This document shows, one piece after another, positions 1 through 63,117 of a stretch of DNA of 63,117 bases (positions are counted from its first letter, which is position 1; each line of letters starts with the position of its first letter). Both the position numbers and the translations under genes were made by a program. This stretch comes from Okeania sp. SIO3I5 (lineage in GTDB: Bacteria > Cyanobacteriota > Cyanobacteriia > Cyanobacteriales > Microcoleaceae): contig NZ_JAAHHT010000002.1 in the NCBI RefSeq assembly GCF_010672085.1, positions 5,421 through 68,537 of the forward strand, given 5' to 3'. The notes beneath the pieces are model-generated. The model did no database searches, was not told the DNA's origin, and saw nothing but the letters and a program-made list of their open reading frames with translations.

Positions 1-1136
1 CTTATTATTTAAGTAATTTTAGTTGAATAAAAAGTCAGGCATATAGACGAACGACCCCAGTTAATCTTTATCATATCACAAAAATTGTGATTTTGCCGCC
101 AAAAATCCTTTAACGCGCGATTTTTTGAGGAGCTTCAGAAAATGAAAATGTTGATGATTTTCCACCCTAGGAAAAATGGATGGAAAAGTTCGATGAGGGA
201 AAAACTCTCATTTTTTGGTGCTTCACATTTAAGACAATATTTCTGTATTGCTCTTGGGAAAATTCCTGCATATGAGCGATCACTTATTATTTAAGTAATT
301 TTAGTTGAATAAAAAGTCAGGCATATAGACGAACGACCCCAGTTAATCTTTATCATATCACAAAAATTGTGATTTTGCCGCCAAAAATCCTTTAACGCGC
401 GATTTTTTGAGGAGCTTCAGAAAATGAAAATGTTGATGATTTTCCACCCTAGGAAAAATGGATGGAAAAGTTCGATGAGGGAAAAACTCTCATTTTTTGG
501 TGCTTCACATTTAAGACAATATTTCTGTATTGCTCCTGGGAAAAATTCCTGCATATGAGCGATCGCTTATTATTTAAAGAATTTTAGTTGAATAAAAAGT
601 CAGGCATATAGACGAGCGACCCCAGCTAATCTTTATCATATCACAAAAATTGTGATTTTGCCGCCAAAAATCCTTTGACGCGCGATTTTTTTGAGGAGCT
701 TCAGAGAATGAAAATGTTGATGATTTTCGGCTGAAGAAAAATGGATGGAAAAGTTTGATGAGGAAAAAACTCCCATTCTTGGATGCTTAACATTTAGGAA
801 AATATTTCTGTATTGCTCTTGGGAAAATTCCTGCATATGAGCGATCGCTTCTGAATATAAAAAAAATTAGTTGAATAAAAAGTCATGCGTATAGACGAAC
901 AACCCCAGTTAATCTTTATAATATCACAAAAATTGTGATTTTGCCGCCAAAAATCCTTTGACGCGCGATTTTTTTGTTTAAGCTTCAGAAAATGAAAATG
1001 TTGGTAATTTTCCACCCTAGGAGGGATGGATGGAAAAGTTCGATGAGGGAAAAACTCCCATTTTTTGGTGCTTTACATTTAGGACAATATTTCTGGTATT
1101 GCTCCTGGGAAAAATTCCTGCATATGAGCGATCGCT
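1..1136. repeat. Tandem array, four copies of a ~283-bp unit
   Basis: Four direct copies begin at about 1, 283, 566 and 848. Each carries the same order of landmarks: a run ending in aaaaagtcaggcatatagac, a short palindrome around atcacaaaaattgtgat, a segment with ggatggaaaag, and an end at gatcgctt. The first three copies are nearly identical and the fourth has more substitutions. The array may continue left of the window. Short open frames inside it are not conserved between copies and are not called as genes. The same family appears in reverse orientation at 14.1-15.0 kb. Confidence 0.9.
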
Positions 1137-1377
1137 TCTTATGTAAGGAAAAAGGGAAAAAATAGCTAGCTTATTGGATAACTTAACTTTTGAAGAAAAT
1201 TGTTAACTAAACTAAGCGATCGCTTCACCGTAATTTTATCGCTACATATACAGGAATACCACACTATTATTCATTATTAAATCGGCTTACCCTGAAGCGG
1301 ATTTGGTATGATAGACTATAGTTTAATTAATTCGATTATTAATCACTTTATACTCATTTCCTAAATTTTTATTCATA

Positions 1378-2517
1378 GTGAATTGTTCCATAGTTAGTCC
1401 AGGACAAAATCTCCAATCTTGGCAAAAAACAGGGTTAGAATTAGTTGCCAATATTTATGGTGGAAGAGATGTAGTATTAGCAATTGACTTAACAGAAAGT
1501 GTAGGCTTAAATGATGAAGGTCGTATCCGCTTGCGTCAGATAGTTCAAGATAGTTTGCGACCTGGAGATAAAGTCTATGTTGTACCTTTTGCGACAATTG
1601 TTAATCCCCTCAAACCACAAATTAATCCCTTGACAGTTGAAGGGGCGGTTAAATTTAATGGCAAACAAGATATTAGTAAAATTTTGGAGTTAATACCGTT
1701 TAAAGCAAATTTAACTCTACAAAATACGGATGTTCAAAGAGCAGAATTATTTATTTATCAAAACCTAGCTCAGATTAATCAATGTCGCTTAGAAAAAAAT
1801 CAAGCGATTAAACCTCAGTCGGTAATTTGGATTACTGATGCTCCACTTTTAACTGCAGCAGGAATTGATTCAAATGTGTGGATAGAAACTCCGAGAGATA
1901 GCCCTTTTCGAGTAGAAAATTCTGAGGAAAGTGAACGGCGAATATCTTGGATTAATGCTTTACCTTTAAATAATAGAAAGCTGTTAATTAGAACAGAAAA
2001 TGGTGAAGAATATCAACTAGCAGTTGTGGATATTGCTCCTACTGTTCAAGAATTTTGTACGCCAGCACCGGGAGGCAGGGAAACTTGTTTAGTTAATTCT
2101 TATTTAGGGAAATTATTATGGCTACCTGGGTTAATTTTTTTGTTGGTTTTTATAGGGTTTATAGTGGGGGTGAAAAAATGGATGAGTCTGCAAAAAAAAT
2201 GGGAGTTAGTTGTTGATTTTACTGCTACTAAAATTGAGGAAGACCAAGTTTGTCGTTTGCCGAATAATAAAAGAATTGCTATTGGTGAATATGATGAATT
2301 TTGTGTTGATTCAATAGATACTCCCGGACCAGAAATCAGAGGTTTTTTAATCAGAAAAGGAAATCGACTTTATCTGGAACCAACTGGAGATGCAGAAATT
2401 TATCTTAATGGGAAAAAAGTTTCTATTCGTACTTTAATATCTAGTTCTCAAGTGAGGCTTAATTGTCCTTACGGAAGAAATCGCGATTATGAGATAATTA
2501 TCAAAATAAAAAAATAG
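1378..2517 (+). CDS. VWA-domain membrane protein with C-terminal FHA-like region
   Basis: A protein of about 379 residues. Near residue 37 there is DLTES, which matches the MIDAS metal-site pattern DxTxS of von Willebrand A domains, and the fold seems to fill residues 30-215. One membrane segment follows at about 243-265 (LLWLPGLIFLLVFIGFIVG). A cytoplasmic-side domain of about 100 residues at the C-terminus, with RIAIGEYDEF and a late YLNGKKV, is FHA-like by eye. The start is uncertain. A GTG at 1378 has no ribosome site, yet the frame stays open back to a TAA at 1324 and encodes an Arg-containing hydrophobic stretch that looks like a signal peptide. No ATG, GTG or TTG lies in that stretch, so a rare start, a sequencing error or a mutated start is possible. 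It lies 1 kb upstream of the tubulin-like gene on the same strand. Confidence 0.75.
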   Translation: MNCSIVSPGQNLQSWQKTGLELVANIYGGRDVVLAIDLTESVGLNDEGRIRLRQIVQDSLRPGDKVYVVPFATIVNPLKPQINPLTVEGAVKFNGKQDISKILELIPFKANLTLQNTDVQRAELFIYQNLAQINQCRLEKNQAIKPQSVIWITDAPLLTAAGIDSNVWIETPRDSPFRVENSEESERRISWINALPLNNRKLLIRTENGEEYQLAVVDIAPTVQEFCTPAPGGRETCLVNSYLGKLLWLPGLIFLLVFIGFIVGVKKWMSLQKKWELVVDFTATKIEEDQVCRLPNNKRIAIGEYDEFCVDSIDTPGPEIRGFLIRKGNRLYLEPTGDAEIYLNGKKVSIRTLISSSQVRLNCPYGRNRDYEIIIKIKK

Positions 2518-2524
2518 TATTAAA

Positions 2525-2910
2525 AGGTATAATTCAGCGTTCAGCTATCAGCTTTATTGCTTTTTAAGCAAGAATTAGGGTTGAGAGATTTCAAATAATT
2601 ACAGCAATTTCGGAGGTGCGTGAGATACAAAATTTTATTGTTAAAAACTAGAAGCTTGTTATTAATTTTGGTAACACAAGCATCTTGCTTATTACAGGCT
2701 GGAAGCCTGTGTTACAAGGTATGATTCAGCGTTCAGCTATCAGCTTTATTGCTTTTTAAGCAAGAATTAGGGTTGAGAGATTTCAAATAATTACAGCAAT
2801 TTCGGAGGTGCGTGAGGTACAAAATTTTATTGTTAAAAACTAGAAGCTTGTTATTAATTTTGGTAACACAAGCATCTTGCTTATTACAGGCTGGAAGCCT
2901 GTGTTACAGA
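2525..2910. repeat. 191-bp direct tandem duplication
   Basis: Two copies, at 2525-2715 and 2716-2910, differ at only a few bases. Each ends in a palindromic segment in which acacaagcatcttgc and ggctggaagcctgtgtta face one another, a hairpin type common in filamentous cyanobacteria. No gene is seen here. Confidence 0.9.
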
Positions 2911-3547
2911 GACAGAGATCAACCTTGAACTATACCTCATTTATCCTCATGCATTGCTGTAAAAGTAAAGATAAGTGTTCATTTCAGTTATCAGTACCTC
3001 TATGGAATAAGGAGGCTTGACATTAGGAATATTCTCTTTATTTTATCCCCTTAAAAGGGGAGGCTTTAGACCACAATTTTTCGGTCAAAATGTTTTTCTA
3101 TTGAGATAAAATATTTTTTACGTTTGTTATGGGAAGTAAACAAATTTTCTTTTCTTCCCTACTCCCTATTCCCTAAAATTTTTTATTGCGGTTCTTGAAA
3201 GAGAAATGATATTATTGCTGATAGCTGATAACTAATAACTGAATACTTACAGCGGATTCCAAATTTATGTTGTACAAATATTAATGATAAAACCTTCTTC
3301 AACAATTAATAATGAATAATGAATAATTAATAATTAATAATTACCTCTTCTTTTCAAGGAGAGGATTGACTAATCATGAAAATTTTTATTTATTATCCCC
3401 TATCCAAGGGGAGGCTTTAAACCAGAATTTTTCGGTAACACACCCTTTTATGCTTTCATAGATGTATCATACTAAGATAGAATCTGCTGTATAAGCTGAG
3501 AGTTAAAAGCTAATAGCTGAATACTTATATTAAAGGAGATAAAAACC
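2911..3547. other. Spacer with two copies of a dispersed 'aggctttaaacc' repeat
   Basis: No gene is visible. A partial repeat lies near 3047-3092 (ggggaggctttagacc followed by a ttcggt end). A fuller copy lies at about 3340-3436, with tacctcttcttttcaagg and gaggctttaaacc. Relatives lie at 27.56, 39.10, 46.77 and 57.40 kb. A ribosome site (aaaggag) at 3533 serves the next gene. Confidence 0.6.
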
Positions 3548-6500
3548 ATGGTTCAATCAACCAGTAAAGAACGCCAGTCTAGAGGAATTAATCGCACTAT
3601 TTGTATCGGAATAGGAGGTACTGGTAGAGATATTTTGATGCGAATTCGTAGATTAATTGTAGATAGTTATGGAGATTTGGAAAAACTGCCAATTGTGAGT
3701 TTTGTTCATATTGATACTGACAAATCAGCTAGTCAAATATCTGGTTTAAGAACTGGCAGTACATATCACGGAGTTGACCTTAGTTTTAAAGAATCTGAGA
3801 AGGTTAGTGCCACAATGAGTAGCAGAGATGTGGATAATTTTACTCAAGAATTAGAAAGACCTTCCACTTCTGAAAGAACAGGACCTTACGACCATATTCG
3901 TCGATGGTTTCCTCCTCAACTTAATCGGAATATTAAGGCAATAGAAGAGGGTGCAAAAGGAATTAGACCAATAGGAAGATTAGCTTTTTTTCATAACTAT
4001 CGCAAGATTCAAAAAGCAATTGAAATAGCGGAACAAAAAACTAGAGGAAATGAGGGTATTTTACTAAAAGCGGGGTTAAGGGTAGATGCAGGAGTAAATA
4101 TTTTTATTGTCGGTTCTCTTTGTGGAGGTACTGGCAGTGGAATGTTTTTAGATGTTGCTTATAGTTTGAGACATACCTACGGTAAGCAAAATACTAAAAT
4201 TGTTGGTTATTTAGTAATTAGTCCTGAGTTATATGGCAACAATGCTAATATGAAAGCTAATACTTATGCAGCTTTAAAAGAACTAAATCATTACACTACT
4301 CCTGGTACAAAATTTGAAGCTTGTTACGATATACAAGACTTAGTAATTGTTGAAGAAGAACGACCTCCTTATGATTATGCTTATTTGGTTTCTAACGAGA
4401 CAGCAGGAGGATATAAAATTCTTGAGCAACGTAAATTATGTAATGTTATTGCTCGTAAAATTGCTTTGGATTTTTCTGGAGAATTAGCACCTGTAGTTAA
4501 AGGGATGAGAGATAATTTTTTACAACATTTAATCCAGTATGATAGTCACCCTCGTCCTAATATTCAACGTTACTTAACTTTTGGCATGGCAGCTATTTAT
4601 TTTCCACGGGATAGAATTGTTCAAATAGCTTTAAATCGTATTAGTTTGAATTTAGTTGATTTCTGGTTAAATGGTGAAGGTCAAAGCCCAGATCCGGTTT
4701 TATTATTGGAAAGATTTTTACTTCAATTTCGCTGGCATGATGACTTGCAAAAACGAGATGGATTGAGTAGAAGATTAGCTGAATCTGTGGAAGAATATAA
4801 CAAGAATTTTAAAAGTACAATTGATGCTTGGAGAAATAAATTAGACAAGGCAATTTCTGAGTCTCAAAACAAGGATGACCGGATAGCATTACCACAACAA
4901 TTGCCGAGAGAGTTTCGAGAGCAATTTAGAAAGGTTATTCCCGGAACAACTGATAGTAGTAGAGGAGTTTGGTTGACAAGGTTGCAACAAATTTGTCCGA
5001 AAATTACAGCAGACTTTCAACAAAATATTGATAGTTTTATTCTGGATTTGCTAAGTCCGAGTAATGAAAATTTTTCTATTAGAAGTAGTCGGGAGTGGCT
5101 AGAAGCAATCAAAAACGAACTAAATAATTATCAACGAGAAATTGAAGAACAAATTGTAGATTTTAATGGCAGTAAGACATTAGAAGACCTAGAAAGAAAA
5201 TGGCAAGACGGGGAACAGATAATCGCAGATATTGAGAATAAATTTGAACTGCCTTTATTGGGAGGTAAGAATAGAGAATTTCAAGCTGAAGCTAAAAGAA
5301 TAGTCAGACAAATTTGCGATTTAATTAAACATAATTTCCACTTGGTAGTTTTCCAAGAAACTCTCGAAATAGTAAGAGATTTACAAAATCATGTTGAAAA
5401 TATTGCTAACCAACTAAGAGAATTTAGCAACTTAATCAATAACCTTAAAAGCGACTATGAAAAAGAACAGGCAGATTTAAAACAACTAGATTTTGATGAG
5501 ATGAGTGGAGAAGCTATTTTTGCCGAGGAAGATATCAATAACTGTTCTCAAATTTTACTCCCTCCCGAAGAGCTAAAGTCACAACTGGTACGACTAAGTT
5601 CGGAAATTACTAAACCATCTGGAGACGGAAAATCAATTGCAATTTTTCTCAGAGAAAAAGTCAGAGAAGAAGAGCAAGCAAAACAAGAAATTAATCTCAC
5701 AGTAGATCGGTTATTTGGAGTTCGGAGTACTAATATTGTTAATTCTGTAATTAAGCGTTTTCTGCAAAACTATTCTAGTACCGAAAGGAGCGATCGCTTC
5801 AAACAAATTATGCAGGAAGCTAAATCACTTTTACCTTTAGATTTTAATGCTCCTTACTTCAAAGATGACGATTCTAAATGCAGTCAATTAATAGGATTTA
5901 AAGATACCGATGATCAAGAAGTTAAACAATTTAAAAATATCTTGGTGCAAGATTTAGGAATTAAGGATCATACTCTCAAACCAACTCAAGCGGAAGACCA
6001 AATTTTAATAGTTAAAGAATATGCAGGTTTTCCCCTGAGACTAATTGCTAATATCGAGAAAATGAGAAATATTTACATTCGAGAAATGAATTCTCCTACT
6101 TCTTTTCTCCATAACCACAATTGGATTTTCTTTGCCGATATTATTCCTCCAGATGCAGCAATAATAGAAGAGTTAGAAGATATTTTTTATCCTTGTTTGG
6201 CTTTAGAATTAATTCAAAAAAATGGTGATAAGTTTGAATTTCCATATTACAATGATATGCGAGATGCTTATTACACTGCCGAACTTAGTTCATTTTGGAA
6301 TCAAGCTTTAGAAAAATTAGCTAATCGACAGGATATGACTGAAGCGTTGAAAAGTATTCTGGATCGAGAAGTAGAAAAAATAGACGAACAACTCTGGGAA
6401 AACCATTATTTACCGAAGTTGCAAAAATTTGTTAAACAAATTGATAATTTACCAGAAGATGATCTTAATTATCCTTATAAAGATACAGTAGTTGGAACAC

Positions 6501-6817
6501 CACCAACAACTGAAAATCCTGGAAAGGAAGGAGTTATCAATCGCTTTCGCCGTCGCATACAAGAAAAAGTAAAAAATGTACAATTACTTCAGTCAAAGTC
6601 TACTGTAAGAAAGGAAAATCAGGAAGTCATAAAAGATGAAATTATTGACATTGATGATGATTATTATTTCGAGAAGTCTCCAAATTATCGCGATAACCAA
6701 CAGACTTCAGGAGATGACCTGATGGAAAAATTAAAGGATTTAGAAAGGATGAAAGAAAAGGGAACTTTGACAGATGCAGAGTTCGAGGCAGCTAAGAAAA
6801 AGATACTAGGAATTTAA
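3548..6817 (+). CDS. Tubulin/FtsZ-like GTPase of the tubulin_2 type, with C-terminal SHOCT motif
   Basis: A 1089-residue protein. The N-terminus carries the nucleotide-site loop GIGGTGRD (residues 21-28). The tubulin/FtsZ signature GSLCGGTGSG lies at 189-198, in place of the canonical GGGTGTG or GGGTGSG. A segment YLVSNETAGG follows as in other large tubulin-like proteins. Residues from about 400 to 1030 are helical and charged, with likely coiled coils and no membrane segment. The last 35 residues (KLKDLERMKEKGTLTDAEF and the tail KKKILGI) match the SHOCT short C-terminal domain. The start is an ATG ten bases after aaaggag. The MotA-like gene begins 18 bp downstream, so they are surely co-transcribed. 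The family has been predicted to form filaments that remodel membranes together with VWA and OmpA-family partners; that role is inference here. Confidence 0.88.
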   Translation: MVQSTSKERQSRGINRTICIGIGGTGRDILMRIRRLIVDSYGDLEKLPIVSFVHIDTDKSASQISGLRTGSTYHGVDLSFKESEKVSATMSSRDVDNFTQELERPSTSERTGPYDHIRRWFPPQLNRNIKAIEEGAKGIRPIGRLAFFHNYRKIQKAIEIAEQKTRGNEGILLKAGLRVDAGVNIFIVGSLCGGTGSGMFLDVAYSLRHTYGKQNTKIVGYLVISPELYGNNANMKANTYAALKELNHYTTPGTKFEACYDIQDLVIVEEERPPYDYAYLVSNETAGGYKILEQRKLCNVIARKIALDFSGELAPVVKGMRDNFLQHLIQYDSHPRPNIQRYLTFGMAAIYFPRDRIVQIALNRISLNLVDFWLNGEGQSPDPVLLLERFLLQFRWHDDLQKRDGLSRRLAESVEEYNKNFKSTIDAWRNKLDKAISESQNKDDRIALPQQLPREFREQFRKVIPGTTDSSRGVWLTRLQQICPKITADFQQNIDSFILDLLSPSNENFSIRSSREWLEAIKNELNNYQREIEEQIVDFNGSKTLEDLERKWQDGEQIIADIENKFELPLLGGKNREFQAEAKRIVRQICDLIKHNFHLVVFQETLEIVRDLQNHVENIANQLREFSNLINNLKSDYEKEQADLKQLDFDEMSGEAIFAEEDINNCSQILLPPEELKSQLVRLSSEITKPSGDGKSIAIFLREKVREEEQAKQEINLTVDRLFGVRSTNIVNSVIKRFLQNYSSTERSDRFKQIMQEAKSLLPLDFNAPYFKDDDSKCSQLIGFKDTDDQEVKQFKNILVQDLGIKDHTLKPTQAEDQILIVKEYAGFPLRLIANIEKMRNIYIREMNSPTSFLHNHNWIFFADIIPPDAAIIEELEDIFYPCLALELIQKNGDKFEFPYYNDMRDAYYTAELSSFWNQALEKLANRQDMTEALKSILDREVEKIDEQLWENHYLPKLQKFVKQIDNLPEDDLNYPYKDTVVGTPPTTENPGKEGVINRFRRRIQEKVKNVQLLQSKSTVRKENQEVIKDEIIDIDDDYYFEKSPNYRDNQQTSGDDLMEKLKDLERMKEKGTLTDAEFEAAKKKILGI

Positions 6818-6835
6818 GATAAAGGAGTTTTAATT

Positions 6836-8458
6836 ATGATTGAATTATTCCAGCTAATTCCATTCCCATTGCTTATTTTGAGTATAGTATTAGTAATATT
6901 TCCCACTATATTTACTGCTATAGTGCGTATTCGACTCTACAAGCATTTAATATTTTTAAATGATAGAGTTAGAAGACTAATTAATGGGGAAAGTCCAGGA
7001 AAAAAAACCAGAATAATTGAGAATTTAGAAGCCAGATTTGAGAAAGCAAGTCAAAATTTAGAAGAAGTCAATACAGCAGCATTAGTAGATGGAATTTATA
7101 GCCAAGAAAAATTTGATTTTTTAGGATTTCGATTACGATGCCACCAATGGGATTACTTCTCTCAAGCATTACCTAACCTATTAATATCCTTTGGATTATT
7201 AGGTACTTTTCTTGGAATGACAATCAACTTATCAAGCTTAATTCAAAAAATTAATCAAGTTAAAACAACCAATACAAATGAATCAACCGATATAAATAAC
7301 TTACTTGAGCAATTAGAAGACCCAATCCAAGGTATGGGAATTGCTTTTATTACTAGCTTAATTGCTGTAGCTTGTAGTTCCTTATTAACAGTAATTAATC
7401 TCCAATGGAATACTAATTTGGCAAGAGAAGATTTAATCAGCTATTTAGAAGATTACCTAGATAATATTTTACAACCAAGAATAGAAGGTAAAAGCAGACT
7501 CGATAAATCTGTTAACCTCATGGTAAAACAGCAAAATGACTTCTTAAACAGATTTCATGAAAATGTGACAAATGCAGTGGAATCATCCTTGGGAGAAATA
7601 GCAAGAGAAATTTCCCAAGGTAACAGAGAAGCAGCTAACCTCGCCAGACAAATTTATGAAAGATTTACTGAATCTTCTGGAACAATATCCAGGGCAGCAA
7701 GTGAATTTGAATCGGTTATTAATAACTTTCAAAATATTATTGCTGATGAGATGAAACCTACGGTAAAAAAATTTAATCGAGCATCTAAAACATTTAAACA
7801 AAGTCAATTTCCTAAAAAATTATCAGAAGCTTCTCAAAATTTAGCTACCATCCAACAAAATTTTTCTAACTCAACTTCTGCTTTAGAAGAAACAGTAGAA
7901 GTTATGAAAGAATCATCAATTACCTTGAATAACAACAGCGAGACTCTAGGAAGTTTAGCAGAGGAAATTATCAACCTTAATCAAAATTATCGTGAGGTAC
8001 TAGAATCACATCAAATCAACCAACAATCTCTCCAAGAAATTATTCCTCAACTTAACGAAGGAGCAAACAATTTTGAGTCAGCATCCCAAATAATTCAAGA
8101 CCTACAGAATCAGATTCAGGTTAGAGAAGAAAGTCTGGTAAAGATACAATCAGAACTAGCTAATCTTGTAGAAACATTGAAAGAAAATTCCCAAGAAGTC
8201 AATACAGAGATTCAAAATTTTGGTAGCAATCTAATTGATAAATTAGTTGAACAGGTGGGTAATAACAATCAAAAATATCAGACTTTAGTAGAAAAGTTCG
8301 GCAGTGACAATCAGGAGGTTCAAACACTGCTAGAAAAAATTGAAGAATCTGTAGGTTATTTGAGTGACATAAAATCTAAGCTTGACCAGCTAGAATCAAC
8401 TTTAGAGTCACAAAATCTTGTGAGTAATATCCGAAATCTATTAAGAAAAAGTCAGTAA
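6836..8458 (+). CDS. MotA/TolQ/ExbB-like proton channel protein with long helical tail (ZorA-like)
   Basis: A 540-residue protein. One membrane helix lies at residues 8-30 and two more at about 112-135 (NLLISFGLLGTFLGM) and 168-192 (GMGIAFITSLIAVACSS), the arrangement of the MotA/TolQ/ExbB family. The GLLGTFLGM and GxxxAFxTSLxAV patterns are typical. From about residue 215 to the end the protein is a long amphipathic coiled coil rich in Gln, Glu, Asn and Ser. This makes it resemble ZorA of the Zorya anti-phage system more than a flagellar MotA. The ATG follows aaaggag. It is 18 bp after the tubulin-like gene and 119 bp before its MotB/OmpA-type partner. No Zorya nuclease or helicase (ZorC, ZorD, ZorE) is present, so calling it Zorya is not justified. 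Confidence 0.85.
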   Translation: MIELFQLIPFPLLILSIVLVIFPTIFTAIVRIRLYKHLIFLNDRVRRLINGESPGKKTRIIENLEARFEKASQNLEEVNTAALVDGIYSQEKFDFLGFRLRCHQWDYFSQALPNLLISFGLLGTFLGMTINLSSLIQKINQVKTTNTNESTDINNLLEQLEDPIQGMGIAFITSLIAVACSSLLTVINLQWNTNLAREDLISYLEDYLDNILQPRIEGKSRLDKSVNLMVKQQNDFLNRFHENVTNAVESSLGEIAREISQGNREAANLARQIYERFTESSGTISRAASEFESVINNFQNIIADEMKPTVKKFNRASKTFKQSQFPKKLSEASQNLATIQQNFSNSTSALEETVEVMKESSITLNNNSETLGSLAEEIINLNQNYREVLESHQINQQSLQEIIPQLNEGANNFESASQIIQDLQNQIQVREESLVKIQSELANLVETLKENSQEVNTEIQNFGSNLIDKLVEQVGNNNQKYQTLVEKFGSDNQEVQTLLEKIEESVGYLSDIKSKLDQLESTLESQNLVSNIRNLLRKSQ

Positions 8459-8577
8459 TAAGCTAACAGGTTTTCTCATTTTTTAGAAGGCAAACAGCAA
8501 TAATTATTACTTGTTGTAGTTGTATTGAATTCTCAAAAAAAATTATATTTTTAAGCAAATATTGAGGAGTAAAAATT

Positions 8578-9339
8578 ATGAGTCGCCGCTCACGATATTC
8601 AAGGTTAAATAAAACTCTCAATGTCTGGCAATCTTTTACAGATTTGATGTCTAGCGCCTTTATAATTTTGAGCTTATTTTTGTTCCTGGCACTACTTAAA
8701 TCGGGAGTGTTAAATAAAAATATTGGTATAGTAAATATTCAACTTCAAGAGGTTATAAGAGAGAATAAAATATTGAATAATGAATTAATAAAAAAAGACT
8801 CAGAAATTTGTAGATTAAAATCAGAAATTTCTAGCTTAAAATCAGAAATTTCTAGCTTAAAATCCCAGCCACCAATTGAAATTACAGAAGCATCTAACCG
8901 CAAATTTGCATCTGGTAGTGCCGAATTATCTGATGGATTAATTAATTTTATTCGCAACGATTTAGTAAAGCAAATCGAAAATTATGCTCAAGGAAAAGAA
9001 GGCTATATCGTACAAGTAATTGGTCATACTGATGGTCAACAAAATCTTTTTCAAGGAGGTAATTTAGATGATGAGTTAGAAAGAGTTGCTATTAGTAATA
9101 ACAATATTAGTAATCTCACGCCAGGTTCAAATGCAGACTTAGGTTTAATGCGCGCTCTAGCAGTAGTAAAAGAACTTGAAAAAAACCCTCGTTTAAAGCA
9201 ACTAGGATTAAAATTCCGAGCTTATTCAGCAGCACAACTTTATCTACCTTCAGGAGAATATGCGAGAGTAGAGCGCAGTCCACAGCAACAAAGACGGCGA
9301 ATAGAAATTCGTTTCAGTCCACCTGCTGAGAGGCAATAG
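8578..9339 (+). CDS. MotB/OmpA-like protein (ZorB-like stator partner)
   Basis: A 253-residue protein. A basic cytoplasmic N-terminus is followed by one membrane helix at about 22-44. Asp22 (FTDLMSSAF) sits at its start, where MotB and ZorB carry the proton-binding aspartate. A short coiled coil follows, in which KSEISSL is repeated. An OmpA-family peptidoglycan-binding domain spans about 95-250, with VIGHTDGQ and a final RSPQQQRRRIEIRF. The ATG follows gaggag. Together with the preceding MotA/ZorA-like gene it should form an ion-driven stator anchored to the cell wall. It is the last gene of the cluster. Confidence 0.87.
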   Translation: MSRRSRYSRLNKTLNVWQSFTDLMSSAFIILSLFLFLALLKSGVLNKNIGIVNIQLQEVIRENKILNNELIKKDSEICRLKSEISSLKSEISSLKSQPPIEITEASNRKFASGSAELSDGLINFIRNDLVKQIENYAQGKEGYIVQVIGHTDGQQNLFQGGNLDDELERVAISNNNISNLTPGSNADLGLMRALAVVKELEKNPRLKQLGLKFRAYSAAQLYLPSGEYARVERSPQQQRRRIEIRFSPPAERQ

Positions 9340-9682
9340 CTCCTGTGGACTTAATATAATATATATTCATACTTGACATAAGATAGCTTAATAAATGTTT
9401 GCTACAATTCGAGCATTATTAGGACTTACCCAGGCGAACCCAGAAACCGGGTTTTTTCCTCAATATCTAGAGACTTTAGCGATCGCTACTAATAACTAAT
9501 AACTGAAAATGACCCGCTATTTTGGGACTTAAAAATTAAGTAGATTTTTCGATCCTAATTTCAGGTAGAATTTAACACAACCGTTGCCTAACAGAGAGAA
9601 CCCAAATTGGGAGACTGAGTTTTTCATTTTACAGAAAAACTTAGTTTCTGAATCTTAAACTTATCAAGAGGAGTTTTACTCA
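9340..9682. other. Spacer, no gene seen
   Basis: It contains a partial dispersed element near 9420-9460 (ggacttacccaggcg, then aaccgggtttttt) related to the inverted repeat at 45.49 kb, and one HIP1 site. The ribosome site agaggag just before 9683 belongs to the nitroreductase gene. Confidence 0.5.
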
Positions 9683-10285
9683 ATGGATGCTCTAGACGCA
9701 ATTTATCAACGCCGCGCTGTAAAACATTACGATCCGAACCATAAAATAACACCCGAAGAAGAACAAAAACTTCTGGAGACAACAATTCAAGCTCCCACCA
9801 GTTTTAACATTCAACATTGGCGTTTCGTTATTCTTCGAGACCCAGAACTACGAAAACAAGTCCGACAACTTGGTTTCGATCAAGCACAAATAACAGAAGC
9901 TTCCTTGCTAATTCTCTTTACAGCAGATGTGAAAGCTTGGGAAAAAGAACCCGAACGCTACTGGAAAAATGCTCCAGAGCAAGTCGCCAAGCAACTTGTA
10001 GGTATGATAGAACCTTTCCATCAAGGACGTGAATGGCTACAGCGAGATGAAGCTCAACGTTCAATAGGTATGGCAATGCAAACCTTAATGTTAACAGCAA
10101 AAGCCATAGGTTATGATTCCTGCCCAATGATTGGTTTTGATATTGAGAAACTAGCAGAATTAATTAACTTACCCAAAGATCATGTAATGGGTCCTATGGT
10201 AGCTATTGGCAAAAAAGTTAAAGATTCTTGGCCAAAACCTGGACAGTTACCATTGAGTGAATTAGTTATTGAAAACCAATTCTAA
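9683..10285 (+). CDS. Nitroreductase family protein
   Basis: A 200-residue FMN-dependent oxidoreductase of the nitroreductase fold. The start YQRRAVKHYDP matches the family's RRSxRxYxP phosphate-binding opening, APTSFNIQHWRFVIL matches the APSxxNxQPWxF segment, and MAMQTLMLTAKAIGYDSCPM the conserved core helix. The natural substrate cannot be told from sequence. An agaggag ribosome site precedes the ATG. It is flanked by unrelated genes and probably transcribed alone. Confidence 0.88.
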   Translation: MDALDAIYQRRAVKHYDPNHKITPEEEQKLLETTIQAPTSFNIQHWRFVILRDPELRKQVRQLGFDQAQITEASLLILFTADVKAWEKEPERYWKNAPEQVAKQLVGMIEPFHQGREWLQRDEAQRSIGMAMQTLMLTAKAIGYDSCPMIGFDIEKLAELINLPKDHVMGPMVAIGKKVKDSWPKPGQLPLSELVIENQF

Positions 10286-10320
10286 AAGTCAATTAACCAT
10301 AGTTCCGCTAATATAAACAT

Positions 10321-10404
10321 GACTTACGCATTTTTGAGTCTTAAACACTATATATCTATAACGTCTTAGTTTTAGAACGCTATATATAGTGTCTATGCGT
10401 AAGT
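10321..10404. repeat. 84-bp inverted-repeat element (MITE-like)
   Basis: The ends are gacttacgca and tgcgtaagtc, perfect inverted repeats of ten bases. Inside lie further complementary arms (cactatatat and atatatagtg). Similar 'gacttacgca' ends occur at 45,490 and 61,590. Confidence 0.7.
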
Positions 10405-10504
10405 CCCGATCAACTAAATTCCTCCACCCCACACTAGAAATTTAAGTGCTAGTGTGGGGCATATATTTAATAATGTAGTAATGTAACCTCAAAAAATACC
10501 AAAT

Positions 10505-11782
10505 ATGATTAACGCTAACTTTCTAGCTGATACTGACCCCTTAGTAGCCGAACTAATTCAAAAAGAATACGGACGCCAACAAGACCACCTAGAACTAATT
10601 GCCAGTGAAAATTTTACCTCACCAGCAGTAATGGCCGCCCAAGGTTCCGTACTCACCAACAAATATGCCGAAGGTCTCCCAGGTAAACGTTACTACGGCG
10701 GCTGTGAATTTATAGACGAAATCGAACAAATAGCCATAGATCGTGCAAAAGAATTATTTGGAGCTGCCCATGCCAATGTACAACCCCATGCTGGTGCGCA
10801 GGCGAACCTTGCCGTGTTCCTCACCTTGTTACAACCAGGGGACACCATCATGGGAATGGACTTATCCCACGGTGGACATTTGACCCACGGTTCCCCAGTG
10901 AACATTTCTGGTAAATGGTTCAAAGTTCATCATTATGGTGTAAGTCAGGAAACAGAAGCTATAGATTATGACCAAGTTCTAGAATTGGCAAAGGAACATA
11001 AACCTAAACTTTTGATTTGCGGTTACTCTGCCTATTCTCAGATAATTGATTTTGAGAAATTCCGGGCGATCGCCGATGAAGTAGGAGCTTATTTATTAGC
11101 GGACATTGCTCATATTGCCGGGTTAGTAGCAACAGGTCATCATCCTAACCCACTCCCTCACTGTGACGTAGTAACAACTACCACCCACAAAACCTTAAGA
11201 GGGCCACGAGGCGGTTTAATCCTGACCCGCGACCCAGAATTAGGGAAAAAATTCGATAAATCAGTATTTCCCGGAACTCAAGGCGGTCCTTTAGAACACG
11301 TTATTGCAGGCAAAGCAGTCGCATTTGGGGAAGCTTTAAAGCCAGAATTTAAGACTTATTCCGGCCAAGTTATCGAAAATGCTACTGCTCTAGCAACCCA
11401 ACTGCAAAAACGCGGATTGAAAATAGTTTCTGGCGGTACGGAAAATCACGTTATGTTAGTGGATCTAAGATCAGTAAGTATGACAGGCAAAAAAGCAGAC
11501 AAATTGATGAGTGGGGTAAATATTACTGCTAATAAAAATACTGTACCTTTTGACCCAGAGTCTCCTTTTGTTACCAGTGGCCTCCGACTAGGTTCTCCAG
11601 CAATGACAAGTCGAGGGTTGAAAACTGCTGAATTTACAGAAATAGGCGATATTATTGCTGAAAGATTACTAAATCCAGAAGATGAAGGGGTAGCTCAAAA
11701 GTGTCGAGACAGGGTAGCATCATTGTGCGATCGCTTTCCTCTCTATCCTCATCTGATGGCTAAAGTTCCTAGTCTAGTCTAG
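10505..11782 (+). CDS. glyA: Serine hydroxymethyltransferase
   Basis: A 425-residue PLP enzyme that interconverts serine and glycine while loading one-carbon units on tetrahydrofolate. The N-terminus ([20 protein letters not shown]) and [11 protein letters not shown] segment, the glycine-rich [10 protein letters not shown], and the PLP-lysine motif [14 protein letters not shown] are all present and colinear with the family. The length is normal. The ATG at 10505 is the first in frame. A hairpin suited to a terminator follows at 11825. Confidence 0.97.
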
Positions 11783-11824
11783 TTTCATCTAGCAACTAGA
11801 TAGGAGTAAATCAGTGTAAATAAT

Positions 11825-11858
11825 AATAAAACGGCAGTCATTTGACCACCGCTTTATT
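11825..11858 (+). terminator. Putative terminator after glyA
   Basis: Arms aataaaacggcagtca and tgaccaccgctttatt pair over 16 positions, with three A-C or G-U type exceptions and a 2-base loop, 43 bp after the glyA stop. The arm itself supplies the T-rich side; there is no long U tract after it. Confidence 0.45.
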
Positions 11859-12897
11859 AGTTGCTCCTTTGTGAGCAATATTATGGGCTAAGTTTGCTTT
11901 GAGAATGCTTAATAGACTTGGTACTGAAGTAGTTTTTTATTCTGGATAAATCAGCTAACATTCTTCCTCCAAGCAATAAATAGGGTTTGCTGAAAAAGTA
12001 TTTTTTAAGGAGTAGGGGAGCGGGTAGGGACGTTGCTTGAGCATTAATGCGTTTTCCGTTCCGGAATGCTCCGCAAAAATGTCGCGCAGCGTTAACGTTT
12101 GCGGAGCATTCCCTATATGAAAGTTGTGCGTTAGCTAAACGTCCGTACGGGAGTAATTTTTTTGCCCAACAATGCGCCAAAAATGCTAACTTTTTGAGCA
12201 TGAAGAGCTGAAAACCAGGTACTCTTTAAAATACCTAAAAAGGGTAAAATATTTATTGATAAATGCTTTAAGATTTAATTAGGGCTTGCTGATTAAATTT
12301 GAAAGCATTGATAGCTCAAGCTTCAAGGCTTTTTCGGCTCAAAAAAAGTGTCAAAAAATTACTAAATTAATCTTGAAAACTTTGAATTTTTACTCCGAAA
12401 AAATTGGAAAAATGTAGAAAAATTAACGGCTGTAACTATTGCCTATTGCCCATTACCCATTCCCTGCCTTCACCAACATACTTTTTCAGTAAACCCTAAT
12501 TAGCAAGCCCTAAATTAAAGTTTTAAGTCTCCTCTTTCATGGATATAAAAAAGGAAACTTCAGATTTAAACCCTTCTATTTAAGTAGAAGATACTGATCA
12601 CTGAATAGGATAGCACTATAGTTTTAAATAATTATATTTATAGGGCATCTATAAATCAAAAATTAAACCTTTATTTAGGGTTAGTTTCGGCTGTCGCCGA
12701 CTTGAATTGGCGGGAATAATCTCACAAAATAAAATAATTTTCTCTAGTTACCGTAACCCACCGAATACTAGATATGTGAGGCATTTATTTAGATTTATTT
12801 TACAGAATACTTTCTTGGTATAACTGCCCAACTATTAGAAAAAAAAATTAATTTTATACAATCAAAACCTATTGACTTCTAGTGGCAAAATATTCTG
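11859..12897. other. 1-kb spacer with palindromes and a MITE, no credible gene
   Basis: A strong 15-bp hairpin joins ggaatgctccgcaaa (12063-12077) to tttgcggagcattcc (12098-12112). A fragment with gggtttgctgaaaaag lies at 11983, and a complete element of that family at 12279-12500. An AT-rich leader of the next gene follows. A 106-codon minus-strand frame here overlaps the hairpin and is not credible. Confidence 0.6.
12279..12500. repeat. MITE-like element, 'ttagggcttgctga' family, copy 1
   Basis: About 222 bp, with left end ttagggcttgctgattaaa and right end ctttttcagtaaaccctaa as imperfect inverted repeats. The interior has caaaaaaagtgtcaaaa. The same architecture is found at 52278-52528 and, inverted, at 58475-58686. 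Confidence 0.65.
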
Positions 12898-14013
12898 ATG
12901 ATACTATCCCAAACTAATAATTTATTATTAACTCTTAACCCTCCATTACTTCAGATACCTAATTATTTCTACCATTTAATTACCTTAGTTATTTCGACTT
13001 TGCTCGTACTTTTAATTACACCAATGATCAAAAAAATTGCTCTCAGAATTGGATTTGTAGACCCTCCTGGCGGTCGTAAAATTCATAAACAACCAATGGT
13101 ACGTTTGGGAGGAGTTTCTATTTTTATTAGTAGCCTAATCGCCCTTTTAATTGTTTGGTGGTTAGGTGGATTTATAGATACTAATGGCAATATTCTACCT
13201 CCTGAAAAAGAGTTTGAAATCTGGGGTGTCACAGTGGGTGGTGTAGCTTTTTTTGTTATTGGTTTAGCAGATGATTTGTTTGGTTTATCACCCCTATTTC
13301 GGTTATTTACCCAAATAATTGCTGCTAGTATGGCCTGGATAGTTGGAGTACAAATTGAGTTTTTGACTATTCCTTTTTATGGATTAGTACATATTAATAT
13401 ATTGAGCTTGCCCATAACTGTGATTTGGTTAGTAGGGATGGCAAATGCTATTAATTGGATTGATGGTGTAGATGGTTTAGCTGCCGGTGTTTCTGGTATT
13501 GCAGCTTTTGTAATGTTAATTGTTAGTATATTTATGGATCAACCTGCAGCAGCTTTAATTGCTGCTGCTTTAGCTGGTGCAGCATTAGGTTTTCTCCGTT
13601 ATAATTTTAATCCTGCCCAAATATTTATGGGAGATGGAGGAGCTTATTATGTAGGATTTACTTTAGCAGGAGTAGGAGTAATAGGTTTAGTAAAAACAAC
13701 GGCGGTTACTTCTGTTGTTTTGCCATATCTAATTTTAGCAGTACCAATTTTAGATATGTCGGCTGTAATTTTAGACCGTTTACGAAATGGTAAATCTCCT
13801 TTTATTGCAGATAAACGTCATCTACATCATCGTTTATTAGATGCTGGTTTATCCCAAAGATTGACAGTTTTTTTTATTTATTCATTAACGCTTTGGGTGG
13901 GAAGTTTAGCAATGGCTTTTTCAGGTCTTCCTAGTGGTGCAATTTATGCTTTTAGTGCTACAGGTTTACTAGCTTATACAAGTTGGAAAGTTTGGAAACA
14001 AAAACAAGCTTAG
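12898..14013 (+). CDS. Undecaprenyl-phosphate GlcNAc-1-phosphate transferase (WecA/TagO/MraY family)
   Basis: A 371-residue polytopic membrane enzyme that transfers a sugar-1-phosphate onto a polyprenyl phosphate, the first step of cell-surface glycan assembly. Family motifs in order: PPGGRKIHKQP near the N-terminus, ADDLFGLSP (Mg2+/substrate aspartates), NAINWIDGVDGLAAG, FMGDGGAYYVGF, and DKRHLHHRLLDAGLSQR with the histidine cluster typical of the WecA/TagO branch. About ten membrane segments are visible. The surface-polysaccharide genes 22-34 kb downstream could use its product, but they are not linked to it in one operon. Confidence 0.92.
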   Translation: MILSQTNNLLLTLNPPLLQIPNYFYHLITLVISTLLVLLITPMIKKIALRIGFVDPPGGRKIHKQPMVRLGGVSIFISSLIALLIVWWLGGFIDTNGNILPPEKEFEIWGVTVGGVAFFVIGLADDLFGLSPLFRLFTQIIAASMAWIVGVQIEFLTIPFYGLVHINILSLPITVIWLVGMANAINWIDGVDGLAAGVSGIAAFVMLIVSIFMDQPAAALIAAALAGAALGFLRYNFNPAQIFMGDGGAYYVGFTLAGVGVIGLVKTTAVTSVVLPYLILAVPILDMSAVILDRLRNGKSPFIADKRHLHHRLLDAGLSQRLTVFFIYSLTLWVGSLAMAFSGLPSGAIYAFSATGLLAYTSWKVWKQKQA

Positions 14014-14099
14014 ATATAAACATTCAGCTATAATTTTTGTTTGTAGTATAGCTCTAAGCAATATTTAGGGTTTGCTGAAAAAACCAGAGTGTGGGAAGT

Positions 14100-15035
14100 G
14101 CAGGAAGAAACTACAAGTAGGGGGGTTGAATTAACTTTTTGGCGGGAAACTCCGATAAATGTTTTTGTTTTTCCCTCATCAAATCTTTCCATCTATCCTT
14201 CAATGGAAAACTACCAACATTTTCATTCTCTGAAGCACCCTAGAAAAATCGGCGGCTCAAAAAATTTTCGGCACCATCCTCGCAATTTTTGTGATATCAT
14301 AAAGATTATAAGGGGTCGTTCGCCCCTACGCATGACTTTTTATTCAATCAAGTTTTCTGGTTCATAGACAATCAAGTATTTAGGAAAATTTCCGACAAGC
14401 AATATCAGAAATATTTTCCTAAATGTGAAGCTCTCCATAAATGATTGTTTTTCCCTCATCAAATCTTTCCATCTATCCTCAATATAAAACTACCAACATT
14501 TTCATTCTCTGAAGCACCATCATCGCAATTTTTGTGATATCATAAAGATTATAAGGGGTCGTTCGCCCCTACACATGACTTTTTATTCAACCAATTTTTT
14601 TGGTTCATAGACAATCAAGTATTTAGAAAATTTCCCGACAAGCAAGACCAGAAATATTTTCCTAAATGTGAAGCTCTCGATAAATGCTTGTTTTTCCCCG
14701 ATCAAATCTTTCCATCTATCCGAGCGTGTAAAACTAAAAACATTTTCATTTTCTGAAGCACCCAAAAAAAATCGGCGGCTCAAAAAATTTTCGGCACTAT
14801 CCTCGCAATTTTTGTGATATCATAAAGATTATAAGGGGTCGTTCGCCCCTACACATGACTTTTTATTCAATCAATTTTTCTGGTTCATAGACAATCAAGT
14901 ATTTAGAAAATTTCCCGACAAGCAAGACCAGAAATATTTTCCTAAATGTGAAGCTCTCCATAAATGATTGTTTTTCTCTCATCAAATCTTTCCATCTATC
15001 CGAGCGTGTAAAACTAAAAATATTTTCATTCCCCC
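14100..15035. repeat. Inverted-orientation array of the window-start repeat family
   Basis: About three and a half diverged units with the landmark cgcaatttttgtgatatc at 14281, 14524 and 14804. Each carries gggtcgttcgcccctac, gactttttattcaa, aatattttcctaaatgtgaa, and tcatcaaatctttccatc. These are reverse complements of landmarks in the 1-1136 array (the palindrome, the pentultimate ggatggaaaag part and the cacattt part). The 14524 unit is shorter, having lost the 'aaaaattttcggcac' part. No gene is seen, although short open frames run through it. Confidence 0.85.
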
Positions 15036-15142
15036 TACAGTTTTTTTTCAGAAATCATTTCTTAAGGCTAGAGTTATCTTAAACTGGATATTTAGCAGTT
15101 TTTTTACCAAGAAAAATTTAAAAAATAAATAAGGGTAACCAC

Positions 15143-16396
15143 ATGATTGCAGAAATTATATGTGTTGGAACAGAACTACTATTAGGAGATATCTTAAATA
15201 GTAACGCTCAATTTTTAGCCAAACAATTAGCAAATTTAGGCATAGCTCATTACTATCAAACCGTAGTAGGAGATAATCCAGACAGAATTAAACAAGTATT
15301 AGCGATCGCCACTCAACGCTCCCAAATATTAATTTTCACAGGAGGTTTAGGCCCAACGCCAGATGATTTAACCGTAGCAACAATCGCGGACTTTTTTGAT
15401 ACCCCATTGATAGAAATACCCGAAATTATAGAAGATATTACCAAAAAATTTGCCCGTCGGGGTCGAACTATGACTGCCAGTAACCGGAAACAAGCTTTAA
15501 TTCCCCAAGGTGCAAATATTCTACCAAATCCTATAGGTACAGCTCCTGGAATTATTTGGCAACCAGTAGCAGATGTAACAATAATGACTTTTCCCGGAGT
15601 TCCTACGGAAATGAAGTCAATGTGGCAAGAAACTGCCATACCTTATATGCAAAGTCAAGGTTGGTGTGACCAAACAATATATAGTCGAACTTTGAAATTT
15701 TGGGGTATTTCAGAATCAGGTTTAGCAGAAAAGGTAGCTCCATTGTTAGAAATGGAAAATCCTACTGTTGCCCCCTATGCTAATTATGGAGAAGTAAAAT
15801 TACGGATTTCTGCTCGTGCTAAGTCTCAAGAATTAGCAGATCAATTAATTATTCCTGTAGAACAAGAAATAAGAGATATTGCAGGAATTGATTGTTATGG
15901 GATGAACGATGAATCTCTAGCTTCGGTAGTAGGGAAATTATTGTTAGATAGAGGTGAAACTTTAGCTGTAGCAGAATCTTGTACAGGTGGTGGTTTAGGT
16001 AGTATGTTGACTTCTATTCCAGGCAGTTCAAAATATTTTTATGGTGGAGTTATTGCTTATGAAAATCAAGTAAAAATTACTCTCTTAGATGTTAGTGAGC
16101 AAGATTTAATTGCTGAAGGTGCTGTTAGTCATCGAGTAGCAAAGCAAATGGCAAGTGGAGTAGTTAAGAAGTTAGGAACTAATTGGGGAATTGGTATTAC
16201 TGGTGTTGCTGGACCTGGAGGTGGAACTGATACTAAACCTGTAGGCTTAGTTTATATTGGCATAGCTAGCTCAAAAGATGAAGTAGAAAGTTTTGAATAC
16301 CGTTTCAGTCATTTACGCGATCGCGATTGGATTAGAAGAGTTAGTATTTCTACAGCTCTTGACCTTTTGAGAAGAAAGTTACAGCTATCTAAGTAA
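15143..16396 (+). CDS. cinA: CinA-like protein (damage/competence-inducible family)
   Basis: A 417-residue two-domain protein. The N-terminal MoaB/MogA-like domain has GTELLLGDILNSNAQFLA and the signature TGGLGPTPDDLTV. The C-terminal PncC-like domain has VAESCTGGGLGSML and TGVAGPGGGTDTKPVGLVYIG, typical of nicotinamide-nucleotide amidase. Family members recycle NMN and some hydrolyse ADP-ribose. The length is normal and the ATG follows aagggtaacc. Nothing links it to recA, which lies 34 kb away here. Confidence 0.95.
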   Translation: MIAEIICVGTELLLGDILNSNAQFLAKQLANLGIAHYYQTVVGDNPDRIKQVLAIATQRSQILIFTGGLGPTPDDLTVATIADFFDTPLIEIPEIIEDITKKFARRGRTMTASNRKQALIPQGANILPNPIGTAPGIIWQPVADVTIMTFPGVPTEMKSMWQETAIPYMQSQGWCDQTIYSRTLKFWGISESGLAEKVAPLLEMENPTVAPYANYGEVKLRISARAKSQELADQLIIPVEQEIRDIAGIDCYGMNDESLASVVGKLLLDRGETLAVAESCTGGGLGSMLTSIPGSSKYFYGGVIAYENQVKITLLDVSEQDLIAEGAVSHRVAKQMASGVVKKLGTNWGIGITGVAGPGGGTDTKPVGLVYIGIASSKDEVESFEYRFSHLRDRDWIRRVSISTALDLLRRKLQLSK

Positions 16397-16690
16397 ACAG
16401 AACAACATCAGAAAATTTGATTATAATTAAGTTATATAACAGTAACAAAAAAGAGCTGAGATTTGGGTTTTAGTCCAAAATTTTATTAAATAAACCGATT
16501 GTTACTAAATGGCCATCTAAACCCACAATAAAAATAGTGTTAATATAAAAGTAAAGATAAACAAACAAAAGGCCACGATGAGTATTTTCTCTGGCTAAAT
16601 TGTGAGAATCTTCCAATAACTTTATCTGAAAAGGGAAGCGGTAGCTCCCGCCCCGCTTACCCCTCACTATATAAATACAAAAAAATAAGT

Positions 16691-16858
16691 ATGGTGAGAG
16701 TACCCAGCGGGAATAAAATATTGATGGATTACATTGAAAAAGTCTTAGAAAAATTAAAGGAATGGACTCGGAAGCTAGTTGAGGCTTTGTTAGGCCCACA
16801 AGCAGAACCAGAACCAGAACTTATTCCTATTCCAGTAAACGACCGCTCCCGTCGTTGA
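16691..16858 (+). CDS. Small proline-tailed protein upstream of aroQ
   Basis: A 55-codon open frame too short for usual gene calling. It encodes a short amphipathic helix ([20 protein letters not shown]) followed by a Pro/Glu-rich tail with [13 protein letters not shown] and a basic end. An internal ATG at codon 12 (16724, MDYIEK) may be the true start. The helix-plus-PxPxPV tail composition looks protein-like rather than random. It ends 28 bp before the aroQ start, so the two are probably co-transcribed. I believe similar short proteins exist in other cyanobacteria, but this is from memory. The function is unknown. Confidence 0.6.
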
Positions 16859-16886
16859 TAACCCGATAGTTCAACCCATAGATTAT

Positions 16887-17333
16887 TTGTTTAGCATTTT
16901 AGTTTTACATGGGCCAAATTTGAATCTCCTGGGTCTGCGGGAACCAGGAATATATGGCTCTGTAACTTTAGATAATATAAATCGACTGTTAGAACAAGAG
17001 GCTGAAGCTCTTGGGGTAAAAATTTCTATATTGCAGTCTAATCATGAAGGTGTCTTGGTGGATGCAATTCACTCAACCAGTGATCAACACCAAGGCATAC
17101 TTATTAATGCTGGTGCATATACCCATACCAGTGTTGCTATTAGAGATGCTATTTCTGGGGTTAATATTCCCACAGTAGAAGTTCATCTAAGTAATATCTA
17201 TCGTCGAGAAGAATTTCGACATCATTCTTTTATTGCACCAGTAGCTATTGGTCAAATTAGTGGTTTTGGCAAAGATAGCTATATATTGGGACTAAAAGCA
17301 ATAGTTAATTATCTTCAAAATAGGGGGGGTTAA
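16887..17333 (+). CDS. aroQ: 3-dehydroquinate dehydratase, type II
   Basis: A 148-residue enzyme of the shikimate pathway (3-dehydroquinate to 3-dehydroshikimate). The motif [21 protein letters not shown] with the catalytic Tyr, the [14 protein letters not shown] strand, [16 protein letters not shown], and [17 protein letters not shown] with the catalytic His are all present. Upstream the frame is closed by TAA at 16836 and contains no ATG or GTG, so the best start is the TTG at 16887. Translation may be helped by the small gene ending just upstream. Confidence 0.94.
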
Positions 17334-18261
17334 AAAATAGTTATCCAAAATGTGGCTAAAAATTTTTTGATTCAAATCACTTAAGATATAGATTAAAGGC
17401 AAAATCAAGGTGTATGGTGGTAGGGATTTTAACCTGCCATTTTATGTTTTATTTTGGCAAGAAAGGAAACACAACCACTAATTCAAATGATGTACTGGTT
17501 GATTCTATTATTGCTTCTTGCCTACATAATGCCTTATCTATTCTCCTATCTTCTAATGATAAAAGATGACAACTTTTGCCAAACGTTTGTTGATTATGCC
17601 TATTTATTGAAGAAGGAAACCATATAGTGTTTTTGGGGTTGGTAAATCAAAAGATGAAACTTTAAGAAAACCTGTCTCTGATACCTCTAAATATCTAACC
17701 AGAGTAAGTGATGGGTATCACCCCTAGTTGAAAATCATCTTATACCATTTTGAAAAAAGAATGTTAAAAATAATAAGTACCATAAAAAAACTTTATTTAT
17801 ATGAAAGTATATTTGATGAAAAAAATGATTTAAAAAATCAAAAATGGTATTAAATATATTCATTCTAACTCCTGAATTTAGAATTCATAATTCTAATAAA
17901 TACCATAACTATTTGTAGAAAACATTGATAAAATTGGTCTTACCAATTACCAACTCCGTGTTTTTGATGTCGATGAGATAAAGTAAATCAAACTAAATCT
18001 TGGCACAATCAAAAAAAGAAGAAACTATATAGCTGACTTATAACTAATCATTATTATGGAATAACTATTATAAAAAAAACTATACTGATACAATTATAAC
18101 TAGGATTTAAGTATATTATATACTCCTGATAAGAATTAAATTATTATGGATGTAGAAGATTGTTTGTGAGTGAGTAGTAATATAAAAGTATAAATAGTAT
18201 AAATAGTATAAGAAAATTAAATAATAAAGAATAGGTAAAATACAAAATTAATAAAAAAATA
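17334..18261. other. AT-rich spacer, no firm gene
   Basis: Two overlapping short frames are present: 17413-17571 (52 codons) and 17487-17627 (46 residues, hydrophobic, MMYWLILLLLLAY start). Because both are open over the same DNA, neither can be preferred and neither has a well-placed ribosome site. The rest is very AT-rich, with no repeat that I recognise. Confidence 0.4.
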
Positions 18262-19383
18262 ATGCAGCATTCTCTCTTAAGTAAATTTCAAGGAGCTTTA
18301 TTAGGAGCAGCTTTAGGAAATTATGTAGGTTCTCAATTTAATTATCAACTAGAGAAAAATAGAGAAAATTATAAATTATTTGTAGATTGGAATAAATTTA
18401 ACCTATCAAAGTTAGAGAAAAACTACTTACAAAAATGGGGAGAAATTACAGTTAATTGTGCAGAGAGCTTAATTAGAAAAAAGGAACTTAATGAAGAGGA
18501 TTGGCAAAAAGTTTATAGAGAATGGCAATATAAGTGGGAGAATCAAAAAGACTCAACTTATGAGTTGAACCCAATAAAATCTTCTGAAATAGAATTAGAA
18601 AAATTAGTAGGGAGAGTTAATAATAAGCAGTCGAATTTTAACTATATAAATAAAGTCGGTAATACAATTATTGCGAGCTTGCCAGTTTCCTTGATTTACC
18701 ATGAAGATGAATTTAAACTGCAAGAAAAATTGCAGCAATGGGGAAATGTTTGGCAAAATTGTTTAGAAATAAATCTCAGCAACTTAGTAGTTGGGTATAT
18801 AATAGCCCAAGCCTTGACAGAGAGATTAGACCCTTTGACTCTCATACCCAAAATTATCGACTATATTGGAGAAAAAGAACCATTAGTAGGGCAACTTAGA
18901 CAAGTAGAAAAATTAATTCATCAGGGAGCAAATTTAGATTCAGCAATAACTCATTTGTCGAAAAATTTTAAATTTCTTGAGAAACAGCAAATATTTGATG
19001 AAGGTCAACAAAGATCCCTATCTTCTGCTTTTTTTATACCTATTTCTTTGGCCTTATACTGTTTCCTAAGTACCCCGGAAGACTTTGGTTTAGCAGTATT
19101 GCGTTCTGCAAGAACAGCATGGTCAACTCAGACTTGTACTATAGTAGGTATTTTATCAGGAGCTTATAACAGTAGTGCTGGACTTCCTGTGGAATGGCGA
19201 CAAAAAATGGGGGTTGAACTTTTGGGAATGAAGGATGAAGTGGAGATTATGAAGTTGGCAAAAACCCTTTGGGCAGTTTGGTGTGGAGTTTACGATCTAA
19301 ATAATGTTACACAAAATCTAGTTTCTGCGGTTGCAGCAAGCAATGTAATTCGTCCTCGCTCTCACCCAGCTAGTGGATATTGA
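18262..19383 (+). CDS. ADP-ribosylglycohydrolase-fold protein, likely inactive
   Basis: A 373-residue protein. The opening LLSKFQGALLGAALGNYVG matches the FxGALLGLALGDALG start of the DraG/ARH family, and the C-terminal region LRSARTAWSTQTCTIVGIL, GAYNSSAGLPVEW matches the LxxAVxxGGDTDTxxAIxGAL, GxxxGxxxIPxxW region. The metal-binding aspartates are missing: the family's GD is GN (Asn20), the TDDT segment is not found, and DTDT has become STQT (288-291). The family normally removes ADP-ribose from proteins, but this copy is probably a non-enzymatic relative. It ends 30 bp before the 7TM-HD phosphodiesterase gene, on the same strand, so an operon is likely. Confidence 0.75.
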   Translation: MQHSLLSKFQGALLGAALGNYVGSQFNYQLEKNRENYKLFVDWNKFNLSKLEKNYLQKWGEITVNCAESLIRKKELNEEDWQKVYREWQYKWENQKDSTYELNPIKSSEIELEKLVGRVNNKQSNFNYINKVGNTIIASLPVSLIYHEDEFKLQEKLQQWGNVWQNCLEINLSNLVVGYIIAQALTERLDPLTLIPKIIDYIGEKEPLVGQLRQVEKLIHQGANLDSAITHLSKNFKFLEKQQIFDEGQQRSLSSAFFIPISLALYCFLSTPEDFGLAVLRSARTAWSTQTCTIVGILSGAYNSSAGLPVEWRQKMGVELLGMKDEVEIMKLAKTLWAVWCGVYDLNNVTQNLVSAVAASNVIRPRSHPASGY

Positions 19384-19413
19384 AAACTCTATGATGTTTT
19401 GACATCAAGAAAT

Positions 19414-21927
19414 ATGTATCTGACACGTTTAATTGGGATTTTATTTAAACCCCAGAAAAAAGAAAAAATATCACGTTGGTCAACATTGGCAACTTCGCCA
19501 ATGTTGATTCTAGTAGCAATAGTATCTCTAACTGCTACTATGGGTCAACGTTATTATAACCAGCCAGAGTTAAAAGAAGGAACTATTGCTCCTAAAACTA
19601 TCCGGGTTCCTGAAGATGCCACGGTTATCGATCGTAAACTTACTGATGAGAAACGCGAGTCAGCTAGACTTGGGGATATAACTGTATTGACGATCGATAG
19701 TTCGGTTAATCAGAGAGTAGACAAAGAATTAGCAGAAATACTGACGCTGGGCGATCGAGCTAGGGAGATAGTTGCTAATTTTCCTTTTGTAAACACAGGT
19801 ATATTATCAACAAATACTCAACAATATCTACGTCAAGTTTCTCAAGAAAAGTGGCAAGCTATTCAAAAAATAGTGGAGGAAGAGTTACAAGAAAGACCTC
19901 CTGGACCATCCTTAGAAAGAACTGCTGCTGCTAGCTCGACTCCAAGTGCAGTAAAAGTTACAAGTGAAAATAATAATGTTATATGGCAAACTTCAACAGA
20001 GGAGAAATTGTCAGAGGTAAAATCAAGATCGGCAGGTAATCAAGAAAATAGTTCTATAGCGATCGCTAGTAGAGATCAAAAAGCAATTTCCGAGTTACTG
20101 ACTTATCGCAAAAAGAGTTTATTTGAAAATTATTTGAGAGTTTTAGAGGAAGTATCACAAGCTCGCAATTTTTATGAAAACGCAACGAATTTTTTGGCTC
20201 AAGAGCAAGAAAATGATGGGTATGAGGTATATGATCGCACTTTACTAGAGTTGTCTGATGCGGTTTGGCAAAAAACTCAGATAGGTATTGAAACAGTAAA
20301 AGAGCGAATGTTGACTCAAGGAATATCGCCAAATTTGCCTAAACAGGAATGGGTTAAGGGGCTAAAAGTGCAAGTCGCGGGTGTGGTGCCGTTGGAAACT
20401 GAAGATTTAACAGTTAAGATTTTGAAGAATATTTTGGAGCCTAATTTAGCTAAAGATCAAGATGAAAGTAAGGAATTAGTAGAGTTGGCAGCACAAAATG
20501 TTAAACCTGTACAGTATAAAGTCCGCAAGAAAGAAGTTATTGTTAAAACAGGAGAAAGAATTAACCGTAAGGCATTTGTACTCTTGGATTATTTTGCTCT
20601 GAGTCGCCGTAGAGTGAATTGGCGTAGCTTGGTAGTATTTGTATGCATTGTGAGTGGATCTGTAGGTATAGTAGTTATAGTAGGAAGAAAATTTAAACCC
20701 TGTTTGAGGCGCAGAGATCATATACTTTTATTGTTGTTGAGTTTGAGTTCGCCATTACTGGTGGCGTTGAGAGTACCTTGGAGTAGTAGTTTGCCAGCAA
20801 TTGGTTTGTTGGTGGGAAATTTCTACGGTTCAACTATGGGAGTAACATTGGTGACTTTGATATCTGTGGTACTGCCTATTGGTATGGATGTTGGCAAAAT
20901 AGATTGGTTTGCTAGTGCTGCTGCTGGTATTGTTGGTAGTTTGGTAGCAGAAAAAATGCGATCGCGTGAGGAACAAGCACTTTTAGGAGTAGGGGTGGGG
21001 TTAACTCAAGGTACGGTGTATTTGTTGACAACTTTAATTGTTCGTGCTACTCCAGGATTATTATGGTATGCGATCGTAGTTCCGGTAGGTTTGCAAGCAC
21101 TAACAGGTCTGGTTTGGAGTATTGTTGCTTTGGGTTTGAGTCCATATTTAGAGCATTTATTTGATTTGATTACTCCGATCCGTTTGTCTGAGTTGGCTAA
21201 TCCTAATCGCCCTCTGTTGAAGCGTTTGGCATCGGAAGCACCTGGTACTTTTCAGCATACTCTGTTTGTGGCAAGTTTGGCGGAAGCAGCAGCACGAGAA
21301 ATTGGTTGCAATGTGGAATTGGTGAGAACGGGTACTTTGTATCACGATATTGGTAAAATGCACGATCCATTAGGTTTTATTGAAAATCAAATGGGTGGAC
21401 CGAATAAGCATGATGAAATTAACGATCCGTGGGTGAGTGTAGAAATTATCAGAAAGCACGTTACTGAAGGGTTGGTGATGGCTCGTAGGCATCGATTACC
21501 AAAGGCTATTAGGGCGTTTATTCCCGAACATCAGGGGACAATGTTAATTGCTTTTTTCTATTACCAAGCCAAGCAAAGGGCTGAGAAGAAAGCAAAGGTG
21601 ATTAAGGAAGAGCTTTTTCGCTATGCAGGGCCGATTCCGCAGTCACGGGAAACAGCTATTGTGATGTTGGCAGATTCTTGTGAAGCAGCGTTGCGATCGC
21701 TCAAGGATGCAACTCATAAGGATGCACTACAGATGGTGAAGAAAATTATGCGGGCACGTTGGCAAGATAATCAATTGGTTGATTCTGGTTTGACGAGGGG
21801 AGAGATGTCGAGTATTGCAGAAATTTTTGTACAGGTATGGGAACAGTACAATCACAAACGTATTGCTTATCCCAAAGCAGCAATGAATCCAAATCGGGTG
21901 AAAACTGCTGCAAAATCTAGTTGTTAG
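19414..21927 (+). CDS. 7TM-HD family phosphohydrolase (PgpH-like, c-di-AMP phosphodiesterase family)
   Basis: About 837 residues. One membrane helix near the N-terminus (TSPMLILVAIVSLTA) is followed by a ~330-residue extracytoplasmic domain of the 7TMR-HDED type with KEGTIAPKTIRVPEDATV, then seven membrane segments (about 400-590) and a cytoplasmic HD domain. HTLFVASLAEAAA, LYHDIGKM, the metal HD pair, and a later ADSCEAA are as in PgpH, which cleaves cyclic di-AMP. A TTG at 19399 in the same frame would add five residues; I prefer the ATG at 19414. Neither has a good ribosome site. The adjacent ADP-ribosylglycohydrolase-like gene probably shares its transcript. Confidence 0.92.
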   Translation: MYLTRLIGILFKPQKKEKISRWSTLATSPMLILVAIVSLTATMGQRYYNQPELKEGTIAPKTIRVPEDATVIDRKLTDEKRESARLGDITVLTIDSSVNQRVDKELAEILTLGDRAREIVANFPFVNTGILSTNTQQYLRQVSQEKWQAIQKIVEEELQERPPGPSLERTAAASSTPSAVKVTSENNNVIWQTSTEEKLSEVKSRSAGNQENSSIAIASRDQKAISELLTYRKKSLFENYLRVLEEVSQARNFYENATNFLAQEQENDGYEVYDRTLLELSDAVWQKTQIGIETVKERMLTQGISPNLPKQEWVKGLKVQVAGVVPLETEDLTVKILKNILEPNLAKDQDESKELVELAAQNVKPVQYKVRKKEVIVKTGERINRKAFVLLDYFALSRRRVNWRSLVVFVCIVSGSVGIVVIVGRKFKPCLRRRDHILLLLLSLSSPLLVALRVPWSSSLPAIGLLVGNFYGSTMGVTLVTLISVVLPIGMDVGKIDWFASAAAGIVGSLVAEKMRSREEQALLGVGVGLTQGTVYLLTTLIVRATPGLLWYAIVVPVGLQALTGLVWSIVALGLSPYLEHLFDLITPIRLSELANPNRPLLKRLASEAPGTFQHTLFVASLAEAAAREIGCNVELVRTGTLYHDIGKMHDPLGFIENQMGGPNKHDEINDPWVSVEIIRKHVTEGLVMARRHRLPKAIRAFIPEHQGTMLIAFFYYQAKQRAEKKAKVIKEELFRYAGPIPQSRETAIVMLADSCEAALRSLKDATHKDALQMVKKIMRARWQDNQLVDSGLTRGEMSSIAEIFVQVWEQYNHKRIAYPKAAMNPNRVKTAAKSSC

Positions 21928-22196
21928 GATTTGTTTTAAATTTAAACTTTTAAGTTTAAAAAAGTATATAGCGTTTCTCAGCCTAATGAGGTACACCTAT
22001 CTTTATTTGTTCGTGTTCCCAGTTAAGTGTTCCCTAAAACCAAGGAATTTTGTACCTCACGCTTCTTGGGAATTGCTATAGTTAAGAGACTGTTTGTAAA
22101 AAAAAAGCTCAAGAGGGCTATTAAGAAGTATTTAAGGTAGGAAAATAAAAAAATCAATGATGAGTTTCTAATCAATGTCCCGAAAATCTTATGTCA

Positions 22197-22432
22197 TATC
22201 ATGTCCGCTGGTATTGTCCCGTGTAAACCGCCGCAGGCAAGATGCCTATTCCACAGGGTTCATATCTACAGGAAATTTAAGTTGTTTCGGGGTTAATACC
22301 CTTAATTCCAAGAATACTAAAGTTTTCATCCCAAATTTCTAAATTCTAAATTCAGAATTCTGTTTGCGGAGCATTCCGTAGGAAATTCTGAATTCTTACC
22401 CTTTTACAATACCGATGCTACCGGACATGATA
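22197..22432. mobile_element. MITE with 'tatcatgtccg' ends, copy A
   Basis: 236 bp, from tatcatgtccgctggtattg at the left to the inverted gatgctaccggacatgata at the right. The right end is the same inverted repeat that bounds the IS630-type element at 34.8-36.2 kb, so it is probably a non-autonomous relative of that IS. TA dinucleotides flank the ends, as expected of IS630/Tc1 targets. Confidence 0.6.
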
Positions 22433-22673
22433 TTATATCAAATCTCCTTAATTCGGTATAAAAAAATGTTTCATCTTTAGCCAAGTTGAAGTCAGAAGTT
22501 AAATTTTTGCTGTGACTAATTTGGATAGTGGATAGTTTATATCGAACGCTCAATATATTTTATACCAAATCCGCTTAGTGCCGCTACGCGGAATTCAAAA
22601 TTCTAAATTCTAAATTCATGCATTAGACATCTGGTGAAAATTAAAAATCCAATCAATTCTGATCCAGAAATTA

Positions 22674-22857
22674 TATCATGTCCGGTAGCATCGGTATTGT
22701 ATAGCAAAGGTAGGGAACACTTAACTGGGAACAGGGAACAGGGAGGAGGGAGGAGGGAACACTTAACTGGCAGGAATACTTAAGAGCCAGAAAAAAACTT
22801 AAATTTCCGGTAAAATTCACCCTTGAGTTTACACCAACGATACCAGCGGACATGATA
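22674..22857. mobile_element. MITE with 'tatcatgtccg' ends, copy B
   Basis: 184 bp. Its left end (tatcatgtccggtagcatcg) is the perfect reverse complement of copy A's right end over about 28 bp. Its right end (gataccagcggacatgata) complements copy A's left end. The two copies are thus related as a nested set of inverted repeats, with 241 bp between them. No gene is seen from 21928 to 22932. The interior of copy B has simple 'gggaacaggga' repeats. Confidence 0.6.
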
Positions 22858-22932
22858 TAACCTGATAACTACCATATTACTAATCTGCTCTTGTTAAATT
22901 CAGAACTTTTCTAGTACAGAAATCTATTTAAC

Positions 22933-24930
22933 CTAATGACCAACTAATTTATCCCGCAAATATTTAATTCTATCCCGCAATTTAGCTGCCTCTTCAAATT
23001 CTAAATTTTTCGCCGCTTCTTTCATCTGACTTTCTAACTTTTTAATCAACTCTGGAACGTCATCCAAAGACAACTCATCTACCTGTTCATAAACCTCTTC
23101 CAACTGTTGAGAATTTAAACGTCGCGACACATCCAAAAATGCCAAAATTGCATTACTTTGTTTTTTCACAACAGGCTTCGGCGTAATATTATTCATCTTA
23201 TTATATGCCAACTGAATTCCTCGCCTTCTTTCCGTTTCATCTATGGCTTTAATCATACTATCTGTCAAATTATCTGCATATAAAATAGCCTGACCCCGGA
23301 CATGACGTGCTGCCCTACCAATAGTCTGAATTAAAGAACGTTCTGCTCGTAAAAATCCCTCTTTATCCGCATCTAAAATAGCTACTAAAGAAACCTCTGG
23401 TAAATCCAAACCTTCCCGTAATAAATTCACCCCAATTAACACATCAAATTCTCCCTCTCGCAACGCCTGCAAAATCTCAATTCTTTGAATAGAATTAATA
23501 TCAGAATGCAAATAACGAACCTTCACATTTTGCTCCTGCAAATATTCAGTCAAATCTTCAGCCATTCGCTTAGTTAAAGTTGTAATTAAAACCCTCTCTT
23601 CCAACTTAACCCTTTCCCTAATTTCACCTAATAAATCGTCAACCTGACCTTCAGTCGGACGCACAAAAATTTCCGGGTCAATAACACCAGTCGGACGAAT
23701 AATTTGCTCAACAATTCTATCCTCAGATTTTTCTATTTCCCAATTTCCAGGAGTAGCAGAAACCAAAATACATTGATTAACTTTTTGCCAAAATTCTTCA
23801 GATTTTAAAGGTCGATTATCTGCTGCACTAGGCAAACGAAAACCATGCTCAATTAAAACCCTTTTCCTAGCTTGGTCACCATTATACATTCCTCGAATTT
23901 GCGGAACAGTCACATGAGATTCATCAATAATTAATAACCAATCTTTTGGAAAATAATCAATCAAACATTCCGGCGGTTCCCCCGCTTTTCTACCTGCTAA
24001 ATGCCGAGAATAATTTTCCACTCCATTACAATATCCCACCTCCCGCAACATTTCTAAATCGTATCTACTACGCTGTTCTAAACGTTGAGCTTCTAACAAC
24101 TTTCCTGTTTTTTCTAATTCCTGTAATTGCTCATTTAATTCCACTTCAATATCATTACAAGCCTCTTCTAATCTTTCTTCAGGAGTAACAAAGTGACGCG
24201 CTGGATATACATTTAAAGATTCTAAACTTTGGATAATTTTTCCAGTTACAGGGTCAACATAACGAATAGCATCTATTTCATCCCCAAAAAATTCTACCCG
24301 AATAATTCTATCCTCATAAGCAGGTCCGATTTCCAAAACATCGCCCTTAACTCTAAACTTTCCTCGACCTAAATCTAAATCATTTCTGGTGTATTGAACT
24401 GTCGCTAAATCCCTCAAAATTTGTCGTTGATCTATTTCTTCTCCTACTCGCAAAGGAATAGCTGCTTTTAAATATTCTCCCGGAATTCCTAAACCATAAA
24501 TACAACTAATCGAAGCCACAACAATTACATCCCGCCGTTCAAAAAGAGACCGAGTTGCCGAGTGACGCAACATATCAATCTCATCATTAATAGCAGCAGT
24601 TTTTTCTATATATGTATCCGTCACCGGAATATAAGCCTCCGGCTGATAATAATCATAATAACTAATAAAATATTCCACAGAATTATCAGGGAAAAAATCC
24701 CTTAACTCATTACACAATTGAGCAGCCAATGTTTTATTATGAGCCAAAACCAACGTCGGTCTGCCAACATTTTCAATTACAGAAGCTATAGAAAAAGTCT
24801 TACCCGTACCAGTAGCTCCTAGTAATGTTTGAAAATTATGTCCAGTCTGGATATTAGAAGTTAATTGAGCGATCGCTTGAGGTTGGTCGCCAGTAGGTTT
24901 AAAAGGAGCTTGTAAACAAAATTTTTCCAT
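22933..24930 (-). CDS. uvrB: UvrABC system protein B (excinuclease subunit)
   Basis: A 665-residue damage-recognition helicase of nucleotide excision repair. Walker A GATGTGKT is at 38-45, the beta-hairpin region has [12 protein letters not shown], the Walker B-type box is [10 protein letters not shown], helicase motifs include [27 protein letters not shown] and QTIGRAARH, and the last ~40 residues form a UVR motif ([17 protein letters not shown]) for UvrC contact. The length is normal. It is alone on the minus strand; no LexA-type box could be recognised upstream. Confidence 0.98.
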
Positions 24931-25405
24931 AATAATCTCAGAGAGAATTTAGAATTTAGAATTTAGAATAGGGAACCACATCGTATCATCTTTACTAAAG
25001 CAAAATTTAGGGCTAGACACGACAGTAGTGCCGACATTTTGCGCCTCACAGTTCTACCTAACTGAGATAAAATCCGCCATACCAATAAAGTAGCAAATAT
25101 ATAGAACCCATTTAGGATCTTTTCTGAAAATACAAAGACTTCAGGAAAGCCGTTTTAAGGAGCCTAAAAACTATAAGGGTTCAGGAAACTGAAAAATTAT
25201 GAAAAATGATTGCCATAATCATAAAACCCAGATGGGTACTAGACTTGTAATTTGTTAAATAGAACCCATTTGGGTTCTATAGCTAAGAAAGAATTGGTTA
25301 GGACATGGACTGATGATGAATCTTAGACTAGGAAATACTTTTCCAACTGTTCCCTGTTCCCTTTTCCCTGTTCCCTGCTATATAAAATATCTATCAGGAT
25401 TGCTC
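24931..25405. other. Spacer between uvrB and a small conserved gene
   Basis: A divergent intergenic region. Around 25102-25115 and 25259-25280 the phrase 'agaacccattt.gg' occurs twice (25101 and 25261), a short direct repeat with no clear function. An open frame entering the next gene from 25313 covers low-complexity 'ttccctgttccc' DNA and is not thought to be coding. Confidence 0.4.
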
Positions 25406-25675
25406 GTGGTAAACCCTACACAAAAAAGACCAGTAAAGTACACAAAGTACGCAGGTTCAAATATTGCCCTATTACTAACTCCATCCCTACAAAAATTAGC
25501 AAAACTACTCTATCGCACTTATCTAGAGACCCATCCTAACCAAGTTAGACTGCCCCAGGGTGTGGCCATTAGTCCCATTACTTATCGAGCTGGTCTAATA
25601 TTTTCCCAACAACCAATATTATTGCCAGGTGAATTTTTTGTCCCTGTAGAGTTAATGGAATCAAAAATTTATTAG
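25406..25675 (+). CDS. Small conserved cyanobacterial hypothetical protein
   Basis: About 89 residues from a GTG at 25406 (MVNPTQKRPVKYTKY). The frame runs 93 bp farther upstream to an ATG at 25313, but that part translates simple repeats (FPTVPCSLFPVPC) and is probably not coding. The body has LLTPSLQKLAKLLYRTYLET and LPQGVAISPITYRAGLI, ending with LLPGEFFVPVELM. I recognise no domain, but the composition is typical of a conserved globular protein. The function is unknown. Confidence 0.65.
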   Translation: MVNPTQKRPVKYTKYAGSNIALLLTPSLQKLAKLLYRTYLETHPNQVRLPQGVAISPITYRAGLIFSQQPILLPGEFFVPVELMESKIY

Positions 25676-26116
25676 ACTTCTTGCACAAGTCAGGGAATAG
25701 GGAATAGGTATGGAGGGAATAGGGGAATGAAATTGTTCACTTCAGATATTGAATTGATTTAATTTAAACTTTTGCAAGAGGTCTATTGATGAAGATGTAG
25801 ATAATTGATAAGCTTTGGATAAGGGATAAAAAGAATTAACTTCAGTATTTCCAGCCTCCTATTTCAGATTGTAGATACTGATAACTGATAATTGAAATAA
25901 ATGACCATTTTTTGAATTCAAAATTAAAAATGCCAAATGCAGGCATTAGGAAAAGGTAATTTTTAATTGATTAATTTTGGGTACCAACCCCCACCATAAT
26001 CTTTAATTTGGTGGTCTTCAATATAGTGGCGCTTACTTGCCCACACTAATTGTCTTTAATTTTGAATTGTTATTTGTCTTTAATTTTGAATTGATAATTT
26101 TGAATTTTGAATTGTT
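25676..26116. other. Spacer with short 'ttaattttgaatt' repeats
   Basis: No gene is seen. The segment just before the prepilin peptidase gene (26050-26115) repeats 'gtctttaattttgaattg', and its last copy runs into the start codon, so no ribosome site is visible there. Confidence 0.4.
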
Positions 26117-26908
26117 ATGACTCTAATTGTATTTGCCCTAGGTGCATCGATCGGTAGCTTTCTCAACGTTGTTATCTATCGGATACCCGCAGGACTATCT
26201 ATACTTTGGCCTCCCTCCCACTGCCCAAAATGTCATAGTCGATTAAAAGCAACAGAAAATGTCCCTATATTTGGTTGGCTATGGTTGGGCGGACGTTGTG
26301 GGCATTGTCGAAGTCCTATTTCTATCCGCTATCCAGTGGTAGAATTAATCACAGCCTTACTATTTTTAATTGTTTTCTGGAAATTTGGAATTACCATCTC
26401 CACCCTAGGCTATTGGGCATTTTTTAGTTGGCTACTAGCTTTGTCTATGATTGACTTAGACACCATGACCTTGCCTAATCCCCTAACCCAATCGGGATTA
26501 ATCTTAGGTTTAGGCTTTCAAATCCTTACCACATTAGAGACAAATTTTCAAGTAAATAATCTAATCAATTATCTAATGATAGGTGTTATCGGAGCAGTAG
26601 TTGGTCTATGGTTGTTTGACTTAATCTCTATATTAGGTTCCATAGCTTTTGGGCAAACAGTTATGGGTGGAGGAGATGCCAAACTAGCAGCAATGATAGG
26701 AGCTTGGTTAGGTTGGAAATATTTACTATTAGCTTGTTTTCTTGCCTGTGGTATGGGAGCATTCGTAGGTGGAGCAGCGATCGCCTTATCTTTACTAGAT
26801 AGACGACAACCAATGCCATTTGGACCGTTTTTAGGAATGGGAGCCGGTTTGACGGCTATCTGGGGTAGTGATATATTATCTACTTACTTAAATCTATTTT
26901 TTCCCTAA
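26117..26908 (+). CDS. pilD: Prepilin peptidase (type IV leader peptidase / N-methyltransferase)
   Basis: A 263-residue inner-membrane aspartic protease that cleaves and N-methylates type IV pilin-like preproteins. Visible features: a first membrane helix with GASIGSFLNVVIYRIP, the zinc-binding cytoplasmic loop with CPKC and CGHC cysteine pairs, the first catalytic Asp in SMIDLDTMTLPN, and the second in GGGDAKLAAMIG (the GxGDxKL-type motif). About eight membrane segments are present. The length is typical. The start ATG lacks a clear ribosome site because AT-rich repeats abut it. Confidence 0.94.
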   Translation: MTLIVFALGASIGSFLNVVIYRIPAGLSILWPPSHCPKCHSRLKATENVPIFGWLWLGGRCGHCRSPISIRYPVVELITALLFLIVFWKFGITISTLGYWAFFSWLLALSMIDLDTMTLPNPLTQSGLILGLGFQILTTLETNFQVNNLINYLMIGVIGAVVGLWLFDLISILGSIAFGQTVMGGGDAKLAAMIGAWLGWKYLLLACFLACGMGAFVGGAAIALSLLDRRQPMPFGPFLGMGAGLTAIWGSDILSTYLNLFFP

Positions 26909-27777
26909 ATTCTCAACCCTCATTTTGATTGCCACACTACCAATTTCCAAACATAAGTTTCCACGATAATTGCAATAATTCTATAACTTAACTATAAAAT
27001 TTCATTGTGTCAGTACCAATCTAAATGATAGTAAATTGACCCAAAAATAAAATATCAAGTCTCCCCTTGGAGCTGATAACTGAAATGACCCCAACTTAAA
27101 ATCTATAAGTCCTGATTCAAGTAACCATGAAAACTTCTGGTATAGCAGTCGAACCAAAGAGTGTAGACTTGAGCAAATCCTGAAATTCAGTCAGGGATTA
27201 CTTCTGAATTCTGAATTCTTAGTTTTGACGTAACCGAAAAATTAAGGTATAAAGCCTCTTAATTCATGGAGAAAAACTGGTTCTTGGATGGATGGATTAC
27301 CGGCGCCATATCCAATCTCCCCTTGAGAATAAAAAAATTCCTTTTAACCAAATCTTTCTATTACAGAAGAGGTAATTGTTAATTGTTAATTATTAATTAT
27401 TGAAACTTAGTATAATAACTTTCCTCCAACCAGTTTTTTATATTTCATCAGTGTATTAATGCCAAATTGAAAGCATTGTTTTAACCTTAATCTTTAATCT
27501 TTATTATTACCGAAATAATTAATAATTAAACAATTAAACAATTAAATAATTAGATCATTCAGGTTTAAAGCCTCTTGGGTAAAGGGGAAAAAAATAAATT
27601 TTTTCCTTTTAGCCAATCCTCTCCCTAAAAGGGAGAGGTAATTATCCATTATCTATTATCCATTATCCATTAATGAATGCCATAAATATACTGCTAGACG
27701 TATTACCTAAATAGCTGTAAAATACACAAATTAACCAAAACAAAATTTTAATCACCTAATAATTCAAATATATTTTA
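26909..27777. other. Spacer with dispersed repeats, no gene
   Basis: It contains two members of the 'aggtttaaagcctc' family: a partial copy near 27233-27370 and a clear one at 27558-27645 (tcaggtttaaagcctcttgg, then ccctaaaagggagaggtaat). The rest is AT-rich with short 'attaat' runs. It serves as the upstream region of accD. Confidence 0.5.
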
Positions 27778-28749
27778 ATGTCTCTATTCGATTGGTTTGC
27801 AAATCGCCGAAAATCTACCCATAACTCTGAACAAAGACCTGAACGAGAAATTGCTGATGGACTTTGGATTAAATGTGAAAATTGTGGCGCTCTAACTTAC
27901 ACAAAAGACCTCCAAGCAAATCAAATGGTTTGCCTAGAATGCGGACACCATATACGAGTATCTAGCAATGAGCGAATTCAGCAGTTGATAGATAGTAACA
28001 CCTGGATACCAATAAACGAACAAGTAAGAGGGACAGATCCTTTGAAATTCCGCGATCGCAAACCATACAGCGATCGCCTCCAAGAATATCAGAAAAAAAC
28101 TGGACTTCTAGATGCTGTACAAACAGGTATCGGTAACATTGAAACTGAACCTGTGGCCTTGGGAGTTATGGATTTTGGGTTTATGGGAGGAAGTATGGGT
28201 TCAGTTGTGGGAGAAAAACTGACCCGATTAATTGAAAAGGCCACTCAAGAAAATTTACCTGTAATAATTATTTGTGCTTCTGGTGGAGCAAGAATGCAAG
28301 AAGGAATGTTAAGCCTAATGCAAATGGCCAAGATATCCGGCGCCCTCGAACAACACCGAGAAGCTAAACTCCTGTACATCCCCGTTTTAACTCATCCTAC
28401 AACAGGAGGAGTAACAGCAAGTTTTGCCATGCTTGGAGATATTATTATCGCCGAACCAAAGGCAACAATAGGTTTTGCTGGACGACGAGTGATCGAACAA
28501 ACCGTCCGTGAAAAGTTACCCGACAACTTTCAGACCTCTGAGTATCTATTGGAGCATGGTTTTGTAGACGCCATTGTACCTCGTACCCAATTAAAGAAAA
28601 CTCTGGCTCAGTTAATCCGCCTCCATAAACCTTTTTCTACCACTATTAGTTCTGCTGAGTCATTAGAAGCTGGACTATATTCTCATTTACCCTTTCAGAC
28701 AGAGCCAGATAATATATTAACAACTGATAATAATATTCAACTTAAATAA
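27778..28749 (+). CDS. accD: Acetyl-CoA carboxylase carboxyltransferase subunit beta
   Basis: A 323-residue subunit of acetyl-CoA carboxylase, committed step of fatty acid synthesis. A four-cysteine zinc ribbon lies near the N-terminus (Cys33, Cys36, Cys52, Cys55). The crotonase-like core includes [53 protein letters not shown] and [18 protein letters not shown]. The length is normal. No Shine-Dalgarno sequence is seen. A small IF-2-N-like gene follows 61 bp downstream, an arrangement I believe common in cyanobacteria. Confidence 0.97.
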
Positions 28750-28810
28750 TTAGAATTCTAAATTCTAAATTCTAAATTTTTAAATTCTAAATTCTAAATT
28801 CAATAATGTT

Positions 28811-28996
28811 ATGGGTTTTGCTGACATATCAATCCAAGAAATAGCAGAAGACTTTAATGTCCATGTAGATGAGATACTTCGTATTTGTGACCAAATGAGG
28901 ATTTCTTATAAGCATTCTCAGACTCGTTTGGCCTTAGAGGATGCCAAAGCTATCATGTCTCATTTATTAGCTCAACAACAAAAGTCTGATTCCTAA
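28811..28996 (+). CDS. Small protein similar to the IF-2 N-terminal domain
   Basis: 61 residues. The sequence FADISIQEIAEDFNVHVDEI followed by RICDQMRISYKHSQTRLALE and DAKAIMSHLLAQ has the helix pattern of the translation initiation factor IF-2 N-terminal subdomain (a small helical bundle with 'lA.e..v....i'). It is too short to be IF-2. Its place just after accD and its normal composition favour a real gene. The function is unknown. Confidence 0.75.
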   Translation: MGFADISIQEIAEDFNVHVDEILRICDQMRISYKHSQTRLALEDAKAIMSHLLAQQQKSDS

Positions 28997-29166
28997 GAAA
29001 ACTTGCTCAAGACTTGACTAATTGACACCTGAACACTGATAAATAAAAATTAGATTAAAGTTCAATAAATCTGAAGTTTTGTTACTTTAGGTTCCTACGG
29101 AAATATTTCCAGTAATGAACATACCTGTTTTAGTTGATTAACTTGCCAGTTTTAAGGAGAAGAAAC

Positions 29167-29655
29167 TTGAAAAAATTTTTCATAGCTGTAGTTGCTATAC
29201 TATTCTTGACATTTCAAACGTTCATCAACAGTGCCACTGCCGCCGAATTAACGGATAACGATCGGACTCTGCCTCTCAATGAGGATGGTGAAGAAGTTGT
29301 ACTTACTATTAAGGAATACACCAGAGGCAGAAAGGAATTTAATAATGTTTGCTCTCAGTGTCATGTCGGAGGAATCACAAAAACTAATCCCGATGTTTCC
29401 TTAGATCCAGAAGTTTTATCATTGGCCTATCCATCACGAGATAACATAGAAGGTCTTATAGACTATATGGAAAACCCTACTACTTATGATGGGTTTACCG
29501 AGATATCTGAAGAACACCCAAGTATCAAGAGTGCTGATATTTTCCCAGAGATGAGAAATCTCACAGAGGATGATTTATACGCGATCGCTGGTTACATTCT
29601 TGTACAACCTAAAGTTCTAGGCAAACAGTGGGGAGGCGGTAAAATCTACCGTTAA
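29167..29655 (+). CDS. psbV: Cytochrome c-550, extrinsic photosystem II protein
   Basis: 162 residues. A lumen-targeting signal peptide (KKFFIAVVAILFLTF, cleavage after SATAA) is followed by a mature protein beginning AELTDNDRT. The heme-binding CSQCH is at 62-66, and the distal histidine is in EISEEHPSI, giving the bis-His coordination of PsbV. The end KQWGGGKIYR is typical. It stabilises the oxygen-evolving Mn cluster. The frame is open upstream, but a TTG at 29167 preceded eight bases earlier by aaggag is clearly the start; a TTG at 29134 lacks such a site. Confidence 0.96.
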   Translation: MKKFFIAVVAILFLTFQTFINSATAAELTDNDRTLPLNEDGEEVVLTIKEYTRGRKEFNNVCSQCHVGGITKTNPDVSLDPEVLSLAYPSRDNIEGLIDYMENPTTYDGFTEISEEHPSIKSADIFPEMRNLTEDDLYAIAGYILVQPKVLGKQWGGGKIYR

Positions 29656-29806
29656 AATTTTTTGTCTTTGAAATATTGATAGATGATTTTAGATTATTGG
29701 TTTTTTGATAGGGAAACAAAAAAATTTAGTTCTCTGTTCATTAAACCTAATCTAAAATCTCTTATTTATCTTTGATATTTATAGTTAACAAAGTAATAAA
29801 AGTAGT

Positions 29807-30292
29807 ATGTTGAATAAATCATTACTGATTCGTTTTCTACTAATGATATTGATTATAGTTCAAGTAATAATTTTTGATACTCAATCAGCTCAAGCTGCAG
29901 TAGATTCTTATGTAAAAAGATATTTAGAAGCAGAAACACCAGTAGAAATTCAAGTAAATGAACAAGGTGAAACCAAGAAATTTTCTGCTGAAGATTTATC
30001 TGAGGGTAAACAAATATTTGCTAAAAATTGCCTAAATTGTCATGTGGGAGGAGCAAATTTAGTAAACCCTTCAGTGTCTCTATCGTTGGAAAAATTAAAA
30101 GGTGCAACACCACCACGAGATAATCTGAATAATTTAGTTGCTTTTTTGAGAAATCCGATGATATATGATGGTAGCGATTATACATTTTTCTGTCGTCAAG
30201 TTACTGAAAATTGGATGTCTCAAGAGGTAGTAGAAAAAATGGGCGCATTTATTTTAAGAGCTGCACAAAAAGCTGATGCTTGGGCTAATTAA
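29807..30292 (+). CDS. psbV2: PsbV2, cytochrome c-550-like protein
   Basis: 161 residues, paralogous to the preceding psbV. A signal peptide (LLIRFLLMILIIVQVIIF, cleavage after SAQA) is followed by the heme motif CLNCH at 75-79. The region that carries the distal His in PsbV instead reads DYTFFCRQV here, placing Cys129 where an axial ligand could sit. From memory, the solved PsbV2 of a thermophilic cyanobacterium has unusual His-Cys ligation, which fits. It lies 151 bp after psbV on the same strand. The role in PSII is not established. Confidence 0.9.
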   Translation: MLNKSLLIRFLLMILIIVQVIIFDTQSAQAAVDSYVKRYLEAETPVEIQVNEQGETKKFSAEDLSEGKQIFAKNCLNCHVGGANLVNPSVSLSLEKLKGATPPRDNLNNLVAFLRNPMIYDGSDYTFFCRQVTENWMSQEVVEKMGAFILRAAQKADAWAN

Positions 30293-30365
30293 CAACTTGA
30301 CATAATCGTATTTCAAACCTCCGACTTCAGCTAGAGGTACTGATAACTGATAACTGATAACTAAA

Positions 30366-31097
30366 ATGACCTACAGTCTCAGAATAGCAGACTTACCTAG
30401 TAATGAACGACCACGGGAAAGATTAATTGCCTCTGGTCCGAAAAGTCTTTCTACTGCAGAATTAATTGCTATTCTACTAGGTACGGGTCAAGGAAAAGGT
30501 AAACTTTCTGCTGTAGGTCTCGGACAATACATATTAAATCAATTAAGTCAATATCAGCGTGACCCCCTCTCAATTCTACGCAATATTACGGTTCAAGAAT
30601 TGACTCAAATTCATGGTATTGGTACAGCAAAAGCAACAACCATTCTTGCTGCCATTGAATTAGGAAAAAGAGTATTTCAATCTCGCCCTCCAGAATTAGC
30701 AGTTGTTGACAGTCCCCAAGCTGCTGCTGATGCTTTGAGTCAAGATTTAATGTGGCAGACTCAAGAAAAATTCGCTGTGTTACTTTTGGATGTAAATAAC
30801 CGTCTACTAGGAACTCAGGTAATTACTATCGGTACAGCAACAGAAACATTAGCTCATCCCCGTGAAATTTTTCGAGAAGTGATTCGTCAAGGTGCAAGCA
30901 GAGTAATTATTTCTCATAATCATCCTTCTGGAAATGTGGAAGCAAGTCCTGAAGATATCAATTTAACCAAACAACTGTTAGCAGGAGCGCAATTTTTAGC
31001 CATTCCTCTACTTGACCATATCATTATGGGTAATGGAGAACATTCCAGTCTGCGCCAAACAACTAATTTGTGGGAAGAATATCCTCAAGGAGATTAG
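30366..31097 (+). CDS. radC: RadC-like JAB-domain protein
   Basis: 243 residues. An N-terminal UPF0758/helix-hairpin-helix region ([20 protein letters not shown]; then [20 protein letters not shown]) precedes a JAB1/MPN metalloprotease-like domain whose motif [14 protein letters not shown] gives the metal ligands HxHPSGx8D. The length is typical. The family name implies DNA repair, but the true function is debated. It follows psbV2 by 73 bp on the same strand but has no functional link. Confidence 0.95.
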
Positions 31098-31172
31098 TGG
31101 ATATTGAGAATATCTTTGCCTTGCTTAGATGAATTTGAGAACAAGGTCATTTCAGTTATCAGTTATCAGTTA

Positions 31173-31338
31173 TATCATGTCCGGTTGAATAGTTATAAAT
31201 AAGGAGGAGTCAGGAGGACCGAGTCAGGAGGACCGAGTCAGGAGGGAAGAGAAGAGAGTTTGAATGTATAAGGAGGAAAAAGTTTTTTGGTCGCGTAAGC
31301 GGAAGGTCGTTCTATCAGGCTCTGATCCGGACATGATA
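31173..31338. mobile_element. MITE with 'tatcatgtccgg' ends, copy C
   Basis: 166 bp bounded by tatcatgtccggtt and the inverse ccggacatgata. The interior is filled with 'ggagtcaggagg' simple repeats. It shares 12 terminal bases with the IS630-type element at 34.8 kb. It begins just after 'cagttatcagttat' repeats downstream of radC. Confidence 0.55.
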
Positions 31339-31803
31339 TTATCAGTACCTCTAGCACTCAGCATCGGGATTGAAATACTGAAGTTTATTTTTTCTTGGTC
31401 GATTGGATATCGTTAGGGAACCCATCCATCCCTCGACTAACACCTGGAAAAGTGAGTTGATAGATAGATGAATATTTGTCTAGAAACTTACAAACCTCAA
31501 GGGGTGACAAGCAAGGTGAAAAGCTTTTTGAGTAAGCTTTTTAGCAAACCTACCTTCAGAAAAAATTAGGGGTTGAGGATGGGATATTAAGGTATAGCAG
31601 TCGAAGTAAAGGTTAGGACATTTCTAAATCCTGTTTGCGGAGCATTTCCCTATAAGAAAAACCCTTTGACACTTTACTATTCCCTATTCACGCTTCGCGT
31701 AGCGCTATACTATAGCAATGAGCGCTCACATATTTATACACTACTGCTGTAATTAAGTGTAGTGTATACTCTACTAATATTACCAATACTTTCAAATATA
31801 CTG

Positions 31804-32700
31804 TTAAACTAAGCAAACCCATTTCCGGTTGCCCTTTATAGGGTCTGCTCGTCTTCAGAACCTCTAGTTGAGACTTTCACCTCCAAAAAGACTCCTCTCC
31901 TAAACTTCCCTTGTCATGGCTACACCCTTAAAATTCCGCCTTGGACTCAATGAGTCCTTAGTGGTTAACTGCTTTTTAGTGTTTTAGCTTTATTCATTGC
32001 TAATTGCTACCTTACATTACGTCTAACAGTGGGTACGTCAGCAATTAATGGATAATGGATAATGAATAATGGATAATTAGAGTATCAGGGAGTTAGATAG
32101 AAAATTAGAGATTAAAAAAAACTCTTTCATTATCAATTATCAATTATTTTAGCTTTTTACCCAATCCTACTCTCCCTAAGACCTACGTCCAAATGCGTAG
32201 ATTGACCTTGAATGGCTTGCCTTCGTTCTCGACCTATATTCTTAGGTGTCAAGCGAGAGGTTTCCTCGTTCCCTTATTTCTTTATTGCGACTAACTTAAG
32301 TGGGGTAAAGTCTCCCGGAGGGTTCATTAAGGTTGTCGATATTACCCAATACATAGTAATATCCAAAAACCCCCTGACTTTCGTCCTACACCCCATAGCT
32401 ATCTTTGGGATGGCTTATCGTAACGAGAGTTTAAGACTACCTTCCTGTTCGTCAACTTGTCAGTCTCTGCTAGAAATCTCACTTATTTGATAGTTAAAGC
32501 TTTGATTCCGTTTAGACCAGTTTCGGGGATTGATGTTCAGTCGCTACCCCGTGGCCTATGCTTTCTACCCAACAACAAGGCGGTGGAATTTCACCACTAA
32601 GGAATTAAGAGTTATCCACAAGTCGAGGTTCCCCTCATGTGTTGACTTGGGACGGCCATTTATACCCAGTGTTCCTGGTTTAGTGGCCAACGAGTCGCAC
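31804..32700 (-). mobile_element. ORF-less group II intron
   Basis: On the minus strand the 5' end is GTGCGACTCGTTGG (from 32700), the GUGYG start of group II introns. The 3' end region carries a domain V-like hairpin (gtgaaagtctcaac, then gttctgaagacgag) and a domain VI-like stem ending near 31804. Long stretches are near-identical to the ORF-bearing intron at 53.5-56.1 kb, in both the 5' domain (32155-32700) and the 3' domain (31804-31920). The maturase gene is reduced to its first few codons (MNKAKTLKS) and last few (homologous to the C-terminal end), with AT-rich filler near 32040-32150. If active, it would need a maturase from elsewhere. Confidence 0.8.
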
Positions 32701-32918
32701 ATATTGATCATTATTTGTACCATGTAAACACACCAGCGCTCATTGCTATAACTAGCAAGCAATTTGCGTGAATACCCTATTTCTTCGTTAATCTTCTAAA
32801 TCTCAAGGCCAAATGCAGAAGCGTATCTTTCATAAGAATATTGCCTCAAAGCATTGTTAGGTAGGACTTAAAGACAGCTTGTCACCCTGTGAACTTACAA
32901 ACTCTAATAGGATTATTG

Positions 32919-34588
32919 CTAACAGATATTATTGTGAACAGTAAGTAAAGATTTCAAAATATGTTTTGGGTCATAATTGTTTTTCCCCTCGTCCACAAAG
33001 TCCCATTTCTCATCAAAATGCTCTTTCCATTCTTCATTTGTTTTGGGAAACACTAAACTATCACAAGGATATCGTTTTCCGCCTACACTAAGAGTATATG
33101 CATAGAGGTCTTCATTTGACATACTCCCGACGTTGCCCTTACGGGACAACGCGGAACTCTTCAGTCTGGGAAACCCTGACCGCTGCGCATGACAGAGGTG
33201 ATGTCCTCCCCCTGTTTTGACTTTGACAATAACAAAATGCTCCTAAAAGTGTCAAGGGCATATCAACGTTTAGCTTATGAAGGTATCCGAATCCGGGCCC
33301 AGGCTTTCATCCCGACGCTCCCCCTCCCCCCTATGCACGGGGGGTTAGGGGGGATGGAGAGCGCGGGACTTCCCGCCAGGAAAGTTAAAGCCGTTAAGTA
33401 CGCTATATTTTCTTTCGTATCGGGAAAGGCATTCCGAAGGATACCTATGAAGTAAAAATCTTCCTCCAAAGCTACAAAAGCACTCTCTTGAATGACTTTG
33501 GACGAAATCGGAATTATCAGCACCGGTCCGTCACCCATGTCTTCAGATTTGTGTTTTTTTAAAAAATGAGTCATAAACAACTCAAACTTATTGACAGGTA
33601 TAAATACTGCTAACTCAGGATGTGCCGTCTGACCTTTTTCTTTTTGTGTAGTGATTAAAGGTGGCTCCTTGGTGACATATTCAAAAAAATCTATTTGTTC
33701 ATAGAATGAGAATTCATTGTCAATGAATTTTTCCTGTGAAAAATTTTCGCCTTCATATTCATATTGAACTACTTCTATAAAGTAGCTAAAAGACTTTTTC
33801 TCGGAAAGTTTATCAAACTTCGCTTTGTTCTTTTCATAGCCTTCTTGTCCAAATTTTTTAACAAACTCATGGGTTTCGTGAGGGATTAAGAAAGAATGAA
33901 TGCATTCAAATTGATGGCTACCTCGAATTGTATTCATTATCTGAGAAAACTCTTCCGTGTCGGCAATTAGAGCCTTATGCACATGCATAACCTTGGGTGC
34001 TTTTTTAAGTTGAACCGTTACAGTAGCAATGATTCCATATTGACCTAATCCACCTCTTACTAATTTAAAAAGGTTTTGATTCTCTGTTAATGAGCATTTC
34101 ACAAGTTCTCCTTTTCCAGTCACCACTTCTAACTAATCAACAATATCTGCCTGAATTCCGTAAAGGTGACTCATAAACCCAAGTCCTCCTGTGGAAATTG
34201 TGCCCCCTACGGTAAGCTTCTGCCAGTCCGTGAGAACAGGAGGGGCGGCTTTCTGTTCCAAACAAGCCTTTATCAATCTTTCCCAGGTAATTCCTGCATC
34301 CGCTTTAATAAAACCTTTCTCACCATCAAATTCAATGTCATGAATATTGTTCATTTGTTTCATGTCAATAACCACTCCAGACTGGCTCAAACATTGTCCA
34401 CTAGCAGAATGGGACATACCTCTTGGGATGATGGGTGTTTGAGAATCATAACATCCTTTGACCACTTCGATCAAATCATTAAGGCTTTTGGGAATGGCAC
34501 AACCTTTTGGTTGTGAATAAAATACTCTTCCGAAATCGGTACTGACAGTTTTAATCAGCTCTTTGGAATCATCTATTAATGATTTCAT
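32919..34588 (-). pseudogene. FAD-linked oxidase (cytokinin-dehydrogenase-like), broken
   Basis: Read on the minus strand. The N-terminal part (34588 down to 34133) has the FAD-binding features of the BBE/cytokinin oxidase family: PRGMSHSASGQCLS, VVIDMKQMNNIHDIEFD, and VGGTISTGGLGFMSHLYG. An in-frame TAG at 34133-34135 follows ADIVD. The same frame then goes on as LEVVTGKGELVKCSL through the substrate-binding domain to DTKENIAYLTAL. There a 266-bp insertion (33118-33383) interrupts it, after which the C-terminal part resumes with NEDLYAYTLSVGGKRYPCDS and YDPKHIL. Joining across the insertion keeps the frame. Its normal job would be an FAD-dependent oxidation; it is most likely dead here. Confidence 0.85.
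33118..33383. mobile_element. 266-bp IS200/IS605-type non-autonomous element in the FAD oxidase pseudogene
   Basis: Removal of 33118-33383 restores the reading frame of the oxidase (YLTAL-T-NEDLY). One end has cccgacgttgcccttacggg followed by acaacgcgga, a subterminal hairpin. The other has gagcgcgggacttcccgcc, also a hairpin. No target duplication is evident; on the minus strand the insertion point follows TTAAC. Hairpin ends without duplication fit the IS200/IS605 class. It is related to 51857-52211. Confidence 0.7.
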
Positions 34589-34844
34589 ATTTTGGCGTTG
34601 GTGATTTTGGCTATGATTTTTATATTTTTTAGATGAAATAATCTACTACTGAAATGCTCCCCTACTCTCTAGTCCTCCACTCCCCCTACTCAAGTAAAGT
34701 CTAGCAAAAATTTATTCAATTGGTATTATGTCCAAGCGTTCTATTCTTCAAGGAAATAAATCTGGCATTGGTGAAATAAGGTATGAAATTCCTATTGAAA
34801 TAAGATTTATAGATAGTAAGGAAAAAAGCTATTTTAACTACTAA

Positions 34845-36168
34845 TATCATGTCCGGTAGCATCGTTTGTGTATAATTGAAGAGGAGAAAAATAATTCCCT
34901 GGAGCGATTGCCTCCGGCACGCTTCGCGAACGCCCTCCAAGCCAAGACGCTTAAGTATCCAAGAACACCTAAGTATAGATGAACTAGAAAGAAACTACCG
35001 AGCTCACTCAAGACCCAATAGAAAGGACTAGATACCAAATAATTTGGCTTAAGCGCAAAAGGAAAAACAACACTCTAATCGTTTCTTCAGTCACAGGCTA
35101 TTGTTTGGAGGCCATTCGTCAAATTGCACGTCGCTACAATCGGCAAGGTAAAGAAGGATTGGTAGATCGTCGCCATCAACATCCAGGGCAAAAGGGATTC
35201 CTTTCAGATGAAAGGCAAGCCTACCTAGAAATGGCCCTCCAGGAGAAAGCACCAGATGGAGGATTATGGAATGGGCGCAAGGTGGGGGATTGGTTAACAG
35301 CAATTTTTTGACCATCGAGTTGATCGACGCTGTGTATGGGAATATTTACGGTCAATGAAATATAGATTACGAATCCCCCGACCACAGCATCAAAAGTCGG
35401 CAACTCCAACCGAACAAGAGAAATGGAAAAAAGCACACCGCCTGCGGCGAGGTCTCCTCGCCGTAAAGACGGAGCAAGAAAACTCTCTCATCGATTTGAA
35501 CTTGTTAAAGCCGAGTATCCAGAGGCCACTGTAGAACTCTGGGCAATGGATGAACATCGTTTGGGTCTCAAGCCAATTTTCCGACGAGTATGGACACCTG
35601 CGGGAGTACAACCAACTGCAGAGGTAAATTGGCGTTTTCAGTGGTTTTGGCTCTATGGGGCAAGTACATCCCCAGTCAGGAGAAACATACTGGTGGCTTA
35701 GGCCCTTGGTCAATATTATTGTTTTTAGCCAAGTGTTGGCTGACGAGTGCTCGACATTTTGGTTTAGGAAAAAATAAGCACATGATATTAGTGCTAGACA
35801 GAGCAGGTTGGCATGAGATGTAAAAAACTGAAAGTTCAATCTTGGATTGCATTTGGAGTTAATAAGAGCCCATACACCAGAACTACAAACAGCCGAACGA
35901 CTCTGGCCAATAATTAATGAACCGATCTGTAATCAAACTGCAAGAAAATTTATCCCAGATGGAAGATATCGTTTTTGAGCGATGTATCAACAATCATGAA
36001 ACAGCGTTCGTGAAACGTGCCGGAGGCAATCGCTCCCAAACAGGTCTCACTTGTTTTCGTTGGTGGCCTACTGATGATTTGTCAAGTGCTTGAAGAGTAG
36101 CGATAGCGAAGGGCAATTATTTTTCTTCCTCCTCTATTATACACAAACGATGCTACCGGACATGATAT
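34845..36168 (+). mobile_element. IS630-family insertion sequence, degenerate
   Basis: 1324 bp bounded by a perfect 31-bp terminal inverted repeat (34845-34875 and 36138-36168, beginning tatcatgtccggtagcatcg). Flanking TA dinucleotides fit IS630/Tc1-mariner target choice. A second inverted pair lies inside (34901-34930 and 36008-36037, around ggagcgattgcctccggcac). The transposase inside is broken (see separate entry). It ends 12 bp before the 3' end of the Wzc-like gene. The stretch 34589-34844 before it has no gene. Confidence 0.85.
34965..35975 (+). pseudogene. IS630-family transposase remnant
   Basis: Pieces in several frames read as one decayed transposase. DELERNYRAHSRP is followed after a frame change by TRYQIIWLKRKRKN and the helix-turn-helix region VTGYCLEAIRQIARRYNRQG. 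Then GLVDRRHQHPGQK leads to WLTAIF and a stop at 35309-35311. Later parts include WEYLRSMKYRLRIPRPQHQK, ELWAMDEHRLGLKPIFRRVW (first catalytic Asp, DDE/D core) and HMILVLDRAGWHEM (second Asp). The last, TPELQTAERLWPIINEPI, contains the terminal acidic motif region. At least four frame changes or stops are needed to join them. Confidence 0.85.
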
Positions 36169-36180
36169 AACTTCTAACTT

Positions 36181-38394
36181 CTAACTTCTGACTTCTGACT
36201 TCAAGACTCCTGCTGTAGATGCTCCTATACTCGGTCTGGGTGAGTCAGCAATCTGTGGTTCCGAGAAATCCAAATCATCCAGTGGTTCCAATGGAAATTC
36301 TACAGGAATATCTGCCCCATTAATAACAACTCCTAAAAACTTAGGACCAGATTTACTAGATTCATCCTCTTCATCATTTGTTAGCTGTTCTATAACTTCT
36401 GCCAGCATACCTGATACAGTTATATGTGGCCGAGTCACAATAATCATCCCATCAGTATAGGGTTCTAGAATAAAAGCATCATTGTTCTGAGTCATACAAG
36501 GAGCATCTAGAATAACAAAGTCAAAACGATGTCGCGAGTCTGAAAGTAGTCTTTGCATTTCACTTGACTCAATTATTCCTCCTGGTTGTTTGAAAACACC
36601 AGGACTAGGTATCATATAAAGATTTTCTATCTCTGGTACTTGTTGAATACAATCATTAATATCCCCATAATAACGAAGTGGTTCAGCACAACTATATGGA
36701 TGAGGAACAATTTTGAGAGACTTAGCTTTTGATGGAGACCTTAAGTCCGCCTCAATGACAAGTGTTCGTTTACCCGCTCGTGCAGCAGCGATCGCCAAAT
36801 TATAAGCACAAAATGTTTTCCCTTCTTTTTTAGCTCCACTACTCAAGACCAAAACTTTTGGAGCGTGACTTCCCTGACGCTGCAAATTTGTCCGCAACTT
36901 TTCATAAAATTCTAGATAAGGTGAATTACGCTCTAATAATAAAGGAAATGCCTTTATATCTATATCTATATCTGGGTCAAAAAGCATCACATCAGGCAAC
37001 AAACCCAATAAAGGCACATCTTTTTCCTTTAAAGTTGTTTTGATTTCTTCCCAAGAATAGAACTTACCCGAAAGCATTCCCAAGACAAAAATTAAGCCAC
37101 CACCAACAACTATACCTGCTAGTCCCCCTATTGCCATCATTAAAGGTAGACTTTTTTCTCCTGCCTCACCTTTTTTATGAACAAAAGCTTTTTGAGCAAC
37201 AGCTAGACTGCTAGTTATCTCTGCCTCTGCTGCCTCAGCATCTTCTAAAGTAGCTCGCATCTGATCGACACGAGACTTTTTCACAGCAACTTCTTCTTGC
37301 AACTGAGTCAATTCTAATTGCTTATCGGGAATATTTCTATACTCAACTTCTAATTTCTGCTCAATTTCAATTGTTGTTTGTAGCTGTCGTTCTAATTGCT
37401 CCTTCTGAGTTTTTAAAGCAATAAGAGTTTCTGCTAACTGTTGTCTTGTGGGATCTAAAGAAGCATCAACTCGAATTTGATCGACTTGTCTCAATGGCGC
37501 TGCAATACCATTACCCCCTAAAACTTCTGCAGCACGTTGTTGTAGTTGTTGTTCTGCAACTTGTTTTTGTCTACGCAACTCAACTACAGGTGGATATTCT
37601 TCTGTAAAATCTAATAATAACTTATTTAACTCATTTTCTACTTGATACAACTGCACTCGGAGATTCGCTATAATTGGATCGGCAGCAAGTGCCCGCGCTA
37701 CATAAGCTTGATCTGCACTTAACCCTAACTGTTCCTCCAAACTATTAATTTGAGCTTCTACTCCCTCTAACTCTAAATTAATCTGAGTTTGTTGTTGTCT
37801 ACTAGCTGCAATTTGTCCTGGTAAACCGGCTGCTCTTGATGTTATCAACAAAGCTTCTTCGTCTCTTTCAAATTTCTGTAGTTTTTGTTGAGCATCTCTC
37901 AATTCTTCAATTGCTGGAGGCAAACGTTTTTTAACTTCATTAATAATACTTGTTTGATAAGTAGCATTAATTTTTCGGCTTTCCTTGATGATTTCTGCCA
38001 TCAGTGCATCTACCACTTCTACAGCTTTTTCTGAATCTGTATCTTCATAAGATAGAAGGTATACGCCTTCTTTTAATCTTAATTTTGCTCCCTTCAGCTT
38101 TCTTGGAGTTACCAAGACTTTTTCTGCTGCTGCCTGTTTAACTGCATCATTATTATTTAGTAACATATCTGGGGTAACTGCCGCAGCTCTTTCTTGAATT
38201 GTATTACCAGTATTAGAGAATAGTATAGCAGGACGAATACTCCTTAATGCACCTAGAATTGTATGTTTTGCTTCAGGAGTTGGCTGCAAAGCAACTATTC
38301 CTGAAACACCTAGTCCTAGTGTAAAAGTCGCCACTCCCACCCACTTGTATAGTCCTAAAGCAATTAAATAACGTTTAACAATTGGTATAGCCAT
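36181..38394 (-). CDS. Wzc/GumC-like polysaccharide co-polymerase with ParA/BY-kinase-like ATPase domain
   Basis: 737 residues. A first membrane helix lies at about 18-37 in the Wzz domain. A large periplasmic part with coiled coils (about 150-410) is followed by a second helix at about 423-445. The C-terminal cytoplasmic ATPase has a Walker A GAKKEGKT, Walker A' LVIEADLRSPS, and Walker B FVILDAPCM. The tyrosine cluster usual at the end of bacterial tyrosine kinases is absent, so autophosphorylation on a tail is doubtful. It controls length and export of exopolysaccharide with the Wza-like protein. It heads (downstream end) a minus-strand surface-polysaccharide set reaching to 48.2 kb. Confidence 0.9.
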   Translation of the reverse strand: MAIPIVKRYLIALGLYKWVGVATFTLGLGVSGIVALQPTPEAKHTILGALRSIRPAILFSNTGNTIQERAAAVTPDMLLNNNDAVKQAAAEKVLVTPRKLKGAKLRLKEGVYLLSYEDTDSEKAVEVVDALMAEIIKESRKINATYQTSIINEVKKRLPPAIEELRDAQQKLQKFERDEEALLITSRAAGLPGQIAASRQQQTQINLELEGVEAQINSLEEQLGLSADQAYVARALAADPIIANLRVQLYQVENELNKLLLDFTEEYPPVVELRRQKQVAEQQLQQRAAEVLGGNGIAAPLRQVDQIRVDASLDPTRQQLAETLIALKTQKEQLERQLQTTIEIEQKLEVEYRNIPDKQLELTQLQEEVAVKKSRVDQMRATLEDAEAAEAEITSSLAVAQKAFVHKKGEAGEKSLPLMMAIGGLAGIVVGGGLIFVLGMLSGKFYSWEEIKTTLKEKDVPLLGLLPDVMLFDPDIDIDIKAFPLLLERNSPYLEFYEKLRTNLQRQGSHAPKVLVLSSGAKKEGKTFCAYNLAIAAARAGKRTLVIEADLRSPSKAKSLKIVPHPYSCAEPLRYYGDINDCIQQVPEIENLYMIPSPGVFKQPGGIIESSEMQRLLSDSRHRFDFVILDAPCMTQNNDAFILEPYTDGMIIVTRPHITVSGMLAEVIEQLTNDEEDESSKSGPKFLGVVINGADIPVEFPLEPLDDLDFSEPQIADSPRPSIGASTAGVLKSEVRS

Positions 38395-39242
38395 AATCCT
38401 GTTTTTCTTGATATTTCTCTGATATATAGAATATATTTACAACTTTCGTAAGCATTCAGCTGTCAACTATTGCTTTTGGTTGTGCGATCAAGGCTTTTTG
38501 AGCCAGAATTAAATCTTACTACAAAAGTAGGGTTTTGTTGCTAAGAACTGACAGGTAATACCAATTTCATAAACTTAAAACTTCACTTGTATAGCATTAC
38601 CTCCTTTGATTAGGACAATAAATTTGAGTTGTAAGGGAATAGAGAACAGGGAAATGTCCTAACCTATTTACGTAGCACTATAAAAGTAATCTATCAAACT
38701 TGACATCTTATTAAGTTTTCAAGTTATGTGTAGTCTGACCTTAATAAAACTAAGGCGTGTTTACCCAGCATGATTTTTTGTTGCTTATTTGGGTGCAGTT
38801 CAGTTTTGAATCCAAGTAGCATAAACAGATAATCCCAGATTTTAGGCAACAGTTACAAGCCCTTGTTGAATTTGAACTTACTCATATCTACATTAGTGTA
38901 GGTTTTTGTGCTATCACTTTTATATTACTCTATTTCCTTTCTTTGTGCAACAAAGCCACTTTTTGGTTAACTTATGGTTGTTGTTAACTAAAAATAAAGA
39001 AAGGGTAACAAAAGCTAATGATTGAGATAAAATTATCGCTATGATATCCAAGAATTTATTTAGGGCCTGCTGATTAAAACTGAAAGCTAGTTCAACAATT
39101 AATAATTACCTCTTCTTATAAAAAATAAAAAACAAGAGGATTGGCTAAAGGATTTTTTTTTCTTGTCTTGGTCCATTGGATACCGACCGCTTTTTTTCCA
39201 TGAATGGAGAGGCTTTATACCTTAATTTTTTGGTAAGATAAA
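38395..39242. other. Spacer between Wzc-like gene and oxygenase genes
   Basis: No gene is seen. A fragment of the 'ttagggcctgctgattaaa' family lies near 39059-39080, followed by a member of the 'ttacctcttctt...gaggctttatacc' family at about 39100-39232, which runs up to the start codon of the oxygenase gene. Confidence 0.5.
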
Positions 39243-40250
39243 ATGAAGACTAAAACTTTACAAAAATTACCAATCGTTGATGTCAGTTGTTTGTATGAAC
39301 CAGGGAATGTAGAAGAAAAAGTAAGACTGGCTTTTCTTATGAGAAAGTTATGTATAGATACAGGTTTTTTCTACGTTGTAAACACGAAAGTACCAAATGA
39401 ACTAATATTGAAAGCGTTTGAACAATCTAAGCTTTTCTTTTCTCAAGCTTTTGAGGAAAAGATGAAAATCTCAATGAAGAAGTACAGTAAATGTTTTCGT
39501 GGTTATTCTCCAATTTTTGGATAAATAGCTGATAATCAACGAAACTGGTTTGAGCTGGTTGAGTTTGGAGTAGATATATCAAATAGCGATCCTCGTGTTA
39601 GGGGAAACAAACCTATGTATGGTCCTAATCTTTGGCCTGAAAAACTACCAGATTACAAAAACGTAATTACAAATTATATTTTTTATTTAAAGGAATTAGG
39701 TACAGCAATACTAAGGGGTTTATGTATAAGTCTAGGAATGCAAGAAGATTTTTTCATTAGACAATTTATTGAAGATCCATATTGGCTCTTTAGAATACTT
39801 TGTTACCCAGAGCAAAGCACTAAAGGTATCCATTATTTAGGACTAGATAATAACAATAACAATGAGAGAAAATCTGAGATAGAGATAAATAGTGATTATA
39901 GTTGTGGAGAACACACAGACTATGGATGTATTACACTACTACTAGCGAACAAAAAAGGACTTGAGGTGAAAAGTAGGTCTGGAAAATGGTTTAGTATCGA
40001 GCCATTGGAAGGAGCCTTTATTTGTCTTATTGGTGATATGATAGAGTATTGGACTAATGGTTTATATGTAGCCACTAAACATCGAGTCATAACTAAGGAT
40101 GAAAGGATATCTATGGCATTTTTTCATCAACCTAACTACGAGACAATACTTCAGCCGTGTCAAATTATTAACCGAGGACGAAATGAGATTGGAACGCCAA
40201 TAAAATATGGAGAGTACGTTTATAAAAAATACAAAGTTATTTATCAATAA
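39243..40250 (+). pseudogene. Isopenicillin-N-synthase-like 2-oxoglutarate/Fe(II) oxygenase with in-frame stop
   Basis: 336 codons if the TAA at 39522-39524 is ignored. The N-terminal DIOX_N-type part (LPIVDVSCL, CIDTGFFYVVN) ends at CFRGYSPIFG, then the stop. The same frame continues as IADNQRNWFELVEFGVDIS and through the jelly-roll core. Iron ligands are intact: His and Asp in GEHTDYGCITLLL and the second His in ATKHRVITK. The 2-oxoglutarate Arg and Ser are in RISMAF. It stops 31 bp before a second non-heme iron gene with a strong ribosome site, so they form a two-gene unit. It belongs to the family of IPNS and plant-type dioxygenases; the substrate is unknown. Confidence 0.8.
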
Positions 40251-41003
40251 TATTTTAGACTTTAATAGGAGGTAAATAAGAATGAATTTAGAGACATACA
40301 CTCAAAATGAAATAAATTTTGTGAATGACCATTATCAAGATAATTTACTGAAAGAACTAAGTCAGAAATTCAAAAAGGATGGCTATGTGAAACTAAAAAA
40401 TTTTATAAGACTAAAACCTTATCAGTTAATTATGGAAGAAATAAGTATTTTAGAACAAATAGCCACACACAAGAACTTTACTATGAAACCATATAACACT
40501 CCAAGACAACTTTCGGTTATAGGTGGCTCACAAATAGTCAATAATTCCCCTTTTTTACTGAGTCTTTATTACAGTTCTGAAGTTAGATCTGTTTTAACTA
40601 AAATTGTTGATGAAAAGATTGTTGAATGTAGGCATCCAGAAGAATTTATGGTAATTAATTTTTTGTTAAATAAAAGATCAACCCACGGATGGCATTTAGA
40701 CGATCCACCATATGCACTGATCATATTTATTGAATCTCCTTCCTGCTATAGTGACGGAGGACTATTAGAGTTCATTTCTGATTGGAAAGATTTTTGCAAA
40801 AGAAATGATTTTCATCCTTACAAAGACATTGAGCAAGCAGTCAAGAAGGCAAAAAAGCTTGGCTATGTTCATCAACATTGGCATGAAAAGCAAGATGCTT
40901 ATATTTTAAGAGCAGACAAAAATCTTCATAGAGCATTGACTTAATCCAAGAATAACGATATAATACGTTAAAAAGCATACCATTATACTGCACTCAAGCA
41001 TAC

Positions 41004-42086
41004 ATGAAATCCATCAGAACCAAGCTGAAACTTAATAATAAACAGAAAACTCTAATGGCTCAACACGCTGGCTATTCGAGGTGGTGTTATAACTGGGGTT
41101 TAAGTTTGTGGAATGCTGCCTATCAGAAAGGTTACAAGCCAAATGCTCGTAAGTTGAGAGAGGTTTTTACCAATCACACAAAACCACTTTATCCTTGGAT
41201 GAAAAACTTGTCGTCTAAAGTTTATCAGTATGCTTTCCGAAACTTAGGTGAAGCATTTAAGAGGTTCTTTAAAGGATTAGGAAAACACCCAAGGTTTAAG
41301 AAGAAAGGTAAACATGATTCATTCACAATAGATAATTGTGCAAAACTAATAGAACTAAATGGATGGAATCACAAATTACCTTTTATTGGTATGGTCAAAA
41401 CTTATGAACCCGTTGAAGCAACAACTAAAAAAATTACCATTAGTAGACAGGCAGGTGATTGGTACTTAAGTTTGAGTTATGAATTTACTCCAATTTCAAC
41501 TCCAAAAACTACTGAAGTTGTAGGTGTTGATTTAGGAGTAAAAACCTTAGCAACTTTAAGCACAGGAGTTGTTTTTCCTGGTGCTAAATCGTACAAGAAA
41601 TTTGAAAGCAAGCTCTCTAAGTTACAATACCTTAACCGCAATAAAAAGGTTGGTTCAGCTAACTGGCAAAAAGCACAACAGAAGATAGCTAGGCTACATA
41701 GGCGAGTAGCTAACATCCGTAAAGATGGACTTCATAAATTAACAACACATTTAGCCAAGAACCACGGCAGTGTTGTCATAGAAGACCTAAATGTATCTGG
41801 AATGCTAGCTAATCACAAACTAGCTAAATCAATTGCAGATCAAGGATTTTATGAATTTAGGCGACAGCTTGAGTATAAAACTCAGTGGTACGGCTCTGAG
41901 CTAGTAGTTGTTGATAGATTTTTTCCATCATCAAAAACTTGCTCTAACTGCGGTCACGTCCAAGATATGCCATTAAACCTGAGAACTTATGATTGCCCAG
42001 AGTGTGGGTTGTCAATAGACCGAGATTTGAACGCAAGTATAAATTTAAGAAATGCGGTCGGCTTGACCGTCAATGTCTGTGGATGA
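41004..42086 (+). CDS. tnpB: TnpB, RNA-guided endonuclease of the IS200/IS605 family
   Basis: 360 residues. The N-terminal wedge/REC part has YSRWCYNWGLSLWNAAY, and HPRFKKKGKHDSFTI follows. The RuvC nuclease residues are all present: Asp176 (GVDLGVKTL), Glu260 (VVIEDLNVSGM) and Asp341 (DRDLNASINL). The zinc ribbon has Cys313, Cys316, Cys331 and Cys334. The protein stops soon after NLRNAVGLTVNVCG; many relatives have a longer disordered tail, and a shifted-frame remnant of it can be read after the stop. The catalytic core therefore seems whole. TnpB cuts DNA next to a short motif, using an RNA made from the element's right end. Confidence 0.92.
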   Translation: MKSIRTKLKLNNKQKTLMAQHAGYSRWCYNWGLSLWNAAYQKGYKPNARKLREVFTNHTKPLYPWMKNLSSKVYQYAFRNLGEAFKRFFKGLGKHPRFKKKGKHDSFTIDNCAKLIELNGWNHKLPFIGMVKTYEPVEATTKKITISRQAGDWYLSLSYEFTPISTPKTTEVVGVDLGVKTLATLSTGVVFPGAKSYKKFESKLSKLQYLNRNKKVGSANWQKAQQKIARLHRRVANIRKDGLHKLTTHLAKNHGSVVIEDLNVSGMLANHKLAKSIADQGFYEFRRQLEYKTQWYGSELVVVDRFFPSSKTCSNCGHVQDMPLNLRTYDCPECGLSIDRDLNASINLRNAVGLTVNVCG

Positions 42087-42176
42087 GTAACCGCCGACGG
42101 CCTCAGTTGAAGCAGGAAGTAAACAGTAAAATATCACGTTATGTGACGTTTTATATCGGTTTTATGAAGCAGTTAC
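42000..42176 (+). ncRNA. Predicted omega/reRNA at the right end of the TnpB element
   Basis: By analogy with known TnpB elements, the guide-RNA scaffold overlaps the 3' end of tnpB and ends at the right element boundary. The guide is the host sequence just past it, starting at 42177 (tgaattaaatagcg). The segment 42087-42120 (accgccgacggcctcagttg) can form small GC-rich hairpins. Boundaries are inferred, not observed. Confidence 0.35.
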
Positions 42177-42486
42177 TGAATTAAATAGCGATCAATACAA
42201 ACGTATAGCAATTAACTTAGCCTGGGAAAATAAAGAAGGCTTAGAATACGGTAACACTGCAACTTTGTTGTATGGTAACAAAATTTAAAATAAGCTAGAT
42301 AATCAAAGCATGATCACCAGAATTATAATTGTAGTAAGTGCAATAATCGTCGCTGTATACAGACTGTTCTCAAGCCAACACATGGAGTAGAAAGAGTTTG
42401 TGGGTAATCGCTACTTTCATGCAACAAAGCTCATATCCGATAATAATAAAATCAATTACTTCTCCCTACTCCCTACTCCCTACTCC

Positions 42487-44007
42487 CTAATTATTATTTC
42501 TACGACGATTATTGCCACCACCACCACCACCACCAAAGAATAAGTTAGAGGTATCTTGTTGTAAAGACCGGAAAAACAACACTAATTCCAGTGAACTTCT
42601 GATCGGAAGTGTATATTTCTCAAATTGATTGGTAATTTGATCTATCCAAGTGCGATCGATAACAATTATATCCTCATTCTGAAGTAAAATATTTTGAGAA
42701 TCATCGCCAAATATGGCTTTTTCTCCATTCAGCTCCCGCCTAACTATTTTCCCTTTTTCTTTGTCAAATCGAATTAAATTAATTCCTTTCAAATCTGCCG
42801 AATCTAATACTATACCATTGAGAATATCTATTAATCTGCTACCATTCGGGAGATTAGTAGTCGCCAAGGTATCATTAGGATTACTAAAAATACGAATAGT
42901 AATTTGTTGTTGACTCAAAGTCGATTTACTAACTAACTCCCGATCATAACCAAAGTCTGACCCTCGTTGTAATGTGGGTACAATCACAGCATCCCCATCC
43001 TTTAAAGGAATATTGGGCAACTCAGTAGAATTTTGCAAAGGAGTATATAAATCAATTGTTTCCTCAACTACACTACCATCACCTAATGTACGGCGAATTA
43101 AAATTTGTCGTAGATCAGCAGTCAGAGAAGCACCACCAGCAGCTAATAAAGCAGAAGATACCTGATTTGCAGGGTAATAACCAGGTCGAGTTACTTCTCC
43201 ATTCACAGTAACAATACCAGTAGCTACAGCTCCTGCCTGACTATAATTAGTGAGTAATTCTCTGTCTTTCTCTTGGGGTGTAATAGATCTCTGAGAAGGT
43301 ATAATTACCACATCCCCATCTTCTAAACGTAAATCAGGAGGAGAACCACCTTCTTGTAGTGGGGTTAAAATATTTACTATCTGACTAACTACAGAACCAT
43401 CAGCTAATGTTCGACGCACTTCTATATTCCGTAGGTCTGCTGTAAAAGTTGTGCCACCTGCTGCTGATAAAGCATCTGAAATTTGATAATTTCCTCCTAC
43501 TGGATAATAACCAGGTCTTGTAATTTCTCCAGCAATTGTAACTCGGACTGGACGTTGCACAACTAAAGATATAGATACTTCTGGATTAATGATAAATTTA
43601 CTTAGCTCAGAGGTAATTTTTGCTATTGCTTCTAATATAGTTAAATCTTGCAGTAATATAGTTCCGATGAGAGGCATTTGAATAGTACCTTCTGGACCTA
43701 TAATTGTTGCTGCATTTAGGTCAGGAAATCTTTGAACTTGAATCGAAAGTTGGTCTCCTGGTCCAAGTAAGTAACGTCTTAATCGTAAATCTGGGTCTGA
43801 GTCGAAGTTAGGATCTAAGGGTGGAGAACCTATAGATGGAGATTTTATGTTAGTTTGTGGAATATTTTGTTGAGAGTTATTAGGTAATTGGAGTTGCCCA
43901 TAAGCAGTTTTGGGAAACACTAACCCAGATAAGGAAAATATTATTGTACTAGAGTAAAAGTTGGCTAAGGATAAAGAAATTAACTTTCGAGAATGGTGAT
44001 TAATCAT
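42487..44007 (-). CDS. Polysaccharide export protein with SLBB domains (Wza-like)
   Basis: 506 residues. A signal peptide-like N-terminus (LISLSLANFYSSTIIFSLSG) is followed by the Poly_export domain beginning YLLGPGDQLSIQVQRFPDL and several SLBB repeats (ITRPGYYPVGGNYQISDALS, then VTRPGYYPANQ with LLAAGG). It should form the outer-membrane export pore for the polysaccharide handled by the Wzc-like protein. The C-terminus ends with seven glycines and NNRRRNNN, an unusual low-complexity tail encoded by a cca triplet run at 42509-42534. No lipobox cysteine is seen. Confidence 0.92.
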   Translation of the reverse strand: MINHHSRKLISLSLANFYSSTIIFSLSGLVFPKTAYGQLQLPNNSQQNIPQTNIKSPSIGSPPLDPNFDSDPDLRLRRYLLGPGDQLSIQVQRFPDLNAATIIGPEGTIQMPLIGTILLQDLTILEAIAKITSELSKFIINPEVSISLVVQRPVRVTIAGEITRPGYYPVGGNYQISDALSAAGGTTFTADLRNIEVRRTLADGSVVSQIVNILTPLQEGGSPPDLRLEDGDVVIIPSQRSITPQEKDRELLTNYSQAGAVATGIVTVNGEVTRPGYYPANQVSSALLAAGGASLTADLRQILIRRTLGDGSVVEETIDLYTPLQNSTELPNIPLKDGDAVIVPTLQRGSDFGYDRELVSKSTLSQQQITIRIFSNPNDTLATTNLPNGSRLIDILNGIVLDSADLKGINLIRFDKEKGKIVRRELNGEKAIFGDDSQNILLQNEDIIVIDRTWIDQITNQFEKYTLPIRSSLELVLFFRSLQQDTSNLFFGGGGGGGNNRRRNNN

Positions 44008-44684
44008 AAGCTTTGAAGTTGCTTTGTGTAATTAAGTTTTTGTTGTAGGGTCGGCAAATATTTGCTCGCCCTAATCAGGAGTCTAGGCTAAAATTTTGGG
44101 AAAAAACTTAAATTCCTAACCTGATTTCTCTCCCTCTTATCCCCCAGTATCTATATATTATAACAATCCTATCCCATGAAAATCGTGTATCTTGCCAGAG
44201 TTATACCATTTTACTTTCAGGATGTCACAAATAGTTTCAAAGTTATAATGTCAAATAATCTGTTCAAAAGCGATCTTTAAGAACACAAAAATAATTCCAA
44301 TTACTAATTCAAACATAGCCAAAATAAAAAATGGTAAAAATATCTGAAAATTTATAGCAAAGAAAATAATTATAATATTAAATATCAGCCAAATTAAACC
44401 ATAGGAAATTTTAAATGTGATAAATAATTTGACCTTGATTATCAGAAATAATCGCCAAAATTTTTGTTATTTAAACTTTTCAGCCAATATAATCTTAACT
44501 TATGACTTTTGAGTTTTGACTTTTGTGAAACGATATAACTAATTTTGGTTCGTCATATTTAACAGACCTCTCCGGAAAAGAGGGAACAGGGAACAGGGAA
44601 CAGGGAACAGGGAACAGGAAGAAGTAATTGATAATTTCTGGATAAGAATTGATTCTATTTTTAATTTTCGGAGACGTCTAACGA
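44008..44684. other. Spacer, no gene; short 'gggaacag' tandem repeat
   Basis: AT-rich DNA without a convincing frame. At 44580-44616 a 7-base unit, gggaaca, is repeated about five times. The phrase 'cctctccgg..aagagg' before it (44569-44583) resembles sequence at 59.11 and 59.29 kb, a further dispersed repeat. Confidence 0.45.
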
Positions 44685-45407
44685 TTATTTGAACGCTTCT
44701 ATCATCAGTGATGCTTGAATTTTTTGCCCTATGGATATAAGTTGTGGCAGATAGGGTTCAATATCTCCTAACGGTTCGATAGGAAATAGAATATTTACTG
44801 CTACCCAAGGTAAGCGTTTTTTAGATAGCATAGCCGATCTATCCTGCCAAAACCAATCACCAGTTTCTGGACTTCCGCCTCCAGGCCAAGCATACCACTG
44901 CATCACTGCATAAGTTTGTTTATTTGTCCAACCTCGAAAGAATCTAGCTTCTATATTAGAAGATTGCTTTTCTGAGACTGTAGTTACATTCCCATTGTCT
45001 GCTATTTCCAAAGTAAATTTAACTCGTTTATGGGAATCTGTTTTCCAGCGATTAAAGCCGTTTATATCCATCCATTCTACTTGAGGTTTGTCTTTTGGTC
45101 CACTGGGAGTTAACAGAAACAAAATTACAGATCGATTATCCTGTTCAACTTTTTGTAGCAACCATTTATGGTCAGCAATTGGTATTTTTTGATGGGATAT
45201 TGTTTCCCAATCAGAAATAGTTAATCCGTTTTCTCTTATTTGTTTTAAGTCTTTGAAATTAGTCATTTGGGGTGTATTTTTCCATGACCATTTTCCTGTT
45301 ATATAACCAGGAACAGCGCCTACTACTAAAACAATTAACAGAAGTACAACTAATATTACTTTTGAAAGTTGATATTTATGTAATTTTTTTAAACTATAAA
45401 TCATCAT
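44685..45407 (-). CDS. Cyanoexosortase-associated protein (EpsI-like)
   Basis: 240 residues. One membrane helix is at 13-36 (LSKVILVVLLLIVLVVGAVPG). The soluble part has WETISHQKIPIADHKWLLQ, VEWMDINGFNRWKTDSHKR and YAVMQWYAWPGGGSPETGDW. The last ones are typical of the partner proteins encoded beside cyanobacterial exosortases. It lies 192 bp downstream of the exosortase gene on the same strand. The role is presumed to be processing or delivery of PEP-CTERM-type substrates, by family association only. Confidence 0.8.
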   Translation of the reverse strand: MMIYSLKKLHKYQLSKVILVVLLLIVLVVGAVPGYITGKWSWKNTPQMTNFKDLKQIRENGLTISDWETISHQKIPIADHKWLLQKVEQDNRSVILFLLTPSGPKDKPQVEWMDINGFNRWKTDSHKRVKFTLEIADNGNVTTVSEKQSSNIEARFFRGWTNKQTYAVMQWYAWPGGGSPETGDWFWQDRSAMLSKKRLPWVAVNILFPIEPLGDIEPYLPQLISIGQKIQASLMIEAFK

Positions 45408-45489
45408 AAAACTCTCTTGAATTTTATCAATTTTTTGAGATTTACTTCAGTTAAAGCAAATCTCAAAAATATACTTTTAATTTAATTAT

Positions 45490-45582
45490 GACTTACGCAA
45501 AAACCGGGTTTACCAACGAAATTTATTGATTTGAAAAAGAATTATCAGGGCAATAAAACCGGTTTCCTTTGGTGCGTCAGTC
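45490..45582. repeat. 93-bp imperfect inverted repeat ('gacttacgca' family)
   Basis: The left arm gacttacgcaaaaaccgggt faces a right arm aaaaccggtttcctttggtg ending in gcgtcagtc. Related ends occur at 9421, 10321 and 61590. It lies between the cyanoexosortase gene and its partner. Confidence 0.5.
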
Positions 45583-45599
45583 TAGTTTAGTAAATTAGT

Positions 45600-46493
45600 C
45601 TATGTATCAGATTCATTTGGAGAATCAACTGAATTTGTGAAATAATCATCTATCCAATTCATAATTGGAAACAATAAAATCAATGTACAGGCAGAATACA
45701 TATCTCCACCCCATCCATCATGTAACCAATGAAAAGCTTCATCCTGTCCTGTACCATGAAAAATTGTTAGTACAGTATTTCTCACAATATTTGCACTGAC
45801 ACTAATTAATACTGTACTAACCAGTAAAAAAATTGTCTTAGCGCGACTCGCTATAGCCCCAGTCCAATAAAGTAACATTAGAGAAACATAGAGACTGGTA
45901 AATAACATTTTTAAACCTGCACAATGGGGTGCAACCTCAACAATTCTATCCCCGACATATAAATATATTTGCTCAACAATAACCTCCATGTTCAACTGAG
46001 TCAAAATAAACCCGGCAACTGTAGCAATAAACTTCTGTATAGGTAAGGCATAAGGTTCAATTAAATAGGGAATATAATTAGGACTAGCAAGCAAAATAAA
46101 GAGTAATGGCATACCCATTAATTTTAAACCAGGTATCCCTTTAAACCAAAGGCAAATTCCCGCCAATATTATTGGAAAAGATAAGTTTATTAAGTCTGGA
46201 ATCCCACTGATATACCAAACTCCTGCAATTCCTAATAATACTCCTCCCAAGGGATGAGAAATATCTGGTAAGTTTTCCCATTTTTGGCGATTATTCCAAG
46301 CAATATAACCAGCAAAAGGTAAACCTATTATTCCATGACTAAAGTATTCATGTTCTATGCTGATACTTTTATTTAGCCACCCATCATACCAATATATGAT
46401 GAGCGGAGCATACATCAGAAATATTAAAGCAGCGATCGCTATTGTCAGTAAATTTTGCTCAATGGCAATAGGAAATTTTCGAGGAGTTTGCAT
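45600..46493 (-). CDS. Cyanoexosortase (probably type B), membrane transpeptidase
   Basis: 297 residues with about eight membrane helices. The exosortase catalytic triad is visible: Cys191 (VAPHCAGLKML), Arg238 (SANIVRNTVL) and His258 (AFHWLHDGWGG). IEHEYFSHGIIGLPFAGYI near residue 46 is typical of cyanobacterial members. The enzyme is thought to cleave C-terminal PEP-like sorting signals and attach proteins to the cell surface or EPS. No obvious PEP-CTERM substrate gene lies in this window. It sits between the DegT aminotransferase and its partner on the minus strand. Confidence 0.9.
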   Translation of the reverse strand: MQTPRKFPIAIEQNLLTIAIAALIFLMYAPLIIYWYDGWLNKSISIEHEYFSHGIIGLPFAGYIAWNNRQKWENLPDISHPLGGVLLGIAGVWYISGIPDLINLSFPIILAGICLWFKGIPGLKLMGMPLLFILLASPNYIPYLIEPYALPIQKFIATVAGFILTQLNMEVIVEQIYLYVGDRIVEVAPHCAGLKMLFTSLYVSLMLLYWTGAIASRAKTIFLLVSTVLISVSANIVRNTVLTIFHGTGQDEAFHWLHDGWGGDMYSACTLILLFPIMNWIDDYFTNSVDSPNESDT

Positions 46494-47089
46494 TTTTTTT
46501 GGTTCTATTGATTACTATTTAAACAGTTAATTTTTGGATTTAAAATCAAACATAAACTAAACTGTTTTTGAACTTTTATATTTATGAAAAATAATATTAT
46601 ATTTCTCTATTTATTAATAGAATAATTAAAATTACTTAGTTTTAGATTATAGTTTTATGATAACACCCTGAATTGAAAATCAATGCAGTTAATAATTACT
46701 TTAAGCATTAATCTAGCTCGCAGTTACTATTTCAGTTTTCATGCTGAATAAACAGCTTTTTTTTCCTTAAAAGGGAGAGGCTTTAGACCTGATTTTTTAG
46801 TAATAGCCAAGTGAGAACTATTATGCCAATAATTATTAAACCAAGAAACTGTAAGTTCGATAATTAGGCAAGGAGATTTTAAATAGGTTCTATAAACCTG
46901 ATGCTGATGGCTGAATACTTACCACTTATAATCTTAAATAATTTCCTTGCTTAAATTATTCCTTTTTTCTTACTTTTGAATTTCGTGAAATATTCCTTTT
47001 TTGTGACTTTTGAATTTTGAATTTCGTGAAATATTCCTTTTTTGTGAATTTTGACTTTTGACTTTTGACTTTTGAATTTCGTGAAACGA
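46494..47089. other. Spacer with repeats, no gene
   Basis: A partial 'gggagaggctttagacc' element lies at 46763-46800. Near 46970-47085 the phrase 'tttgaatttcgtgaaa' recurs three times with 'tattccttttttgtga' between copies, and the last copy abuts the stop of the aminotransferase gene. Confidence 0.5.
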
Positions 47090-48223
47090 TTACTTATCAA
47101 TAATTTGAGTAATTGTTTCAACAACGTGATTAATTTGTTCTTCGCTAATTACAGGATAGATAGGTAAAGACAAAATCTGTTGACTTAAAGTTTCACTATT
47201 AGGAAAATCTCCTTTTTTGTACCCTAAATTTTCGTAAGCTGGTTGGAGATGACAGGGTATAGGGTAATGAATACCCACAGAAATTCCTGCTGCTCCTAAT
47301 TTCTCTTTCAGCGTATCCCGGTCAATTGGAGATTTGTCAGTGACTCGAATCACATATAAATGATAAATATGACCAGTACCACTCAAATTCTGTATTGGAA
47401 TAATACCTTTCTCTTTCATGGGACTGAGGAGGGTATCGTATTTTTGAGCTGCTTGGTTGCGATCGCTATTCCAACCTTCTAAGTAAGGAAGTTTGACATT
47501 TAGTACGGCAGCCTGTATAGTATCCAATCTACTATTAGTACCTGGTTCCTCATGGACATATTTACGAGGCGCTCCATAATTACGGAGACTTCGCATTTTA
47601 CTTGCCACCTCTAGATCGTTAGTAAGAACCATTCCTCCATCCCCAAAACAACCTAAATTTTTACTGGGATAAAAGCTAAACCCAGCAGCAATACCGATAC
47701 TTCCACCACGATATCCTTCTCTTTCTGCTAAATGGGCTTGGGCTGCATCTTCAAATATAATTAGATTATTAGCTTGAGCAAAATCTTTAAGTTCGGTAGG
47801 AGCTACCATTTGACCATAAAGGTGTACTGGCAATATTACCTTAGTTTTAGATGTAACAGCTTTTTGAGCAGCTTCCAAGTCAATTAAGGCAGTTTCAGCA
47901 TGGCAGTCTACTAACACTGGGGTAGCACCAGAATGAAGTACACCTATTAAAGTAGCAATAAATGTATTAGCTGGTAAAATTACCTCATCTCCTGGAGCAA
48001 CACCACAAGCTTGAAGTCCAAGTTTTATGGCATCTGTGCCACAAGCAACTCCAATGGCATTTTCAACTCCACAAGCTGCTGCAAATGAAGACTCAAATTT
48101 TTCTACTGCTTTTCCGAGTATAAAATCTCCTCTTTCTAATACTTCCTGAATAGAATTTTCTAGTTCAATTTTCAGTGGTTGATGTTGGAGTTTGAGGTCA
48201 ACAAATGGAATATTTTTTGGCAT
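47090..48223 (-). CDS. DegT/DnrJ/EryC1/StrS family sugar aminotransferase
   Basis: 377 residues, PLP-dependent. IPFVDLKLQHQPLKIELENS, the cofactor segment VACGTDAIKLGLQACGV, LPVHLYGQMV, IIFEDAAQAHLAE, and the Schiff-base Lys188 in SFYPSKNLGCFGDGG are the family landmarks. It transfers an amino group to a keto-sugar nucleotide, as in making amino sugars for surface polysaccharides. It is the first gene of the minus-strand polysaccharide set, with 596 bp to the next gene. Confidence 0.93.
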   Translation of the reverse strand: MPKNIPFVDLKLQHQPLKIELENSIQEVLERGDFILGKAVEKFESSFAAACGVENAIGVACGTDAIKLGLQACGVAPGDEVILPANTFIATLIGVLHSGATPVLVDCHAETALIDLEAAQKAVTSKTKVILPVHLYGQMVAPTELKDFAQANNLIIFEDAAQAHLAEREGYRGGSIGIAAGFSFYPSKNLGCFGDGGMVLTNDLEVASKMRSLRNYGAPRKYVHEEPGTNSRLDTIQAAVLNVKLPYLEGWNSDRNQAAQKYDTLLSPMKEKGIIPIQNLSGTGHIYHLYVIRVTDKSPIDRDTLKEKLGAAGISVGIHYPIPCHLQPAYENLGYKKGDFPNSETLSQQILSLPIYPVISEEQINHVVETITQIIDK

Positions 48224-48730
48224 TATGTTCAGATAATATTAATGGGTAAACTACCAGGCATTAAATTAAAAATTATGATGCTAGCTTTTCGTAGCTCTTC
48301 ACTATATCCCACATAGTTAGCTTTTACTGACCATTTGCAAATTTTTCCATTGTGGCATTTATTTCTTTTGCCAACTCTGGATGTACCTTACAATTTAGTA
48401 GGATATAAGTAGGTATGCACAAAAAAGCTTAACTACATTAAGTTTTGTCAATTAACTCTAAGCTTTGATCTACAGATAATTTGAGGGTAATTTACATTTT
48501 TTTACATAGCAACAAATTTTAACACCGACCTGACCTAATTAGTTGTGATCTGTCTACTCACCATAGTTTAACTCCACAGAATTATGATGGTCAGAACTAA
48601 ATTTTTTTTGATTTCGGTTTTAGCCTATCACGGCAAAGATGGTCAATATAATACAACTTAGCATCACTCTTGTTAGAGATACTAATCACTTCAAACACTA
48701 TTTTTCACTGTTGGTACTGTATCTCATAAA

Positions 48731-48922
48731 CCTGAAATATGCTGTAATTTTGAAGAATATGTATTTGATAGTTATCCAAAGTAGCTACATTTATTTTATT
48801 TGTAGGCAGAATTAACCTGAAATACGCTTTAATTTTGAAGAATATGTATTTGATAGTTATCCAAAGTAGCTACATTTATCCAAAGTAGCTACATTTATTT
48901 TTTTTATTTGTAGGCAGCATTA
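48731..48922. repeat. Direct repeat, two units of ~85 and ~107 bp
   Basis: Both units share gctgtaattttgaagaatat (second unit with one change) and gttatccaaagtagctacat, ending in tttgtaggcag. The second unit contains an internal duplication of atccaaagtagctacattt. Confidence 0.85.
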
Positions 48923-48944
48923 ATAACTTTTACTGCCTACTTTT
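48910..48944 (+). terminator. Terminator-like hairpin without an upstream gene
   Basis: Arms gtaggcag and ctgcctac (8 bp, 15-base loop) are followed by tttt. Nothing coding lies upstream on the plus strand for more than 6 kb apart from mobile DNA, so it may end an unannotated small RNA or simply be part of the repeat. Confidence 0.4.
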
Positions 48945-49919
48945 AGGGCCTTGATGTTATATTTGATACATTAATTTTGTATCTGATTTTAGATATATTG
49001 ACCGTATATCTACCTAAAATATTTATAGACTATACAGATTGTACACGTGGGAAAAAGCAAAAAGCCTAAAATCCAAGTGGTGTAAACAGATAAGGCTAGA
49101 ATTGCTGCTGTTAACTCAACAATGTCTATAATAATTGAAGCAAGCTTTCTCTTGGGTAGCATAATTTACCTATAAATTCAGTAATTTCTCTATTGCCAAA
49201 CACGTAAAAGATAGGTAAATTAATAATATACCCAGGTTCACTCGGTATACACACATTTCCTAAAATACTGTTTACGGTATTTGCAAATGCTCTATTCAAA
49301 TTGAGATAAAAGCTTTAAAAACTTTTATTTATGGCTAATAAGGCACTCGTCGGGTCGCCAAACTTTTTCGAGTGCCTAGAAATGTGTACTCTACTTGATA
49401 TAAAAATAGCGCATAGTTATAGGATATAGCATTTTTACAAAGAAAGTCAACTATTGGTAGAAAAAGTTTTTGGTTAAGTTATGGGTATGGTGAGAGACTG
49501 TCTGTAAGTCTTAGTTAACAATGGTTTTGAGCAATATTATTCTGATAGATGCGCTTGTGTAACTGGCTTCAGAATTCAGAAGATCCAGGAGAGTATTCAA
49601 GCGAGTTGATCGCCAGTAAGTAAATTAATACTCCATCCTTATTCCCCATTCCCCTTATTTTTTCTGGAGGCAGGTTGGCTAAAAATTTGATCCCAAAAAG
49701 TTTTCACCTTGCTTGTCACCCCTTTAGGGTTAAGCTAAGTATTAGAAGTAATTTCCCTGAGAATTTTTTTGTTTGTTTAGCTCTACATAAATCTACATAA
49801 AAAAACAAAAAAATAGACATTATGGAATATCGAACTGATAATTAATTCCGAAAAATTACATCTACCTACATGGGTAGCCATTATTATATAGTTATTAATT
49901 TTAAATAGGGAAAAAACAA

Positions 49920-51005
49920 ATGCCTTCAGCTACAGATAATAAAGAAAGACAAAAAGCTTTAGATTCAGTCCTCAAAACCATAGAAAAAAGTTTTGGAAAA
50001 GGGTCAATTGTCCGTTTGGGAGATGCTACCCGCATGAAGGTAGAAACAATCCCTAGTGGGGCACTGACCTTAGATTTGGCATTGGGAGGAGGCTTACCCA
50101 AGGGCAGAGTTATTGAAATCTATGGGCCAGAAAGTTCTGGGAAAACGACTTTGGCATTGCACGCGATCGCCGAAACTCAGAAAACTGGAGGTATAGCAGC
50201 TTTTGTAGATGCGGAACACGCTCTAGATCCTACTTATGCTGCTGCATTAGGAGTAGATATTGAAAATTTATTGGTATCTCAACCTGATACTGGTGAAATG
50301 GCCTTGGAAGTAGTCGATCACCTGGTTCGTTCTGTAGCTGTTGATATTGTGGTTGTTGACTCAGTAGCAGCATTGGTGCCAAGAGCTGAAATTGAGGGAG
50401 ATATGGGAGATTCTCACATGGGTCTCCAAGCTCGTTTAATGAGTCAAGCACTACGAAAAATTACAGGTAATATTGGTAAATCTGGTTGTACAGTAGTTTT
50501 CCTCAACCAACTTCGCCAAAAAATAGGTGTTGTTTATGGTAATCCAGAAACTACTACTGGTGGTAATGCTCTAAAATTTTATGCTTCGGTCAGACTTGAT
50601 ATTCGTCGTACACAAACTTTGAAGAAATCTTCAGAGGAATATGGTATTCATGCCAAGGTAAAGGTTGCTAAAAATAAGGTTGCTCCTCCGTTCCGCATTG
50701 CTGAATTTGATATTATTTTTGGTAAAGGAATTTCTAATGTTGGTTGTATTATTGACTTAGCAGAAGAGACAGATGTAATTAAACGTAAAGGTGCTTGGTA
50801 TAGCTACGAAGGAAGTAATTTTGCTCAAGGTAGAGAAAAAGCTATTGCCTATATGGAAGAAAATCTTGACTTTGCTAGAAAAATTGAGGATAAAGTCCGG
50901 GCACAGTTAAGTGAGGGTGCTGTGGTTTCAGCTAATTCTGTGGCACGGGTTGATGAAATAGAAGAGGACGAAGATGACGAAGATGAAATTCTAGAGGAAG
51001 AGTAA
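49920..51005 (+). CDS. recA: Recombinase RecA
   Basis: 361 residues. Walker [67 protein letters not shown] and [17 protein letters not shown] are all in place. The acidic C-terminus ([16 protein letters not shown]) is typical. It carries out homologous recombination and, in many bacteria, SOS co-proteolysis. The ATG follows ataggg with nine bases between. It is monocistronic; a tandem repeat begins about 100 bp after it. Confidence 0.98.
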
Positions 51006-51101
51006 ATTTTAGCTTGACCGAAAAATTGGCTTTAAAAGCTCCCACATAAGCGGGCAACTTTCTGATTGATTAAGCAAGAGAAGTGAATTTTACCATCAGT
51101 A

Positions 51102-51650
51102 TTGCCAAAAATTTCAAGTTGTGTAGGGGTTTGGTCTCCAAACCCTCTACTATATCTATAGTCTGCTGAAAAATTTGGTTGGTAGGGGTAGGACACGATA
51201 TTGCCAAAAATTCCAAGTTTTGTAGGGGTTTGGTCTCCAAACCCTCTACTATATCTATGGTCTGCTGAAAAATTTGGTTGGTAGGGGTAGGACACGATAT
51301 TGCCAAAAATTCCAAGTTTTGTAGGGGTTTTGGTCTCCAAACCCTCTACTATATCTATGGTCTGCTGAAAAATTTGGTTGGTAGGGGTAGGACACGATAT
51401 TGCCAAAAATTCCAAGTTTTGTAGGGGTTTGGTCTCCAAACCCTCTACTATATCTATGGTCTGCTGAAAAATTTGGTTGGTAGGGGTAGGACACGATATT
51501 GCCAAAAATTCCAAGTTTTGTAGGGGTTTGGTCTCCAAACCCTCTACTATATCTATGGTCTGCTGAAAAATTTGGTTGGTAGGGGTAGGACACGATATTG
51601 CCAAAAATTCCAAGTTTTGTAGGGGTTTGGTCTCCAAACCCCCTATGATA
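51102..51650. repeat. 99-bp minisatellite, about 5.5 copies, just after recA
   Basis: Units start at about 51102, 51201, 51300, 51400, 51499 and 51598. Periods are 99 except one of 100, where an extra T lies in 'ggttttggtc'. Each unit contains a hairpin (gtaggggtttgg, tct, ccaaaccctctac) and the phrase tctgctgaaaaatttggttg. The first copy is the most diverged. A similar hairpin (ggggattggtttccaaatccc) lies at 59356. Because 99 is a multiple of three, the minus strand stays open over several copies, but I do not believe it codes. Confidence 0.92.
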
Positions 51651-51856
51651 CTTAACGAAGCCAGAAATCAGATGTCAGATGTCAGAAGTTAACCAACCCC
51701 TGAGTTGTGGGGTTGGGGGGTTAGGTTTTTTACACACAATTTTAGTCTAGACGCCCTACTACGCCTCGATTTAATATTCCTTCTATCAATAGTCTCTTAG
51801 CATTTTGGGCAGACAAGGACAGAAAAATTAAGGGATCTTCTAACTACCTGCTCTTT

Positions 51857-52211
51857 GACATCCTCCCGACGCTGCTCTTAGGAGACAGCGGGGGATTCCC
51901 ATCCATCATCCAAACTGACCTTTGCTGAACGAATGACTCAAGGCGGGTTGACACCTCACCGGAAGAAAATGCTGGCTTGCCAGTAATCAAGCTTCCTCTG
52001 TGTCCGTTTAACGTCTCCGGGTGTCCCTTCCCTCCGGGACGCTACGCGAACGGCGACTTGATTGACTAACCAACGAGTCGCACATAGTAGTCTCAACCTT
52101 GGTTTTTGGTTGAGTAACATTTGTATTTTAAAATACTTTTTGTAAAACCGCAAGATTGATTGGTTTTCATGCCCTAGCTCCCCTACGGGAGAGCGCGGGT
52201 CTTCAACCAAC
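51857..52211. mobile_element. IS200/IS605-type non-autonomous element, second copy
   Basis: About 355 bp. The left end gacatcctcccgacgctgct and the right end gagagcgcgggtcttcaacc match, end for end and in the same orientation, the 266-bp element at 33118-33383. Both have subterminal hairpins. The interior contains ccaacgagtcgcac (52071-52084), identical to the 5' terminus of the group II introns in this window. Outside the element, 51651-51856 holds no gene. Confidence 0.6.
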
Positions 52212-52277
52212 GTTGAGATAATTCCCCTAACTCCTGACTCCTACCCTTACTTATAAGACTTTTTCTGTAAACCCTAT

Positions 52278-52528
52278 TTAGGGTTTGCTGATTAAATATG
52301 AAAGCTTTTCAAGATAGAGCTTTCAGCCTTTTTACGTATCGAAAAAGTGCCAGCTATTAGGTCTTGAAGATTCAAAAATTTAGGATTTTAGGCTAACGGG
52401 AGGCCGAAAAATTAAGGGATGATTTTTCCAACGAGCTTCTCTATAACTCCCTCCAACTCTTGAGTCTTAACTACTCCCTACTCCCTACTCCCTGCCTTTA
52501 CAATTAGACTTTTTCAGCAAGCCCTATT
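52278..52528. repeat. MITE-like element, 'ttagggtttgctga' family, copy 2
   Basis: About 251 bp between tttagggtttgctgattaaa and ctttttcagcaagccctatt. It is preceded directly by actttttctgtaaaccctat (52258-52277), the right end of another copy, so two copies may abut. The interior has gaaaaagtgccagctatt, as in the other copies. Confidence 0.65.
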
Positions 52529-52576
52529 GAGATATCCTACAATACTGATATATACTAATACAAACCAGGTTTTTGA

Positions 52577-53464
52577 TTATTTTTTCCCCAAGAAATTCAG
52601 CAACTCTCGATTTACTATGTGGGGTACTTCTTGCTGAATCCAATGACCACAATCCGGAATAACTTTTAACCTGAAAGGAGCAGCAATTAACTTATCTAAA
52701 CCTTCTGTAAGTTTTTGACTTAAAAAATAATCTTCTTTACCCCATAAAATTAAAGTAGGTGCTGTAACTTTTTGTGGCTTCGGATTAAAGTTTCTCAGCC
52801 AGTTTTGAGGTAAAAGAAATTGACGATAGTGATTAATTGCAGCGACTAAAGCTCCTGGTTTTTCCAAAGCTGCTTGATAAATTTGAGTAATTTCAGTAGT
52901 AAAGGCACTTTTACGAATTGCTTGTCCTTGGAAAAGTCCTTTGATAAATTCTCCTAAGTTTTGCTGAATTACCCATTCTGGAATTCCAGGAACTTGAAAA
53001 GCGAATATATACCAACTTCTGCGTATTTGATCTACATTTCCCGACAATTCTTGAATCAGTTTCTGTGGATGAGCAGCGTTCAAAATTGCTAGACGGTTCA
53101 AATATTGAGGAAATTTTTGAGCTAGGTGCCATGCGATCGCCCCTCCCCAATCATGGCCAACAATATGGGCCTTAACATAACCTAAACGTTCAATTAGTCC
53201 TTGAATGTCAGCAGCTAAAGTATCTAAGTCATAACCATTATCTGGTTTTTCGGAATCATTGTAGCCTCGTAAATCTGGAACTACAACCTTGAAATGACGC
53301 GCTAATGCAGGCATTTGATACCGCCAAGAATACCAGAATTCTGGGAAACCATGAAGGAGTACGACTAATTCTCCCTCACCTTGAGTAACACAATGTAGGC
53401 GAATATTATTGGTGTCTACAAAGAAATGTTGCCATTGAGATTCTAAAAGACTCATATTTTGCAA
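52577..53464 (-). CDS. Alpha/beta hydrolase, epoxide hydrolase / dehalogenase-like
   Basis: 295 residues. The oxyanion motif LLHGFPEFWYSWRYQ is followed by VVPDLRGYNDSEKP, and the nucleophile elbow VGHDWGGAIAW has Asp105 rather than Ser. This is the mark of epoxide hydrolases and haloacid/fluoroacetate dehalogenases. The catalytic His is in VIPDCGHWIQQE near the C-terminus. The substrate cannot be decided from sequence. The start could also be Met4. It is isolated between mobile elements. Confidence 0.9.
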   Translation of the reverse strand: MQNMSLLESQWQHFFVDTNNIRLHCVTQGEGELVVLLHGFPEFWYSWRYQMPALARHFKVVVPDLRGYNDSEKPDNGYDLDTLAADIQGLIERLGYVKAHIVGHDWGGAIAWHLAQKFPQYLNRLAILNAAHPQKLIQELSGNVDQIRRSWYIFAFQVPGIPEWVIQQNLGEFIKGLFQGQAIRKSAFTTEITQIYQAALEKPGALVAAINHYRQFLLPQNWLRNFNPKPQKVTAPTLILWGKEDYFLSQKLTEGLDKLIAAPFRLKVIPDCGHWIQQEVPHIVNRELLNFLGKK

Positions 53465-53548
53465 TCAACTCTCCTATTTTGCCAGACGTCTGTATACTTC
53501 CTTAGTAGTAATTTGTGTCCAGCTAATGTTAAATTTTTAACTTAATAG

Positions 53549-56093
53549 TTAAACTAAGCCAGTTTGTTACCAAACCGACTCGTCTTCAGAACTGGACGTG
53601 AGACTTTCACCTCATCACAGCTCCTCTCTTAAACGTCCCTTTTCATGGGTACATCCTGTTTCAAAGTTAACATATCGTCAATCCATATATACTGATCAGG
53701 TAAGTCCTGTGCCTTAAATTTTGGATATGTTTTATTATCTAAAGCAGTTTTACTGTCGTGGCAATGTCGGTGCAACAATTTTTTGTTTTTGAGTGTGTTG
53801 TCACCACCTTCAGACCTTGGTTTTATATGGTCAACTTCCATAAGGTCAGTCGGACTAAAGGTTAGTCCACAAAATGCGCATTTATTTTTCTGCCGTTTTA
53901 ACAGAGTTGTGACTTCTTTCCTTACGCCCGGATGTTTGCCAATTCTACTACTCCAATAAGTCCAGTCGCCGTCTAATGGGGATTTATTACCGTTAACTTT
54001 GATGTGCCTTACAATGGGAACATCAGAGTGTCGGTTTAGTATATAATCGCCATCATTAAGCAGCCAGTTGTCATCCTTAATTTTGGGAAAATACTTTTTC
54101 TTCACCCATTTAGCCGACTTATTTGGATGCCTTCTACTTGTCCATCTCCATAATCTTTTCCATATAAGCATATCCATTTTACTGAATGCCTCTTTACTGA
54201 CTACAGCGGAGAAGTAGTTAGCCCATCCTCTTATTACCGGGTTTAATTTGGCTATTAAAGCCTTGGTAGAGGCGTTTTTGTGAGAGTCAAATATATCCGC
54301 CAATTTCCGATAATGAGTTCTAATACTCTTGGAAGATGGTTTAATAAGTGTCTTAAATCCTTGTTCGGTTGACTTAACTTTCCATTGCCTGATTGTAAAA
54401 TCTAAGAAGTCAAATCCAGGTTTGTTTCCTTCATATTCCTTCAGGGTGTGGGCAATTCTGGTTTTTTCTGGTTTTAGTTCTAATCCTATCTGACTTAACC
54501 ATTCCTGTATTACGGCTTTAGCTTGCAGGATTACTTTGATGTTTTCATGTAGGATAACAAAGTCATCAGCATAGCGTATTAGGGAAAGGCTTTGCATTTT
54601 ACTTTTCTGATTTATCTGCCAACCTTTTTTGTCTTTCATGTTGATAGTTTTGGCAAATTCTTTTAGCCTTTCCTCCATACCGTGTAAGGCGATGTTTGCT
54701 AGTAGGGGACTAATTACCCCTCCCTGTGGTGTACCTTCCACAGTGTTTGAGAATTGTTTATTGTCAAACACACCAGCTCTTAACCATTGTTTGATTAATC
54801 GTCTGTAAGGTGTTCGACCCACTTTCTCCAAAAGTGCGTCATGGTTAATTCGGTCAAAACATTTGGATATATCCGCATCCAACACATATTTTGGCTTTTT
54901 GTTGATGCTGAGATAGATAGCTGCAATAGCATCATGTGTTGACCTCCGGAAAAGACCATAGCTGTTAAGTTCAAAGTGTGCTTCCCATTCTGGTTCCATA
55001 CCTAACTTAACCAGAGCTTGTAACGCTCTATCATACATAGTGGGTATGCCTAATGGACGTTTTTCATCTCTCCCTGGTTTTGGTATCCAGATTTCTCAGG
55101 GTTGGACTTGCTTTGAGGTAGCGTGAATTCAACATTTCAACTAGGTTAAGTCTCTGCATAGGAGGTAGATTTTTTATACCATCTATTCCGGCAGTTTTCT
55201 TACCCTGGTTATCTTGGGTCACGCGCCTAACAGCTAGCAACAAGGCGTAATAACTTTTGGTCAGAAGTCGTTGGTATTTACGCATCGTGCGGATTTCGCC
55301 ACGGCTGGATGCCCTGTAAATTAACTTTTGCAACTTAAATACATTCTTCTCAACCCGTCTCCAATTAATATCTCTCCATTTAAGATTTGGATTAATACAA
55401 ACCGGGTCTGGTATATCGTCTGTATCCCATGCCACGCTTAAAAATGGTTTAGGGTTTCCTAAACGTCTTTTTAGTGTTTTAGCTATATTCATCGCTAATT
55501 GCTACCTTACATTACGTCTAACAGTGGGTACGTCTGCTCGTAAGCTTTTTACCCAATCCTACTCTCTCTAAAACCTACGTCCATAGCGTAGATTGACCTT
55601 GAATGGTTTCCTAAGATTTAGACCTATATTCTTAGGTGTCTTAGAGAGGTTTCCTCGTTCCCTTATTCCTTTATTACGGCTGATTTAGTGGGGTAAATTC
55701 TCCCGAAGGATTCGATATGGTTGCTGACAACCTCACATAGATAAAGTTATCCATTGACCCCCTGACTTTCGTCCTACACTCCATAGCTACCTTTGGAGTG
55801 GTCTCTATTAACGAGAGTTTAATTACCTTCCTATTCGTCCACTTGTCAGCCTTTGCTTGCGGTATCGTTCCTCGGTAACTGGTATTTTCCCGCTTTTAAA
55901 CCAGCTTCACGGATTGATGTTCAGTCGCTACCGTGTGGTCTATGCTTTCTACCCAGACAACGGGGCGGAGGAATTTCACCTCGAAGGAGATAAGAGTTAT
56001 CCAATGACCAAATATTTAACCTCCTTTAAGATTAGTCATGGACGGCTAGATATACTTGCTTTTCAGCAATCTTGACTAGCCAACGAGTCGCAC
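53549..56093 (-). mobile_element. Group II intron with maturase ORF
   Basis: About 2.5 kb on the minus strand. The 5' end is GTGCGACTCGTTGG (56093 downward). Domain V-like sequence lies at 53575-53628: gtgaaagtctcacg, then gttctgaagacgag. A domain VI-like stem (gtttggtaacaaac) ends near 53549. The maturase is encoded in the domain IV region. The intron is not inside a recognisable gene, as often seen for cyanobacterial introns. It is strongly similar to the ORF-less copy at 31804-32700. The exact 3' boundary is uncertain by a few bases. Confidence 0.85.
53629..55492 (-). pseudogene. Group II intron reverse transcriptase/maturase with HNH, frameshifted
   Basis: Two frames together make one protein of about 620 residues. 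The first (55492 to about 55097) has the RT0/N-terminal part: LAVRRVTQDNQGKKTAGIDG and LNSRYLKASPTLR. One extra base near 55095-55100 then shifts the frame; in the corrected frame it continues IWIPKPGRDEKRPLGIPT and on to MYDRALQALVKLG. The rest has VLDADISKCFDRINH, GTPQGGVISPLLANIALHG, the RT active site RYADDFVIL, the maturase domain X, and an HNH endonuclease (CAFCGLTFSPTDLMEVDHIK, then LLHRHCHDSKT). Apart from the shift all domains look whole. Confidence 0.88.
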
Positions 56094-56421
56094 CTATATC
56101 TATAGATTAACATCCGGTTGATCCAAGTTTTAACTTTAGCAACTAACTAGCTTTGATTGTCTGGGTTATAAGAGTTATTCACTTGCAAATTTTTATACTT
56201 ACTCAAGACATTTTCCCGTAGATGGAATCATCGTTATTCATTAATCTTGGTTAATTTTTGATTTTTATTGTATAAAATATTAATATATAGTTCATAGAAA
56301 TATAAATTTTATTAATTTTTGTAAAGTATACTTATTTTAGCTATATCTACATGGTGGTAAATTCCTTGAGATGTTAAGTCTGCGTTATAACTCCAAGGTT
56401 GAACGCAGGATAACTCTTACA
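56094..56421. other. Spacer, no gene
   Basis: AT-rich DNA between the intron's 5' end and the stop of the next minus-strand gene. No repeat or site was recognised. Confidence 0.4.
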
Positions 56422-56787
56422 CTAAATGGCCTTATTTAAGCTTAGATCTTCCTGCCGAATTTGATTGGGTGTTTCAGAAGAGTGAATCTGATTTTTCAGC
56501 AAATCAGCTAATTCTTGTAGCTGACTAATAGCTTCAGCTCCTTCTAATTTCATTAATTCTCGGTCATCCCGCATCTCTGTCCATGTGATACCATAATCTG
56601 ATACGAGAAAGCGAATCAGATGATTTTCTCCTAGACTGACCATAAATGATGCACTATTCATTTGACCTCCACAAGTGTAACAGGATGCCAAATATCCTCT
56701 CTTCTCCAGCACAATTGCTAGAGCTTGTAAGTTCATTACTAGGTCTTGTACAAATTGACGATGTTGTTCTGCAAGTCTCAGAAACAC
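56422..56787 (-). CDS. Conserved cyanobacterial hypothetical protein
   Basis: 121 residues. Residues 4-30 form a helix (LAEQHRQFVQDLVMNLQALA), followed by a Cys pair in SCYTCGGQMNSASFMVSLGE, a beta-rich middle (HLIRFLVSDYGITWTEMRDD) and a C-terminal helix (EAISQLQELADLLKNQIHSS). The mixture looks like a real small soluble protein; I recognise no family. The ATG is preceded by aggaggataa, a strong ribosome site. It is transcribed alone. Confidence 0.75.
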   Translation of the reverse strand: MFLRLAEQHRQFVQDLVMNLQALAIVLEKRGYLASCYTCGGQMNSASFMVSLGENHLIRFLVSDYGITWTEMRDDRELMKLEGAEAISQLQELADLLKNQIHSSETPNQIRQEDLSLNKAI

Positions 56788-58142
56788 AGTTATCCTCCTA
56801 TCACCACATCCCTAAGATTTTAGAGTCTGTTAAGTTTTGATAAATTTTTGATGTTTAACTTTGTGAAATAGTATAAACCTAATTATATTTTTAGCACATA
56901 TTTCAACTGGCCTTCTATACCAGATACTTTAGGTTAACTGATAGAATTTTTGTGCAAAGTATCAATCACAACATTCAGCCAAATCCTTGTATTTGTAGGC
57001 ATAAAACCATTAGATTTAGCTTCTGAAATCATCGACTGAGAAACTCAAAATCTGAATTTATATAAATAATTAATCATCACTATAAGTTAAAAATCATCTA
57101 GACTCACTGATAGCTTTAAATAAGATTTATTAATTAGATGTATATCAATAAACCTTAAGATGAAGATGTTGAAAATTAAGCCACAAACCAGTGTCATTTC
57201 AGTTATCAGTTATCAGTTATCAGTAACTCACGGCGCTCACCATCGGGATTGAAATTAATGAACCAAATATTTTTTTATCTCCTTAAAAAGGAGAGGCTTT
57301 AGACTTTATTTTTCGGTAAAAATTTTTTTCAGCGTTTTGAATATCCATAACTAATTTTACCGAAACAATTAAACAATTAAATAATTAAATAATTCAGGTT
57401 TAAAGCCTCCCTTTGAAAGGGGCAAAAAATAAATTTTTTCCTTATTAGTCAATCCTCTCCCTAAAAGGGAGAGGTAATTATTTATTATCCTTCAATAATG
57501 GATAATTCAAGCAATCTACTTCAGGGTTATACAATTGCAATTTTACTTAACTAACTAAAATATCAATTTTTATACCGATTAATTGTTGTTAATTTTCAAT
57601 TATTCGATAGTGTATATAACATGAGGTCTAAAAAAGAATGCTACAAATAATTTAACTAGTTAAAAGAGTTGACTCAAGACTTGTCTATTTGACTAAAAAC
57701 AGAGTTTGACTTTAATAAATGATTAATAAGCTATTTATTCTGAATGCTGACTCCTTGAAACAGCCTAAGTATTTGTAGCAAAAATTTTAGTATTTCCAAA
57801 TTTTCGCTTCAGTCCGAGATACTGATAACTGATAACTGAAATCGCACCCTATTAATAATTAACCAGGGATTAAAATTATCATGTTGTCAAAATTTTGTCT
57901 GGATTTTTTCTTTGATAAATGTCAAAAATTTCAGCCAAAGTCTATGTTGATTTTGGCTTATTTATGAGTAAATATTCTATTAATTCAATAAAATCAATAT
58001 CCTTGAGAATATTTTTAATAATCTTACCAATACAACTAAATGCTATTAATCCTTCTCCAATTAAAAATGAAGAATGAGTTAGGATTTTTTTCTAATTTTG
58101 TTCTAATTGTCTACAAACTTTGTAGACAAAAAATTATTCAAT
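56788..58142. other. 1.35-kb spacer with dispersed repeats, no gene
   Basis: It contains a partial 'gagaggctttagac' copy at 57290-57320 and a clear 'tcaggtttaaagcctccctt ... aaaagggagaggtaatta' copy at 57393-57480, in mutual opposite orientation. 'cagttatcagt' runs lie at 57198-57226 and 57822-57838. Near 58101-58128 ctacaaactttgtag is a short palindrome. Confidence 0.5.
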
Positions 58143-58346
58143 TTACCACCATTCGAAAGCAGGACCTATAAATCTAACTGTTAACCATGCAACAACAAGG
58201 AATACAATACCAATCCATGCACCAGTTGTAGTCAACTGCATAAATTGTTGACTTTGACTTTTAGTAATTGGTAGCCAAGAAATAAACCTTGTTTCTTTAC
58301 CATACTCTTCTCCTAGTGATTCTTTGCGACGCTTTGCTTCACCCAT
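58143..58346 (-). CDS. DUF2839 family small membrane protein
   Basis: 67 residues from MGEAKRRKESLGEEYG, the fixed opening of this cyanobacterial family. One membrane helix lies near the C-terminus (AWIGIVFLVVAWLTVRFIGP), and the end is EWW. An ATG four codons upstream (MKLF) is possible but the family start and spacing favour 58346. The function is unknown. Confidence 0.88.
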   Translation of the reverse strand: MGEAKRRKESLGEEYGKETRFISWLPITKSQSQQFMQLTTTGAWIGIVFLVVAWLTVRFIGPAFEWW

Positions 58347-58474
58347 AAATAATTTCAACCTTTATTTAGTAATTTCTATCTAGATCATAACAATAATTAT
58401 CGCCAAACATTAAAGTCAGTATGTAAAATATATTTAAAAAAGTATCAAGAAAGTTTACTTTCAGAATTAGTTCT

Positions 58475-58686
58475 TAATTAGGGTTTTTTGAAAAAGTATG
58501 TATGGTAGGAGTAGGAATTAGAAGTCAGGAGAAATAAGAATTTTCCCTTGATTTTTCTGCCTTTTTCTGTCTAAAATACTAACCTCTTGGTCTTGAGCAA
58601 CCGAAAATCTGGCACTTTTTTTCAACCTCAAAAGGTATTTGCCTTTATGTGTCAATGCTTTGAGAGTCGATCAGTAAGCTCTAATT
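58475..58686. repeat. MITE-like element, 'ttagggtttgctga' family, copy 3 (inverted)
   Basis: About 212 bp. The left end is ttagggttttttgaaaaagt and the right end cgatcagtaagctctaatt. The interior has ctggcacttttttt, which is the reverse complement of the interior motif in copies 1 and 2. Confidence 0.55.
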
Positions 58687-58929
58687 AATTGAGTAATCAA
58701 GTAAGAATAAATTTATGCTGATTCAGCAAAGTACGAATTATAATAGTCAAAACAAAGATTAGGAAATTACTGTAGCAGGGAACAGAGAACAGTCGGAAAA
58801 ACATTTCCTGCTCTAAGATTTATCATCAGTCCACTTCCTAACCAATTCTTTCTGAGCTATAAATTCTGAAACTCAGTCAGAAATAACTTATGACTACTGA
58901 CTTCTTACTCCTGACTTCTTACTCCTAAC

Positions 58930-59067
58930 TCCTAACTCATTACTCCTAACTCATTACTCCTAACTCATTACTCCTAACTCATTACTCCTAACTCATTACT
59001 CCTAACTCATTACTCCTAACTCATTACTCCTAACTCATTACTCCTAACTCATTACTCCTAACTCATT
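58930..59067. repeat. 14-bp tandem repeat, about ten copies
   Basis: The unit attactcctaactc is repeated without change. On both sides lie longer duplicated segments: 'attatcaattacttcttcca' then 'gttaagagttaagtgttaag' occur at 59071-59120 and again at 59231-59280. No gene is seen from 58687 to 59488. Confidence 0.9.
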
Positions 59068-59488
59068 AAAATTATCAATTACTTCTTCCAGTTAAGAGTT
59101 AAGTGTTAAGAGTTCCCTCTTTTCCGGAGAGGTCTAATATGCTTTAATTTTTCGGTAAATATTATGTCTAGTTCCTAAAAATTATTAAAATAGACATATC
59201 CGAAAATTAAAAATAGAATCAATTCTCCCATAAGAAATTATCAATTACTTCTTCCAGTTAAGAGTTAAGTGTTAAGACTTCCCTCTTTTCTGGAGAGGTC
59301 TAATATGCTTTAATATAATTGTATAGCAATTCTAAATTATTTGTGAAAAAAAACTGTAGGGGATTGGTTTCCAAATCCCATTTTCGCCTGAGTTGGAAGA
59401 CCAAATTCTGTTATATAAAATGTTACAATTAACCTATTTTAGAGCGCTATACAAGTTAAATTAGTAGTAGTATCAAAATGGTTATAAA

Positions 59489-61543
59489 ATGAGTAAAATA
59501 TCAGACGAATCTGTTGTTTTAATTGGGAGTGCTATGGAGAAAAAAGCAGATGTCATTGGCACTGGATTTGCTTTTTATCGGAAACAAGATTATACATATC
59601 TAATTACTTGTGCTCATGTTGTTGAGGATGTGGGTGGAAAGGAGAATGTATTAGTGGAATTAGGGGATGAAAAAATTCCTGCAACAATTATTGCCATAGG
59701 AAATAAAGAAAACCTTGATTTAGCAGTTTTGCAAGTTAAAGGACTAAATATACCAGTGCTGGAATTAAAAAGTTTAGAAAAAGCAGAAGGAAAAAAAGTT
59801 AAGATTTTAGGTAATTATATTTTTGGAGATGAAAAAAAACGTTTGTGTAAACCAATTGAGGGGAAAGTCGGAAAAAAGGCTTCTTTTTCTATTATAAAAG
59901 AAGTGGCATTTTGGGAGCTAGAAATTAAAGAGAGCGATTTATTACGAAAAGGTTATAGTGGGGGACCTGTTATTGATTTAGAGACAAACTCTGTTCTAGG
60001 TATTGCCACTAATATGAAAGAAAATGTACAAAATGGAAAAGAAAATGTACAAAATGGATATGCAATTTCTGTAGAAGCTTTGAAATATATTCTACCTTTA
60101 CCATCAACGCTATTAGAGCAGTCTAGAAATTTCAAAATTTCTCCTATATATTCTCTTGCTGCTCTTGGTATTGGTTTTTTATTGGGAATAACGCCAAATT
60201 TATTCATACCTAAAAAACATCCAATGCATATAGATACCATTAACAATGATAACCTCATTATAAATAGTGTAAAGATTAAAAATGATCAAGGTGAAGATGT
60301 TGATTGTGATTTTAATCATTCACAAAAAAAGGTTGAATCTTGTCAGGTATTTACAAAACCAATTACTCTCAAAATTGAAGTAATTAGTGAAAATAGAGTT
60401 GCTAAACGTATGACAGAACCAGACCCTTTTGAAGCTAATATAGGTAAAGATAAGAGGATTGAAATAAGCGATCTAACTAAGCACTATAAAGACCCAGATA
60501 ACTCTTCATTTAAAATAGAAAAGATCGAGTGCTATAAAATAAGTGAGAAGGAAAACAATGTGGATCAACGTCAAGATCATATTATATTTACTCCTAAAAA
60601 GAAATTTGTTGGTAACGATAGTTTTAATTGCCTAGTTTATGACGAGATTGATCAACCCACAAACGCAAAGTTTATTGTTGAAGTAAAAAATAGATCGCCT
60701 ATAGGAAGAGATGATATTGATTACAGGAAAAACAACAGTTCTTGGATTATTGATGTTCTGAAAAATGACAGTGATAGGGATTTGGGAGATACCCTAAAAA
60801 TCATAAATTTAGACGACAAAACAACAGAAAAAGGTGGCAATTTTGAAATAGTTAGAGAAAATCCTGACTATGGTGGTCGTGATACTATTACCTATAAACC
60901 TCCAATAAATTTTACACCTCAAGATATTTTCCGTTATCAAATAGTTGATTCTTTTGGTGGTAAATCAGAGCTTGTTACCGTTACTATTAATTCTATATTA
61001 GAAGACCTTTGGAAAATTTATCCTCCAGACATTAGAAATTTTTACAGAGATATACATAGTTATTTAAAACTACGGGAATGGAGGAATGCAGATAAGGAAA
61101 CCTATGATCTAATGGTTCATATTATGAAAAATAAATATTCTTCGATAGAAAACTATTTAGAGCTAAAGCACATAAAAGAATTTCCATGTGAGCATCTTCA
61201 TATTATTAATCAACTTTGGAAAAATACTTCAGGTGAACGCTCATTTAGCTTTAGTTATCAAAAAGAAGTTTATCATAAAATAAAACGAAAAGGAACTCAA
61301 AAAGATCGCTCTAAATTTCTACAGGAGTGGAGTCAAAAACTGGGATGGTTTAATGAATCAGGAGGGTTGAGTGGTGGACAATGGGTTGGTGAAACTGAAT
61401 GGTATCAAAATCAAACCAAACCAGGTTTTTACTCTATGGGAGGAATGTTTGTTGGTGAATACCTTGAATTGGAATATTTAGATATAAAGAAAGTCGATGC
61501 TCATGCTGAATCTCTTGAAAAATGTAAGCTGATAAAGCCTTAA
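59489..61543 (+). CDS. Trypsin-like protease with membrane segment, cadherin-like domains and GUN4 domain
   Basis: 684 residues. An N-terminal S1/HtrA-type protease (about 5-205) has its triad at His43 (TCAHVV), Asp77 (NLDLAVLQV) and Ser157 (GYSGGPV). A heptapeptide KENVQNG is repeated at 177-190. One membrane helix lies at 221-239 (LAALGIGFLLGITPNLF). The middle (about 245-510) has two beta-rich modules of cadherin/Big type, with VLKNDSDRDLGDTLKI and VGNDSFNCLVYD. The C-terminal ~165 residues are a GUN4 domain: LREWRNADKETYDLMVHIM, HIKEFPCEHLHIINQLW, KLGWF, with FDL-type ending replaced. GUN4 binds tetrapyrroles and activates Mg-chelatase; here it is probably a sensing module. No signal peptide is seen. 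Confidence 0.85.
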   Translation: MSKISDESVVLIGSAMEKKADVIGTGFAFYRKQDYTYLITCAHVVEDVGGKENVLVELGDEKIPATIIAIGNKENLDLAVLQVKGLNIPVLELKSLEKAEGKKVKILGNYIFGDEKKRLCKPIEGKVGKKASFSIIKEVAFWELEIKESDLLRKGYSGGPVIDLETNSVLGIATNMKENVQNGKENVQNGYAISVEALKYILPLPSTLLEQSRNFKISPIYSLAALGIGFLLGITPNLFIPKKHPMHIDTINNDNLIINSVKIKNDQGEDVDCDFNHSQKKVESCQVFTKPITLKIEVISENRVAKRMTEPDPFEANIGKDKRIEISDLTKHYKDPDNSSFKIEKIECYKISEKENNVDQRQDHIIFTPKKKFVGNDSFNCLVYDEIDQPTNAKFIVEVKNRSPIGRDDIDYRKNNSSWIIDVLKNDSDRDLGDTLKIINLDDKTTEKGGNFEIVRENPDYGGRDTITYKPPINFTPQDIFRYQIVDSFGGKSELVTVTINSILEDLWKIYPPDIRNFYRDIHSYLKLREWRNADKETYDLMVHIMKNKYSSIENYLELKHIKEFPCEHLHIINQLWKNTSGERSFSFSYQKEVYHKIKRKGTQKDRSKFLQEWSQKLGWFNESGGLSGGQWVGETEWYQNQTKPGFYSMGGMFVGEYLELEYLDIKKVDAHAESLEKCKLIKP

Positions 61544-61977
61544 TTTTTACTATTTTTAGTTGAGTTTTGCTTTAGCAGATAATATTATTAGGACTTACGC
61601 AAAACCTAGACTTGAAAACTACTGTAAAAACTAAGACGTTTGAGTTAAATGTTTTCTCGCACCAAAATCTCAGATAGGCGATCGCTACCTAGCTACTTCA
61701 TCTACAAAAACTAAGACGTTTGAGTTAAATATTTTCTCGCACCAAAATCTCAGATAGGCGATCGCTACTTAGCTACTAAAAAACTAAGACGTTTGAGTTA
61801 AATGTTTTATGAATTAAAATCTCAGGTAAATGTAACGCACCACCTCTTTCATAATATTCGGTGCGTTACGCTTTCCTTTCCTGCGGAATGCGGAGCAAAC
61901 GCTTTTCATGTCGCGTAGCGAAACACACCCTACTGGACTCTCCCCTATTCCCTATTCCCTGACAACTGCCACGAAGT
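61544..61977. other. Spacer with an ~80-bp tandem repeat containing HIP1 sites
   Basis: From 61626 to about 61825 a unit beginning aaaaactaagacgtttgagt and ending at gcgatcgctac is present 2.7 times (starts 61626, 61705, 61777). After that, 61845-61940 contains palindromic 'gcggaatgcggagc' and 'gtcgcgtagcg' segments. No gene is seen. Confidence 0.8.
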
Positions 61978-62928
61978 CTAATTAGTTTTGACTGCACGGA
62001 ACATACCAAATCGACAAAGGCCGTTCCCAAATGCCAGACGCATCAGCAAAATAGTAGGTACTTCTCGTAAAGATTTAGTCACCCCTGATAAACCAGAGCG
62101 AATCATCCCTTGAGGTCTAACTACGCCTTGCCAAATGGAATCAAACCAAGAAGGAAGAGTTTCCGGCGTCCAATCTGCTGTTATTACTGCCCCTTCTACT
62201 AATCCAGTGTCTGCTATTAGTTCCGAAAAACCTTCGATACTAGAAAAAGCAGGATGAGACCACTGCTCTAATAACTGACGCATTACAGGTTTTTCCCAAA
62301 AATTAAGTGGTTTTTGGCGATCGTCTCGCTGATTCCAATCAGCTACAACCAATATTCCACCAGGTTTTAATACCCGCATCATTTCTTGAGCATATTTGCC
62401 TTTATCTGCCATGTGAGGTCCTGCTTCAATAGACCAAACTACATCAAAACTATGATCTGGGAAAGAGAGTGCTAAGGCATCATCTACCTGAAATTTAGCA
62501 TCTACTCCTTCAGGGGTTAACTCCTGTGCGCGTTGTACTTGTCGAGGACTAATGGTGATACCCGTAACATTAAATCCGTAGTCTTTCGCTAAAATACGGC
62601 TGCTGCCACCAATTCCACAACCTACATCTAAAACAGTAGTACCACGGGGTAACTTATCAATGCCACCCCATTTAACCATTTCATGCACAAAGTCAGATTT
62701 TGCAGTCAAGAAATCCTTCTTTTGTGGTGGCGAACCATAATGACCTAAATGAATGTGTTCGCCCCAGTAAAATTCGAGGATGCCGTCTTGAGTCCATTCA
62801 TCGTAGGAATTTGCTACAGTTTCTGATGATTTATAACTGCGAGGATTTTTCAGATAAAGCACAATGCCTATTACTGATAGTAAAAGTAGAAATCCAAGGG
62901 TGTAATATAGGTACATTAGAGAAATCAT
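61978..62928 (-). CDS. MPBQ/MSBQ methyltransferase (Sll0418-like)
   Basis: 316 residues. An N-terminal membrane helix (5-24) is followed by a SAM-dependent methyltransferase with motif I TTVLDVGCGIGGSSRIL. Colinear blocks DEWTQDGILEFYWGEHIHLG, ITISPRQVQRAQELTPEGV, VWSIEAGPHMADK and ADWNQRDDRQKPLNFWEKPV match, from memory, the Synechocystis Sll0418 protein almost word for word. That enzyme methylates the benzoquinol ring of plastoquinone/tocopherol precursors. The whole length is normal. Expected location is the thylakoid or cytoplasmic membrane. Confidence 0.95.
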   Translation of the reverse strand: MISLMYLYYTLGFLLLLSVIGIVLYLKNPRSYKSSETVANSYDEWTQDGILEFYWGEHIHLGHYGSPPQKKDFLTAKSDFVHEMVKWGGIDKLPRGTTVLDVGCGIGGSSRILAKDYGFNVTGITISPRQVQRAQELTPEGVDAKFQVDDALALSFPDHSFDVVWSIEAGPHMADKGKYAQEMMRVLKPGGILVVADWNQRDDRQKPLNFWEKPVMRQLLEQWSHPAFSSIEGFSELIADTGLVEGAVITADWTPETLPSWFDSIWQGVVRPQGMIRSGLSGVTKSLREVPTILLMRLAFGNGLCRFGMFRAVKTN

Positions 62929-63117
62929 GGTATTTATTTACAAGTTCAATGGTACTAGCGCGTCAAAAAAAGAAAATATGGATTAAAAAACCTAATATCA
63001 AATCCGGTTAAACAGTTATAGATTGCTTAACTCTGGAGGAGACAGGAGACAGGAGACAGGAGTCAGGAGGAGAAAGAATTGTAAAGATTGAGTAGTTATG
63101 AAGATAGGAAGTTTTTT
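62929..63117. other. Right edge of window, MITE end and simple repeats
   Basis: At 62995 tatcaaatccggttaaacag is a diverged form of the 'tatcatgtccggtt' MITE end seen at 31173, followed by 'ggagacaggagacagg' repeats as inside that element. The right end lies beyond the window. Confidence 0.45.

Follow-up and report, generated by a model that had tools for sequence, protein, structure and literature searches.

What would a tubulin-family GTPase do in an operon with an ion-driven motor? The question is raised by a locus in Okeania sp. SIO3I5 where, within the 63,117-nt stretch of DNA analyzed (hereafter the window), a single strand (+) encodes four proteins between positions 1378 and 9339: a VWA membrane protein with a C-terminal FHA-type domain (VWA-TM-FHA; 1378-2517, 379 aa), a Tubulin_2/FtsZl1 protein (3548-6817, 1089 aa), a ZorA-like channel subunit with a long tail (6836-8458, 540 aa), and a ZorB-like partner (8578-9339, 253 aa). 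The four-ORF observation of a first-pass annotation is confirmed, with all positions and the 18 bp between the tubulin and channel genes as it gave them. The 1030 bp between the VWA and tubulin genes is atypical; this gap measures 8-22 bp in 28 of 37 measured loci (window included), and sequence comparison shows that a 192-nt direct repeat occurs twice inside it (2517-2900). No ORF matched two of the operon families, as a gene fusion would. We lean slightly towards the reading that the four genes specify one envelope-spanning machine, in which a wall-anchored motor powered by ions acts on the tubulin-family GTPase or by way of it, a contact and a function that we infer from the observations below.

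The tubulin-like protein matches PF13809 in Pfam (E 1.9e-111) and carries its GGTGSG GTP loop at residues 193-198, with G193-G198 invariant in 50 aligned rows, in agreement with the earlier description of a 1089-residue protein bearing this signature. Sequence searches returned no solved structure for the family. An AF2 model (pLDDT 84.5) superposes on CetZ with Z 24.2 (303 residues, rmsd 3.7) and on tubulins with Z 21.1-22.7, so structure prediction yields the tubulin fold that the first-pass annotation had called for; Foldseek TM-scores, which are target-normalised, are modest (0.33-0.49 for the top 50 matches). The predicted fold has both domains of tubulin, and a helical insertion of ~395 residues interrupts it. 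From model and alignment, the GTPase domain and the start of the second tubulin domain would occupy residues 14-375 (3587-4672, +); model secondary structure then suggests a helical or coiled-coil insertion at residues 380-775 (4685-5872, +; exact position approximate), followed by the probable remainder of the C-terminal tubulin domain at residues 778-868 (5879-6151, +). Alignments to tubulins extend from residue 14 to ~868, spanning the insertion. D332, aspartate in 49 of the 50 rows, is our proposed T7 acid, in a loop that we take to be T7 by the usual naming. The SHOCT domain claimed earlier for the C-terminus is suggestive (residues 1060-1087; 6725-6808, +; E 4.9e-5), with a score of 23.4 bits falling under the Pfam cut-off of 27.

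For the VWA family, too, sequence searches found no solved structure, and Pfam gave no match to the member in the window; VWA_2 matched 6 of 38 family rows (best 2e-4), and the AF2 model (pLDDT 84.6) contains a VWA-type domain (residues ~24-206), so the original VWA call was correct. This domain resembles the CLCA1 VWA (6pyx, Z 9.6) and keeps a DxTxS version of the DxSxS-type MIDAS site in 38 of 38 rows, with metal-site residues D37, T39, S41 and D118 present throughout and D154 in 37. A putative transmembrane segment (247-265) leads to an FHA-type domain (273-379) that the first-pass annotation missed and that matches the Rad53 FHA (6c4u) with Z 11.4 over 101 residues (rmsd 2.4). Phosphothreonine-binding FHA domains carry an Arg after a GR-type Gly, plus a Ser-x-x-His. 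This motif is absent from the 38 rows: Gly303 is invariant and followed mostly by E (27), G (6) or D (4), and no S..H pattern occurs among the conserved columns.

Signalling proteins often contain VWA and FHA-type domains, which counts for an alternative that we regard as unlikely: that the locus is a signalling module with neither a filament nor torque on one. In such a module the VWA-FHA protein would monitor the envelope, the tubulin-like GTPase would act as a switch that does not polymerise, and the motor would be a gated ion channel, its leak serving as the output. FtsZl1 proteins are indeed far from FtsZ, and in the available part of the 2010 analysis the T6-H7 region was not identified in them, a lack of filaments being considered the less likely option (Makarova and Koonin, 2010; PMC2875224). 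Against such a switch, both tubulin domains are present in the model and an acidic residue close to the T7 position is conserved, features that a GTPase able to assemble should have. That same portion of the 2010 work detected no C-terminal tubulin-like domain, whereas the present model has one, split by the coiled coil.

The MotA/TolQ-type channel reported by the first-pass annotation is recovered by its best PADLOC match, ZorA1 (E 1.1e-15), and by the best PDB match of its family profile, ZorA of 8vvn (E 3.9e-11). Pfam gave no channel match and, in the tail, matches of coiled-coil type only, and no NCBIfam ZorA model passed its cut-off (ZorA_2, E 1.1e-9, below cut-off). The pore helices probably span residues 112-187 (7169-7396, +), with T124, P163 and S174 invariant in 35 rows, and the coiled-coil-type matches mark a cytoplasmic coiled-coil-like tail of ~350 residues (7403-8455, +). 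The partner matches PADLOC ZorB1 (E 4.4e-6) and, below cut-off, PF00691 (E 0.0097). As had been noted, an aspartate precedes its single hydrophobic segment (27-45); this Asp22 (codon 8641-8643, +) is conserved in all 36 rows and is putatively ion-carrying, and its Zorya equivalent, D24, is required according to the accessible part of PMC11890865. The OmpA-type wall-binding domain (about 110-246) has H150, T151, D152, L188, R192, R240 and R245 invariant in the 36 rows, corresponding by motif order to the residues that Zorya requires to bind peptidoglycan, according to that part of the article. With ion-path and wall-anchor residues kept, the pair, judged by sequence, is a member of the 5:2 ion-driven motor superfamily, and the "OmpA-like" partner is therefore a motor axle. 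The likeness extends to the Zorya ZorA5ZorB2 complex, insofar as PMC11890865 was accessible (8vvn, 8vvi, 8qyd), in its long-tailed ring subunit and in an axle combining an ion-path Asp with a peptidoglycan-binding domain.

An association of FtsZl1 (Tubulin_2) with vWA and OmpA proteins was already proposed in 2010, in a set that included cyanobacterial members (Makarova and Koonin, 2010; PMC2875224, part available). The present operon shares that GTPase family and those partners; it differs in that the OmpA proteins were there, in the same part, outer-membrane barrel proteins and are here ZorB/MotB-type axles, and in having a ZorA-type ring subunit, whereas the main text contains no occurrence of a MotA/TolQ/ExbB partner. 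Membrane remodelling as then predicted, with the motor pair reduced to a static wall-to-membrane scaffold, draws on this precedent; we think it very improbable, as a mere scaffold would not need the invariant ion-path Asp and pore Thr/Ser (T124 and S174 in 35 of 35 rows). The motor reading would give the 2010 prediction a concrete, testable mechanism: within the operon clade, the "OmpA-like" partner becomes a motor axle, and the GTPase acquires a complete tubulin fold that encloses a coiled coil.

The grouping is conserved. A survey of 386 cyanobacterial genomes gave 77 Tubulin_2 loci, of which 39 have the ZorA-like motor gene and 36 all four genes, so the co-occurrence on which the first-pass annotation relied holds for the operon-linked clade; a genome tally of 104/386 was discarded as inflated by coiled-coil matches. 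Among the best-scoring 80 named loci, the exact order VWA-TUB-ZORA-ZORB occurs in 59 and all four families lie somewhere within the locus in 68. Chance association is excluded because gene order is conserved. Exceptions within these 80 are two loci with a tubulin and no motor gene seen (L190, L195) and one reading TUB then ZORB without ZORA (L152). One genome (L087, L114) retains VWA-TUB with a ZorA-like gene elsewhere, no ZORB being found there. In a quick tree, a branch with SH-aLRT 100 separates the 38 operon-linked tubulins from the rest, and the tubulin tree largely tracks bacterial family (22 label changes, where shuffling gave 43.9 on average). Housekeeping-like genes flank the operon at some loci. 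The likely role lies in the envelope or the cytoskeleton, such as force transmission or the positioning of envelope processes; it would be a dispensable function, passed on for the most part vertically.

By homology to ZorA/ZorB, five ZorA-like subunits would ring two ZorB-like axles bound to peptidoglycan, and ion flow would rotate the ring together with its long cytoplasmic tail. The tail may act on the tubulin-like GTPase via the inserted coiled coil; alternatively, a GTPase polymer may gate or position the motor. The VWA-FHA protein could tether the GTPase to the membrane or sense the envelope. Our literature search found no system in which a 5:2 ion motor is coupled with a GTPase of the tubulin family; in the available part of PMC12904381, tubulin appears only within a reference on phage spindles. 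The part of a review on cyanobacterial gliding open to us attributes the movement to type IV pili and does not contain the word tubulin; therefore, we make no motility claim.

Is the locus then a form of Zorya? The first-pass annotation proposed a variant in which the motor tail signals to a tubulin polymer, and it is partly supported. Its conserved operon of tubulin, ZorA/ZorB-type motor and VWA protein stands (39 of 77 loci), and the tail-to-polymer signal is one that we also infer; descent as a variant of Zorya is not supported. A true cyanobacterial Zorya scores 1.9e-279 (ZorA1) and 2e-81 (ZorB1) in PADLOC, against 1.1e-15 and 4.4e-6 here, and in a 53-row ZorB tree two true cyanobacterial Zorya rows are set apart by a long branch (100/100), which makes the present motors a distant subfamily. 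Profile searches of the operon proteins found no ZorC/D/E or nuclease, and none of ten neighbouring ORFs scanned in the window (9683-31094) matches a Zorya component; in place of these the operon has a tubulin-like GTPase and VWA-FHA protein. Zorya membership was rejected on the tree separation and on the lack of effectors in the operon and these ten ORFs. ZorC1 had no match in the organism's own genome, in a search whose controls also matched nowhere. One of the ten neighbours, at 22936-24930, gave matches of helicase type, led by PbeA (6.7e-12).

A Zorya-like anti-phage system seems to us improbable; in it, phage perturbation of the wall would start the motor, whose tail would activate a tubulin-like effector against the membrane or division of the infected cell. 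In its favour, the motor is closest to ZorA/ZorB, and the operon occurs patchily, some copies having decayed (L103, L104, L124). Two Thermaceae plasmids hold vWA-tubulin inside BREX-like loci, beside BrxL and near HmaC/DUF499 in one and genes annotated as helicase and methyltransferase in the other; the GTPase family is therefore used in defence-like loci. Of 142 flanking proteins scanned, PADLOC matches among the families listed include mad3 (7), mad8 (5) and a type II methyltransferase (1). Yet the flank matches amount to 71 families for 142 proteins, similar to the 66 for 126 at motor-free tubulin loci, so that a test for a defence island gave no clear enrichment in this rough comparison, in which each table lists 25 families. 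The lack of Zorya effectors in the operon and the ten ORFs scanned and the family-like tubulin tree also speak against defence, as do the 10 plasmid records and one phage record, which reach at best 27.7% and 26.8% identity, none being close. A dedicated phage-defence nuclease system is likely not the role, and long-tailed ZorAB-type motors would, beyond defence, also be an old, mostly vertically inherited cyanobacterial machine.

The motor-GTPase pairing recurs outside cyanobacteria. All four Deinococcus plasmids with a tubulin read tubulin, ZorA-like, ZorB-like (L214, L215, L216, L219), the same order of tubulin-like, MotA/TolQ-type and OmpA-family genes, publicly annotated so in QL22, with the difference of an extra ~108-aa gene upstream of the tubulin and further genes downstream. 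The ring subunits are homologous to the cyanobacterial ones (hhalign 96%, E 3.5e-9); the axles match more weakly (48%, E 1.8e-4), and no homology was found between the first Deinococcus gene and the VWA protein (hhalign 0.7%). A comparison of class C loci with the Thermaceae plasmids likewise showed no relation between their third genes. In the free tubulin tree, Deinococcus and the cyanobacterial operon clade do not group together; a single origin of both couplings is not rejected (p-AU 0.194). This recurrence suggests a machine linking membrane energy to a cytoskeleton-like protein, and would tie tubulin-like proteins to envelope energy. More tentatively, it may be a new cytomotive machine of at least two phyla, in which a wall-tied, ion-driven rotary motor drives, or is positioned by, a membrane tubulin-family filament whose inserted coiled-coil lever engages the rotating tail.

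Some motors occur apart from tubulin. Motor and tubulin lengths are uncorrelated (Spearman 0.07, p 0.57, n 66), and 14 ZORA-ZORB pairs without a tubulin were seen; orphan cyanobacterial pairs, including one in the genome of the operon itself (L112), belong to the same motor family, with the difference that no tubulin-like or VWA gene was found in the stretch fetched. A proximal tail motif resembling S.F...L...Q..FS.S seemed tubulin-specific by eye and was rejected as such: by pattern count it occurs in 29 of 40 tubulin-linked motors, 10 of 16 tubulin-free motors and neither of two Zorya rows, and is therefore a feature of the motor family.

The four genes that the first-pass annotation joined into one system, a tubulin-like GTPase with a ZorA/ZorB-like motor and a VWA membrane protein (window 1378-9339), were recovered where it placed them, as open reading frames on the forward strand: VWA (1378-2517), TUB (3548-6817), ZORA (6836-8458) and ZORB (8578-9339). 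The TUB product (1089 aa) matches Tubulin_2 of Pfam (PF13809, E 1.9e-111), the FtsZl1 family; the C-terminal SHOCT domain also proposed for it gave a match that scores below the Pfam cut-off. No Pfam channel domain matched the ZORA product (540 aa), whose top match in the defence library is ZorA1 (E 1.1e-15), and the top PDB match for a profile of its relatives is ZorA of 8vvn (E 3.9e-11), a structure cited with 8vvi in the Zorya paper (PMC11890865). The fourth gene product (253 aa) resembles ZorB by defence-library and family-profile matches. Pfam returned zero matches for the first gene, and 6 of the 38 rows of its family match VWA_2. The VWA-TUB gap in the window is an unusual 1030 bp and holds a 192-nt repeat pair. 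Upstream of VWA, window 1-1112 carries a 262-nt repeat in four tandem copies (63-100% identity, spacing 282-285).

The VWA-TUB-ZORA-ZORB unit is real. A PF13809 search over 386 cyanobacterial genomes matched 75, with 71 above the cut-off and the weak matches probably being FtsZ; neighbourhoods were taken for strong matches only (> about 36 bits), and loci were scanned with profiles made from the window's own proteins. Across these genomes a Tubulin_2 gene or fragment is present in 77 loci, the window counted, with a ZorA-like gene nearby in 39 of the 77 (from 39 genomes; L066, with a weak ZORA match more than 6 kb distant, is not among them) and all four families in 36. Spacing between VWA and TUB is 8-22 bp in 28 of 37 measured loci, and between TUB and ZORA at most 100 bp in 30 of 35 (L066 excluded). 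Within a collection of the best 80 of at least 353 named relatives, whose titles are cyanobacterial and which is therefore biased to the window's clade, the exact order occurs on one strand in 59 of 80 loci and all four families are present somewhere in 68. Eight of the 12 named loci without the full set are interrupted by a contig end at the expected site of the absent gene; no motor gene was seen in L190 and L195, L152 has TUB then ZORB with no ZORA, and in L208 the tubulin gene is broken and ZORB is absent. Operon genes are fragmented in L103, L104, L124, L180, L181 and L208, and such copies in several genomes suggest that the operon is dispensable.

Operon-linked tubulins, defined by an adjoining motor or VWA partner, form one clade, and their descent is mostly vertical. 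A quick tree of 74 tubulins, with rows shorter than 700 aa dropped, has a branch (SH-aLRT 100) that separates the 38 operon-linked sequences from the rest, a grouping that 0 of 500 shuffles reached; over the whole tree, bacterial family labels require 22 changes, whereas shuffled labels need 43.9 on average. The presence of the operon is patchy and some copies have decayed (L103, L104), indicating that loss is common. Flanking clusters recur in part of the loci, at most 16 of 80 (best 80 of at least 353 named relatives), and include psbO and a sigma factor (13 loci each), ycf48 and rubredoxin (10 each), ndhC (9) and ndhK (8), with names read from sequence and not labelled by a tool. Together with the absence of Zorya effectors from the operon and ten scanned window neighbours, the mostly vertical descent and the nature of these flanks make phage defence a less likely role for the operon. 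Scattered PADLOC matches do occur in the flanks (mad3 in 7 and mad8 in 5 of 142 proteins).

A sequence search of the PDB found no solved structure of the tubulin-like family. The predicted model of the window protein (pLDDT 84.5) has tubulins and CetZ as its top PDB matches (E 7.7e-6 and worse), with TM-scores of 0.33-0.49 among the top 50 when normalised by target length. CetZ aligns with Z 24.2 over 303 residues (rmsd 3.7) and tubulins with Z 21.1-22.7 over 319-352 residues. Aligned model ranges run from 14 to about 850-870 while target chains have 330-441 residues, so the alignment must skip a helical stretch at 380-775. Placed by strand and helix order, this predicted insertion would sit between what we take to be tubulin elements H9 and S8. 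D332, ahead of strand 342-351, is an aspartate in 49 of 50 rows; we propose it for the role of T7 acid. Makarova and Koonin (2010; PMC2875224), in the part of their account available, could not place T6-H7 in FtsZl1 and report no similarity of its C-terminal domain to known domains; a 2023 study, similarly in part, describes Tubulin_2 as a family lacking both Pfam domains FtsZ_C and Tubulin_C. In the model, the C-terminal tubulin domain appears to be present but interrupted.

Motor residues are conserved in both the ring subunit (the ZorA-like protein with its long cytoplasmic tail) and the axle (its ZorB-like partner). T124, P163 and S174 of the ring subunit are unchanged in 35 of 35 rows; in the axle, D22, H150, T151, D152, L188, R192, R240 and R245 are unchanged in 36 of 36. 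In Zorya ZorB, D24 is reported to be crucial for defence, and H186, L199, R203, R254 and R259 to be required for peptidoglycan binding (PMC11890865); the axle agrees with these in residue order and in the spacings L-4-R and R-5-R, a motif match and not a structural alignment. Among named relatives, ZorA-like proteins span 434-817 aa (n 73, pieces below 430 dropped) and tubulins a less variable 1020-1201 aa (n 73, pieces below 1000 dropped). The tail gene of L058 (1617-4415) carries a 300-nt repeat eight times at 97-100% identity, that of L101 (12629-13963) four times, two at 100% and two at 72-73%, and that of L056 zero times, despite nearly identical tubulins in the three loci. The length of the tail seems to change fast.

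In the model of the VWA protein (pLDDT 84.6), a membrane helix separates a VWA domain from a C-terminal FHA-type domain; VIA gives Z 9.6 to the CLCA1 VWA domain and Z 11.4 to the Rad53 FHA domain. Metal-site residues of the VWA domain are conserved in 38 of 38 rows, except D154 (37 of 38), and C227 and C237 are invariant. The FHA-type domain lacks the residues that bind phosphothreonine in other FHA domains. Lysines follow the membrane helix, and under the positive-inside rule they would make the FHA domain cytoplasmic and the VWA domain external. In the 40 loci examined, however, the VWA domain is not preceded by any clear signal peptide; 17 mostly hydrophobic codons lie upstream in the window and in the closely related L085 but lack a standard start codon, and the L055 protein begins with a short segment that may be signal-like. 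In another cyanobacterial tubulin class, the VWA partners match the VWA protein over its membrane helix and C-terminal domain (hhalign 50%, E 1.6e-4); near the start of one of these partners there is, as read by eye, a hydrophobic stretch resembling a signal.

The unit is conserved, its motor residues are retained, a tubulin fold is predicted and VWA and FHA domains are present; the simplest reading of the four genes is one machine, in which a wall-anchored ion motor would reach, via its tail, a tubulin-family GTPase that the VWA-FHA membrane protein may tether. Contact between motor and tubulin, the direction of force, filament formation and purpose are what we infer. In the open-licence literature we found no description of a Tubulin_2 protein with a ZorAB- or MotA-type motor. 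TolQ, ExbB and MotA have no occurrence in the main text of Makarova and Koonin (2010; PMC2875224) as available, whose unnamed families A1-A2 and B1-B9 could include the ZorA-like gene. Tubulin likewise has none in the accessible portion of a 2026 BREX survey, and a phylogeny of MotAB evolution, as far as its accessible text goes, omits ZorAB (PMC12505986).

The motors also occur without the tubulin. The ZorA-like family profile gave more copies, from which 20 were picked away from known tubulin loci, so that the counts are not a rate: 14 of 20 pair ZORA with ZORB and show neither a tubulin nor a VWA gene in the stretch examined, L130 is a true Zorya (ZorA1 1.9e-279, ZorB1 2e-81, ZorC 2.5e-200), L131 groups with it in a ZorB tree, and the remaining 4 have a ZORA match and no ZORB. 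In that tree (53 rows) the two Zorya rows are widely separated from every other row (support 100/100) and orphan pairs are interspersed among tubulin-linked motors with 5-6 label changes, a pattern suggesting that motors lost, left or acquired the tubulin context repeatedly. A proximal tail motif of ZorA-like proteins is present in 29 of 40 rows linked to a tubulin and 10 of 16 orphan rows, and in neither of the 2 Zorya rows. One of the 14 orphan pairs, with no tubulin or VWA neighbour, is a second motor in Okeania's own genome (L112:8723-12775, contig C223). A ZorA/TolQ-type gene (461 aa; L094:10755-12140) is the divergent neighbour of a class B tubulin gene.

Among the plasmid records searched, ZorA-like and OmpA/ZorB-like genes follow straight after the tubulin in 4 of 4 tubulin-bearing Deinococcus plasmids, and existing public annotation of Deinococcus sp. 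QL22 reads tubulin-like, MotA/TolQ/ExbB, OmpA family. Deinococcus and cyanobacterial ring subunits are homologous (hhalign 96%, E 3.5e-9), with a weaker match between axles (hhalign 48%). An unconstrained tubulin tree leaves Deinococcus apart from the cyanobacterial operon clade, yet a constraint joining them is not rejected (p-AU 0.194), so that one or two origins are both possible. The Deinococcus gene run (L214, L215, L216, L219) consists of a ~420-450-aa protein, a ~108-aa protein, tubulin-like, ZorA-like, OmpA/ZorB-like and a large protein, which carries LRV/DUF2336 in L214 and L215 and is followed by a beta-helix protein in three plasmids and a 'kinase' in L219; the L216 tubulin gene contains an IS630.

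Other tubulin genes have different company. Two Azospirillum plasmids carry one with other neighbours. Two Thermaceae plasmids (Meiothermus L212, 6258-14335; Allomeiothermus L218, 6384-15476) encode vWA, tubulin-like, hypothetical and brxL, the last preceded by a transposase in L218, in the vicinity of HmaC/DUF499 or WYL, helicase and methyltransferase genes of a BREX-like defence locus; the tubulin-like GTPase family thus does enter defence-like loci. A further set (L065, L067, L068, L069, L105, L106) pairs a VWA protein of ~600-617 aa and a tubulin-like protein of ~910-926 aa with a third protein of ~920-1030 aa, which gave no family match where scanned; six scanned neighbours from this set gave no PADLOC match, and its tubulin groups with that of the Thermaceae defence loci (99/95).
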